A stretch of 64,000 nt of DNA from Ilex aquifolium. Lineage: Eukaryota; Streptophyta; Magnoliopsida; Aquifoliales; Aquifoliaceae. Where the stretch lies: positions 53,334,093 to 53,398,092 of the forward strand of contig OX637392.1 in NCBI GenBank assembly GCA_951799425.1. The letters run 5' to 3'. This document shows positions 1-64,000 of this stretch, in pieces. Made by a program: the position numbers and the translations under genes. The notes beneath the pieces are model-generated. The model was not told where the DNA came from and did no database searches. It was given only the letters and a program-made list of their open reading frames with translations. Each line of letters starts with the position of its first letter. The stretch's first letter is position 1.

Positions 1-329
1 GGACATCAATGCCAACAATTATCACAGGAGTATATTTCCTACAGGAGTATATTTCCAACAATTTGTCCAATAATATATTCCAAATACATTTCCTACGTAA
101 GTACATTAGATTGGAGTATATAGCAGAACGAAAGAGGATTACACAAATGTGTGTGTGTAAATCATTTCAATTGAGTGGTCAAGGAAGATCAAAAGATTAT
201 GGTGTAAAATACAACGTTGAAACTAATAAAAAAGAACTGGAGTCGTTCGATTTTAGTTAGGGCTAAAATGGGAGGCAATTTGAAATAATACAATTGGGGC
301 AAATGAGCTACAATTGGAGTATTTGACTG

Positions 330-375
<46 letters not shown>

Positions 376-1188
376 CACAAACTGAATACAGAGAGTCCTC
401 TCGCTCGCTCTCGCTCACTCAAATTCTCGGTGAGTCGTTCGATTCATCTGTTTTCGTCAAAGCTGTGGTTCCATATATACGCTTGACTCAAATTCTCGGT
501 GAGTCGTTCGATTCTCGGTGAGTCCTTCATTGATTTAGGGCTACAATTGGGGCAAATGGAGAGAGAGAGAGAAGAGAAGACTTACATTCGATACTTCGCC
601 TTGCTGAGATCGATTGCCTTGCTGAGTATCTCACCAATTCAGATCGCCTGCCTTGATGGTGTGAAACTCAGTTCTGAAAATAGTGGCTGAAACTTAGATC
701 TGAAAAATTCATATCGAACACTTCTGAAAAACTGATCAACAGGTTGAAAAATTCAGTGCTCTCACACTTCTCTCTCTCCTCTGAAAGTGGTGGGTTGTCA
801 ATTTTGTGGTGTACAGGTTCTGTCTTGGAGTTGGTGGTTTCGGTTCTGGGTTTGGTAGTGATGATTTGCAGTGGTGGTGGTTTCGGTTCTGGGTCAGGGG
901 TGTGTCGCTGGAGCTGAAAGAGAGAGAGAGTGTGAACAGAGAGGAGAGAGAAGGTAAGTGAACAGAGAGGAGGAGTTCGTAGGAAGAGAGAGAGTTATGG
1001 AGAGTTCTGAGTGTGTGAGAACATGTGAGTGTGTGATGAAAAGATTGGGCGGGAATCTCAAAATTGTTAGATTAATATCAACCCTTAGATTAGATTTAGA
1101 CAAATTTAGAAACGATCTGAACCGCGAAAAGCAAAAGTCATTTTGTTTATCTTTTGAGATTTGAATTGTAAGCTACTTTATTATATAG

Positions 1189-1189
<1 letters not shown>
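1..1189 (-). mobile_element. Helitron, 5' end portion (3' end lies outside the window)
   Basis: On the minus strand the element begins TCTATATAATAAAGTAGC at 1189, the Helitron-type 5' end seen again at 8775 and 21906. The first 120 bases read inward (1068-1189) match, in the opposite orientation, the start of the Helitron at 21907-22030. No 3' hairpin plus CTRR end is present between 1 and 1067, so the element continues upstream of the window. The interior holds an (AG)n tract, GA-rich low-complexity DNA and short direct repeats (a phrase near 411-440 recurs near 487-515) but no convincing gene or Rep/helicase domain, so it is non-autonomous as far as seen. Confidence 0.55.
336..372. repeat. 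(AG)n microsatellite
   Basis: About 18 AG units inside the Helitron. Low-complexity; the short open frames across it are not genes. Confidence 0.95.
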
Positions 1190-1220
<31 letters not shown>

Positions 1221-1330
1221 AGTTCTATAAGATGTCCATATATATTAAGTAGTCTAAAAGAAAAAAGGCGGCTTCCTTCTTGTTACTAATATCAACAACT
1301 ATATTAAGCCTACCCACTTTATAAATTAAA

Positions 1331-1868
1331 GGGTTAATTATAATTTGTCCCGTCAAATTATATCTCTTTGTTGTATTAAGTTCTTTATTTGTTTCAAATG
1401 CTGTAATTTACCTCTTTTAAGTTTCAAGCAGACTAAATTGACTAACAATAATGATTGAAACATGAAAATACTATTACACCCTTCATCTTAAACATTATTT
1501 CTCATTTTTTTTTTTGAGATACCAATTTTATCCCTAAAAAAAAAATAAAGAAACGTAAATGCTAAGAAAAAAATATATATGTTCAGCCCAACACCAATAC
1601 ACTTTACAACACCATTTCGCTTTCACTCAACACCAACACACACCCACACACACAAACTCTTTTCCAAGGTTAATTATGAATTTTCAATAAAGTAGAGATC
1701 ACATGAATTTCTCATGTCTAACTTAAGTCATTTTTTATGGTCTTAAATTAATTACTGGAGTTAATTATAAAATATTCAAACGTAAAAAAGACTATTTATT
1801 GAAATTAAAAGCTAAAGAGGTGAATGATAAACTATCTAAAATTAAAGGGAGTATTTTATAACTAACCC
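1331..1868. mobile_element. Mutator-type MITE with perfect 9-bp target duplication
   Basis: The left end reads GGGTTAATTATAATTTG and the right end, reverse-complemented, GGGTTAGTTATAAAATAC. The element is flanked by the exact 9-bp direct repeat TAAATTAAA (1322-1330 and 1869-1877). Nine-base duplications are the Mutator-superfamily signature. No transposase reading frame is present. The intact duplication suggests it has not been rearranged since insertion. Confidence 0.8.
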
Positions 1869-1877
1869 TAAATTAAA

Positions 1878-2764
1878 ACCCTTTCCGTCCCAAATGATAT
1901 GACAAATTTACCACTATTAGATAAATGAGCTCACTTTTATTTAGTGGTGGTAAATCGGACACTAAGATAAAAAAAATTTGGTATAGAGTTTTGGTAATCA
2001 TAGGATTACTTTAATATTGATTGTTCAGCCACAAAGCCTTCTATAATTGAAATGCACTTCTAATTGATGCTTATGATAAGCAATGGTTTACATTGTAGGT
2101 TAAGACTCAATCATCTCATCCACCCACCTAACATTAGAGGATCCAAATTAGTCTTAACTAATCCATTCATGTTAAGATTCAACCATCTCATCCACCCACC
2201 TAACATTAGAGGATCCAAATTAGTCTTAACTAATCCATTCATGTAGGCCCCCATCATTGTTAGCCATGAAGGAAAAGTAGGGCAACTCAAGTCGATTTAA
2301 GGCATAAAGCAGAAACATTAAATGAAGATCTTTTAATTTTTAGTATTATTTTTAAAAAAAAATTAATTTATTTTTAATTTTCTATGTGAGAGGGAGACAA
2401 AAGAAAGATGTGTTAATGTTGTCGAGAAAAAGATTTCAACTTTTTTTTTTTTACAACATAGAGGGAGAGAGAGTATTTAATTTCAACTTTTTTTTTTATT
2501 TTTTTTATCGGAGAGAGAGAGAGTAAATATGAGTTGACTTTTGAGTATTTTTATTTTTTTAATTTCTAAGTTTTTAATGATATGGATCAGATTATAAGCT
2601 CAAATTATTGCAATAAAAATTTTGATTGAATTTAATTTTTTGGGGCTTTTTTGTAGAGTTTAAAATTTAATGGATTTAATTTTTTTTTGTGGGCTAGTGA
2701 TGTACCTAAAATTATGGAACCTTCTAAAAATTTGAGGCCTAAAGCCCATGTTTTTTTTTTTTTT
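1878..2764. other. AT-rich intergenic DNA between two transposons, no gene seen
   Basis: Contains an exact-looking 72-bp tandem duplication at 2100-2243, GA-rich and poly-T tracts (2390-2530) and the T-run that flanks the next element. The small open frame across the duplication is only the repeat being translated twice. Confidence 0.6.
2100..2243. repeat. 72-bp tandem duplication (two copies)
   Basis: Copies 2100-2171 and 2172-2243 differ at only two or three positions. The period of 72 keeps frame, which explains the repeated 24-residue block in the translated plus strand. Probably a recent slip or unequal exchange. Confidence 0.9.
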
Positions 2765-3754
2765 GGGTTTTTGGAAGCCGGTACACCTAATTAGAGTTAT
2801 TTGGCAAAAAGTACACATTAAAAAATATCTTGGAAAAAAGTACACTACATAGATACAAAGACCTAAATACCCCATTTATGGTCATTTAATTCAAAATCTC
2901 TTATCTTTAATGCACATTGATTCATGTGTATTAACAATTCAAAATCTCTTAATCTTTAATGCACCTTGATTCATATATATATATATATATATATATATAA
3001 ATTCGTATATATATATATATATGAGAACTTTAATATTCTATATTTGTATATCATCCCTTGATTCATGCGAATTTTTTTTGAAACTTTAATATTCTATATT
3101 TGTATGTCCTCCCTTGATTCAAGCGAATTTTTTTTTGAAAGTGATTTTGTTTTCAAATTATATTTAATGCACCTTGATTCATGCGTTTTTTTTTTTTTGG
3201 AAAGTGGTTTTATTTTCAAATTAATTTAATATCCGAAATAGTGTAATAGTGTAACAATAACAGTGTAACAATAAAAGTGTAAAAGTGTAACAATGTAACA
3301 ATAACAGTGTAACAAGCTATATACACAAAATATTGTACTATTACATTTTGTTAAACATATATTTTCACATAATTTCATTCAAAACAGTTCATCTCCGTTT
3401 AGAATTTATTACCACATGCACAAAGTGTAACAATAAAAGTGTAATAGTATAACAATAACTGTTACACTGTTATTGTTACACTGTTACACTTTTATTGTTA
3501 CACTGTTATTGTTACACTATTATACTATTTCGGATATTAAATTAATTTGAAAATAAAATAACTTTCCAAAAAAAAAAACGCATGAATAAAGGTGTATTAA
3601 ATATAATTTGAAAACAAAATCACTTTCCAAAAAAAATTCGCATGAATCAAGAGAGGACATACAAATATAGAATATTAAAGTTCAAAAAAAAATTCGCATG
3701 AATCAAGGGAGGATATACAAATATAGAATATTAAAGTTCTCATATATATATATC

Positions 3755-3790
<36 letters not shown>

Positions 3791-3821
3791 CGAATTTATA
3801 TATATATATATACTTGTTTGA

Positions 3822-3859
<38 letters not shown>

Positions 3860-3896
3860 TATATATATGTGTATATATATATATAAAAATTCGTGC

Positions 3897-3934
<38 letters not shown>

Positions 3935-4212
3935 ATACTTGTTTGAATTTGTATATATATTCAAACAAGTATATACACGAATTTAATGCACCACTTTCCC
4001 ATAAAACTAGGAGATGTTTAATGCACCACTTTCCAAAGAAAATACACATGGATCAATAGAGGACAAAAATGTCACAAAAAAATCAATAAAATTCAAATAA
4101 TGTACTTAGATACAAATAAGTATCAAAATTAAAGATTTAATTACCCAACATTTTTTTCTGTGTACTTTTTTACAATTAAGTCTAATTTGGTGTACCCCCT
4201 TCCAATTTCCCC
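2765..4212. mobile_element. Long-TIR foldback element, Mutator-like
   Basis: The ends are inverted copies: left GGGTTTTTGGAAGCCGGTACACC; right, reverse-complemented, GGGGAAATTGGAAGGGGGTACACC. The inverted arms continue inward for hundreds of bases (3003-3071 pairs with 3689-3757; the GTGTAACAATAA-type repeats at 3240-3310 pair with 3425-3525), leaving a loop near 3330-3420. T-runs flank both ends (2751-2764, 4213-4222), compatible with a 9-10-bp T target duplication but not proof of one. Long AT and TG microsatellites (2972-3020, 3756-3870, 3897-3933) have expanded inside the arms. No transposase. The open frames rich in Tyr, Ile, Cys and Val across the AT/TG tracts are artefacts. Confidence 0.65.
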
Positions 4213-4256
4213 TTTTTTTTTTCATACTGTTGGGCCGGCCCTAAGGAAAAGAAATT

Positions 4257-4527
4257 TGATAATCAAGTTGAGCTTTGCGAGCTCAAGTCAAACTCGTTTT
4301 TTTAAGCGAGTCTAAAAAATTGTTTAAGTTCGACTCATTTAGAAAATGAGTCAAGCCCGAGTCAAGCCCAAAATAAGCCCAACTCGAGCCGAGTTTGAAT
4401 ACCTCAACTATTTTACATATAAACGAACCGAACTTTACGCTAAGGCTCATTTTTTAAACGAGTCTGCTCATTCGAATCAAGTTCTATTCGAGTCGAACCT
4501 GAGTAATTCGGTTCAATTATCGGCCTA
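4257..4527. mobile_element. hAT-type non-autonomous element, degraded copy of the 14647 family
   Basis: Shares runs such as CTATTTTACATATAAACGA and the Arg/Ser-like GAGTCGAGCC phrases with the intact copy at 14647-14991. The right end (ATTATCGGCCTA) resembles the TIR of that copy; the left TIR is eroded and no target duplication was found. Confidence 0.55.
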
Positions 4528-5077
4528 AGCCAGATGTTGTTATCATATGATGAAGAGTGGACAGAATGTGTCATTTTATAAAACTCCAATTCAGGTGCAC
4601 ATAATAAGGTCAAGGAGGGTTATGTCACTGATTGTGTCACTTGTGGAGTAATTACAGGCTTCGATAGTAGATTGAACGGCACACAAAATTTTGAAAATTA
4701 TATCTTGAATTAATGCGAATAATAAATATTATATTAGGATAGAATAAGAATTATTTGACGTTTACACAACAAAATAGTTTATTTGATAATATAAGAGAAA
4801 AAAATATTTGATTTATTTATTTATTTTATTTCTTGATCTAGTATTCTACAAATTGTACAATTAAATGATTTTTTCGCTTGATTGTGCTATAGTATTTAAT
4901 AAGTAGATTTTTAGTTTATAAATGATCCATGTATGGTAGATTTTGTTGAGAGAAAAAAAGTTATTTTAATCTTTTAAAATAAACCGATTATGATACCGAT
5001 TAAAAAATTACACAATCAATACATAATACTATGTTAAACAACCATTGACCGTTTGATTATCGTATTATAAAAGAATA
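4528..5077. other. AT-rich intergenic DNA, no gene seen
   Basis: No open frame of note, no repeat end or RNA gene recognised. Confidence 0.5.
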
Positions 5078-5082
5078 GATTG

Positions 5083-5776
5083 TGATGATGCACAAATTAG
5101 ATTTTGCACACCACCTGTCAAGTAACAGTAATAAATGTGATAATTTAAGTAGAGAGAGAAGACGAGAATTATAGTGGTTCGGTCAATGTGACCTACGTCT
5201 ACTTCTGAATGGCTAGAGTTGCCTGATTACTTTATTAGCTCAGGGATGTAGGGAAAGCAGAGAGTACAAGTTTAGAGTGGGAGATGAGATATGTGCTCTG
5301 TTCAGTGTGATTTGATCTGCCCCCCAAGTGTTGGTGGGGCTTACAATTTATAGTCGTCTCCTAACAGACTGGAGCGACTTAATAGTAACTAAATAGTTAT
5401 TGTGGTGGAGCTGGTGACTTCTTCTCAACGGATGAGACAATTGCGGTGCTCTCCATGAGACTCGGTCAAAGGATGAGGTGAGGGGTTGACTCTTTCCAAG
5501 GCGACTTGGATGAGACTCTTGTGATAACCCTTACTCCAGGGTGGCAAGGAGGAGGCTCTTGGATGACCCTTACTCCAAGGTGGCGAGGAGGAGACTCTTG
5601 GATGACCCTTACTCCAAGGTGACTAGGAGAAGGCTTTTGGATGACCCTTGCATGCTCCCCTGCTGATGTAGTTCCTTTTGATTAGCTTGACCGGACGTGG
5701 ACCACTTTGGACGTTGGATCTCTTGAAGTTGGACTCTTAATTTAAACTGGGCTTACACCGTGGGCTTGACCCATCA
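5083..5776 (-). mobile_element. Solo LTR of an LTR retrotransposon (fossil)
   Basis: A 694-bp unit bounded by TGATG...CATCA and flanked by the exact 5-bp direct repeat GATTG (5078-5082, 5777-5781), as left when two LTRs recombine and remove the interior. A TATA-like TATAAAT lies on the minus strand near 5345-5352, giving the orientation. Its layout (a phrase TATAGTGGTTC near the end, short TATA region) resembles the Tat-type gypsy LTR at 51076, so a gypsy origin is likely but not proven. A unit of about 43 bp is repeated three times at 5517-5650. Confidence 0.7.
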
Positions 5777-5781
5777 GATTG

Positions 5782-6499
5782 TATTAGGTAATACATGTTA
5801 ATCTCATATTAAGGGGATAAAATACAAGATTAAATATGAAACAAAAATGCTACACATTATAATCCAGTATTTAGTAAGATACTGGATTAAGAGTGAAATA
5901 ATAGAATACTAATTATATATTGACTAAAAAATCATCAATCTTGTCTTTTTTTTTTTTTTGTATTTGAATCTTGTTTGGTTATTAAGAGTAAATTTATAAC
6001 TAAATTTATAATTGGCTCAATAGTACGGATAAAATGTATTATTTGGATAAATATTTGAAATAAAATTATATATAATACATAATATTTTTTTATACACAAA
6101 TATAAAATTAAATTAAATTAAAATTTTTTAATGTGGTATAATTCTTTAATTCACTATTTAATAAGGTAAGTCTGCGACCAAAATGACTTCTAAAAAGTTT
6201 TGGACCCTACAAAGTCAACACATAAGACAACTCAATGGGACACATCTGGAAACAGCCATTAACGTGGACCTCTACTACCCAGTTGAAGCCCACAACCGGC
6301 ATGTTGCCCCCTTTAGCCCATTTTGAAATAGACAAGGACCACAAAGTTTTGGACCCTACAAAGTTTTTCTACACTTTAGCAAGCTTTTACGTTATCTATG
6401 GCCCACACAGCCAACCACTGGTGTGAGTAGACAATGCACTTTGTGTTGTGTTCCAACTAGAGTTTTCTAGGATTTTAATTGACAATTTTTTATTCGCCT
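5782..6499. other. AT-rich intergenic DNA, no gene seen
   Basis: The short open frame at 6235-6426 (63 residues) has no recognisable domain. The phrase GTTTTGGACCCTACAAAGT occurs twice (near 6197 and 6344), a small local duplication. Confidence 0.5.
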
Positions 6500-6641
6500 C
6501 AAGTTAGGCTATGAGAGATTTATCTCTCATGAATACCCTAATTCCGGCATAGATGACCTGTCTTTAATCGGACCGAAGAGGGGATTAGTCGAGATGTGCG
6601 TAAGCTGGCCCGAACAACCTTAATCGTTGAACAAAAAAAAC
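6500..6641 (+). mobile_element. SINE, 5'-truncated copy
   Basis: Carries the body shared by six copies here (GAGAGATTTATCTCTCATGA, then a GTAGATGACC-like phrase, GGGGATTAGTCGAG, GTGCGTAAGCTGGCCCG, A-tail). The tRNA-like A and B boxes are absent, so the copy is 5'-truncated. Confidence 0.65.
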
Positions 6642-7915
6642 AACGTTGAGCAGATAGTAAAACTAATTTTATTAAGTTTTCAAAATATTCAAATTATACA
6701 AATAACGCGTAGTTCGATTCTATCTGATTTATTTATAATCGTACATTTTTCTTTAATAAAAACTATTTATAATTTTATGTTTTATAGTGAATTTTCGTAG
6801 CTACAGTTTATCCATGGACATAACTTCTAGAATCGAACCACATAAATTAGATTTTTCTATATTTTCATATATAATTTACATTAAGACAATTCCAGTAAAA
6901 AGGAAAAATAAAATAAAATAATGATTCGATCTCTTATAGTTTCTAACAATAAGAAATAGGAGTCAGGATTGAAATTGTTACTATTGTTTAACAATAAAAA
7001 TAAAAATAAAAATAAATACCTTCTGAGAAAAAAAAATTAAAAAAATTAATTGTTTAATGTTAAATCTAAGTCATTCATCGATCAATAACTAATGCAATTA
7101 TTGAATCATTAGACAAGATGTTTTGGGAAAATCACCATAATTTGGGCAACACTTTGCTTGATTGGAAAGCCTTTGTTTGGTGAGGAGAACTAATCATTTA
7201 AAGTTATTATCTCAATTTGATCTCTAAAATTGTATAAAATTTAAGAAACAAGTCCATTTTGTCGAATTTTCTTTTTTTTTTTTTTAAAAAATGAAATAGT
7301 ATTCCACAACACTTGTTTCAATTTGTCCCCTAAATTCTATTTTGTTTCATTTCATGTTTTATAAGAAAACCCGAGATTACAGGAGTGGTTACTATAATTT
7401 ATACAGATGAATACCTAAATTGAGATAATTAAAAATTAAATTAAAACACGTGTCAAATTCGGCATATAAATGTAATATTTACCATAAAAGTTAGTTAGAA
7501 GAGATCATGTCGGCTAAGCATATTGACCTAGTGGGTAATATTTTCTTCTCAAAACAATCATTGATTTCCTTTTTCCCATTGGCGTGTGATGTGGTTTGCA
7601 ATTGAAGCAACAAGAAGACAATGACAACTAGGAAAATCCTTTCCTCAATCATTTAATTCATTATTTCTCGTATTAAATTTTTTTTTACAGATAATTTGTT
7701 TTTCGGTGACCGGTCTTTGTCGGGGATTGAATCTTAGCGTAATAGACTGATCAAAAAAAATAAAAAATCTTAGCGTAATAACAAGCTTATTTTATTATGA
7801 AAAAAATGATACATGGTCGAGGTACAGAAACAACAACGTAACCGTTTCGTAACAATAATCTCGTATACTGTTCTATTTCTACAATTGATTAGAATTCCCA
7901 AATGCTATGAAGAGA
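6642..7915. other. AT-rich intergenic DNA, no gene seen
   Basis: A possible SINE tail-like stretch ends in an A-run near 7755-7765. No open frame or gene domain recognised. Confidence 0.45.
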
Positions 7916-7923
7916 GGTATGAG

Positions 7924-9093
7924 TAGGGATGTCAAACATGTCAGATTGAAATCATTTCGTGTCGAATTGATTTCGAGTTTGTGTCAAAAATTTCAAAACC
8001 CAAACCTGACATATTTAATAATCGTGTCGAGATGTATAACACACTAACCAGACTTGCCCATTAAACGGGTTACCCGAACCCGACCTATTTGACACGTTTA
8101 ATAAACATGTCATTTTTGGGTTAACACACATAACATGATTTGTTTAACTTGTTTAGCACACATAACACATACATGTTTAACACACATAACCTGTTTCCAC
8201 ACTAGTTCATTACCATTAAATACATCATTTAATCATTCATCTAAAATTTCAAATAATTTTTTTACAAATAACATCACATCTCATCAATGAAATTAACTAA
8301 AATGCATTCAAGTTTCAACCCAAAAATTAAAACAAGAACTATACTTGTATATTTGTCATAATAATGTTAAAAACTATACTGTCAATTATCATAATAGAAA
8401 TAAAAATTAGTCATACCCCGTGCCTGAAGGCATGCTGAAACATAAAATTCAAACGTTCAAAAAAATTCGTTCTATTATACCAAATAACATTTTTTTTTTC
8501 TACCTAAAAAAATGATTCTATTTAAAATTAATTTCTACCTATTATTTTCTTAAAAAAGAGCATCAATTTTCTCAACATGTATAATCGAATAAAATTTTCT
8601 CAACATGTGTATATTATCATGTATGGACAAAGAATGAAATAAAAATTGTGTTAAATTATAAATTAATTAAATATTAAATAATTAAACATGTGATAAAATT
8701 AAGTGATGTGGTGTTTTTGAGGGAAAAAATATATAGGGGATAAAATTCAACTTCTTATGTGTTTTATTATATAGATATAGATGTTTTTTTTTTTTAGATA
8801 ATATAGATATAGATGTTAAGACCACATCAGTCATACATATTAGACAAACTATACTGCCATAAACAGGTCTACAATAGGTTAGGTCGAGTTTGTGTACTAA
8901 TCATATCAACCCGTTTAAAATATACTGGTTAATAAGGTCAAAATCAGGTTGACCTGATTTTGACATGAACCCAACACGATTTTTTTCGTATTTAAGCGTG
9001 TTGATCCATTTTAATCCATTAACTCGTTTAATTTTATATTCGACCCATTAATTTCGTATTCGATTCGTATCGTGTTAAAAATTGACAGACCTA
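7924..9093. mobile_element. hAT-type non-autonomous element, split by a Helitron
   Basis: The left end reads TAGGGATGTCAAACATGTC and the right end ATTGACAGACCTA (inverted copies of TAGG..TGTCAA). Flanks GGTATGAG (7916-7923) and AGTATGAG (9094-9101) match at 7 of 8 positions, the hAT 8-bp signature. The interior is rich in GACCCG/CACGTTT/CCCGTTTAA phrases typical of this MITE type. The Helitron at 8407-8775 lies inside, so the hAT is older. No transposase. Confidence 0.75.
8407..8775 (-). mobile_element. Non-autonomous Helitron, 369 bp, complete ends
   Basis: Read on the minus strand it starts TCTATATAATAAAAC (8775 inward) and ends with a hairpin GCATGCCTTCAGGCAC followed by CTAA (8407-8410). 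It sits between A (8406) and T (8776), the canonical Helitron AT target, with no target duplication. No coding capacity. Confidence 0.8.
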
Positions 9094-9339
9094 AGTATGA
9101 GCTGCCACCAAATGCTATGATGGTGTTGAGTACTCCTACCAGGTGGTCCAGGCACTGCATTATTCATTGCACCCAAAAAAGTCATTATCATTTCTATTAT
9201 TATTAGTTTATTAATTATCATCACGAACATAGTCAAACTTTCTTGATAAAGATGTCTTGGATTTGAGTAGAAGATAAGACTTATAATTCTACTATATGAA
9301 AAATAAATACAACTTTAGATTTAATAACATTAAATATTT

Positions 9340-9889
9340 GGGTTAATTGCATTGGAGGTCCTCAAAGTATGGAGTTTGTCTCATTTTAGTCCCCAATGTT
9401 TCAATTGCATCATTTTGGTCCCTGAAGTATTGAATATGTTTTTATATGGTAATTCAAGTAGACAACATTCAGATTGCTAATGATTTCTTATCATAAACTT
9501 GTCACGTAATACCTAAATATGAACAAAAAAAAATTTTGATAGCTTTGAAACAAAATTTTGGTGGCTCTTTACAAAAAAATGTATAATATGGGTAACTTTT
9601 GACGAAAATTTAGATAGCTCATTATTAAAACTATGTAATTTGGGTAGCTATTTAACCAAAATTTGAGTAGAAATTTGGTCAAGAATTATTCAAATTATTT
9701 TTTTGTCCATATTTAAGTATCACGTGATAATTTTATGATAAAAAATTGTTAGCAATCTAGACGCTATTTGTTTGAGGGACCATTTAGAAACATATTCAAT
9801 ACTCCAGAGATTAAAATAATGCAATTGAAATATTAGGGATCAAAATGAGACAAATTCCATACTTTGGGGACTTCCAGTGCAATTAATCC
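9340..9889. mobile_element. Mutator-type MITE with perfect 9-bp target duplication
   Basis: The ends are long inverted repeats of about 90 bp (left begins GGGTTAATTGCATTGG; right, reverse-complemented, GGATTAATTGCACTGG; both continue through TTTGTCTCATTTT to TATTGAATATG). Flanked exactly by TAAATATTT (9331-9339, 9890-9898). No transposase frame. The TIR motif is similar to that of the element at 1331-1868, suggesting the same or a sister family. Confidence 0.88.
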
Positions 9890-9898
9890 TAAATATTT

Positions 9899-11097
9899 TA
9901 TGTGATAAAAATTTGATTTTTCAACAAAAAATGGGCTTTTTTTTTTTTTTTTCAACTTGATTGATAAAAGGCAAAGGACAAGAAATAATTGAAGAAGATG
10001 AAGTTGTTAGTTAGGTCAACTAAAAAAGATGACATTTGTCTTCACAATACAAGGTTTTATCTCGATTTCTGTCAATTTTTTCTCGATTAATTATGACTTT
10101 TTATTCAACAAAACCCGTTACGTGTAAAATTTTTATTTTAATATTTTTTCAATCAATTATTACAAATCATCTTAACTAAAATATACCATTGTATATCAAT
10201 TTCAACATGGTACTTCCGCACTAGCTTAGCCTTATCCACTAAACAAACCTCATCCAAGGAGGATGAGGTAGGGTGTACGAAAAGCTGGTGGAGCTTCTTG
10301 ATGTATTCTTTAAAGAGTAGTTATTTGGATTAAATTTGTAAATAATAATTAATGCTCATAATTTCCCTTCCCTAAAAAGAGAAAAAAGGAAATATATTTA
10401 AAAAAAAGGTAAAAGCATTAACTGGCTAAGATTCATGGTGTATTTACATATTTATTAAGAGCAAATGATGTTTAGACATAATTTATTGACCTGATTATTC
10501 ATAATTACTGGATTGAGAGTGGACCCCATTATTTGTTAGTATTCATAGCCAATTTAATGATTGTGATAAATTATATCAACAAATTAAATTAAAATAAAAA
10601 TATAAAAAATTGATTTAATTTATAGACAAAATGATATATTACATGGTAGAGCCCAATGAAGAAGTTCAACAGCTAGGATGATAATAATAATACTAGGCCA
10701 TGTCATTTTCGCATCATTATGTCGGGAATTATGTAGGTCCCATAGCTTTACTTAAAACAAAAAAACTTGGGCATCCTCAATTAAAGTTTTCTAAATCAAA
10801 TCACACACAGATTTAATGGGATATTTGTTTTTTTCCAAATGAGTCATAATCTCATTAAATTACATTGTAAACTTTCCAACAAAAGCATCTAATTTTATAT
10901 TAGAAATCTAATTAAATTAATCATGTTTCTATATTGATTTCCCAAGCAAATCCAACACAAACCCAACTCCCCCCTCCCCCACATTGCACTATGGTTGATT
11001 CCATACAAGCTTTCCAACTCATGTCAGAAATAAAAATCACAATATGTGGCACTAAAGTTACTAAACATGTGAATCCCCCCACCGCCACCCCATGAGA
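9899..11097. other. Intergenic DNA upstream of the TBL gene
   Basis: AT-rich, with no gene or complete transposon recognised. It will contain the distal promoter of the gene starting at 11239, but no specific element can be assigned with confidence. Confidence 0.5.
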
Positions 11098-11111
11098 CTC
11101 TCTCTCTCTCT

Positions 11112-11148
<37 letters not shown>

Positions 11149-11238
11149 TGACACTGTTGTACATATATAACCCCACATCTCAGGCAAGTTGTCTGCATTA
11201 CTCATCTTTACCTTCAACCTTCTGCAGCAAAATCCCAA
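11098..11238 (+). promoter_or_regulatory. Core promoter and 5' leader of the TBL gene
   Basis: A TATA-like TATATAA lies at 11164-11170, about 70 bases before the start codon. Upstream is a CT-rich then CA-rich tract (11098-11148), a common feature of plant core promoters (pyrimidine patch). The ATG at 11239 has CCCAAATGGG context with A at -3. The transcription start is inferred, not seen. Confidence 0.55.
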
Positions 11239-14200
11239 ATGGGTTTTGGACTCCAAGCCTTGTCAACTCTCTTTCTTCGAGCCTTGTCATTTCTGTTAAT
11301 TGTGTCTCTGTTTTTCCAGGAAGCTAGAACAGAGCTAATACATAATAATGGGACTGGTTTGAGAGGAAGAGAGATATTGAGTGGTTGCAATTTGTTTCAA
11401 GGCCAATGGGTATTTGATCCTTCATATCCTCTATATGATTCTTCAAGGTGCCCATTCATAGACTCTGAGTTTGATTGCCTAAAGTATGGCCGCCCTGATA
11501 AGCAGTACCTCAAGTACTCTTGGAAACCTGACTCTTGCAACTTACCCAGGTACACCCATCTCTAAATTCATATGCTACTTTGTGTGTGTGTGTGTGCGCG
11601 CAATAAAGCAATACTCAACATGGATGAAATATGGGTTTGGTAAAAACACACAAATAGACACTTAAGTACTCTGTGAATTCTGTCTGTCCTTAGAAGTTGA
11701 TTGTTGAGTTGTTTTTTATGATTTGGGTGAGAGATTTCTCTTTCATGAATATCTTAGTCCCAACATTTTAGCGTTGATGGACTACCTTTGATCGAATAAG
11801 GGAAAAAATTAGTCGAGGTGCGCGTAAACTTTTCCGAACTGACTATGAAACAAAAAAATAATCATGTTCAACTACAGTTCAAGTCGTCTTTTAAGTTTAA
11901 AGTGTCCTCTACTCTTTAAAACAAGCCAAAAAAATAGAATTTTTTCTAGTATAATCAAAAGATAACCCGTGTAGTCAAATTACAAAGATAAATAATCTTA
12001 ATTAAGAAAAAAAAAATAGTGGAGATAAATATTGGGTATATATTAATATCCTAAGCAGTGTTGAAATAATTTTGTGGTTGTAGGTTTAATGGCATGGAGT
12101 TTCTGAGGACATGGAGGGGGAAGAAAATAATGTTTGTGGGTGACTCACTGAGTTTGAACCAGTGGCAGTCTTTGGCTTGTATGATTCATGCGTCGGTGCC
12201 AAATTCAAGGACTAAATATGACAGGCAGGAGACACTATCTTCTGTGACCTTTGAGGTCAGTTTAGTTTTTCCCCTTTTATGTTTTGGAAAATCAAATTCT
12301 TTACTGTTATTTATTTTTGGGGACATGTATTTGCACCAAAATTTTGCATCAAATCGATGTGAGCCGTTAGATTGGTGGGTCTAACTGTTATCCAACAACT
12401 CATATCCATTTAGGGGTTGTTTGGTATGTGGGTTGGGGGGGGGGGGGGTTTGGAACATGGGTTAGGAAATAAAACTCCCTCAAACTCATGTTTGACAAAT
12501 GCACATTTAGTCCAGAGTTTGAAACTCAGCCCAATTTAGACCCCGTCATAAAATCCAAGTTCGTGGGTTTCATATGTGGGTTAATGAGTTTAACATCCAA
12601 ATGACATTTATACCCCCCATATATTCATACCCATATTTGGATTAAATTGGTTAAGGGATACAATAGTTATTTATATATAAATATATTATTATAATAATCA
12701 TATATCTCTGCGCATATCAAACATGTGTATGAACAACATTAAATGTTGAATCTCATCTTTGAATTCCATCTTTAAATTTAAAAATATTTGGACAAGTCAA
12801 TCCAAACCCCTCTCAGTGCACGTATCATTGCTTTTATTTCTCACTGCATGTCTGTTTGTCTCTTTCTGTATTTGCAATCTTCCTTTTGTTGCTTCCACTA
12901 TTCCTGTCAGTGAAAAAACAAAATTCCAAGTGTTCAGACATATAAAATTTATTAGTTGGACAACTTTTCATGGATTAGTCTACTCACCCTCAAATAGATG
13001 TGAGTATTATATATTCAAGTTAAATCGAGTCATTGATTTTAATTTGATTGATTGTAGCCGTTGATTATAAAATAATTTAAGTCAAATAAGATAACCCAGT
13101 AAGTAAACTCTACACGTGTTAAAATTTTATTGGATGGATAGTAAAAATAAAGTATCGAAAAATTACTGTTTCGTACAGTAACCGGACCCATATATGAATT
13201 ATAATATGGAATCACTTGACTTGACAATAATACTCTTGATTGTAGCAAATCTAGGCATGGTATTTTTTCCTATTCAATTCAATAAGGTTGTTTCATACTT
13301 CCTTCCAACGAAGGTTAAACATTGTTAAAAATATAAGTAACGATACACAATTTAAATGAAATTCAAAAAATTATAACTCATATGAATATTATCCCTTCGA
13401 TCAGTGGGTCTTATCAATTTTTTTAGTGGGATTCACTCATCCAACATTCATTCAAAGAATGATATGCATTTGAGTTATAATTTTTGAATTTCATTTGAAT
13501 TGTATAACATTTTCCTAGAAATATAGAACATTGACGGTTTTTCTGTTAAAATTATGATGTTTTGTTTTTCACACCGTTTTGGCACATTTCTCAAAAAACA
13601 AAAGGCATAGACACAAAGAAAACTAAAAGAAAGAAAAAAGCAATAAAAAGAAAAAGGAAAGGAAACTAGTCTTCTTTCAAAAAGACAACCAAACACTCTC
13701 AAATACTTTGTCTAACAATAACATTGTCCAATGTAATGGTGAATTCATTATTCCTAGACAGCAAAAGGTTCATTTCATTTATTTTTGTTTCTTGATAATG
13801 TGGGAACACCAAAGTCAATAATGTTGTGAATACTAAAACTTTTTTACCAATTTTTGAATACTAAAATGATGTATCATGCTGACAGTCATTGGATGATTTA
13901 CGAAAGTCGATAGAATCTACTAATCTAACCACACACATTGATTTGATAGAGAAAATTTGGTTAGAATTTTGATAAGTATAGCATTGTTAGGACTTGAAAT
14001 AAATAATTTATCTCTTGTCCTCAGACATCATTAAAATAATAAAAGAATTGATTTGTGGAAGCTGCTGAGAAATGGTTGCCATTGGAATTCTGCACAATCT
14101 CTTTACCTTTTCAAATCCTTTTCTACATTTTCTGTTGCCTTTGGTTGATAATTGAGAGTAAAGTAGGAAAAGGGTTGTTAGCGACTTTACATGGTCCTTT

Positions 14201-16180
14201 TGGTTCATCAGCTTTTCTTGGACTTGGGTAGCTAATTGTCAGAAACATGGGGCTCTACTCCTTTAAGGAATTCTTAGTAGTTGACATTCACCATTGGCCT
14301 TCTGTTCAACAACCTTAGTTTAATCTACATGTGAAGGCCTTTAAATTGCCTCACAATGTTGTCAACCAACCAAGGACATTTATAGCATGGCAAATAACTT
14401 CAGTAATAATCTAGCAAGCCTTGTATGCTGGACATTCTAAAAGACACATGTTTCTGCAATCACTGCTGTACTGAGTTTACACAAAAAGCCCATGAAGCCC
14501 TGAGATTGGGTAAGTAATAGTTGTATATTGTTTTCTAGATGAATATTCTAACAAGTACTTCCAACACCCTTTGAAAGTTTTTTTTATCCCTGAATGGGTA
14601 CAAATACAATACAGATCTCATTTTACACTTAGGGGGAGGGTATGGGTAGGGCTGTTAATCGAGCCGAGTTTTGCGAACTTGAACTCGAGTTTGTCGAGCT
14701 CGTTTTTTTAAACGAGGCTAAAAAATTGTTCAAGATCGGCTTGTTTTGAAAATGAGCTGAGCCCGACTTGAGCTCGAATAACTCGACTATTTTACATATA
14801 AACAAGCCGAGCTTTATAAGTTCGAGCCGAGCTTTGCAAGTTCGAGCCGAGCCGAGTCGAGCCTTTTAGACTCGTTTTTCTAAATGAGCTTAAAAAATTG
14901 TTCAATTTCGGTTCGTTTAGAACATGAGTCAAACTCAAGCCGAGTTCTATTCGAGTCAAGACCAAGCAGCTCGGCTCGATTAACAGTCCTAGGTATGGGG
15001 TCTCAGGTGCTAGAGAGGAAGAAAATGCCTGGTTAGAGGAAGTATATCATAAAGAGGGAAAAAGAAGAATGAAAGAGTAGAGAGAAGGAAATTTATGATG
15101 TTTTTTTCACACCTTGAAATTGCAATAGTTTCCTACTTGAGTCACCAAACAGTTTTCTAGATATTGCATACATAATGATTGAAAATGATGTACACATGGA
15201 GATAGAATAGATAACATTTCCAACTCTAGGTGAATTAATTGTGGAGCAAATGACTATTGATGTGCAGGACTATGGAGTAACGTTATTTTTGTATCACACA
15301 ACCTATTTAGTAGATATAGTACGAGAAAAGATTGGACGAGTACTGAAATTGAACTCCATCCAAGCTGGCAATGCATGGAAAGGAATGGACATGTTAATAT
15401 TCAACACGTGGCATTGGTGGACCCACAAAGGAAAATCTCAACCGTAAGATTCATCTTCGTCTTTGCAGTTTGCACTATATTTTCTTCTTCTTCTTCTTCA
15501 TCATCATCATCATCATAATCATAATTATTGTGCGTTGCAGATGGGATTATGTGCAAGATGGGTCCACCATATCCAAGGATATGGACCGCTTGGTTGCATT
15601 TTACAAAGGTTTGACAACATGGGCAAGATGGGTTGATTTCAATGTTGATCCTTCCAAAACCAAAGTATTCTTTCAAGGGATTTCTCCAACCCATTATGAG
15701 TAAGTTATTCATCAAACTTTATGAACCACCAATCCTGAATTTTGATAACAAATATATCAGAAGCATTATAATCATGATTATTTCATGAATAAATCTCCTC
15801 TTCTTCACAAATGAATACAAATATACAATGCCTTATAAATTTCGCAAGGCTACAAAGTGATTGACTATATTAATTCCTATAATGCCAGAGGCAAGGACTG
15901 GAGGTCATCAAAAAAGGACTGCTATGGAGAGCTACAACCCCTATCAGGGTCAACTTACCCGGCGGGCGAGCCTGCGGCAGCTATTGTTGTTGGCAAAGTA
16001 CTGAGTAGGATAAAGAAACCTGTTTACCTTCTTGACATCACGACACTCTCACAGTTAAGGAAAGATGCACACCCATCGACTTACGGTGGTACGCATTCAG
16101 GTGTAGACTGTAGCCATTGGTGCCTTGCTGGACTGCCTGATACTTGGAACCAGCTCCTCTATGCAGCTCTCCTAATGTGA
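11239..16180 (+). CDS. TBL38: Trichome Birefringence-Like protein (TBL36-38 clade), five exons
   Basis: Exons inferred from GT-AG sites that keep frame: 11239-11549, 12084-12255, 15268-15443, 15541-15699 and 15889-16180, giving 369 residues, the usual length for this clade. Residues 1-31 form an N-terminal hydrophobic signal/anchor. A PMR5-N/TBL domain follows, with [11 protein letters not shown], the conserved Cys residues and [13 protein letters not shown]. The PC-esterase domain has the GDS motif in [12 protein letters not shown] (near residue 127), [16 protein letters not shown], and the terminal DXXH in [17 protein letters not shown]; the putative catalytic Ser, Asp and His are present. 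TBL proteins act on O-acetyl groups of wall polysaccharides in the Golgi or wall; most characterised ones are acetyltransferases, while Arabidopsis TBL38 is reported as a pectin acetylesterase. The closest member is inferred from recalled sequence; TBL36 or TBL37 are alternatives. Introns are 534, 3012, 97 and 189 bp; the second is unusually long because of repeats. No break is seen. Confidence 0.9.
11720..11858 (+). mobile_element. SINE copy in intron 1 of the TBL gene
   Basis: Matches the shared SINE body (GAGAGATTT, TTTCATGAATATC, GTTGATGGACTACC, ATTAGTCGAGGTGCGCGTAAAC) and ends in an A-rich tail. It lies in the same sense as the gene and away from the splice sites. The tRNA-like head is not recognisable. 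Confidence 0.6.
12256..15267 (+). other. Intron 2 of the TBL gene (3012 bp), repeat-filled
   Basis: Bounded by GAG|GTCAGT and TGTGCAG|GAC, both in frame. Contains a G14 run at 12435-12448 in a stretch resembling a hAT end (12413 onward, GGGGTTGTTTGGTATG), AT-rich DNA with no gene, and a complete hAT element at 14647-14991. The open frames inside it (12759-13064, 13475-13702, 14008-14208) lack any recognisable domain. Confidence 0.75.
14647..14991. mobile_element. hAT-type non-autonomous element in intron 2, perfect 8-bp target duplication
   Basis: Left TIR TAGGGCTGTTAATCGAGCC and right TIR GGCTCGATTAACAGTCCTA are inverted copies with one mismatch. Flanked exactly by GGTATGGG (14639-14646, 14992-14999). 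The 345-bp interior carries a partial internal duplication (TTTATAAGTTCGAGCC and TTTGCAAGTTCGAGCC) and no transposase. The degraded relative lies at 4257-4527. Confidence 0.9.
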
Positions 16181-16510
16181 GTGTTTGAAGAGATGAAGCA
16201 ATTATTCCCAATTCGATTTTTACTTATAGCCATTGATAAAACAATCATCGAGATCATGAAGATTATATTTGCTCGCCAGGATTCGTAGATAATAAGGGCA
16301 GCAAGAATCAACTGTAAAGTCATTAGTTTCATATTCATAATTGCTTTGAATTGGAATAAGAACAGTACAAAATAGCAGTGTAAATTATGGAACTCTTAAG
16401 TGCTCTTTGATTTGTGTTTGTTTGCATCAGTTGTATTTCATTATCTTTGTCTAAACTTCTCCTGTTGTATTCATGTCGATTGAGATTAATGGCTAAGCTG
16501 CTGTTCAAAC
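16181..16510 (+). other. 3' UTR and 3' flank of the TBL gene
   Basis: T-rich, with AATAAG-type near-polyadenylation signals (near 16288 and 16355). The 3' end cannot be fixed. A copia LTR begins near 16511, about 330 bases past the stop. Confidence 0.5.
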
Positions 16511-16604
16511 TATTACTATTAAAGGTAGTTTAGTCATTCTCTAGCAGTTAATACTATTCTTTCTCTTTTATCATTTTCTCTATACTTCGCAATCAAAACT
16601 TTCA
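16511..16604 (+). repeat. 5' LTR of the copia element
   Basis: Matches the 3' LTR in its tail (TCATTTTCTCTATACTTC, AATCAAAACTTTC) and in a GTCATTCTCTAG-type phrase. The left edge is approximate. Confidence 0.6.
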
Positions 16605-16616
16605 TGGTATTAGAGC
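16605..16616 (+). other. Primer binding site, initiator tRNA-Met type
   Basis: TGGTATTAGAGC directly follows the 5' LTR and differs at one base from the usual plant copia site TGGTATCAGAGC, complementary to the 3' end of initiator tRNA-Met. Confidence 0.85.
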
Positions 16617-18096
16617 ATGTTTTGATCTTAAATGCAATTAGGAATACACTGGTGTTCATAAAAGAAACATCTAAAATCAACCTAGGATTGACGTCATCAA
16701 TGGCGATGATGTCATCAACCAGCGACGCCAAACTCACCTGTTTGATCGATTTTGGATGGGCTTTGGTATGATTGGTTTTTTGTTTTGAGTTTGTTTGATA
16801 GGGTTTTCTATTTTTTGAACGTTTTTCGAAAAATAGGTCCTAAATTCTTCGATCTGCGATTTTGACTAGTTTTTTTTTTTGGAATCCATTACTGCAAACC
16901 ACACCTGGTGTTGTTCACACAGATCTGGTGGTCTTCTGGGTTGGCTTTGGCTGTTTGCACAGTGTTTTGTGGATTCTGGTACTGTTTATTCATTGATTGA
17001 GATATCCTCTGCATATGGTTGCTGGTTTACGGTTTGCCTCGTTCTCTTGTTTGTTGTTATGTGTTTTGGACTGATTTATTGTGGGTCATTTTGCGGGGTT
17101 CTTTATTCTTCTTGCTTTGGTGTTTCTGATTTGGTTGCTGGATACTTGTATAAGGATTTGGGCTTTTTGTTTTGAATTTGGGTTAATTGAATTAGCACAT
17201 ACTTGTTTTACATGATTTGATTGTTGTTATTTGATTTTCTTTGCTCTAATTATGGTAAGTGGAAACTCTCATCAATCCATCAGTTTGCAATTGACTGTGA
17301 TTACTAATCAGTTGCAAAAGCTTTTCTTATCTCAGCACCCTAATACCCTCTTAGTCTTTCCTTCCATAGGTTCATTCTCTTTGGGTCTTTCGGGTATATC
17401 TCGAATTGTATAAGTCTTTGACTAAGGTGCTATACGTCATATGACGAGTAATTCTTCTTTTTTTGCATCTACCTTCTCTCTTACATTTGCATCTGTGCTT
17501 ACAGCCAATGGTACTCCAATGTCCTTAGTCAGTGTTGGTTCTATTATTTCTCCACAACTAACACTTCTCGATATTTATTATATTCCACACCTTACCTTAA
17601 ATCTAATTTTAGTTAGTCAACTATTTGACTCGGGATTTTAAGTTCACTTTTCTTCTTCTGGTTGTATTATGCAGGATCCACGATCCAAGAAGCTCAATGG
17701 GACATGTAGTGAAAGGTTGTATGTGTTGGACGAGCTGCATGTTCCCGATATTGCTGCTTCTACCGTTGATTTATCTTCTTTTCATTTAAGTCCACAATCT
17801 TCTAGTATTTATTTGTGACATTCTCGTCTTGGTCATGTTTCTCATTCTTGTTTGAAGTTTAGTCTTTACTAGTGATTTGGGTAACTTAGAGTGTCATAAC
17901 ATTTTTCAATTATAGTGGATCCAAGTTAGCTAAGTTTACTGCATTACCTTTTAATAAAAATACTATTAGCACTCTTGCACTTTTTGATCTGGTTTATTTT
18001 GATGGGGATTGCTCCTATTCCCACAGAAGGTGAGTCTAAATATTATGTCTCTTTCATTGATGATCATATAAGGTATTACCAATATATATATATATA

Positions 18097-21000
18097 CTAG
18101 TAATTGCCCGTGCCTGAAGGCACTACATACAAACAAAAAAATTGCAAATAATTACCCATACCTAAAGGTAAATTATAATTTTTAAAAATCACCAATAAAT
18201 TAGGACCCACTATTTTAAAAAAAAATAGATCATTGTCAATTATAACTAATCCCTTGCTTGAATGGAATATTAATAACAACTTATATGATATATATAAAGC
18301 AATCAAACCCACATCAACCAACTCTTCTATGACATCTACTCAAATAGAACTACCGGTGAATTTGATGATGACATGTGTGGGTGAATTAGAGACAACCTGC
18401 AAAATTAAAGCAAAAAATGAACGTATCAAACACATGGTAGTATAACAAAACAAAAGGGGGGGGGGGGGGGGGGGGGAGTGGTGGTTGTCTACATCGCTCC
18501 CAAGAAATTAAAAAATAAAAACACCAAGTGGTCTCTTGCATCTCATTAATACTGATCTTGATTTAAGAACATATGACATTCATATACGCTATATTTCAAA
18601 GAGAAGTCAAAAACCATTTGAGCAATAAAACCATCAAGTCATTAGCTTCAGTTCCATCATAAGGCACGCAATTTAAAAGTCCTAAACTCCACAATTTTCT
18701 GTTGACAGGATGCCTTTCTTCCATGAAAAAAGGTCTCTCTACTCAATTGACAAAAACTCACCAAACCTCAATCCACAAACCAATAAACCAAAAAAAGTTC
18801 AATGATAAGTTGAAAGTTTTCTCCATTACTAAGTTGAAAGTGCTAGGAATATAAGCTCAATGATTGGAAAACCAATTCGATTTTTTCTTTTTGTTTTGAT
18901 AAATGTAGAACTCCACTTAGTAAGTAAGATAGCTCGCATGAACAATAACATGTTAATCCATGCAAGGTACACATTGGAATAAGAAATTCGTTACCAACAA
19001 CAATGGAAAACCGAATACATTTAGATCAATGGATCAGGACATGTTACAAATGAGAGTAAATTAAGTTCTTTAGGCATAAGCATGCATACATACATAGAGA
19101 CAAAGTGCTTCCAATTACTAATATGCAATTCATATCATAATCAATTATTAAAAGTATTGATGTCCATAACTGATTCTTTGGAGGGGTCACTATCATCTCC
19201 TATATTACCAGAGGCTCCCCTACTTTTCGAGCAACTGTAATTGCATGCATGTTCATTCTTGAGAGAGAGGGAGATTAGTAATGAGTGAAATATTATAATT
19301 AATATATAACTCACTTGTACTATCAAAGTAATAAAACTTCAACCATGTTCCGTGGCAAGCTTCATTGCTACCACGCTAAACTGACACATAAATGAATGCA
19401 GTTGCTAATTGAAAAGGACAATTACACGACGAAGACCATTGAAATATCTCAAATCAGTTATGGCCTATATCTTTCCAAACCCAAATAGATTATTGCCACC
19501 ATACTAAATTGGTAAAGAACCAAACCGCTTAACTTTCTAATGAAAAACAAATACACTATATTTCTTTCCACCACCCAGAAGGTAAGTATTCAGCACTTTG
19601 TTTATCAATCTAACCAATTCATAATATCTCCAAACACTTCAAAAATCTATAGATTATCAATACCATTACACCCCCTTTCTTCTGCACATGCCATTTATTA
19701 CCATCCATTTAGAAGGTCGCCTCTTTTTTGGTATTATACTTGTTGGAATTTAGTAGACACATATATATATGGTAATGGAACTGTATAAAGAAGATGACAT
19801 TTTGACAATACAACTAGAAGCTAAAATATTCAAAATTTTAGAATTAAAATTCTAATACATTGGCCCCTTCCACTTGGCCAATGTATTAGATCATTTCGGA
19901 ATGCTTTCGTTATTGATAACATATAAAGAGCATGCCTTCCATTGGTGATCATAAAAAAACCCTCACCAATAAATCATCAAAACCATATCTTGATGGCTAG
20001 GAAGACCAAAGGGAATCGAATCAATCAATTCAAATACTCCTGATAAAAAAAATCAATTAGTCATCTAAATCATAATCATTGTCAAGAAAGTAGAAACCAA
20101 AACACCACACGAACAAATGAAAGCATTAAGATCCGAAAAGTATAGGGTGGTTTTAGGCTTCATTACATGTTTGTTGCTTGCAAAATAGAATAACAAAAAT
20201 TACAACCAATCTAGTAGAAAAACAAAAAAGAGAATATGACCACGTCCAAAAAAAATTAAAATCCAAAAATGCCAATTCAATGGAGAACAATGTTGAGGTG
20301 GATGAGAACTAACCATTTTGGAGATGTGGTGGAGAAAATCAACTCCACAAATGAAACTTATTAAAAACAGTTAGCAAAAGTGGCAAAAACAACCAAGAAA
20401 TCAAATTAAATGACTCTGTAAAATTAAATATTAAAAACTCTAAAATCCAACAATGAAATAGAACAATTGAGGTGAACACGGAGAATGGGTTGAACCAAAT
20501 AAAATGACAGTGGAATATGCCGAAATAACCGTTAGATAGCCACTACACGACATCGTTGTGTATAAAAAGATGACAATGACATTGTAATCATTGTTGGTGT
20601 TGAAGCTTGAGATGCTGATGTTAACGAAGGCTGATCCGATGTTATCAGATTCATTAACATTCGAGTCCTAAAGCGACGAATCCTAAATAAACAACACACC
20701 GAGAGAAATATTAAATGTTCGAGAGAGATCTGGAACAACAATCCAAATTCACATTTTTTTAAGCAACAAAAACAAAAGCACAGATATAATACTCAAAATA
20801 ATTAATCAGCCAATAATTCAACCCATTTCGAGTGATCAAGCAAAAAATGAACACAAACTATAGGGCATAAACAACCTATGAATCAAGCCATTAAGCTAAA
20901 GAAAAAAATACCCCTAATTTTAGGTCAATACGAATAGATATCAAGCAACAAATTCAGTACAATAACAGTAAATCAAAGAACTAAAAGAAACGATCTGAAA

Positions 21001-21906
21001 TATATTATTTGATGGACTATGGTGGTGGCTGCGGGTATGGGACTCCATATTTGTATTAAAGGCTTGAATGATTTACCAACTCAAACTTTCATTTCTCTGT
21101 CTTGATAAAGTGAACATTGTTCAAGTTTCTTTTGAATCATATGTTCCACCATTTTTGCCTCTTTTTTCCTTTTTTTTTTTTAAAGCTTCAACTAAGTTCT
21201 CATATGTGTGTGTTCTGTGATAAATAGTGTGTGCTTTGTGTGCATCAAGTGTGTCCGCAATGCACGGTGAGTGCTCTACGTATGGAACACCTTTGTGGCA
21301 TTTGATCGAACACTTGATGGGCATTATGCGATGTGAGTGTTTTGGAAGAGAAACAGAGGCAGAGGAGAGTGGCAACGGAGAGAGAAGCAGAAAGAGAGAG
21401 AGCGAGGGAGAGAAGCAAATAGTTTCAGCATGTACCTGGAATCAGTCGGAGCAGCGGAGAGAGATGCAAACGGCGAGAGACAGAGAGCAATGACTGGAAT
21501 CAGTTGCTTTGATATCGAGGGAGAGAGGATATTTGCAGGACATCAGGGATTGAATTGAGAAAGGCACGGAGATTTGGGGATCATTGGTTATGGAAAGGAT
21601 CTTTTGAAGTATTTTTGGAAAGTAGCGGCGTGAGAGATTGGGAGAGACAGACAGACAGAAGTAAGATTGAGAAAGATTTGAGAGATTTCAGAGGAGAGAG
21701 AGGAGTGAGTTAAGAAATGTTGTTGGGCGGGAAAACAAAATTCAGTACTCACTGTAGACCGTCAGATCAGTATTTATGAGATGATCTGAACCGTATTTTA
21801 TGTTGGGATTACATTGTTCGTTAGATGTGTTTATGTTTTGTCTCAAAACGATCTGGACTTCTTTTTGTCTCTAAAATTCAAACTCAACTCTACTTTATTA
21901 TATAGA
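18097..21906 (-). mobile_element. Helitron, about 3.8 kb, inserted in the copia pol region
   Basis: On the minus strand it starts TCTATATAATAAAGTAGAG (21906 inward) and ends with hairpin GTGCCTTCAGGCAC, GGGCAATTA, CTAG (18097-18100), next to A (18096). The interior has no Rep/helicase domain and no clear captured gene; it holds a G21 run, GA-rich DNA (21350-21720) and small open frames without recognisable domains. Its 5' end abuts the 5' end of the opposite-facing Helitron starting near 21907. Confidence 0.75.
18456..18476 (+). repeat. G21 homopolymer
   Basis: Twenty-one consecutive G. Length in an assembly should be treated as approximate. Could form a G-quadruplex. Confidence 0.9.
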
Positions 21907-23021
21907 TATATAAAATAAAGTAACTTACAAATCAAATTTCAAAAGATAAACAAAATAACTTTTATTTTTCGCGGTTCAAATCGCTTTAAATTTTTCTTTA
22001 AAGTTAATCTAACGGCTAATATTAATACCCTAAATTTAATAGGAAAAATAGGTCCCTAAGGGTGTGTTTTGAGTGACTTTTTAAATGTACTTTTAGAAAT
22101 TATTTCTCATAAGTACTTTAAAAAAAAAAAATTAGTGTTTGAAACCGCCCCACCACTACCTCTACCACCACCACCACCACCACTGCCACCGCCACCGTCG
22201 CCGCCGCCACCGCCACCGCCACCACCGACGCCTCCACCACCACCACCACCGCCGCTGCTGCCACCATCGCCGCCGCTGCCACCACTACCTCCGCCACCAC
22301 CACCCACCGTCGTCGTCGTCGCCGTCACCACCACTATCGCCGCCGCCGCCACCACCATCGCCGCCACCACCACCACCACCACCATCATCGCCGTCGCCAC
22401 CACCACCACCCTTGCCACAATTGCCTCCACCGTTGCCACCACCACCACTACCACCACCACCACCATTACCACCACCACCACCATTGCCGCCATCGTCGCC
22501 ACCACCACCACCGTCATCGTCATCGCCATCGCCATCGCTGCCACCACCGTCGCCACCACCACCACTGCCGCCACCACCACCACTGCCGCCGCCACCACCA
22601 CTGTCGCCGTCGCCGCCGCCACCATGACTACCATCGCCATCGCCGCCACCACCACCACCGCCATCACCACTGCCACCACCACCGCCCTGCCACCACCACC
22701 ACTGTCGCCGTCGCCACAGGACTACCACCGCCACAGCCACCGCCGCCACCACCACCACCATCGTCGCCGCCACCACCACTACTGTCGCCGCCACTGCCGC
22801 CGCCACCATCGCCGCTGCCACCACCACCACCACGGTCATTGCCACCCACCACAACCATCACCGTCTCCTACCACCACCACCTCTCACCCCCACTACAACC
22901 GATACTTAAATTCATTTATCTCTCCTCTATGTTTGTGATTTGATTTTGGATATGAATATAAATATGTTTATTGTTTACCATTTTTTATTACTCTGTGCCT
23001 TCAGGCACAAGCAATAACTAG
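21907..23021 (+). mobile_element. Helitron, about 1.1 kb, head to head with the previous one
   Basis: The 5' end (TATATAAAATAAAGTAAC near 21907) is a slightly eroded Helitron start; the next 110 bases match the reverse complement of 1068-1189. The 3' end is hairpin GTGCCTTCAGGCAC, AAGCAATAA, CTAG (23018-23021) followed by T. The two Helitron ends thus make inverted termini at 18097 and 23021 around one 4.9-kb block. The copia words ATAAGGTATTAC occur on both sides of the block (18068-18079, 23030-23041). Confidence 0.7.
22140..22890 (+). repeat. CCA/CCG/CAC triplet tract, about 750 bp
   Basis: An almost pure run of CCACCG-like triplets, C-rich on the plus strand and GGTGGC-rich on the minus strand. 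Every frame stays open over long stretches and gives Pro, His, Thr/Ala or Gly/Val polymers, so the long open frames at 22069-22938 and 22107-22854 are artefacts. The minus strand is a good candidate for G-quadruplex folding. Confidence 0.9.
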
Positions 23022-25479
23022 TATATATATAAGGTATTACTAGGTCTATCTAATGAAACATCTTTTTGAATTCTTTTCTATATTTGCTGTTTTCCGTGCT
23101 ATGATACATACTCAATTTTCCTCTGTTATTAAATGCTTTCGATGTGACCAAAGAGGTGAATATTCTTTCAATTCTTTTTGTGACATGGTAAAATCTGATG
23201 GCATTATTTTTCAATCTTCTTATACTAACACTTGAACAAAATGGTGCAACAGAGTGCAAACACCGACATCTTATGAAGACAACCCGCTCTCACTTGTTGT
23301 CTGCAAATGTCCAAATTTCCTCTTGGGGGGAAACAATTCTTATTGCTGTTTATGTGATTAATTGCATTCCCACTATTGTCACTTCTAGAATTTCTCTCTT
23401 TGAAAAACTGTGTGGTAAGCCACCTAATTATTTCTTCTTACATATGTTTGGATGCACTTATTTTGTCTCACTTCTCAATGCTCTTCATACTACACTTTCT
23501 ACTCGTTCAACCCTATGTGTTTTTCTTGGTTATGATGAGAGTCAAAAAAGATATCGTTGCTATGGTCCAGTTGCATAAAAACTGTTTGACTCTTGTCATG
23601 TTGTTTTCATAGAACATATTCCCTTATTTTCTATTCCATCTAGTTCTTCACATTTATATAAATATGATCTCATTTACATCGACCCATTTCTGGTTGATGT
23701 TCCCTCTGACACATATGTTGGTGATATGATTGTCTCTGATGTGTTATCCTCTTCTGTTTTGCCTACTCGTTCCCTTATTGTGCATACTTATGTTTGCAAG
23801 TATCTACATGTCTCTTCTACAAATGAGGTGCCTACCCCTTCTTTTGTCACTTAGTTAGGTTCTAACAATGTGGATCATGTCCAACATTATCCTCAACGAT
23901 CTTGTAAATGTCTAGAGCGGTTTGGTTTATCTAACTCTTATTATTCTATTAATTTTTGTTTTTTCTTATCTTATATGCATTCTCTTTCTGAACCTACCTC
24001 CTATAAGGAGGCTGTTCTTGACCTTCTTTGGAAACAGACTATAGATGAAGAACTTGCTGCTTTATGTAAGATTGACACTTGGAAATTGATGTCATTACCC
24101 TATGGTAAATGCACAGTTGATTACAAGTGGGTTTATAAAATTAAGACTAAATCTGATAGTTCTGTGAAATGCTATAATGCCCGATTGGTAGCTAAGAGAT
24201 TTGCTTGAGTATGACATAGACTATGAAAAAATATTTGCTCCTGTTGCTAAGATGCCCATTGTTCGCACTATGATTGCAGTGGCTATTATTCGTCAATGAA
24301 ATCTTTCTTAAATGGATGTGAAGAATGCCATTCTTAATATAGATTTAACTGAAAAAGTGTTTATGGCTCCTCCTCCTAGATTACCTCACAATCCTGGTCA
24401 AGTGTGCAAATTCCACTAGGCATTATATAGTCTTAAACAAGCTCCCAAGGCATGTTTTGCCAAAATTTCTTCTATCATCTGTGACTTGATTTTTCGTGCT
24501 AGTGACCATGAATTTACTCTTTTTCTGCAATCTTTCTTCTTCTTGATCTATTGTACTTTTATTATATGTTGATGACATGATCATTACGGGTAATCACATT
24601 GCTGGTATTTTTTGTATTTGAAGAAGCAGTTGTAGGATCATTTTGAAATAAAAGATTTAGATCAGCTCCGATATTTCTTAGGTATTGAGGTCGCTTCTTC
24701 TCCTAAGGGTTATCTCATCTCTCAATCCAAGTATACTTTGGACATTATACAACGGGTCCGCATGTCAGATACTCGGACGATCGAGACACCCTTAGAGCTC
24801 AATGCCTATTATTCTTCTTCTGGTGGGACTCTATTTTTCGATCTCACACTATATCGCACTATCGTTGGCACTCTTGTGTATCTTACAGTTAGATGCTCAG
24901 ACATCTCATATGTAGTTTACATTGTTTGTCAATTTGTTTCCTCACCTATCACTGTTCATTGTGTTGCTGTTTTTCGCATTCTTCGGGGTACCTTGAATCA
25001 AAGTTTATTATTTTCTTCTTTTTTGTTGGAATCCAGAGCTTACTCTGACGTTGATTGGGCCGACGACTCTACAGATTGTAAATCTAACACTAGTTTTTGT
25101 CTTTTTATTGGTGATTCACTTATTTCCTGGAAAAGTTAAAAGTAAACTGTTGTTGCTTGTTCTTCCGGTGGGGTTGAGTATCGTACTATGACTACTACCA
25201 TAACTAAGATAGTCTGATTGTGATAGTTACTTGCTGATTTTGGAATCTCTTTGTCTACTCATACTCCTATGTATCGAGACAACATAAGTGCAATTCAAAT
25301 CGCACATAATTCAGTATTTCATAGGGCACACTAAACATATAGAGATTGATTGTCATTTTGTGCGTCATCATCTTTAGCTAGATACCATTTACTTTAATAC
25401 TAAATTTCTCCATTTCTTTACGAAATCTCACATCATTCAGTATGCACTTCCATTTTTGTTTTGGCAAATGAAGGGTGGG

Positions 25480-25663
25480 TGGTATTAGAGTAATTTAGTA
25501 TTCGGAATAGTCTAGCCATTCTCTAGTACTGTTTTGTACTAATATAAAGGGCCTTTATTCCTCATCTTTTGTAATGTTATGCTTATATAGCAAATTGATG
25601 TAGCAGTTAATAATATTATTTATGTTTTCTCATTTTCTCTATACTTCAAAATCAAAACTTTCG
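25480..25663 (+). repeat. 3' LTR of the copia element, preceded by purine tract
   Basis: The purine-rich tract AAGGGTGGG (to 25479) precedes TGGTATTAGAG. The right end matches the end of the 5' LTR at AATCAAAACTTTC. TATAAAGGG near 25545 may be the LTR promoter box. Confidence 0.6.
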
Positions 25664-26549
25664 CACTTTCTAATTAGCAACATTTTGTGATGCCACAAGT
25701 GTTTTGAAACAATTGATAGTGGGTCATAACCACAAGAGCAATTGAAAAAAAATGTATGATTGTTAAAATTGAGGACGAAACTAAAAACAGTAAGGGTGTG
25801 TTTGTTTGGGGGATAAGTGGGGTATAATAAGGTGAGATAGTATTTATTAGTATACAAAGTACTAATTTTTGGATCCTAATACCGATCCGGTATGAGTAGT
25901 GGCGCTAAACTCATCTACATTGGGGGGGGGGTATATCTAATACCACTTGGGAGGTGGTATTAAAATGAGGCAGAAAACTAACAATGATACTAGATTAGGG
26001 CATTAAAGTCAATTTATATAAAATAAAATCTTTACTAGGGATCACAAGAAAAATAAATTACAATATTGGCCTTTTCATTGCTTGTTTTTTCTTCTCTTCT
26101 GGCTCATTCCTTGTATCACTTTCTTGGGTCGTTAGAAAATTCATGACTGTCTTCTGGGTCACACATTTTCTCAAACACTATTGCTTCTTTCAGGAGATTT
26201 TGTTCTAGTAGTTTTGTTTTCAAGCGAGATATCTTTCACGCCAGGCGAATAAGCTCAATTACGTCTGGCGGATGAGGTCGGACTAGGCGGAGTCGTATGG
26301 GAAATACACACCAAAAGACTGTGAGAACACCACACCCTTTTGGGCCACCTTGACTGACCTCAGAGACAACAATGGTGGCTTTGGGGATGAGTCAGGCATT
26401 GGATTTGCAAGTCTTTTTTGCAAACCCATAGCCACTTTCATCTTCCCAGTAACCATTCTTGCTTTGTAACCCCTAAGATGAGCTCTCTCTATGTCTCTCT
26501 ATAAGTGGATAATAAGACTGATTTTGCAAATTTTAGAGATGTTTCGTTG

Positions 26550-26585
<36 letters not shown>

Positions 26586-26846
26586 CAACTCCAAAGTGGT
26601 TGTTGTTTGATTGCCTGGGAGGGTGAGTTCTGAGGCAAAAGAAGATGGGCTTTGGGGGAGAGATAAAGACAGTTTAGGTTTACAAAGGAAGTTTGTGTGC
26701 CTTGGAGAGAAAGTTTGGAAGGGTAGTAAGAGAGCCTTTTTGGACTTTGAAGAAGGGCTCTAACCATGAGGAACAATCTTCTTTTTTAGGATCTGATTTG
26801 AATAAATACTAGGATAAAATGAAAAATTTTTTCTTGCATAGGGTCA
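25664..26846. other. Intergenic DNA with possible hAT-like remnant and a (GA)n tract
   Basis: Near 25792-25860 a GGGTGTGTTTGTTTGGGGGATAAG phrase resembles hAT MITE ends; no matching partner end was fixed. A (GA)n run lies at 26551-26582. The minus-strand open frame 26489-26776 runs through that repeat and is unlikely to be a gene. Confidence 0.4.
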
Positions 26847-27035
26847 TTTGTACGTAGGGGTGAAATTTTTAACAAAACACAACTTGAAATCGATACAAAA
26901 TTATCTGGTTAGAGTTGATCATTTCTTAACACGAACCCGAATATAATACGCTCCATTAACACGAATAATAAATGAGTTGAGTTAGTGTCAAACACAAACA
27001 ACACGAAATTGACATGATTAACACACTTAAATAGT

Positions 27036-27064
27036 ACTAATTGGAACACACGTGCGTTGCACGT
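27036..27064 (-). mobile_element. Candidate Helitron 3' terminus
   Basis: Read on the minus strand: GTTCACGTGCAACGCACGTG hairpin followed by TGTTCCAATTAGT. The end is TTAG rather than CTAG. The hairpin-plus-TAGT layout is Helitron-like, but the 5' partner was not found, so extent is unknown. Confidence 0.4.
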
Positions 27065-27664
27065 GAACTATTTTGAGAGGACAAAATAAATAAAACCAAA
27101 TAACCGAAACAAAATTAAATTTCTATATTACATGAATTGGTTCCTTGGATATAAGGAAGGGTCAAGGGTTAGACCAACAAAGCCAAACTACATACTAAGA
27201 TCGTAAAAAATTAGCAATGCACAAAATTTGTCATCAACTGATGGTAAGTTTACCACATACTCTTGCAATATCCTCGTCCCCCTCATTGTAGCAATTTAAA
27301 GACTGAAATAGTAAATATAATAGAGAAAAGAAAATTGACACTTCAAATCAACCATAAAAAACAAAGCATCGCTACATTTTTCTGACATAGAGATACAAAC
27401 TAAGTTTGTAAATTTCCTACTGTATTTCTTATTTAGTGATCATTATTAGCTTGCATTTTTCATAAATATGCTGAACATACAGCCAAAAGGAATGTGAATG
27501 GTGTAGCCACAGACTCCGCTTGTATTGCAACAATTCTGAATTTACACCAGTGTTCTCTCTATCATGGGTTTTATGTTCACGTTTCTGCAAATCATCACCA
27601 TCCCAAGAAACTGCTGCGCTAAACCACTCTCGGTCTTCTTTTTGTCGAATTTACGGTTCCCATA

Positions 27665-27770
27665 TCTATAATATAAAACAGGGCGACTTCAACAAGCTCA
27701 TCCTACGGTCTCAAATTCATTCATCCAACGGCCACTAACACTCCTTTCAAGAATGGTTCAGATTTGATTT
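27665..27770 (+). mobile_element. Helitron 5' end, same family as 41690-41818
   Basis: TCTATAATATAAAACAGGGC starts here, followed by phrases shared with the small Helitron at 41690 (CTCATC, GGTCTCAAAT, CATCCAACGGCCAC, CCTCTCAA-like). No 3' hairpin/CTRR end was identified downstream, so only the 5' part is called. Confidence 0.5.
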
Positions 27771-28080
27771 AAATTTATCCAATTCAAATTAAATGGTTCA
27801 GATTTCATCAACATTCATCCAACTTAATCTAATGACTCACAATACATCTCACAAAATCAAAATCCCTACACTCACAAACGACCCCTAGAGTTTGCTTGAC
27901 ATGACTATACCTACACTCACACGACACCTAACCCAAGCCAAACTCTCTCTCTCCCTCTCTCTCTACAAGACCAGCGCCTTTTCTACTCTCTCTCACGGTC
28001 TCACCTTTCGCTCTGCCATGGCTCAACCATGAAAGGTCGCACAAGTACCTTCCTCTCACACACAACACATACACACATAG

Positions 28081-28131
28081 CCACCGCCACCGCCACCGCC
28101 ACCGCCACCGCCACCGCCACCGCCACCGCCA
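28081..28131 (+). repeat. (CCGCCA)n minisatellite
   Basis: About eight perfect 6-bp units. The minus-strand frame reads as alternating Trp-Arg or poly-Gly and is not a gene. Confidence 0.92.
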
Positions 28132-28947
28132 CAACCACGCCTCTCCCATGTATCCCTGTTCTCTCTCCCTAAAGGTCTTGCTTTTCTGCGCAACACAACC
28201 CCCCATCTCATCCCATCTGCGTAACCCACCCCTCCCCCTCTGCGAACCCCCCTCCTTCCATCTCTTTTCCTTCTGCGCCATCCCCTACTGCGAGTACCCA
28301 CCCCCACCATCTGAGTTGCACCAACGCCATCCATCATCCAAAGACCAACCGAGTCCGACTCACCGATCCTCCAAACTAAGATTGGGGTATTCTATGTTGC
28401 ATTTCTGCATTTAGGTTTTGATTACTTTATTATTATATTTAGCATCCGTATCCACAACTTTTTTACAACGATCTTAAGGATAGATATATTGCTATGGATG
28501 ATGTATTGCTTACCATTGAGGTTTTTCCGACACTTCAAAAATTGAGATATTTTCTAGAACCTCCTTTAAGAGAAGGCAAGAAAAAGTCTTCTCTTTTTTA
28601 GATGTTATAGGAATTGCCTTTGCCCTGTTTGAACCCAAACCTGAATCTTTGACTTTTGACTAGTGGGCTAATACAACCCAACACGACACGATTGTCACCC
28701 CTATTTATACGTGACCTCCTCGTAGTTTTAACTATTGTACTAAACCCCCTTAACTTAAAAATAAAATGCCACAGTGGATGTCTGTTGCAAAATTTGTAAA
28801 AATACCAAAATACTCTCATTTAGCCACTTAATTTTCATTCCAATACCCTTATTCTACCTCAAACCTTTCTCTCTCTCTCTCTATACATTTCCCTCTCTTG
28901 TTCGCCACAACTAGTATCACTATCACACACTAGCACCTTGCCACACC

Positions 28948-31025
28948 TATGAGACCCGAACTTGCAAATGCATAATATATTATAAATATTGGGAGCTAAT
29001 GTATAATTTATAATAATTAATTTGGGGGTTAAATTATAATAATTAGAATTATGGTTGTTGAGTTATAATTTAAAATTATAACCCTAGGGGTTTGAATTTT
29101 GTGATAAAAATGGTAGTTGGGTGTAATATGGTATTAAGGGGGAAAAGTTTTGGGTGTGAATTTATAAATATTTAAAATTTACTGGGGTGTGAGTGAGGAA
29201 ATGAAGTGTAGAGGGACCCAAATAGAATTTGAGGGAAAGAGGTGAGTCACAAGAGACAAGTGTCTCTCAGCCCACCCCCAATATATATATATATATTTAT
29301 GTGTGTGTGTGTCCAACATGAGCTTCAAAGAAAGGGAGAGACAGAGATAGAGAAGTGGAGTGAAGAGAGAAATAAGAGTGGGGTTGAGAGGGAAGATAAC
29401 CTGACGGAGGAGTTTTGATCTTTTGGTTCGAAAATTGGCGTGGAACAAACCAATTTTCTTGGATTTCTTGATTTCAAATAGACTTTGTCGAAGAACTGGA
29501 AGATAGTAATTTTTCTTGGCAATGAATTTTGTTAATAATTCTTTATATTTAGTTGTTTAAAAACATAGGTAAAAAGGTTGAGTTTTGGTCTATGAAAATC
29601 TTCGCTTTAGGGAATGGTTTTGATATTGGTTTTAGTTTGTGGATTTTGTATGATGGGTTTGTAATAGATATGAAATATCATATGTTTGGGGATTATAATT
29701 GATGGTATGTATACTAGAAGTTGTGGGGTTGAGTGAGAAAAATTGAGGAAGAAGATGGAATGAAGAAGGGTTTATGTCAGACTTTTACCAGTAGAAAGTG
29801 GTGTTCGTTCTACCGGTAGGAAGTGATGTCCTATTGGTAGGATGACATTCTGAAAGAAGTTTTATCGGTAGAAACATGAAATTCTCACTATTTTATCGTA
29901 ACGTTTGTAATTTGATGTCCACTCAACCTCAAACCTTCTTTAAACACTTTAATGGGTTTGAATCAATTTTAGTTGATTTTATTATCTACAAACATGTCAT
30001 TAAGCCTAAGGGTTGGATAAAATAAGAGGGAGTATTGGGAAGACGTCATGTTAAGCTCGATTATTACTTCTGCATGTGTAGCATAATATTATTTTTTTGT
30101 AAATGATATTTATGTGTTTTGTGGTGATGTATGCTAGATATTGAGACGATAACGTCATTGTCGGATTCACCTTATATTACACAAGGAGACTGAATCCGGG
30201 TTTGGATTTAAATCGAGGTGAGTGTATTGATTCATATTGATTGAAAATGAGATTATGTGTTTATTAACTATATTTATGTGAAATAACTTAAAGATTATTT
30301 GGTAAGTTATGAATTGTGAAATATTGATTGTTTGTTACTAGTTATGTTTATTTGTAAATAGCTAGTTTGTGAATAAGTGGCTTAAGGATTATGGATTGGT
30401 GTTGGGTATGATTTCAAATACTTGAATTGATTTTGGGTGCTTACCAATATGTGGTTGCCGAGACTACTTGACATAAACGGTAGCATTATAATAGCCGAGA
30501 CTCCCGGGCATATACGGGTAGTGTTATAATAGCCAAGACTCCCGGGCATATACGGGTAGTGTTATAATAGCCAAGACTCCCGGACATATTCAGGCAACAA
30601 TATGATTTTCGAGACTCTCGGGCATATTCGGGTAGTAATATGGTTGCCGAGACTCCTAGGCATATATGGGTAGTGATGAGATTGCCGAGACTTCTAGGTG
30701 TTATTGGATAGTCGGATATTGGATATGTGATTTTGGTTAGTGGGTGTTGGAAATTGGATGTTGGTTATTTTATGTTAAATTACACTTTTATTGTGTATGT
30801 GAATTACGATTATAATTGTAATGTTTTTATGTGTTTTCTTTCTATATGTTTCGAATATACTTATTGAACGTGTGGTTTGCTCACCCCCCAGTTGTTTATT
30901 TTCAGGTGTATGGATTAAAGAAATGGTCTACTAAGCAGTTTACCTTGACATAGAGGTGTTGGTGTCAGATTGTATTTTATGTGAAGAGTTACAATGTATA
31001 CATGTTGTAAATATATTTAAAGGGT
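28948..31025 (+). mobile_element. Possible solo LTR of a Ty3/gypsy element (fossil)
   Basis: Begins TGAGACCCGAACTTGCA, the kind of start used by long plant gypsy LTRs, and contains a GA-rich leader, a tandem repeat at 30450-30705 and a terminal part (GTGTGGTTTGCTCACCCCCC) recalled from such LTRs. The right edge and target duplication were not found, and no internal region adjoins it. Tentative. Confidence 0.35.
30450..30705 (+). repeat. Tandem repeat, about 46-bp unit
   Basis: Five to six units built on GCCGAGACTCCCGGGCATAT followed by a GGGTAGT phrase. The first three copies are nearly identical; later ones are diverged. Confidence 0.85.
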
Positions 31026-31044
31026 AGCACACATCATACGAGCT

Positions 31045-32200
31045 AGCGGGTAGAGAAAAAAATAAGTGAACTTCTGTTTCAAGATTTTGGTGGCAAAGGG
31101 GACAGAGAGAGTCTTCGATGTTGATTCTTATTGCCAGCAAGCTCTTGGTGGGAAGACTTTCTATTGCAGTCCTCTAGATGTAGATTTTATGCTTTCAAAA
31201 ATTCTAGACTTCCAAAGTGCTATCCAATCCCCTTGGTTTAGGTTGCACTCCATATCATCTTGATTTGCTCTCAAAGTTCATATGCTGATTTGGTGGTGAA
31301 GTTTCCTTGTCTGGAGGGGATCCAGGTCATTTGTTCTGGTCTTGAAAAATAAGGGAGTTGTATTTGAAGGATTGCCTTGACTGTATCATTGCAAAAAAGG
31401 GAGGACAACAACTCTTTGTTCCATGTTTGTTGATCTTGATTTATCAATTCTGAAACCATCATGGGAAAGTTGTTATTGTCTTCCAGTTGAGCTTGTACTC
31501 TAAAGGATGGAATGTTTGGGACGCACAACTCGGTCCAAATATTAATGGATCTTCCATTTCCCACCAAATAACAAGCTCCAGCTTCAATGATAGGTTTACA
31601 ATCCAAGATTTCCTTCCAAATTGTTGAGTCTTGATGCTGTTTCTGGACATAGAAAAAGGAGCTTCTTGAACAATACTTTTGCATTCAACTGAGAGACCCA
31701 TGGCTTGTTTGATTGAGCAATTAGGTGCCAACCTAGCTTAGCCATTAGTGACTTGTGTCTTCCTGAAACCCATTCCTCCCTTTCGTTTTGGCCTACATAT
31801 GTAATCTTAGGATTTTGTGGCAATTCTATGATGTTCCTCTGTGCTGCCCCACCAGAAACTTGTAATTATGCTGTTCGTTTTTGCACACATGGTTTTTGGT
31901 AGGAGGAAACTCTGCATTGCATAAGTTGGCATAGATAATGCAGTGGATTTAATCAACGTGACCCTCCCTGCATAAGATAATAATTTTGATTTGCACCCCT
32001 ATAACTTTGTTTCTAGTCTTTCCAGGATGGGCTGAAAAGCTTTTCTTTTAGATCTTCCAATGAAGAGTGGGATACCTAGGTATGTCGCATAAGTGTTACC
32101 TTTCTTCAAGCCCAATATGTTCATTGTCCTTACACGAGTTGATCTTTGAGTGTTTGGATTGTAAAAAATAGTTGACTTCTCCTTGTTGATCTCCTAGCCT
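31045..32200 (-). pseudogene. L1-type LINE fragment: end of reverse transcriptase and zf-RVT
   Basis: Read on the minus strand from about 32200 down: a NPNTQRSTRVRTMNILGL-like stretch, YLGIPLFIGRSKRKAFQPIL, then MAKLGWHLIAQ, GNGRSINIWTELCVPN, FTTKSAYEL and, near 31066-31100, CPLCHQNLETEVHLFF, the zinc-finger of the plant L1 RT C-terminus (zf-RVT). The order is right but the frame changes more than once (pieces around 31823-31596, 31731-31459, 31684-31271 and 31140-31050), and stops occur, so it is dead. Both ends are missing: homology stops after the zinc finger and begins well inside RT. No A-tail is seen on the 3' side. Confidence 0.8.
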
Positions 32201-33344
32201 GATCACTGTTTATATTTCTCAGATTCTCCAAATCAGCTGGGAATTCAGGATTAGAAGTTGAGAAATGATCTAACATTGAGAGAATTGAGAAAAAGCCTAT
32301 TGAAATGGATTGGGTCGTCTGGCGAGTAAGATAATGACTGTGACCAAAGGAGTAAATGACTAAAGTGGTCCTAACTTAATATATATATTTTTTTGTTACA
32401 AGGTGTCTAGATTTGTACCGACTACTCCCTTGAACTCAGCAGCAGTCACTATGACTTGAGTTAGGTTAAAACATGTCCATGAAGAACAATGGTGGCTGTC
32501 CCTTAATGGGATATGAGAAGAGATTGAACCTTGAACTTTGAAGTTATCAAAAACCAAACTCAACTACTGAACCACCTCTAAGAATTCCTAATTAAATACT
32601 TGAAGCCACTACTTCACATGCAACAACCAACAACGAAACCTGAGCAAATGTGTGCTTATGTATACTGCTTCCAATTATTTTTCCACAGGCAGAGATCTGG
32701 TTTCTGTCATTTTACTAGAGTTAGAGGGGGACAAAGTTATGACATGCTAGGATTTTGATAGTTTAAATCCATTGTTTTTTTGAATATTATACTGAAGTCC
32801 TAATATATTGACTTTATTGGATTAATAACAGATCCCAATATTTGTTGGGAGTTACAATAATCCAATATTTGTTATGGATTAAATAAGCAAATTCATATTT
32901 ATTAGGTAAATAAAATTTAATATACACATGAATAATTTTTTTGGAAGGTTTGGTGAGAAATTTCAAGGGAAATCACGGGCTGGTACAATATATTAGACTT
33001 ATTAGGGAAAAAGTATACCTTTTAAAAATATTTGTAAAAAAAGCCACCCATTATAACTAAAATCCAAAGTAACCTTTTTTCAATTTGAAAAATTTACTAT
33101 CTGTCCGAAGAAACCGGCGAAAAAAATGAGAAGAGACAGCAACACCTTGCATGTCTCCACCATTGGCGCCAAAGTTTCCAGGATTTCAGAATAAAAATTT
33201 GAAATTCAAATGGTACACAAATATCTATTCCAAACACGATTTTTGGGTGTCAAATAAATCTATTATTATTAAGGGTTTCACTATGAAGAACACACACCGT
33301 CAAAATCATTGGAATTTATTGAAAATGAGGGTTTGGTCATTGTG
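32201..33344. other. Intergenic DNA, no gene seen
   Basis: No recognisable gene, transposon end or RNA. A 64-residue frame at 33151 has no known domain. Confidence 0.45.
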
Positions 33345-33650
33345 AAGCCTATGTCACACTTGTAAAATACATATGCAGGGTTGGGCAATTGTGAGTATTA
33401 TAATGTGACCTCAATGTCTACTGTATACACACAACATATGCATGTTTTGACACATGAAAAATATCACAGTGTGATCCAGGGATTGACACATTGTGGGTAT
33501 CACAATGTGACATCAATGTCATACTGCATATAGACACCATATACAGGATTTGCATATGGATGGTATTACAATGTGACTCTAATCTAACACTTCATATAAA
33601 GATTTAAAAACACATGGTAGATATCACAGTGTGAATCCAATGTCACAATG
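33345..33650. repeat. Degenerate tandem repeat with ATCACAATGTGA core
   Basis: Four or five diverged copies of a unit of about 60-75 bp around a phrase such as TATCACAATGTGACATCAATGTCA (cores near 33395, 33465, 33505, 33565 and 33625). Each core is itself partly palindromic (TCACA..TGTGA). Confidence 0.6.
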
Positions 33651-34519
33651 CAAGAATGAGTTTGAGAGAGAAAATAGGGAGAGAGATAGTAACGATGAGA
33701 GTTAGATAGAGAGAGAGAATAGAGTTTTTTTTTAAAACTAATGAAATCCTTTTAAAATTCAAAATGGTTAATTATCCTTTAATTTAGGACATCACTCAAC
33801 CAATAAAATAGAATAAAAAAATATAAGGAAACAACTAATAAGACAAGAATGCTATTTTCAGAATTTCAGTCATTGAATGAAAGAGGGAGATGTAGTTCAA
33901 AGTTCAAACGTGAGTCCCAAAAAAATAGAAAAATAAATCTCACAATTAACTGCCTAAATTATCTTCTATGAATAAAGGAAAAATGTTTTTACGTAAATGA
34001 AATATTCTAAAAATAGTCAAAGTGTATCTGCTCACAAAATATTTACACAAAAAAGAATTTATACATAGAAAATTTATATTAAGGTACTACCTCACAAATG
34101 AATAGTATATAATGTGCCTTTTCACAGTTTTCTCAAATTTTAAATGCAAGCCATGTTATGTAGTGTGGCCCAATTGGGCTGCCCCTCCGAGAATTATTTG
34201 GGCCGCCCCTCCAAGAATTATTTGGCCACCCCCACACGAGTACTTTCAACTTAGGAATAGAAAAGATGGCGATGTTTTCTATACTTAAGTTGTTAATAGA
34301 TTAGCCCAAACTACATTTGTCAAGCCTGAAGAGACAAATTGAGTATGGGGAGCTACTTGTGTATTTGCGATATATGTCTTTAATTTGAATGGGCTTCGGC
34401 CCATCGGTTAAATCAACATCATTATTTCTGGAAAAGTCAAACTTCCTGGAAGGACACATTGGGACAGGGAAAGAAAGAAATTGATACTTCTTCAGGTTTA
34501 TTTTAGTGAAATTAAGATT
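33651..34519. other. Intergenic DNA with a short tandem repeat, no gene seen
   Basis: At 34166-34235 a 24-bp unit (GGGCYGCCCCTCCRAGAATTATTT) occurs two and a half times. Otherwise AT-rich without features. Confidence 0.5.
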
Positions 34520-34945
34520 GAAGTGTCAATCGAGTCATATAATGCTATTAGGAGTCATTTCATATCGTTGTTGTCGTATCGGTTTGGGTCGTGTTCACGT
34601 AGGGGTTGAGCCAAGATCTCACTTTAGAGGGGCAGAAGGGGCAAAATACATATAAATAATTTTTATCCGTTAACATCATTTTTTTTTCTAAGTTTAATCA
34701 TGAAAAATATGAGAAGATCCAAACTACATTACAAAAATAAAGTCAGTAACAATCAGCATCAAAGCAAAACAGAATGTTTTTCCAAATCCAAAATATCATT
34801 TATGATTTTTTTTTTTTAAAATAGGGGAAATATTTTAAATAAACGAGGAGTATATTTGATATTCGTATTAACGGGTCATACTATTTTTGGAGTCGTGCTG
34901 TATTGGGTTTGCGTATTATTCATATTAATGAGTAAATTTGACCCT
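34520..34945. mobile_element. Possible decayed hAT element, split
   Basis: Starts with AAGTGTCAATCGAGTCATA and ends ATTAACGGGTC ... TAAATTTGACCCT, resembling the 7924-9093 family at both ends. The TIRs are weak, no target duplication was confirmed, and unrelated sequence lies in the middle. Confidence 0.3.
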
Positions 34946-35395
34946 CTAATTAATGTATTACTAAAGAAAATAAAGCAGCCCTTTACCAGTGATAGAAAAG
35001 AAAATTCCAATACATTATAAGATGTTTTTCTTTGTGTAAATTTTTGCTCCATAAACATAAGCTAAATTCATATTAATATTATCATAAATGCTTAGCTTTT
35101 AAGGTCTATACATCCACAACATAGTTGGTGTGTTGGAAAAAATGGAATGTGACAGATAAAGTGAATGGTAGGGTGAGGAGCAAACTGGATCGTTCTCTTA
35201 AGACGCATCGCGCCCTTTTATGAAGAAAAAACATAGCGCGTAAGGTAAATAACACATCGTCCTCAGGATACAACAATCCAACCTATTGACTGTTGCTTCA
35301 TTTAGAGCACAATTACTCCTATCTCCTCCGCCTGTTCTACCCTTATGCACGTGAGAATCTCAAGGTCTCATTTTAACTTAAAAACTAGATAACAC

Positions 35396-35432
<37 letters not shown>

Positions 35433-37682
35433 TATATATATATATATACTCAAGTACTTTTAGATATTTAGTCCATGTAGGATTGAGTTCCCGCATAAAA
35501 AACACTCTTTTAGTTAAAATACACTAACATGGTGAGTTACTGAATAACTGTTGTATTCCTTTGTATTGTCTCTTACCAACACATTATCAAATAGTTATTC
35601 TTTTAAGTTTTCCTTCATGTCCGACTAATTCCATTACTGTTGTTATTGCATTGATAATGAACTCTATCACTGGTGAATGCCATACAATGACGACGACTAC
35701 GACTAGGTTTATGTGCATGAGAGATGAGTAAAAATATTTCCAAAAAGTAGATGAATAACAATTAGTAAATTAAGATTTTAGAAAAAGTTGTCGATTAATG
35801 TTATTGAAACATGATTTGTGGACTTAATTTGAAGACTTAATATATTGTGATTAGCCGTTGGTACCAACAAGCAACTTTTTTATTTTTTATCAACAAAAAA
35901 ATAGTATTCTCACAACCCGAGAAACTAGATTTATGATAAAAATAGGGGTGGACCGAATTTGAGTGATTATTTTTTCAAATCGATGTGGCATGGGGAAGTG
36001 CACCACGAGTCGAAAAATGAGTGCCGAGCAAATGAAAAAAAAAAAGTGACTTCCTGAAAATTATTGTTATTGTTGTTGTTAGTGTTTCTTGTTTGTTTTG
36101 GACTCGAGTTTTGTTGATTTTGATTTTTAGGGGCATGGTTGGTGTGTCACTAGATTGGTGGGGGAATCGGTATGAAGGGGGGGACGATCTGCCGAATTCA
36201 CATAAAAAATCGCCAACATGAACACAAACGAAAGATTGAATTATGTATAGAAACAAAACGAACCACTTCTGTTCTCGGAGCTGAGTTATATGAATAATGA
36301 CTTTTTGGTCCCTTTCGTCCCGTGATTAGGACATTGTCTTTTCATGTCGAAGACATGAGTTTGATTCCTATAAGGAATAGGTACTCATTCCCGACCACTT
36401 TCAGTTTGTGTTCATTGTTGAGTGATCACTCACTATATTTTTATTCAATTCCGGTCAGTAGTACATCATCCATCTTGTATAGATGTCACATGTAGAAATT
36501 GAGAAAATTGAAATAAGAAAAGGAAAGGAAAATAAAAACATTAAGAAATACGTAGTTCGACACATAGCCTACATCCACGGACCTAACGCCCAATGGACTA
36601 CAAGTGATGTATTATTGAAGGTGCTTAATTATATGGGCTCAACCCTATTTATATGGTGAGAATTATATATGATAAAGGTAAGTATCACCAAAGTCTATCT
36701 TCATCTATATTTATTTAAATAACCTACATATTGATGGTGTCTTTAGATCCTATCGTATCTCTACTGGATATTGATGGATTTATGCTGATCATATCATATA
36801 TATCTCTAATACTCCTCCCAAGTTGGAGAAAATATTCATTGCAACCGTGATACCATGCCAGCATTGTGACGTGGTATCACTAACTAATAATATGTAAATA
36901 AATAAGAAAATGAACCCCACACAAATAAATAACTACACCTTCATATAAGTCAATAACTACTCTATCTCCTTTCATATAATCCAATAACTACCCAAGTAAG
37001 ATTCACTTTATCAATTTGATGTCTTATTATTAGTTAGTGATATCATGTAATAATGTTGACATGGTGTACTTGAATGGAAATACGGGGTGATTGCTTGTCA
37101 ATCAGATGATGTAACTTTGGTGATAAACTCCTCAAACTCCCCAAAAAAAAATAATTTCTTTTTCTCAAATTTTTTCCTTTTTTGTCCAAATTTTTGTCCT
37201 CACTTTTTTTTTTTTTCATTTCACATGCAACTCTTCATTTTCACGAGATACCCCACTTTGAATTACACTATTTTCAAGGTTTTTTTTTGGACAAACACAA
37301 ATGAAACACACACAAATCCACATGGCTAAAGCTCAACACACTTGGTAGAGAGGAACCCACAAACCCACACCCTCCAGGCAATTGCTGACTGGAGGGGAGG
37401 AGAGCAGGCCACTTAACAAGCGGTAAGTGCGCAATAAATATGTGACTCGTCCAAGTCAAGATCTTATTATGCATAGTATCGTGTTATAAATCCAATGAAT
37501 GTACAGTTCATCAGAGGCGATTTTTCCTAATGTCGACAGGGACATCTACTTTTCAAGGTTTGAATCTCATGAGTCCAACTAATTAATGACTTTAATGAAC
37601 AAAGGTACCCTAGCTTGAGGTCTGTTACAAATCAAAACGTTAAGATAAGATAGCAACTTTGTTAAGTCACATGTAGAGGATA
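34946..37682. other. Gene-poor DNA with microsatellites and retroelement-like remnants
   Basis: Holds a (CA)n(TA)n run at 35399-35448; a SINE-like head near 36320-36420 with a B-box-like GAGTTTGATTCC; and near 36820 the phrase CTAATACTCCTCCCAAGTTGGAG, which resembles a phrase common just inside plant copia elements, so 36500-36860 may be an LTR-edge fossil. No gene domain recognised. Confidence 0.4.
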
Positions 37683-37754
37683 CACAATTCTTGTTTTCGG
37701 CCATATCACGGCAGATAGACAATTCTTGTTTTCGGCCATATCACGGTAGTGAGA
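37683..37754 (+). repeat. 36-bp tandem duplication
   Basis: ACAATTCTTGTTTTCGGCCA and the following bases occur twice in tandem (37683-37718 and 37719-37754) almost unchanged. Confidence 0.9.
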
Positions 37755-39820
37755 CCGAGACCCCAACTAAGCTTAATGTCTTCAACATGAAGATCAACTG
37801 ACGTGAAAAATTGGTAAAGCGGAAGCAAATTAAAATACGGTTCGATCGACCCGCTCTGATCGATTATTGATGAGTGATTTATTATTGAGTGAAAAAATAA
37901 TGAAGATGATCTAAATTCATTATTTTCCATTGGAAAAGACAAGTTTTGAGGAGCATTTTGCATACAATACCGCGTAGCAATCTTCCATACTTGTACATGG
38001 AATGTTCTTTAGACTTTGTTGAATGTAGTTAGAATTTGACGATGCTAAGCAAGTGTGATGGTAGTTTGACCATTGACTTTGACATAGCAACAATTGAAAT
38101 ATTGTACGTACTTACCCAAAAACAAAAAGTCTGCAAGACAAGTCTTTGGAACACTCCCGTCCAAGGGGGGAAACATAAATTTTCTTCAGGATTGACACTT
38201 TAAATACGTACTTGAATTTTTTCAAATATGAAGCCCGTTTAACATAAAAGGGCAAAGAAATGTATATTGTGTACACATAAAAAAATAATTAATTATCACC
38301 GTTGTAAAAGAGAGGTTGATTGCCATTTTGTAATTAAAAAGCTATTAGTTATCAGCTGATCATCCATTAAACTTATGTGATGAACTATCTTTCAAATATT
38401 ATTATTGATATATTAGAATAGTAAAAATACTAAACTAAAATTTAAGATTTAAACATAGTAAAAATTTTGAAAATCAATTGACACATAATAAACATTACAA
38501 TTAATAGTTGAATAAAAATAGAAAATAAAAAAATTCATAAATTTTTTCATAAATTCATAATTTTTTCATAAAAATTCATAATTTTCACTTTCAAATTAAG
38601 AAAATAAAACTAAAAATTCATAAATTTGAATATTAAGGTTACATGTAGAAATCCTGAATACAATAAAAAAACAAAACAATTGAAGTAAGAAAGTTATAAG
38701 GTGGGCACAACTGCACAAGTAAAAAATATTTGTATAATTCTTAGAATATATAAAAATAGACATACATGCAATTTTTTTTTTTTTAAAAAAAATATTGAGG
38801 GTGGGCACTACGTAGCTCTGCCCCTTGCTCCCTTCAAATCTTCAACTTCATATTACCAAGATCCAAGGATGTCAAATTCGGATGCTCTCTAATTCACTTT
38901 TTATTTAATTCTTTTTTTTTTGATGATAGAGCACTTGTCATGAATTCAAATACAACCATAATAAGATTACGTCCCTTACCAATATATGATGAATTATTAA
39001 ATTTGAAGAGAATTAAAGAAAAAATGCATGGACAAAGACCAGGAGCCGAGAATATAATATATTTCCCTTATTAAATGTGGAGTAAATATTTGTAAGTTGA
39101 AATGAGTTCTTAGTCGTTAAACCTCAATTTTATGTGTTTGACAAGTTCAAGTATGTAATTCTTAAAGTGATACAAAAGAATCCTCAGCCAAGTCCATGAA
39201 GATGGCATAATTTCTATGCTTATTGATTGTGGAGCAAGACGAGATTCCCTGCAGATTTAATTTCTGCAGACTTAAATATCTAATCTACCAAAACCGTGTT
39301 GATCGTTAGAGACAAGATGTGTCGATGGTGAAAAAGTCTAGTTCTTAGGAGTAGACTAGACACATCGATTTGTATTAAAAAAAAAAAAAAGATAAATGGA
39401 CAAAGGAACTTGGAGACCGACCAAGTCCTCCGGATCACGAGAAATGGGTAGAGAAATGAAACGGCAAATGGGGTCTACCCTCTCAAATGTGAGAGATATA
39501 ATTATATAGTTAGGGGAGAGAAGATTAATACTATTTGGACATAAAAATTTGATCTAATTTGCTAATCTAATGATGGTTTTATTGAAACTATTGAATCAAC
39601 ACCAAGTTTCAATTTTGATGGGCCTCACAATTAATCTAAAGATTATAATGAATTAAGTCAGCAAATTAGGTCCCAATAACATTACTCGAGAGATAAATAT
39701 TCTCTCCTAGACTAGGCTGATCTATGCCCGAGTTACACTTTTAGTAGTGTAAAGACTTTGAATATGTTCAATCGGGGAAAAAAACATGGAGATTACTAAG
39801 ATGGTTTTGGGGCTAAGATA
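37755..39820. other. Intergenic DNA, partly duplicated at 49.5-50.4 kb
   Basis: The stretches 38021-38165 and 39180-39235 resemble, in the same order and orientation, 49480-49690 and 50366-50430. Low-complexity TTCATAAATT repeats lie near 38530-38590. No coding region recognised. Confidence 0.5.
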
Positions 39821-40200
39821 CACTACAAGAAATTTGATATTTAGCCGTAAATTATAGTATAAAAATTGTCGCTAATGTGTTTTAGTGACAACTTCTTTAT
39901 TACCACTGAGTTGCAATAATATGTGCTATGACTAAATGATTTAGCCATGCCATTTTTTAAATTGTCACTAAATGTGAAAATTTTACGCGCAATACAAAAA
40001 AATGTCACTAAATGTAAAATATTTAGTCACAATAATTATTACAGTAAATTAAGGTACTTATACCACTAAAACCAACTATGTTGCCACTAAAAGTACCAAA
40101 TAAAGGATTAAATTTAATTTTTGTATCGGTAACTCACCATTAAATGACTTGAGCATGCTTTTAGTGGCAACTTATTATAACAGTAAAACTTTGAAATTCT
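39821..40200. mobile_element. CACTA-type element, one end only
   Basis: CACTACAAGAAATTTGAT is a CACTA terminus, followed by subterminal TTTAGTGACAA / TGTCACTAAAT repeats in both orientations. The opposite CTTGTAGTG end is not found, so it is truncated or the far end is eroded; the right edge is approximate. Confidence 0.55.
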
Positions 40201-40409
40201 CCTACTCACATATCCATTCTTCAGACACATACACACACACAATTATATAATGAGGAAACGAGAATACAGTTAACAGTCGTCACTAGAATATCATTCTCAA
40301 TAGAATTCAATTGAGTGTAAGATCGATATATTAATATTCTCAAACTATATATGTACAATCAACATCATAAGAAGAGAAAAATAGAAATAAACAAAGCACA
40401 CTCGGGTGG

Positions 40410-41060
40410 TGTTTAATAAAATTTAAAGCTAAATATTGAAAACTGAATAGTGAATTTTAAGTATTGAATACTGAATTTTTTAATTCGTAGACTGTTTAGT
40501 ATCCATTGAAATTTAAGTATTGAATTGAATCAATCTGTTTGACAAATATAAATACCTAAAGTCTGAAAATTATTATTATTCTAATTTTTTCATTCTTTCT
40601 AACCATCTCACCATAACTTTCTTATTCGCACCACTACATTCACAATGGCGGCGGTGGTGGTGGCGATAGTGGCACAATGGTGGTGGTAGTGGTTGTAATG
40701 GTGACACAATGGTGGTGGCGGTGGCGGTGGCACAATAGTAGTGATAATTATGGTGACATCAATGATGATGGTGGTGGAGGCGGCGAGCCGGCGACACATT
40801 GGTGATGGTGGGTATTGAAAAGTTAAGAGTGTAAAATGTATTGGGGGTATATTTGTTCATTGTGAAAAATTTGTAAAATTCTTACTGACTAAAATTTTCA
40901 GCATTAAGTGATAAGTACGCGGCTTGCTACTCAAAATTTTAACCTATTTTTAAGAAATGTTTAAAATATTAAGTGGTATGAGTTTACATTATCAAACAGA
41001 TTTAATTTATTAAGTGTTTAAAATATTTAGTTTTAAGCATTAAGTAGTGTTATCAAACAG
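40410..41060. mobile_element. Possible hAT-type MITE containing a GGT/GGC triplet tract
   Basis: The left part (GGTGTTTAATAAAATTTAAAGC) and the right part (reverse complement: AGCTGTTTGATAACACTACTTAATGC) are loosely inverted and share AAACTAAATATT and CTGTTTGA phrases. A GGTGGTGGCGG-type tract fills 40645-40800. No target duplication fixed. Confidence 0.4.
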
Positions 41061-41689
41061 CTAACTTACAACTTATTTTCATGAATTTTTCAATTTCTAA
41101 GTGCTTAAAGTATTTTTCAATTTTTTTTTGAATATTCCATTTTGTTATGAAGATATTAGCAGCTCACCACAGTTCAATTACTTGGCATGTTTTCTCAGCA
41201 AAGCCAATACGAACACAGTTAAACAAGCCTACTAACAATAAGGGACGAATTTCCATATTCATTAGTGATAGGTTACATGTTCAAAACCAGAATCACATTA
41301 AAGTGGAGCATGACATTCTCTGAAATCCTGAAAATTTCTTTACTTGATTAGTTCAATGTTAAAGTTCTTCGCAATTCATCTTTCATTTTAGAATAAAACC
41401 TAGTTGAGATTATTTTTATCTTGTGAAGGAATTGATTTTATTGGAAGAGCAACGAATGCTTTTGGGTTAGAGTGTTTTATGATTTGCATCTGTTATTGGG
41501 TTACATAACACTAAATTACCAAAACACAGTGAAGGTCGACTATAAAATTATTTTTACAAAATACGGGCAATGTACTAAATATAATTATTGTCTTTGATAA
41601 ATTTATATGTCAAAATATTTTCCATCTTTTATACTCAATTGGTCCAAAGACAAAACGCCTGCTTTATTTGGTCAAGGTAGACTAGGTCA
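41061..41689. other. Intergenic DNA, no gene seen
   Basis: AT-rich without a recognisable element or gene. Confidence 0.45.
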
Positions 41690-41818
41690 CTATTTATAAT
41701 ATAAAACATGACAAATTTCAATAAACTCATCTAATGGTCTCAAATAGACTCATTTAACGGCCACCACCATCCCTCTCAAAACCATTACACTGTGTCTTTA
41801 GGCACGGGTTACCCCTAG
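41690..41818 (+). mobile_element. Minimal Helitron, about 129 bp
   Basis: The 5' part TATTTATAATATAAAACATG matches the Helitron start at 27665; the 3' end is hairpin GTGTCTTTAGGCAC, GGGTTACCC, CTAG (41815-41818), followed by T. The whole element is little more than its two termini. The exact 5' base is uncertain by a few bases. Confidence 0.65.
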
Positions 41819-42337
41819 TTTACTATAAAATTTAGCTCACTACAAGAAAAAGGGGCTTTTGTGACAAATTTTTTACGACGGATATGTTCGCCGTCACAAA
41901 AGACTTATTTGAGACAATTTTTTGTGGCGGCTGTGTTTGCCGTCACAAAAAGCGTGTTTGTGCTAATATTTATGGCAGTTATTTTTTCTGCCGTAAATAG
42001 TGTCATAAACTTAAAAAAAAAAATTTGTATTTGAGACAGCTGTTTTTCCTGCCTCAAATAATATTTATAAATTCAAAAGAATTTTTTATATTTATGACAG
42101 CCATTTTTCCCGTCGTATATAATATTTCATAAAATATTAAAATGTTGTTTTAGATTAAAAAACAGTTTATAGTTTAAAAAAGAAAAACTCTAAAAAAAAA
42201 TTGTATTGGCAACAACTATTTTTCATGTTACAAGTAATATTTTATAAAATTACGTAGTTTAACATCAAAAGACAATTTCTAGTTCAAAGAAAAAAAAATT
42301 AAACTCTACAAAGTCAAGTTTTTATATCAAAATTAAG

Positions 42338-42530
42338 AGTGTCAAAATATGACACGACCCGTTAACACGACATAAAATTAGTGGGTTTGAATCTTCCTTA
42401 AACCACCTGTTTAGTAAACGAGTGGACCCGTCACGATACGATTATAAACGAAATAGGTATTGGTGAAACCAATTATAAGAAATATATACGATATGACTCG
42501 TTTATATGTCATTTACATAATTTGACAAGC
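42338..42530. mobile_element. hAT-like fragment inside the CACTA element
   Basis: GAGTGTCAAAATATGACACG, CCCGTTAACACGAC and similar phrases match the 7924-9093 hAT family. Right end unclear; a captured or inserted fragment. Confidence 0.4.
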
Positions 42531-42873
42531 TGTTCAGAGAAATATTGCGTGACCCTCTGTTGATGTATATTCTAACTTGTTTTAGTTCTTTATTGTATAT
42601 ATGTATATAAATATTATTTCAGTATAGTAACAATAATTTTATATTTTTTTCAGATGTCACTGAGATAGTAGATGGTTCGGGAAGAATGTTCAACTTTTTG
42701 CATTAATTTCTTGTACTCATAGATCGTTATGTTATATAAAAGTGCATACTTTACATTTTGTTTAACTCGTGAGATTGTTTTTTTTGGATATGAAAATATT
42801 TCTATGTTTTTGAAAATGTTGATTATATTTACTTTTGTGTTTATCTATATATTAAATTGGGTAGTTGTATGGA

Positions 42874-42985
42874 TACCAATGAGTCTTTGGTCTAATGGTA
42901 TTCCTTACATTGTGAAAGCTTTGCCTTCTTGAGGTCAAGAGTTCAAGCCCCCTTCCTCCCTCCTTCCCCCACCCAAAAAAAAAAA
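42874..42985 (+). mobile_element. SINE inserted in the CACTA element, 11-bp target duplication
   Basis: Has an A-box-like TGGTCTAATGGTA (near 42889) and a B-box-like GAGTTCAAGCC (near 42940), then a C/T-rich stretch and an A12 tail. Flanked by the exact direct repeat AGTTGTATGGA (42863-42873, 42986-42996). A tRNA-derived SINE of a different family from the six copies elsewhere in the window. Confidence 0.88.
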
Positions 42986-43502
42986 AGTTGTATGGAGTGT
43001 ATATATGCACAGGGTATATAACATTGGTTATTAACAGTCTATAATAATTAATTTTTTTTTTTTTTTTTGTGGCGGCATCGTTGCCGTCATAAATATATCT
43101 TCTATTTTTTACAATAGCCAAATATGGTATTTGAGGCAGCACTTTTGCCGCCTTTAATAAAAACAAAAGTGCCGGGTTTTTTGTGACAACTTATTTACGA
43201 CAGGATCTTGCTGCCGTAAATACTATTTGAGACAGACTGTTGCTGCCGTAAAAACCTTTTGAGACCACACTTATTATGGCGAGGCAATGCCGTCACAAAA
43301 AGTATTTGTGACAGCAAATAGACCTTTTATGACAGCACTTTACCGCCGTAAAAACCCCTTTTTCTTGTAGTGGCTATTACAAACTTTTCAAAAATTAAAG
43401 GAGAACATTACATCATTTTATAAGTGTGGTATAACTCTTCAAGATTTTGAAAACCATACCATTTGGTTCTTTGAAAACTTGTTATACACAAAAAATTTGA
43501 TT

Positions 43503-43651
43503 TCTTGAGGTCAGATCATGAGTAATTTATCACTCATGAATGCTCTAATTTCGACGTAGATGACCTTCTTTTGATCGGAGCGAGGAGGGGATAGTTGAAA
43601 TGCTTGTAAACTGATACGGACACTCTGACCGTCGACAAAAAAATAAAAAAG
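43503..43651 (+). mobile_element. SINE copy, body and tail
   Basis: Contains the shared body (GAGTAATTTATCACTCATGA, GACGTAGATGACC, GAGGAGGGGATAG) and an A-rich tail. It starts within GAGGTCAGATCATGAG, so the tRNA-like head is missing. Confidence 0.65.
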
Positions 43652-44489
43652 AACACTTTGAGCCCTAAATTGAACTAATGGCCATGAGAAGTTTCATTTT
43701 TAACGAGTCAATGGCTGACTTTCCTCTTTTGGATTGTCTGTATTCAACGAAGCTACCAAGTCTTTGTCAAACAGCCAAAAATAAAATAAAAAATACCGTG
43801 TCTTTGACTGCCTGCCTTATGGCACTCTCCGAAGAACACACTCAATCTGTTCAAACTTGGCAATATCTAATTAAAAATTAACAGAAAGTCAATGCTTTGA
43901 GTCCAAGACTTACGATCGATAAATTCCTCTGGTAAATACTGTTTTTGATAACTAACAACTTCCACTATTATTATTATTATCATTTTAACCATGAGCCTCC
44001 AAATGTCATCTGAAATTAGCAGTATATTGAAAAAATTATGCCGATCGGAATAATTCAATAATTATTAAAAAGTAGCGTCGGGTCAACTTGATTATTGAGT
44101 GAGATTACGATACCGAGTAAGATAACTTACCGAAACTATAAAATTTATAGATCAAGTAATAATTTTGGAGAATGAAGTTACAACTTAAGAGAGCTAAGTT
44201 ATGGGGAAAAAAAAGTTAAGTGCAATCTAAAAATATTATGGTTAATTTCAAACAATCTCATGAATTATATTAATTTTATTCTTTATTTCTTCGTAACTAG
44301 ATAGTAAAATATATTTTTTTCAATGTCGTAATCTTACTGTGATTATTGGAATGTATTGAAAGGTAAGTAATAATTTTTCAATTATATTGCAGTTGTTATT
44401 CTAATCAGTTTCCGCGTCAGGTTATATACCTAGTCTTTCTTTAAAAAATGAGCTGCTAGCTAGCCTAGGAATTAATCCATCTGACTTCA
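43652..44489. other. Intergenic DNA, no gene seen
   Basis: A 67-residue plus-strand frame (43678-43881) has no recognisable domain; a non-coding origin is more likely. Rest AT-rich. Confidence 0.4.
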
Positions 44490-44770
44490 TATGTTTCCAT
44501 ACCGGCTGTTGCCGCCACAAATTTTTTCTTTGAGATTTTACTTATTACGTCAAGGCATTGTGACGGCATGTCTCGTTATAATAAGTGGAGTCTCAAAAAA
44601 TATTTATAGTGACTATCTCAAATAGTATTTGTGGTAACAAATAAATATTTTATGACAATACTACCACAACAAAAAAACTTTTTTTTTTTTCTTCAAAACA
44701 CATTTTTTTGTGATGATGAACATTGCTACCGCAAAAAAAATTGTCTCAAAAGACCCTAATTATTGTAGGA
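44490..44770. mobile_element. CACTA subterminal fragment, decayed
   Basis: Repeats such as TGTTGCCGCCACAAATT, TTGTGACGGCATG and GTCTCAAAAAATATTTATAG match subterminal repeats of the 41838-43372 element. Ends lost. Confidence 0.5.
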
Positions 44771-45039
44771 AATTTAGGTGAAAAATCACGATATGATTTA
44801 AGTTAAGCTAGTATCTAGGATGGGGACATGGGGTCATCGGGACTCAACTTGAACCCAACTCAAATTTTAGCTTGGGTTGTGTAACTACAAGGGTCGTTGT
44901 TTTTGATATTATTTGTAACATCTTGGACACGAATTATATAATATTTTCAATATTTTTAGTTCTCTAAGGATGGAAAACAAAATAAGATCTCTAACGCTGG
45001 CTCAATGATATATATCGAATATACATACAAAACTATTAA

Positions 45040-45377
45040 GTGTTAATTAAAATACGGTCTTCATTTCAGCTTGTCTCTTGAACTATTGAATTTTTCACAT
45101 TATCTCCTAAACTATTTGAGTTGGTTTGACATTGCCCATAATACAAATACCCATTATTTTTTGGACGAAAAATCTTAACGTATCGAGGCAAAAATGAAAC
45201 AAACTAGTAGGGTAAAGTAAAATAAATTTCATCAAATTTCTAACTGACTTTAACCATTGGGGACAGTGAGAAAATAATAATCATTGTTGAAAGTGTAATA
45301 TGAGAAACATAAGACTTAAGGGTACAAATTAGGTAACACAATTCTCATAGTTTGATATGACAAAGTGTAATTAATCC
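45040..45377. mobile_element. Decayed Mutator-type MITE
   Basis: The right end, reverse-complemented, reads GGATTAATTACACTTTGTC, like the 1331 and 9340 families; the left reads GTGTTAATTAAAATACGGTC. No matching 9-bp duplication remains. Confidence 0.45.
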
Positions 45378-46099
45378 ATCTACATACTTGTAAACGAGGG
45401 ATTGACTTTGCGTCCATCAAACATATTGAATTGTAGATTAGAATTCCAGTGCGGTTGGCTCACGATTGAAGAAGGCATTTGGGGAGATTATTTACTTCAA
45501 ATATGAGATGGTAAATTCACACTGAATAAATTGTATAATGAGGATGACTTAATAGACATTCATTCATGTAAAACATAATCTTTCGATATATAAACAATAA
45601 TCGAATTCTCGAAAGAAGATTTAAGAAGTCGTTATTTTCTATTTGTTGAACAATCCTAACAATCCTATAGCCAAATGTTGGAGGGGAAATTGCCCAGATT
45701 TTTATATCCTCTCCTTCATAATGATGTGATGCATCGATGATGAAATAAAACGTTTTGCCATTTTCTATCAAAAAAAGAAAAAAAAAACTTCCTTCTTATT
45801 ACTTCCTTAATTTCATAAATTCTAATCAAATTAAACGGATTGTGGGAAGAAGACAGGCGGAGAAAAACATAATTATAATGCAAATCTCGTACATTATCGT
45901 ATGCATTAATTTGGACTCATTTATAAGCTTTTTGAACCACATTAATGGATTCCCCTCTCAAACATTGAAATTTTGAAGAGTGAAGTTGAAGGACTTGCTT
46001 TGTTTGGGTCTTAAAATAAATTTCAAATCAAAGCCCTTAAGTCTTGGTCTCGTTTGGGAGAATTGGTTGAATGTCACACCACTATTAGACTTCAACTAT
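45378..46099. other. Intergenic DNA, no gene seen
   Basis: Short open frames on both strands (45517-45771, 45755-45976) lack recognisable domains. Confidence 0.45.
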
Positions 46100-46305
46100 T
46101 TTTTTTTTTCAATAGTCCAATGTTATCTAGACTAATTTATGTGTATCTCTACTAATTTTTTCCTCGATTCAGTTAAAAGCAAGTCATCTACGTCAGAATT
46201 AAGGTATTCATTAAGATAAATCGGATTCTAAGAAATTGTCAAGATTCGAACTCAAAACATGTGGGTTTAAAACCCGTCATTGTTACCTTTGAACTACCTT
46301 GTATT
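46100..46305 (-). mobile_element. Near-full-length SINE, antisense, upstream of the membrane-protein gene
   Basis: On the minus strand: A-box-like GGTAGTTCAAAGGTAAC, B-box GAGTTCGAATCTT (around 46245-46257), the shared body (GATTTATCTTAATGAATACC, GACGTAGATGAC) and an A11 tail ending near 46100. This is one of two copies here that keep the tRNA-like head. No convincing target duplication. Confidence 0.65.
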
Positions 46306-46323
46306 TGAACAATTCTTTTAGAA

Positions 46324-46466
46324 GAGTAATACTACATGGACTTAAAAATTAAACTTGATAATTACAACTTTTAATTTTACTGTGGGCCCCAACATTTATT
46401 GAAATCAACTATTCATTTAATAATTGTGGTTATAAAGTCTAATTTTTAAATGAATGTTGTATTACG
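46324..46466. mobile_element. MITE-like inverted-repeat element in the proximal promoter
   Basis: The left end GAGTAATACTACATGGAC and right end (reverse complement GCGTAATACAACATTCATTT) are loosely inverted; both continue with TTAAAAATTARACTT. Similar end motif to the element at 49210. No target duplication. It lies about 200 bp before the start codon of the gene at 46673. Confidence 0.45.
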
Positions 46467-46563
46467 CGTCAACTTAAATGTGTATGCATTAATTCTTTTG
46501 CATGGAGTCTTGACCAAGTCATCATCTACACCGTTCTACCACTTAAACACCTCCCACGGCTCT

Positions 46564-46571
46564 TATAAATA
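46564..46571 (+). promoter_or_regulatory. TATA box of the TmpA-like gene
   Basis: TATAAATA, 109 to 102 bases before the ATG at 46673, with a CT-rich leader between. Position and sequence fit a plant core promoter; the transcription start is inferred. Confidence 0.6.
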
Positions 46572-46672
46572 CTCAACCCTATCTAACTACAGAAGCACAA
46601 GCTCCTCCCAACCTCTTCCCTCTGCAACTCTAACTAAGCTCTTGCCTTTTTCCTTGATTGAAAACAAAAAAA

Positions 46673-48355
46673 ATGGAAAACCCAGAAGCAATTGGGAGGT
46701 TTTCGAGCTGTCGAGGTGTGGCTTTCGAGATCAAACCTCATCCAGATCCATTTGCAATCCCAACTCCCAATATAGCTCAACCCCGAGGATCAGGAGGAAG
46801 CAAAAAGGTTTGGCTTCCATGGGGAAGCATTTCAAAAATAGTCCCATCAGGAAGTAGCATACAAAGGTCCATGAGCCGGGCTAGTAGCCATTTTTGTGAT
46901 CTCGATGAGGATGAGAATGAAGATGATAATGAGAGTGGAGATGATGATACTTTGGCTGACATAGAAGCAGGAGTACTTGGTCATGAAGATGAGAAACTGC
47001 CTCTTCCTCTTCCAAAAGCTAAAAGCCAACACGTTCAGCCGGCAAAGCCTACTAAACCAAAGGACTCAAGATTATCAGTTATTCTGCTTGATCAAGGTCT
47101 GTTAACAGTCTACAAGCGACTCTTTGTCGTCTGTTTGACTCTGAACATCACCGGTTTGGTTCTTGCTGCCACCGGACACTTCCCATATGCAAGGCGTAGA
47201 GCCGCCCTTTTCTCCATCGGAAACATTTTGGCATTGACACTATGTCGGTGTGAGGCCTTCTTGCGAGTCGTATTCTGGCTTGCAGTGAACCTCTTGGGAT
47301 GGTCATGGGTGCCCCTCCGCCTCAAGACCGCCACCACCTCCCTCCTACAATCTCTTGGTGGCATACACAGTGGTTGTGGCATCTCGTCTATCGCATGGCT
47401 GACATATGCTTTAGTTCTCACTCTGAAAGACAGAGAAAACACTTCACCCGAGATCATTGGTGTTGCATCGACCATTCTTTCACTTCTCTTCCTCTCTTCG
47501 TTGGCAGCATTCCCTCTTGTCCGCCATCTCCATCACAATGTTTTCGAAAGGACTCACCGGTTTGCCGGGTGGTCTGCTCTTATTCTCCTCTGGGCCTTCA
47601 TCATCCTCACAATCTCTTATGACCCCAAAACCAAGTCCTATAGCAATGACCTTGGGTCTAGGTTGATAAAGCAGCAAGAATTCTGGCTCACAACTGCCAT
47701 TACAATAACAATAATCATCCCATGGATGACAGTGAGACGTGTGCCGGTTAAAGTATCTGCCCCGTCAGGCCATGCCTCCATTATCAAGTTTGAAGGAGGA
47801 GTGAAAGGAGGTATATTAGGAAGGATTAGTCCATCACCCTTGTCCGAATGGCACGCCTTCGGGATCATTTCTGATGGGAAGAAACAACACATGATGCTCG
47901 CTGGTGCAGTTGGTGACTTCACCAAATCCTTGGTATCAAACCCACCGAGCCATTTATGGGTGAGGCAGGTGCACTTTGCTGGTCTGCCTTACCTGGTGAA
48001 CATGTATGATAGGGTTTTGGTGGTGGCAACAGGGTCCGGTATTTGTGTGTTTCTCTCTTTCCTGTTGCAGCCATGTTCAGCTGATGTTTGCGTGCTCTGG
48101 GTGGCCAAAGGAATTGAACAAAACTTTGGAAAGGAGATTAAAGAGATGTTGAGTGGGCATCCTAAAGACAAGGTGATTGTCCATGACACCGCGGTGCTTG
48201 GTCGGCCGAACGTGTCGAAAATGAGCGTCGATGCAGCAAGAAATTGGGGAGCTCAGGTGGTGATTGTAACTAGTAATCCAGAAGGGAGCAGAGATGTTGT
48301 CGATGCATGCAAGGCTTCAGGCATTCCTGCCTTCGGTCCCATTTGGGACTCTTAA
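46673..48355 (+). CDS. TmpA-like multi-pass membrane protein (ferric-reductase-like)
   Basis: A single open frame of 560 codons with no intron. The start ATG at 46673 follows an A-run (AAAAAAATGG context); a TTG 15 bases upstream in the same frame is not used in plants. The N-terminal 130 residues are soluble with a run of Asp/Glu (about residues 79-102). Then come six or so hydrophobic segments (about residues 140-360), with histidines in GGIHSGCG and in FERTHRFAGW placed like heme ligands of ferric-reductase transmembrane domains. The C-terminal half has SEWHAFGI (flavin-site-like) and a VVATGSGICVFLSF glycine motif (nucleotide-site-like). Homologues are known as TmpA-like integral membrane proteins, or in plant annotations as adenylate-forming reductase-like; no adenylation domain is seen. 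The physiological role is unknown. Appears intact. Confidence 0.88.
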   Translation: MENPEAIGRFSSCRGVAFEIKPHPDPFAIPTPNIAQPRGSGGSKKVWLPWGSISKIVPSGSSIQRSMSRASSHFCDLDEDENEDDNESGDDDTLADIEAGVLGHEDEKLPLPLPKAKSQHVQPAKPTKPKDSRLSVILLDQGLLTVYKRLFVVCLTLNITGLVLAATGHFPYARRRAALFSIGNILALTLCRCEAFLRVVFWLAVNLLGWSWVPLRLKTATTSLLQSLGGIHSGCGISSIAWLTYALVLTLKDRENTSPEIIGVASTILSLLFLSSLAAFPLVRHLHHNVFERTHRFAGWSALILLWAFIILTISYDPKTKSYSNDLGSRLIKQQEFWLTTAITITIIIPWMTVRRVPVKVSAPSGHASIIKFEGGVKGGILGRISPSPLSEWHAFGIISDGKKQHMMLAGAVGDFTKSLVSNPPSHLWVRQVHFAGLPYLVNMYDRVLVVATGSGICVFLSFLLQPCSADVCVLWVAKGIEQNFGKEIKEMLSGHPKDKVIVHDTAVLGRPNVSKMSVDAARNWGAQVVIVTSNPEGSRDVVDACKASGIPAFGPIWDS

Positions 48356-49209
48356 ACTTTAGGCATGGAATTATGTACTTGGTTTGAATTTTTCTTCATT
48401 TTTATGTCCTAGTTCCAGAAAACTGGATCTGCGGTGCAAGTTTCAATTTTACACTAATTCTGTTCATTTAATTGTATGTTTCAAGTGATAAATTAATGCC
48501 ACTATGTTTCAGATCCATGTCTACTTTCTCTTGCGAAACAATTGACACGGTATGCCTGAGATTTTGGATTAAGATATTCAAAACACAACCAATATTGCTA
48601 TTTTTTCTTTGTTCCAAACAACTTTGCCGAGCAAATAGAAAGAAAAGAAACTCACAGTAGGTAATTTAAGACCTAATATTTTACATTATCTACACAAAAT
48701 GGATATTCTTTGTTTAGAAACTCTAATCTTAAAAAATAATTAATAGTCTCATATTTAATCATCATCAATTGATTTGAGGTAGATACTTTAGCTTGTTATC
48801 AAATCTAGGTTTGAGGAAACTCTCAGCAAGCCTTTGTATTATAATTTTATCATCTTTCTGATCAACTTCCTCTTTATGCTTGACATAAGGACACCATATT
48901 CCATTACGCCCTATTTGATACTAAGGCCGGTTTGGAGCCTTGTCTCCTATTCCCTTTATCATATTCCTAGCTCTCTTAATGCAATTGTCATATTCTTATC
49001 ATCGGAATTTCTATATTTCTTTATTGTTTCATATCTATAGTTTCGGATGAATCTAAAAAACCCTTGTTCTGGTTCTTCTTTTATTTATGTTCTAGCTTCG
49101 ATTTTTTCAAATTTATAGTTATTTTTAAGAGAAAATTGAGTCGCAAAACGTTCAATCATTTCTACTAATAAATGGAAAGGTTATTTTGTGTTACTGAATA
49201 AAAGTTTTT
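48356..49209. other. 3' flank of the membrane-protein gene, no further gene seen
   Basis: T-rich, with a probable 3' UTR in the first 150 bases or so. No clear AATAAA next to the stop. The small open frames at 48472 and 48834 have no recognisable domains. Confidence 0.45.
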
Positions 49210-49392
49210 GAGTAATGCTACATTGATTAAATTTTGGGACCAAATTTAGAGCCCAAATAACATGACAACATGTCATTTGGAGTATTTATTGGGGCCCAAA
49301 TGATATAGCACCAAATAAATAAGTCCAAGTCAGTTGCCATGTCATTTGGGCTCTAAATTTGATCCCAAAATTTGATCAGTGTAGCATTACTC
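49210..49392. mobile_element. Mutator-type MITE, 183 bp
   Basis: Left GAGTAATGCTACATTGATTA and right (reverse complement) GAGTAATGCTACACTGATCA continue as inverted repeats for about 60 bp each (through AAATTTTGGGA and AAATTTAGAGCCCAAAT), nearly meeting. Flanks AAAGTTTTT (49201-49209) and AAAATTTTT (49393-49401) match at 8 of 9. Confidence 0.82.
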
Positions 49393-49479
49393 AAAATTTT
49401 TAGGAGCATACCATTGCTCGTACTACTTGTTCAATTATTAGATATCAGTGCGTGGAAGCTTTCAAATTTGGACATAGAA

Positions 49480-49690
49480 TGTAATGGGATAACTGGTAGG
49501 CTGTCCTTTGCATTTAAAGATGCTATGCAAGTGGGATGACAGTTTGACCATGGACTCTGATACAGCAATATCGAAGTAATGCAAGCAAGAAGTTGGCCAC
49601 TAGGTAATCCACCGTTGGACACATTCTGCTCTTTTTTATGGTCAACTGAAAATGAAGGGACAGCAAACCAAGCCTTTGAAACAAAACCTT
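49480..49690. repeat. Dispersed duplicate of 38021-38165
   Basis: Shares AGTTTGACCATGGACT-like and GATGCTATGCAAGTGGGATG-like phrases with 38021-38165 in the same order. No coding content recognised. Confidence 0.5.
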
Positions 49691-49724
49691 CAAATCCTCA
49701 ATTCTTGTTCACAACTCCAAGGAT

Positions 49725-49945
49725 AGGCTAGTGGAGATGGGGAGAAGCGGTAACCCAAATATTTTGAGTTTGAAACTTCACAATTATCTTGTGGTCGGGT
49801 TACGAGACATTTATCTTTCATGAATTCTTTAGTTTTGACGTGGATGTCATGGCTTTGACCAGATAGCACAAGGGATTAATCGAAGTGCACATAAACTAAT
49901 CCGGACACTTTAACCGTAATACCAAAAATAAAAAATAAAAAATCT
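49725..49945 (+). mobile_element. Near-full-length SINE
   Basis: A-box-like GGCTAGTGGAGATGG at 49729, B-box-like GAGTTTGAAACTT near 49767, then the shared body (GACATTTATCTTTCATGAAT, GACGTGGATGTC, GGGATTAATCGAAGTGC) and an A-rich tail. It is the most complete plus-strand member here. A target duplication was not established. Confidence 0.75.
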
Positions 49946-49949
49946 TATT

Positions 49950-51075
49950 CCCCAAAATTAGAGGATGTCGGATTTTAACATCATTCAGTATATTCTTTTT
50001 GATTTTTCTCAAGTAGGACTCTGTATATTTGAGTGGGGTCATCTCCAATACAATATCATGCGTAATTTACGTTTTCGTGGATGGGAAAAGGTGTAATGAA
50101 AACTTAGATAGTAAGGGGCCCTTAATACAGTGCACATTGTTAACACTGAAATGGGTCTTTACCAGAAATGAGGGAATTTTTGTGCATTGTCTTGGATTGC
50201 ATTGAGATTTGTTTGAATAGACAAGTTCTTACCGAGTCTTTCTTATTTTTTCATATAGACAAGGTTTATATTTTGTGGAATGAAATCTTTTGAGTTCTAC
50301 TTTGTGTGTCACGTGTTTTGAAGCACATTTTATATTTTTTGATCAGTAAAACATTTACCTTCCAAAAAAAACCCATGAAGCCAAGTGCAGGTAGATGGCG
50401 TAAGACATTCCCAAGCTTATTGACTGTTCAACTTCTCTTTTTTCAAATTTGTTATGCTTTTTTGTAGGAGAAAAAAATCTCATACCTTTTGATTGATGAT
50501 GACGTGGATACTGTGTGATTTTTTTGAGGAAAAACGAATAAAGTGCACTTCATTTCTACAAAACGAACAAACTGATAGCTACTGAAGGTTGGCTGACCAC
50601 AGACACTTCGATACTTAAGTCAGTAAGGGTTCTGAGAGTAAACTCATCTGGTATTTATAGGGATCTGCACCCTAATTCTAGAGTTTTCAGTCATGGTTGT
50701 ATAAGGTGGTTTAGCCAAATTTTTCTTAATTAGTATTGGAATCTTTCCAGATTTTTTTTTCTTGTTGATCAATTATTTAGGTCACATGTTTATAATGTGC
50801 ACCCATGATTTAGAAAATTTTCTTATTGGCTTTTCAGCACCGCATCTGATTATTTAGGATAGCCTAACTGTCTCTCGGTTCGGTCTTATCTCCTATAGAG
50901 GTTGTGTCCTAAGCAAATAATAGCTCTTATGTTTTACTTGTTTTTATTGATTGTTCGGTTGCTACACTGACCAAACAGTTTGCTATTCTGGTTGATTAGG
51001 CCAGGCCAGAACTGGCTCGATTGGTTTGTTCTTGGCTAGACCAAAGGTACTCTGCCTTCACCTTTTGATACCTTC
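49950..51075. other. Intergenic DNA left of the gypsy element
   Basis: The stretch 50366-50430 resembles 39180-39235. From about 50530 phrases such as GGTATTTATAGGGATCTG resemble a minus-strand LTR promoter region, so part may be an older LTR fossil, but no ends were found. No gene. Confidence 0.4.
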
Positions 51076-51665
51076 TGATGGTGTATGTGACACGAACGAG
51101 CAGAGATATTAATTTGATGAGCATTGAGTTATTCAGTCTGAGCTCCTAGGCTCTTTAAGATTTGGGACAAGGGAGTTGGAGTTAACACAAGAAGAGTTTA
51201 TAGTGGTTCACCGGCTCAGGAGCTCGGCTAATCCACTCTCAAGGAAGTTTCTTGCTCCTAGGACTTATATTGATAAGAAAAGAGATTACATAATTCTTGT
51301 TTTAGCTACAATGACTTGTTTCTATGGCTGGGGGCTATGCCTCTTATTTATGGTTGACCTTAAGCTTTGCTTGATTTTTGGCGTGATCCTTGCTCTTCCT
51401 TGTAATTGTTGCCACTATCCCGCAACGGTTGTGGAGAGTGTTGAGGCGGTTGCGATTCTTCTGTCTAGATAAGCGACCGTTACTATCGGGGTGGTGCTTG
51501 GTGGAAACCAGCTGTCTTCTATGCTAGCCTCCTTGAGATGTAGTTGCAGGGAGGGGAGGTCTGACCTTGAGCTCCATGGGCATCCAAAGCGAACTGGGCT
51601 CCCGATCTAGGAGAGCATGACTCAAATTATCGAGCTCAACTTTAGGCATATTCAAGGTATCATCA
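51076..51665 (-). repeat. 3' LTR of the Tat element
   Basis: 590 bp from TGATGGTGTATGTGAC to GGTATCATCA, matched by the start of the other LTR at 63631. A purine tract (minus-strand GGACTGGGGGGCAAC, 51666-51680) adjoins it. Confidence 0.85.
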
Positions 51666-51680
51666 GTTGCCCCCCAGTCC
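51666..51680 (-). other. Polypurine tract of the Tat element
   Basis: Minus-strand GGACTGGGGGGCAAC immediately next to the 3' LTR, the expected plus-strand primer site. Confidence 0.7.
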
Positions 51681-51725
51681 TTGGTCAGGCAGAGTTATAT
51701 GAGCTGAGACTGAGTTCTGGCTTGG

Positions 51726-54700
51726 GTGAGTGAGGCTGTCTGGGATCAACCTCGAGATGCACATGATGGGACGTTTCTCGTCTATTATGGCGAACATGCA
51801 CTCATTTCTGCCTCATTTTTCGTGCACGTCCCTCATCCTATGGTTCCACGTGTCTATCCGTACACTAGCCTTAAATACATCAGCAGACAAAATCACATTC
51901 TTCATCATTTCGAACTCTCTTCGTATTCTTTCTCCAGATTTTTCTCCTTTCCCTTTTCCTTCGCGATTTCGTCTTCCCAATCTTCCGGTGATCCAGGTTT
52001 TTAGTGGCAATTTCCCGAATTCTTTCCGAAGATTCTGCGAGGCTAGCCTAGTCCATTCGTTGGATCTATCTTGGGTCTTTGATTATTTCTCGACTTCAGC
52101 TAGGTACGTCCTTCGCTCTACTCCTCTCCTTCTTTTAAGCTTCCATTCGTTTTGGATCCCTCGAATTCGAGGTGGTTGTTTTGCTTCTGGACTTTTTGTT
52201 TTTGTTACTTTAGGAATCAAGGTCGTTCCTTGTCCTTCCTTCCTCTTTTTCTGGACCCTTATTCCACTGCTAGGATTTTTCTTTTTGACCGCTGGTGTCT
52301 GGACCCTTGGGCCCTCAAGGACTACTTTACCACCGTTCATCCCCTCTATACTTCTTTTAACCTTCATTTCTCATACCCTGCCATGTCCGTCACTTCTAAA
52401 GCCACTGCTTCATCCGTCTCCCTTGCCATGGGCAACAGGTCTCCTGAATTAGAGGAGGATGCCTTGGGGGATACGGGTGACGAGATAGACAAATTTCCTG
52501 GTGTCGATTCTATTGATGCCGAGGAGGAGGCCGAGGCCCCTCCATCATTGTCAAGCCCTGCTCCGAGACCTAAGAAGTCTCAAAAAGGGAAATCCAAGGT
52601 GAGTGGAGTTGGGACTTTTGGCAGTGCTAGAGACACAGAGGTCTTTCCCTGGGCTTTAGACCTCATAGGTTTTAGTGAGGTCACCCCTCATTTTCTGAGC
52701 ATCCTTTCTACTCAGTTTGGTTTTCCAAGAGGTATGCAGTACTGGTCTCCAAACGTGGATATTCAGTATGATACCATAGTCCAAGAGAAGGTTTTTTTCT
52801 TATTGGCTTCTTTTGAGAATGACCTTTGGTTTCCTATGCATCCCTTCCTCAAGAATGTTCTTCAACATTTCAACGTTTGTCCTGCTCAGCTTTCTCCCAA
52901 TTTCTAGAGTGTTCTGGTGGGTCTTTTGGTTTTCTTCAAGAAGAACAAGCTTGATGTCCCCATGATACCTTTGTTTATGAAATTTTTTAACGTTAAGGTC
53001 ATCCCTTCTGATGACTTTATATATATAGCCAAACGGGTGATGACCCGAGTTCTAATCTCCGACCTTCTGAGCTCCCACAAGGGATGAAAGAAGCTCTTCT
53101 TCTTCGTGTCTGAGAAAGAGTGGGAGTTTAATCCTTGGGATACGGTTGATACACTCCTTGTACCTCGGCTTTGGTCTGCCCCTGATAATTTGGGTAAGTT
53201 CTACCTAAGAAGACCTGGTCTAGCCTTATAGCTTGGTGTTTTCTTTTGCTGACCTTGTTTACTTTTTATCACTTTCAGGTATCTAACCCGATCCTAGTGC
53301 TGAGGATAGGATAGTCCTGTTGGGCTTGGAGAGCTATCAACCAGAGAATTATTCTAAGCTTCTCAACCCTACGATGCTCAATCAGTTCGGGTTTAGTCTT
53401 CCCGAGGTGAGAGTTAAAACTCCCCTTCAATTAACCGTGGCTGGTGTTGAAGATCCTGCTGGTAAGACTCCTATTTCTTCATCTCTAGTTCTTTCTTCCT
53501 TCTTTCTTTTTTGTTTTTGTTTTTAATGATCTGTTTACTTTGGTTTCTCAAGTTCCAGCTCGATGGCTCCAGATGCTGAGGCGGTAAGGGCCAAGGTGGC
53601 CCAATTTAGGAAAGGCAGATCTGGTGGAAATCATAAGGCCGAGGTCGGATCTGGGGAAGACCCAGGTTCTGTTCAAAAAATATCAAGAGTAAGCTCGTCG
53701 TCTCCTCCACCGGCTCCTCAGAAGACCTCTCCATTAATGCAGTCTATAGTGGTCTCCACTTCCCAAGGGATCCCTATTCTCTTCCCTCTGTGGGGTTCTC
53801 TAGACTAGTTGGGATTTCGTCTTCCCCTTCATCGACAGCGGTTGCTGGGGCCCTCAAAGCCATAGCTCCTCTCCTGTGAGTATCTTTTCCCTCCCAATCT
53901 GTCGAGAAGGTTCCTCATTTGCCCATGGAGGGCTCGTCAGGAAAGGCGATAAAAGGCAAGTGTTCGCTTATCAGGATCATGAATCTTGCTGCCGAGGCCA
54001 TTGCGTCCGCTATCCTTGAGTCTGACATCCAGGAAGTTTCGATGGTGCCTTTGTCTATCTCGACCACCACTGCTTTGTATGGAGCAACTTCGTAAGGTCT
54101 GAGTTTTCTATACTCTATTTTTACGTTGAGTAGACAGTTTTTTCTGACCTCATCTTTTCTTAGCTGGCCATTCATGTGAGCGCCTTGGTGAGCAGAGTTC
54201 GAGCTCTGGAAGGCACTATCGAGGCGTCTCAAAAATCCTTGAAAGCCTTCGAGCTTAAGGTTGCCGATTTGACCTTCACAAACGAGGACCTAAAAGCTCA
54301 GGTACACGACCTAAAGGCTCAGATCACCAGGTTGAGCTCAGCGAACAAGGGCTTAGAAATCAAAGCTAGAAAGGTCAATGACGAGATTAAGCTTAAGGCT
54401 GACAACTTGCTTCAGGTGCGGAAGGATGCCTTCGCAGCTCTTTATTCTCTCCAGTCCATGAAGAGAGAGTATGCCATGCGAGCTGAGGTTAATGTTGTGA
54501 TGTTGAAGGAGATTGAGGCAGAGAGAGCCAAGGTTCGAGTGAAAGATACCCAGATAACAGTGCTTCAAGACGAGTCTACTACAAACTGGGTAGTGGGGTA
54601 CTTTTGTGACGCCCCTAAAACCGGGGGATCCTTTATTAACCGTTGACAACCCATCAACCCGCGGAAGTACCAGTGATTGTCGCACAACCCGACATCACGT

Positions 54701-57633
54701 CAATATCATACCCTTGACCAGGATTATAAAAGAAAAACAAAGTCTATATACTTTTAATCGGTTGACCCATCCGAGGTCCAACATACCACCATTGGTAGTC
54801 TATTATTGTCCATTTATAACATTTGAAGGGAGGAAACACATAACCCAAAAGTTTGGCAAAAAAGTTTTAAAAGTTCAGATTTTTGGAAAGCGTACCGGTA
54901 TGTCGTACCGGTACGTTGTGCCTACTGGACCACGTTGTACTGGTAAGGCCTACCGGTAGAGTTTGCCTTCTGGACAACGATGTACCGGTACATTTTGCCG
55001 AGATTTGCTTGTTTCACCTATTTTCAATTTCCAATCCATTCCAAAACATATCATTTTCATCCAACACATGTATAATGAAGATTTTCATATTAGACAAGGT
55101 CCATACCAACTCTATTACATTCACTTACATGAATTCACATGTCAAAACTAAATTTTCATAATCATTTACAAAAACTCAAAATAAAGCCACATTCCAGCTT
55201 TCTTCATCCACGGGGCTCGAATTGGGAGCCATCCACCAGTGTATATCCCGCACCTGAAATGTTTTTCCCGTATAGGGTGAGTCACGCTCAATAGAGTATC
55301 TCCTACAAAGGCTACTCCCCAACCTAAGTGCATATGAAATGTTCACATGCAACCAAACAACAATTCATAACATTCCAAACAAGAACATGTAATTCAATGT
55401 TGGATTTCTACCATGTCGTGCCATGAAATAAGATGAGACTCACTCTTGCACTTTGACCCAAGCTCTCACCGGCTCCCACAACACAATGCAATGCCAATGT
55501 GTAATAAATCAGCCATTGATGAAATGCATCCAATGATCATTTCGAAATAAAAATCATGTTTTTATTATAAAACAAGATCATTGTTGGATGTTATACATCG
55601 AATGACTATTTTATAAAATAAATACACTTTTCCGGAATTTCACCTCAAGGGAGTGTATGAACCAGATATTTTATAAAATAAAATCATGTGTCTTTGTTGG
55701 GTAGCGGAGTTTTGGTATCGCACCGCTGGTTCCGCACACCAATACACTTTTCCAGAATTTCACCTCAGGGAAGTGTATGAACCAGGTAGCCGGGTCATAC
55801 ACCCGAAGGAGAGTCTAGTCCTTCTTGCTATACCCGACATAAGTTTTTCATGCAACTGTGCGACTCAGCCGAAACTTCGTTCCAGCTTTTCCCGAGCCCA
55901 CCCATCATCCATCATCCATCATCCACCAAGTATAGTGTCTGATTGAACCATGCCCAATATGCAATGAATGTCAAATGAGCAATTTAACCACATATCAACA
56001 TGTTCCATGGCAGTTTATATCTCAAGCATATAATTACCACAATTTATCACGATGTTAATATCTTAACAACATATATCAACACATTCATTCCACTATAATT
56101 TTCTCAAGCATGTCATCACATAATCATGCAATTAACACACCAAATTCATCAAGGCATAATGTAAACACATAACATGCCCACAAACCCTATTTTACCAAGA
56201 AATTACATACTTAGCAATTTCTAATTACCAATTCACACTAGAATTGAATTTACCCATTTACAACACCCAATTCCATCAACTCTACAACAATAGGCAAGTG
56301 ATATAAGCTTCTATCATCCTACTTATTTCATATAAACACCCTAGGCAATTTCTACATACACAATTCGAGATAGAATATACTCTACTCATTTTCAATACCC
56401 ATTTCACCGAAACAACAACCATAACAAGTGCTAAAGATGTTTAACAACCTACCCATTTCATATCACATTCCTAGGTTGAAAATAAACCTAAGTAGGAAGA
56501 AAACCCTACCTCTTGAAGCGTAAAGAACAATCGTAGGAAGTTCCAAGAACCCGCTTCTAGCCCAAATCCCTAGCTTCTAAAAATCCCGTTCCTTGATCTT
56601 TGGTAAAACCCGCACTTTTTGGTATGGCCGCGTAGCCCTTGACGAGAGGAACAACTTTAATACTTGGCTTGTGTTGATTCGAGCGACATGGTGGCGTAGA
56701 TCGTAGAGAGAAGGTGGAGAACTTTCTCTATTTCCATCTCTTCCTCTCTGTCGGGTAAACGGATGAGTGGTGGGGAAGAAATTCAGATTTTTCCCCCTAT
56801 TTATACTTCTCAATACTTGACTTACAACGCGTCACACGACCCTCTTTTTCTCGGGTCCGTTTTTGCCCCGAAACGATTAAATTTTGGCTCGGTTCAAGTT
56901 CAAAATATTTTTATTTTAACTTGCCTTAAACTATTTTTCAATTTTCGAAATTTTATTAAAAATTTCGTTTTTGGGTTACCCGAGACCCAACCGCCTCGTA
57001 AAACGCGAAAAATTCGACTATGTCGGAATTCGACGAAATTTGACAGGGTAACTAGATTTCGCGAGACGAATCCAACGGTGAGGTCTGTTTCGTCATCCGA
57101 GCTCTAAAAAAATTCAGGTTTGCAACCTGTATCATAGTGGCAAATTACCGTTTTGCACTTTTTACAAAAAGTTCAAATTTACCCAGGCTTTACAACTTTG
57201 CCTTCCAAGAGCAGGCCATGTACAAATATCCCGATCAGGACTTCGACTTTGATCATCCTCTAGACAAATAGAAGGAAAGGTCACCTGTAGATAAAGAGGT
57301 TGGGGTCGAGGTTTTTGCTTCTGGTGCTATTCCTAGGGCCGAAGCTTCTGCTGCTATTCCTATTGAGACTGGTGTTGAGGCTTTTGGGCTTATTCTAGCT
57401 GAGGTGACTGTTTCAATAGAGGTGGGAATTTCTGAGAGTACTCTGCCCCCAGCTGAAGTGGAAGTCTCTGCCCCTGTCCTTTATGAGGCTCATTCTGATT
57501 CATCTGTTCTTCCTCCAGCTCTGTCTGATCTTTTTCTTGCTTCATCTGGCCTTCCTCTTGCACTGCTCGAGGCAGTGACTATGCCCGAGATGCCCCAAAT
57601 TGAGAAAATCAGAGATCCTGTTGTGGATTCCTA
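51726..57633 (+). pseudogene. Antisense ORF region of the Tat element (fossil)
   Basis: Several plus-strand open stretches lie opposite to gag-pol: an N-terminal acidic part then LDLIGFSEVTPHFLSIL- and YWSPNVDIQYDTIVQEKVFF-like text (about 52380-52910), a middle part (about 53280-53810), a coiled-coil-like stretch rich in Ala, Leu, Lys and Glu (about 54176-54590), and a Pro/Ala/Glu-rich end (about 57200-57633). Several Tat elements, for example Grande, are known to carry such an antisense gene of unknown function, some with introns. This copy is broken and also interrupted by the nested LTR. Confidence 0.65.
54605..57156 (+). mobile_element. Nested solo LTR, about 2.55 kb (fossil)
   Basis: Starts TGTGACGCCCCTAAAACC, a common start of long plant gypsy LTRs, and interrupts the antisense ORF region. 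The direct repeat ACTTT occurs at 54600-54604 and 57157-57161, giving the likely 5-bp target duplication; the last base of the LTR is ambiguous by one position. A plus-strand TATTTATA near 56803 fits an LTR promoter. A 50-bp phrase (AATACACTTTTCC...GTGTATGAACCAG) is repeated at 55621 and 55741. No internal region, hence solo. Confidence 0.75.
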
Positions 57634-57793
57634 GGGCTTTTTATTCTTTAAAACTTCCCCTTTACCCCATTGCTTCAAGGACAACTCTGTTCTTCTGGGT
57701 GCAATTCTGTTTTTTTCAAGTATGAGGTCTGTTTCCAAGCTGAGGAGCTTATCTAAGAAACTTAGCTTTTTGAAGAACTCAATGTAGTTGGGT

Positions 57794-58135
57794 GAACTGA
57801 AGATCTCATCTTAGTTTTTTTTTTTTTTTTTATGAGCTGAAGAGCTCATCGTTGTTTTTATGAGCTGAAAAGCTCATCTTAGTTTTATGAGCTGAAGTGC
57901 TCATTGTCGTTTTTATGAGCTGAAGAGCTCATTGTTGTTTGTCTAAGCTGAAGAGCTCATCTTAGTTTTTTATGAGCTGAAGAGTTCATCATTGTTTTTA
58001 TGAGCTGAAGATATCATCTTAGTTTTTATGAGCTGAAGAACTCATCATTGTTTGTATGAGCTGAAAAACTCATCTTAGTTTTTTATGAGCTGACGAGCTC
58101 ATCTTAGTATTTATGAGCTGAATGACAACTATGTT
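57794..58135. repeat. Array of small hairpins, about 29-bp unit, about 12 copies
   Basis: The unit is ATGAGCTGAAGAGCTCAT followed by a T-rich linker. ATGAGCT and AGCTCAT can pair around a GAAG loop, so each copy is a self-contained hairpin. Linkers alternate between CTTAGTTTT-like and CATTGTTTTT-like, giving a higher-order period near 58. The array lies between the 3' end of the minus-strand integrase and the end of the plus-strand antisense ORF region. Confidence 0.85.
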
Positions 58136-58239
58136 GGAACTTCTTTTTTATTCCAATGAAGTTTTTACAAGAATGTAGTTCTTTGCTATTGGAAGAACTT
58201 CTTCAAATGCTCAACATTCCAAGAATGAGGTAAAACTCT

Positions 58240-59237
58240 TCATTCTTCAGTTCGTAGCTTGTAATTTTCTGGCCTGATTATTCTGGATATCATGTACGGG
58301 CCTTCCCAATTGGGCCCTAACTTCCCGTGAGTGAGGTCTTTTCCAGCTGGAAGAAGTTTCTTGAGGACCAGATCTCCTACTATGAAACTCCTATGTCTGA
58401 ATTTTCTGTTGTAGAATCGAGCAGTTTTCCTTTGATAGTCAAGGATGTGTTGTAAGGCTCTATCCCTTTTTTCTTCTAGGAGGTCGAGATTGATTATGAG
58501 TGATTCGTTGTTTAGCTCGGGGTTGGCGAGCTTTGTTCTTGGGGATGAGATGCGTATCTCCACAGGGGCCACTGCTTCAGTTGCATAAGCCAAGGCGAAT
58601 GGCATTTCTTGAGTCACCGACCTCACTATGGTTCTGTAAGCCCACAACACTTCTGACAGATGTTCCACTCATCGTCTTTTTAATGCTTCGAGTTTGGTCT
58701 TCAGTGTTGCTTTTATAGTTCGGATAGTTATTTCTGCTTGTCCATTAGACTAGGGATGAGCCGGTGCTGAGAAGTAATTTTTTATGCTTAGCTCGGCACA
58801 AAAACCTTTAAACTTTGAGTAAAACTCTGGATTTTCTGCTATGTGATCTTCGCAAGCGGCTCCACCTCAGCCCACTTGGTGAAGTAATCTACCCCTATTA
58901 GGAAAAAATTACATTGTTCTGTGCTTGTTGGAAGAGGGCCTAGTATGTCTAGACCTTATTACTGGAATGACCATGGGCTCATCACCGGAGTGAGGAGCTC
59001 TGGTGGGCTATTTGTAATATTGACATGCACTTGATAGGTTATGTATCTCTTGACTAGGTCTAGTGAGTCCCTAAGCATGGTGAGCCAGAAATACCCTTGC
59101 CTTAGGGCTTTGCTAGCCAGAGCTCGAGCTCCTATGTGATTGCCGCAAATGCCTTCATGGATTTCCCTTAGAACGTAATTGGCCTTCTTGCCTCCTACAC
59201 ACCTCAGGAACGGTGCTGAGAAGTCTCGTTTGTACAT
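58240..59237 (-). pseudogene. Integrase region of the Tat element (fossil)
   Basis: The zinc-binding part (REIHEGICGNHIGARALASK, near 59150), the core end (EVLWAYRTI, near 58640) and the C-terminal GKLGPNWEGPYMI are recognisable in that order. Some breaks. Confidence 0.8.
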
Positions 59238-59579
59238 ATTTCCTTGGAGGATGGTGAATCTGGACGGCCTAGCTCTTAGCTTTGCTGCTTATTTAGAATC
59301 TGCGGGTAAGGTTCCATTCTGAAGGTATTCCCTAATTGGGTCTATCCAAGTCAGCTGAGTCTGAACAGGCAATACCTCATCGACCTTGGGACTTACTGTC
59401 GGTTCTGCTAGGTGTTCAACCAGGATGAGCCTATCTAGGTTTTTCTGGGAAGCAGTGGCCAGCTTGGCTAAGGCATCGGCTCAGAAATTTTCAGCCCTAA
59501 GGACATGTACGACCTTAACTTACACAATTTTTTTCATCAGCTCTTGTACCTTTTTCAGATATGGAGCCATTCTTTCCCC

Positions 59580-61342
59580 CTAGGTCTCATATGCTTCCTC
59601 GATCTGTTTTACTACCAACTGGTAGTTGCCGTGAATCACAAGCTGTTCTACTACCATGGAACGAGCCAAGTTGAGCCCGACAATCACAGCCTTGTATTCA
59701 GCTTCGTTATTTGAAGCTTTGAAATTGAATTTGAGGGTGTACTCTATATCTATCCCATCTGGGGAGGTCAAGATCAGTTCAGCACCGCTGCCTTGGGCGT
59801 TGGCAACACCGTCTACCGAGGTGACTTGGGTTGCCTCTAGGGATGCTTCTTGACCTGGTGTGAATTCTGTAATAAACTCTGTCAGTATTTTCCCTTTGAT
59901 CACGGTTCTGGGTTTGTTCTTGATGTCGAACTCGTTGAGCTCTATTGCCCACTTGACCAGCCTTCCTGACGATTCTGGCTTATGCAAAACCTATTTCATT
60001 GGCTGATCTGTGGGGATTTCTATTGTGTGGGTCTGGAAATAAGGCCTGAGTCTCCTTGTAGCTGTTACGAGAGCAAATACTAGTTTTTCCATCTTCAAAT
60101 ATCTCTCATCTGCCCCTCTCAGATCTCTGCTGCAGTACTAGACTGGTTGCTGAGCTCTGTCTCGCAATTTGACCAATGCTGCGCTAGTTGAGAAATCTGA
60201 GACAGTCAGGTATAGAGTGAGCACATCTCTCTGTCTAGGGCTCACAAGGATCGGGGGCAAACTGAGGTAATCCTTGAGGGTTTTGAATGTCTCCTCGCAC
60301 TGTGCATCCCACTAGAATATTTTTTTCAAGACGTGGAAGAAGGGTTGACACTTGTCGCTCGACCTGGAGACAAATCAACTTAAGGCTGTAATCCTACCTG
60401 TTAGATGTTGAACCTCTCTTGTGTTTGAGGGTGGTTGCATGTCTATTACAGCTCTGACCTTCTCTGAGTTAGCCTCTATTCCTCGGCTATTGACTATAGA
60501 ACACAGGAATTTCCAACAGAGACCGCGAAGACGCATTTGGCTAGGTTGAGCTTCATCTGGTACTTCTTAAGGATTTGGAAAGAGTCTTCGAAGTGTCTGA
60601 TATGGAGATCAGCTTTCAATGAATTCACCAGCATGTCATCTATGTACACCTCCATTGATGTCCCGATCTATTTCTAGAACATATGATTTACCAAACGTTG
60701 GTAAGTGGCTCCAATGTTCTTTAGTCCGAATGACATAACCTGATAGCAATAAGTCCCTTGCTTAGTTACAAGGGACATATTTTCTTGGTCGCTGGGGTTC
60801 ATCCTGATCTAGTTGTATCCTGAAAAAACATCCATAAAACTGAGCAGTTCATGCCCCGCTGTGGCATCCACGATCAAGTCAATTCGGGGCAAGGGAAAAC
60901 TGTCCTTTAGGTAGGCACGATTTAGGTTAGTGAAGTCGATGTAGAGACGCCACTTGCCGTTGATTTTCTTTACAAGGACCACATTGGCCAGGTAGGTTGG
61001 ATAATCTACCTCCCTGATGGCCTTGGCATGGAGGAGCTTAGAGACCTCCCCGTTTATTGCTTTCTGGCGTTCTGGGGCAAAACTTCTTCGTTTATGCTTG
61101 ATGGGCTTGAAGGTTGGATTCACGCTGAGCTTGTGCGTGATGACTGAGGGATCAATCCCTTGCATATCCTCCTGCTTCCATGCGAATACCTCCATGTTCT
61201 TTTTAAGAAATTTAATAAGGAGGTCTTTAACCTCTTTGAGCAGCTTTAATCCCACGTACACCAAATGCTCTGGTTCTTCATCAAGTTGGATAGGCTCTAG
61301 CTCTTCTAAAGACATGGGCCTTGTCTCAAGTTCGTCCCTCAT
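59580..61342 (-). pseudogene. Reverse transcriptase and dual RNase H region (fossil)
   Basis: RT text KINGKWRLYIDFTNLN and SFPLPRIDLIVDATAG lies near 60830-60990; the stretch to 59990 holds the rest of RT and the first RNase H; a second RNase H has NNEAEYKAVIVGLNLA near 59700. Two RNase H domains support the Tat lineage. Several breaks. Confidence 0.8.
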
Positions 61343-61417
61343 ATCGAGCTCATCCAGGTGTATGGTTTCGACTTATTTCTTCTTTATAAATGTCAAGTAG
61401 CACTCTCGCGCCACTCA

Positions 61418-61825
61418 CTAGTCTCCTTGGTCCACTCCAACATCATTCTCAGTAGGAAACTTCATTACAAGGTGGTAGACAGAAGGAATAACTCTCATGG
61501 CATTGAGGGAGGGTCTTCCCAGTAGAACGTTGTATGCTAATGGGGCATTAGCGACCAAGAATCTCATGGTGGTGGTGGATTGATAGGGAGGATCTCCCAT
61601 TGTGTGGACGAGCTAGATTGAGTCCAAGGGTAACACTCTTTCTCCAGAGAACCCGAGTAGTTGAGCTTTTACTAGCTTGAGCTTGTCTCTGCCAATGTTC
61701 ATTTTGTCAAAAGCAGAAGCGGAGATGATATCGGCAGAGCTTCCATTGTCAACGAGGACTCGATAAACAGTCATGTTGGAATGATGACTCTTACTACCAA
61801 GGGTTCGTCGTGGGGATATTGACAA
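61418..61825 (-). pseudogene. Protease region (fossil)
   Basis: VYRVLVDNGSSADIISASAF is the aspartic protease motif, followed by YNVLLGRPSLNAM. Broken. Confidence 0.8.
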
Positions 61826-61906
61826 GCTTCCAGATCTGCATCTGAAAATGTTATGTCCATGATCAGCTGAGGTGCCTTGGACACTGTATGTACCTCTGAC
61901 AATTCT

Positions 61907-63570
61907 TCAGTTTAGACTTTTCGCATATGAGCCGTCCTGGCAAAGCTGGTTTCCCCCTCCAGCAAATCCTCCTGATATCATTCTGATCTCTCCCATAGGC
62001 TGTTGGTGCGGTGGAAGAGTAGGCTGTTGCGGTGCAGGAGGTGGATGAGCTCGGTTTTGATTATCCTGTGCTACGAAGCGACGTAACTGCCTCCTCTGAA
62101 TTATGAACTCAATCTCTTTTTTTAGCTGGATGCAATCGTCAGTGAGGTGGCCATGGTCCCTATTATTCTCACAATATTTCATCGCATCCCGTTTTGTGGG
62201 GTCTGCCTTCATCTGAGGTGGCCACCTCAGAAATTTTTCATTTTGTACTTGGTAGAGGACCTGGGATACCGTGGCATTGAGGGAAGTGAACTGCCGTGGT
62301 GGATATCTTGGTTGTAGCTCTTGAGGGGGAGGTCCCAGGCAATCTCTTATATTCCCTCTCCTATTTGATGAGCGCTTTCTGTCTCTTCATGGTGAGTGCT
62401 CTCAACTTCACTTCTTCTTTGGACTTCAGTCCTTCCTCTTCTCCTTCTCCTTATGGGTAGTTGAGCTCCCAGCCTTGGAACGAAGAGCTTCCTCTCCATT
62501 AATATATTTCTCCGCCTTGGCAAGGACCTCAGTCATACTGGCTTGTAGGTTCTTGAAAATGGAGAACATCAAGTTCTTCGACTGGACTCCCAGCCCGGCA
62601 ATGAAGGCAAATTTCTCATCAGGGACATCTGCTTTTAGAGATTCTAAATTGAACCTCCGAATGTAGCTTCGTAGCGCCTCATTGGGTCCCTACTTTACAT
62701 TCAGCAAGTGATAGCTCGACTTTCGATAGGTTCAAGCTCCTATGAAGTGGGAAATGAATGAGATGGAGAGATCTCTGAAGGAGGAGATAGATGCTGGGGT
62801 CAGCCTATTGAACCAGGCTAAGGATGGGCCCTTCAATGTGATGGAGAAGGCTCGGCAACGTACGGGGTCTTGATATTCATGTAGCTCTATCTGATTTTTA
62901 TAGGTGTTGAGATGGTCCATAGGGTCCTTCGTTTCATCAAAGGTCTCTATCTGAGGCATCCTGAACTTAGGTGGGAAGGGGAAATGTAGCACCTCTGCAA
63001 TAAAGGGAGATTCTATTTGCTGGACCAGGACGTCCATAGTCACTGGGGTTTTACCCCTTACAACCTCCTTTATGTGGCTGAGCTCTTATTGAATCTCCTT
63101 TAAGCGTTGCTCCCAGTACTGTTCCTTTCTCTTCTGCTGATGTGGGGGAAATTCATTTTGGTGAGTTCCCCTATTTTGACTTTATACATCTTCGTTGTCT
63201 TCGTTCCTCTGAGCTCGACGATGAGCATTGCTCACTGTCTAGCTATGCTTGTCCCCCTCAGTGATGTCTCTCAGGGGGTTGAGGTGTTGTTGTTTCCCTG
63301 TGGGGGACCGTCCTGGGCTGGCTGTGCCCTTTGGGGATGTTGGAGGAGGCTCAACAACTCTTCATTCTATCAAAGGAGGCGCTGATTGGCTAGGCGAAGA
63401 GCTTCAAGTTCGTTATTCGGAGGGGGATCCGCCATGGGTGGGTCAACCTCTGGATCAGGCAAGAAATCACGAGGATTTTTCTGTTGTCTTCCAGTGACAA
63501 CTTCTTGTTGGTTTTGTAATCGAAAGGGATTCATCTGACTTCTGCTCATATGGCGCGTAGAAACCATCAA
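61907..63570 (-). pseudogene. Gag region with zinc knuckle (fossil)
   Basis: The N-terminal part starts near 63570; the capsid text (MDHLNTYKNQIELHEYQD, SLAWFNRL) lies at about 62732-63043; the zinc knuckle (CENNRDHGHLTDDC) near 62150. Broken. Confidence 0.8.
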
Positions 63571-63605
63571 TTACTGAAGAAGATCAGTAGAACTTTAACA
63601 GGAAC

Positions 63606-63630
63606 AGTCGTTCCTACAGACGACACCAAC
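63606..63630 (-). other. Primer binding site region of the Tat element
   Basis: Next to the 5' LTR the minus strand reads TTGGTGTCGTCTGTAGGAA, which resembles the TGGCGCCGTCTGTGGGAA-type primer site recalled from plant Tat elements. Confidence 0.55.
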
Positions 63631-64000
63631 TGATAGTGTATGTGACATGAACGAGCATAGATAAGAATTTGATGAGTACTTAGTTATTCAGTCTAAGCTC
63701 CTGGGCTCTTTAAGATTTGGGACAAGGGAGTGGGAGTTAACACATGAAGAGTTTATAGTGGTTTACCGGCTCGAGAGCTCGGCTAATCCACTCTCAAGGG
63801 AATCTCTTACTCCTGAGACTTATATTGATAAGAAAAGAGATTACAAAATTCTTGTTTTAGCTACAATGGCTTGTTTCTATGGCTGGGGGCTATGCCCCTT
63901 ATTTATAGTTGATCCTAAGCTTTGCTTAATCTTTGGCATGATCCTTGCTCCTCCTTATAACTGTTGCCACTATCCCGCAACAGTTGTGGAGAATCTTGGG
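63631..64000 (-). repeat. 5' LTR of the Tat element, cut by the window end
   Basis: Matches 51076-51445 throughout with about a tenth of positions different. The remaining 220 or so bases lie beyond the window. Confidence 0.85.

Follow-up and report, generated by a model that had tools for sequence, protein, structure and literature searches.

Dyad-symmetric repeats beside pol in Retand-like retrotransposons of Ilex aquifolium: a candidate cis-acting module shared across lineages

Tandem repeat arrays beside pol are known from Retand retrotransposons and are described, in the accessible portion of a 2025 survey, as highly variable, family-specific and of unknown function (PMC11963269). The same source gives the function of the Retand antisense gene as unknown and the Transposase_28 protein as predicted to bind DNA (PMC11963269), and the antisense protein of the maize element Grande has been reported to be nuclear (PMC7264820, in its available part). 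The hairpin array of Ilex aquifolium analyzed here shares with the Retand repeats, to the extent that the available text documents them, the features of the clade, the place adjacent to pol, a unit length within 8–100 bp and a varying copy number. It differs from them in that one dyad core recurs across lineages, the arms of this core co-vary, and a gag-only family retains the array. Neither “hairpin” nor “stem-loop” occurs in the text of PMC11963269, and “palindrom” is found there only in the references.

Noncoding regions of other plant LTR retrotransposons likewise hold many copies of a short palindrome, the repeated motifs (RM) described for Sireviruses (Bousios et al., 2010; PMC2829016). 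In the available sections of that paper they are also located in a linker beside a gene, and a cis-regulatory role is proposed for them. However, RM belong to Ty1/copia elements, have a CGG-CCG core and lie in the LTR upstream of the promoter or before env, whereas the Ilex array is a 27-bp tandem array that follows pol between convergent genes, and its core of approximately TRARCT-NNNN-AGYTYA in the internal region of a Ty3/gypsy element sets it apart from RM. The Ogre-type soybean element Gmr9/GmOgre likewise carries a minisatellite between coding region and LTR, but this consists of five interleaved unit families (PMC3305785), and the terms hairpin, palindrome and secondary structure are absent from that text. 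VANDAL elements combine, as is proposed here, an element-encoded protein (VANC) with noncoding tandem arrays of a short motif (Nat Commun 2017; PMC5735166, accessible part); there the motif is the 9-base YAGTATTAY, binding has been demonstrated, and the motifs vary between related elements. The likeness of the proposed Ilex system to VANC would be one of scheme. Arrays beside pol and Sirevirus palindromes were known already, and what appears to be new here is the shared, arm-covarying dyad core across Retand lineages. Among the matches listed in searches of the open literature, none described such a shared array, and nothing matched on palindromes, hairpins or hypervariable repeats in Tat, Ogre or Retand elements; a literature search with the letters of the unit returned one match, which was unrelated.

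The window, that is, the whole 64,000-nucleotide stretch of DNA analyzed, contains an element that fits a Retand-like Ty3/gypsy retrotransposon of the Tat clade, because a second RNase H precedes the integrase and an antisense Transposase_28 piece is present (PMC6317226 and PMC11963269, each in its available part). On the minus strand the order is 5′ LTR (63631..64000, truncated by the window end), gag, RT, RNase H, RVT_3, integrase, pol stop and array, followed by a plus-strand antisense gene, a polypurine tract (51666–51680, as the plus-strand complement) and the adjoining 3′ LTR (51076..51665, minus strand). The decayed minus-strand gag-pol (58186..63085) was recognized by Pfam matches, several of them below the curated cut-off, to a gag piece (63085–62735), RT pieces (60808–60497), RNase H (RT_RNaseH_2; 60311–60141), RVT_3 (PF13456, E 2.3e-9; 59990–59583) and the integrase zinc domain (59288–58962), and the pol stop TAG (58188–58186) was located by comparison with relatives. 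Since the RVT_3 domain sits between RT_RNaseH_2 and the integrase zinc domain, it is, judged by this position, probably an archaeal-type RNase H (aRH); an aRH between RH and INT is a Tat/Retand feature (PMC6317226, accessible part). The antisense additional ORF region (52104..57634, plus strand) contains, between pol and the 3′ LTR, a weak Transposase_28 match (PF04195, E 6.5e-4, below the Pfam cut-off; 52104–52904), a piece with weak coiled-coil-type matches (54164–54643) and a last ORF piece (57272–57634). It is interrupted by a 2,590-bp TG...CA insertion without assigned strand (54605..57194), which is flanked by the 5-bp target duplication ACTTT (54600–54604 and 57195–57199) and is probably a nested solo LTR. 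A primer-binding-site-like TGGTGTCGTCTG lies directly inside the 5′ LTR. The two LTRs are 90.6% identical over 363 bp, and the window copy is therefore old. The placement of the array by the first-pass annotation, in a Tat element at the point where pol and the antisense gene converge, is thereby borne out.

Repeat finding and a motif scan delimited the array at 57832..58112 (plus strand), where ten full units follow each other at a spacing of 27–29 bp, mostly 28. Each full unit consists of an 18-bp inverted repeat (7-bp arms, 4-nt spacer) and a T-rich linker of 9–11 nt; the commonest core in the window is ATGAGCT-GAAG-AGCTCAT. Tandem Repeats Finder, one of the checks proposed beforehand, recovered the array at 57823–58122 with a period of 28, 10.7 copies and a score of 379, and a 113-bp period over the same array scores higher (406). 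The first-pass annotation had counted about twelve copies of a 29-bp unit, so that the array itself stands and the copy number and period are corrected. Decayed units adjoin its left edge (57735..57831, at 57792 and approximately 57735; plus strand) and a half unit its right edge (58113..58130, plus strand). All 11 occurrences of the 18-mer with up to three mismatches in the window fall inside the array, against a chance expectation of 0.03. A run of 17 T at 57815–57831, exactly at the position of the T tract of one linker, is probably a slippage product of a normal linker T run; the linkers of one relative (L024) likewise contain long T runs.

Perfect hairpins are formed by four of the ten window units (57832, 57860, 57915 and 58085), and the other six retain five or six of seven Watson–Crick pairs, which corrects the earlier description of the units as perfect or near-perfect hairpins. 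The perfect units fold stably on both strands. A 7-bp stem arises by chance in 0.7% of shuffles of one such unit and in 2.0% of the window's 28-mers treated as tandem units; at this rate, ten hairpins in one array represent one unusual event, not ten. Two variants had been thought to break pairing. This is true of GAAGAACTCAT on the plus strand, although a G-U pair remains in the sense (minus) RNA, whereas GAAAAGCTCAT alters the loop, its fold retaining the complete 7-bp stem. The alternation of linkers noted earlier is not significant in the window copy (runs test, exact p 0.089; even–odd permutation, p 0.33), but in many related copies two hairpin kinds do alternate, as dimers of 54–57 bp. 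Selection could not be read from the window copy alone, and we rejected this approach: the eight stem changes in the ten units each affect one arm only, with no two-arm change, and the unit cores depart from their majority at 11 of 180 sites, where decay at the pace of the LTRs would give 8.4 (P 0.23). An alignment of 12 units that includes the two decayed edge units yields one two-arm change, matched by 123 of 500 shuffles. The variants of the window copy thus fit decay after insertion and are uninformative on selection.

The exact 18-bp core occurs at 8,702 sites (4,349 + 4,353) in the 800-Mb assembly, and its reversed control at none. An array-picked set was formed by 20 loci that each contain one or more exact 18-mers and lie within the first 7.4 Mb of contig 1; a related pol adjoins the array in 18 of them. 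Over the C-terminal 1.1 kb of pol, 17 of these loci are 64.6–68.1% identical to the window, and the closest to the window pol is L011, with 80–86% over the matching pieces. In order to avoid selection by the array itself, a second set was fetched by pol: a protein search with the pol C-terminus gave 13,766 candidates, of which 150 were scored and listed, and 20 of these listed matches were chosen by hand, roughly half for their high place in the list and the others to cover a range of contigs. An array of at least two hairpin units lies beside the pol stop in 20 of 20 pol-picked loci (L046 has two units only), at a distance of approximately 70–140 nt; the notion that no other copy might carry the array is thus refuted. 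Units with at least five pairs number 247 in these 20 stretches and 1 in the reversed letters. In position, as tandem arrays between pol and the 3′ LTR, they correspond to Tat 3′ repeats, but a core common to all 20 pol-picked loci is at odds with a family-specific, highly variable repeat. A 201-nt pol segment available from 39 loci (L016 and L018 have no pol) shows a minimum identity of 61% and a median of 75%, and single linkage divides these loci into 3 groups at 80% and 20 groups at 90%; all copies compared derive from one genome. Many of the 150 scored pol relatives, on many contigs, retain open frames of about 1,824 aa, and the pol lineage has therefore probably been active recently in this host. 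A search of a viral contig collection gave no match to a two-unit pattern or to the 18-mer.

A relative of the L021 Transposase_28 piece lies on the array side in 16 of the 18 pol-bearing array-picked loci and anywhere in 17 of 18. Five loci (L010, L012, L013, L014 and L027) have two antisense Transposase_28 pieces each in the left half of the oriented stretch, one array-side and one farther away, where the window has one; four of the farther pieces are merely 28–39% identical to the L019 piece. A second minisatellite of about 40 bp, with GACTGTTGGTGTCTCCAAGAAGAGGTCAGCTTTGAATTT-like units, was seen on the antisense-gene side of the array in L013, L015, L019 and L025.

Within the units, conservation is concentrated in the arms. 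When repeat consensuses were derived free of any motif by Tandem Repeats Finder (28 of 41 loci, periods of 26–29 bp, frame set by the 18-mer), between-locus identity was 94.5% in the arms, 72.8% in the loop and 66.8% in the linker, and by inspection the arms are fully paired in 25 of the 28 consensuses. A pattern-picked estimate from 40 of 41 loci (without L048) gave 97.2, 83.6 and 69.7%, respectively, the arm figure being inflated because the units were picked by pattern and two arm letters. Of 522 units with at least six pairs, 512 have a spacer of 4 nt and ten a spacer of 5 nt, in a search whose pattern permitted 3–6 nt, and the consensus core reads approximately TRARCT-NNNN-AGYTYA. Among units with at least five pairs, perfect hairpins account for 63 of 69 in the three pol-picked loci whose pol frames exceed 1,000 aa and for 97 of 178 in the other 17, a difference that may in part be a lineage effect, since all three long-frame loci fall into one pol group.

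The arms also change together, as the first-pass annotation had proposed to check over other copies. An nhmmer profile built from the window units yielded 445 hits in its last round, of which 346 were ungapped, on the plus strand and started within the first four model positions; 323 of these have a neighbor within 80 bp and form a set defined by sequence only. Here, 125 of 126 two-arm changes are Watson–Crick, all of them combining transition with transition and none being a transversion-type pair swap; 97 affect pair 3, 26 pair 5 and one each pairs 2 and 6, and 146 changes affect a single arm. A pattern set of 594 units from 41 loci, in which six arm positions may vary by transitions only, includes chance hits outside arrays (L012, L046), and the recount was made on the 555 units inside Tandem Repeats Finder arrays. 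Their paired fraction is 0.940, compared with 0.890 (sd 0.003) after within-locus shuffling of the right arms. Two-arm changes in the recount exceed those of 400 shuffles at pair 3 (151; mean 75.1, maximum 86), at pair 5 (43; mean 32.6, maximum 39) and at pair 2 (6; mean 1.6, maximum 5), and more weakly at pair 6 (8; mean 3.8, maximum 8, equaled once), and pairs 4 and 7 show none inside arrays. Compensatory changes of the kind taken to indicate structured RNA are thus present at pairs 2, 3 and 5, with pair 6 weaker, and they would be equally expected from a DNA dyad. Genome-wide, pair 3 is A-T at 7,852 sites (control 2), half-changed at 979 (505 and 474; controls 1 and 4) and G-C at no fewer than 8,702. 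The units fall into classes with G-C or A-T at pair 3 and G-C or A-T at pair 5, and because the two-arm changes sit in few such inherited classes, the number of independent events lies well below these counts. Two of the three pol groups contain changes at pair 2 (L009, L010, L019, L023, L045, L047), and two contain changes at pair 6 (L021, L032, L033, L038, L042).

The array is also present in a young gag-only family that has neither pol nor antisense gene. Its first copy, L016, is a 3.6-kb element with a polypurine tract, a hairpin array in which the profile recognizes 24 units, an open gag of 414 aa (Retrotrans_gag, E 4.8e-16), LTRs 99.83% identical over 586 bp and the target duplication GGTTT; no pol match was found in it. 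The second copy, L018, has LTRs of 98.8% identity, its own target duplication CATGG and likewise a 414-aa frame, and as the two full copies occupy different sites, the family has moved together with the array. A Transposase_28 piece was found in neither copy. The gag frame of L016 terminates within the last hairpin of the array. Among pol-bearing elements, L042 and L048 have arrays similar to those of the gag-only family, with the pair-5 change. Near the gag-only element, at 8255–10000 of the oriented L016 stretch, self-comparison revealed head-to-tail repeats of about 173 bp that are roughly 97% alike.

The presence of the array at the same place in all sampled relatives, with halves that change together, suggests that it is needed and is not a product of chance stutter. 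We tentatively favor the reading, to which we give close to but short of an even chance, that the elements maintain the array as a cis-acting module, a series of dyad-symmetric sites for which an element-encoded factor is the probable reader. Natural selection would then maintain the array, and a sequence-specific factor would recognize the dyads, as the arms adhere to a single motif rather than only staying paired. A site at the DNA level is favored for two reasons: the sequence of the arms is itself conserved, and half-changed pairs are divided almost evenly between the strands, G-U half-changes in the 555 units numbering 105 on the plus and 94 on the minus strand. Each site beside the pol stop would comprise a half-site of approximately TRARCT, a 4-nt spacer and the mirrored half-site. 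The most likely candidate for the factor would be the antisense Transposase_28/coiled-coil protein that the element itself encodes, which would bind the array at the DNA level; it is put forward because a relative of it is encoded array-side in 16 of 18 loci, because it is a predicted DNA binder and because the antisense protein of Grande is reported to be nuclear. As the gag-only elements lack a Transposase_28 piece, the proposed binder would have to act there in trans, supplied from elsewhere. Such a pairing of trans factor and cis array would be VANC/VANDAL-like in design; VANDALs are DNA transposons. The wider claim, that Retand elements encode their own trans regulator together with a palindromic operator array kept across diverged lineages and that gag-only parasites borrow this regulator, is possible but rather unlikely. 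Should the repeats prove to be constrained dyad sites instead of hypervariable junk, the antisense gene and the repeats may be one system, and a defined test set for this now exists in the protein, the site and a natural minimal element with the site but without the gene.

Alternatively, the selected form could be RNA hairpins in the genomic RNA, serving packaging or dimerization, or 3′-end formation of a short gag-pol mRNA that would end at UUGUAA...AAUAA(A/G) while the full-length RNA continues to the 3′ LTR. This explanation, which we regard as unlikely yet worth weighing, draws on the G-C to A-U changes in both arms, the loop fixed at 4 nt and the stability of the perfect units when folded on either strand, and it would account for the retention of the array by gag-only elements, which need packaging in cis. 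It also draws on the stretch between pol stop and array, which we take to resemble a plant polyadenylation signal. In the window, this sense-strand stretch (58147..58170, minus strand) comprises TTGTAA (58170–58165) and AATAAA (58152–58147), and in the pol-picked set AATAAR is present in 19 of 20 intervals (mean of mononucleotide shuffles 5.4), full AATAAA in 17 and words like TTGTAA also in 17 (shuffle mean 2.5 for the latter), counts that are not independent because the loci are related. However, among 21 array-picked stretches that include the window and the gag-only elements, counted without shuffle control, AATAAR occurs in 20 but full AATAAA in merely 8. Moreover, the gag of the gag-only elements enters the array without any such noncoding stretch, and the role of the array is therefore independent of the poly(A)-like words. 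Further points against RNA hairpins are that the arms conserve sequence beyond pairing, with no transversion swap in 126 two-arm changes, that G-U half-changes show hardly any strand preference, and that Rfam gave no family at threshold for 57400–58400 (one match, 16.5 bits against a gathering score of 95). No report of internal polyadenylation of gag-pol was among the matches listed from the open literature. The first-pass annotation had further considered a transcript end in both directions, of which the sense half agrees with the words just described; on the antisense strand, the 300 bp before the array contain AATAAA in 1 of 21 loci (1.7 in shuffles) and any of four signals in 5 of 21 (6.0 in shuffles), and a two-way terminator was rejected for this absence of enrichment. 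A scan for bacterial-style terminators has no bearing on a plant.

An origin without selection is doubtful but has to be considered as well: palindromes would correct themselves, tandem exchange would spread the result, and recombination of co-packaged RNA would move arrays between lineages. Template switching or quasi-palindrome repair copies one arm of a palindrome onto the other. Tandem exchange is indeed visible in the 113-bp period and the 54–57-bp dimers, the two-arm changes fall into inherited classes, and abnormal strand transfer has been proposed as an origin of Tat tandem repeats (PMC7004042, available part). Self-correction leaves unexplained, however, why arms reach 94.5% identity where linkers reach 66.8% and pol 61–75%, why the spacer is fixed at 4 nt and why young gag-only elements carry the array.

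A host-side effect, with the hairpins as source or target of small RNAs, has its nearest published parallel in the palindrome clusters of maize Sireviruses (PMC2829016, PMC10760457, each as far as accessible), but it accounts neither for upkeep by the element nor for presence in all sampled copies, and a 7-bp stem is short; we consider this effect very improbable. Equally improbable is an ordinary hypervariable minisatellite of the Tat 3′ region in transition to satellite DNA, since, although known repeats of this type share the position and the shortness of the array (PMC11963269, PMC7004042, PMC3305785, in their available parts), the core is common to several lineages and the arrays seen are short; those of all 41 loci studied comprise 2–31 units with at least five pairs, which likewise lends no support to the earlier suggestion that they are raw material for satellites.

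Other repeats were observed in the window. An inverted repeat at 49201–49401 has 69-nt arms that are 90% complementary and separated by 63 nt, and is MITE-like. Pairs of 56-bp tandem units at 3026–3140 and 3625–3739, whose consensus units resemble reverse complements of each other, enclose an AT-rich repetitive block, and the whole structure (3026–3739) is possibly a foldback element. Outside the retrotransposon, a 38-bp minisatellite of 5.8 copies occupies positions 30457–30674.
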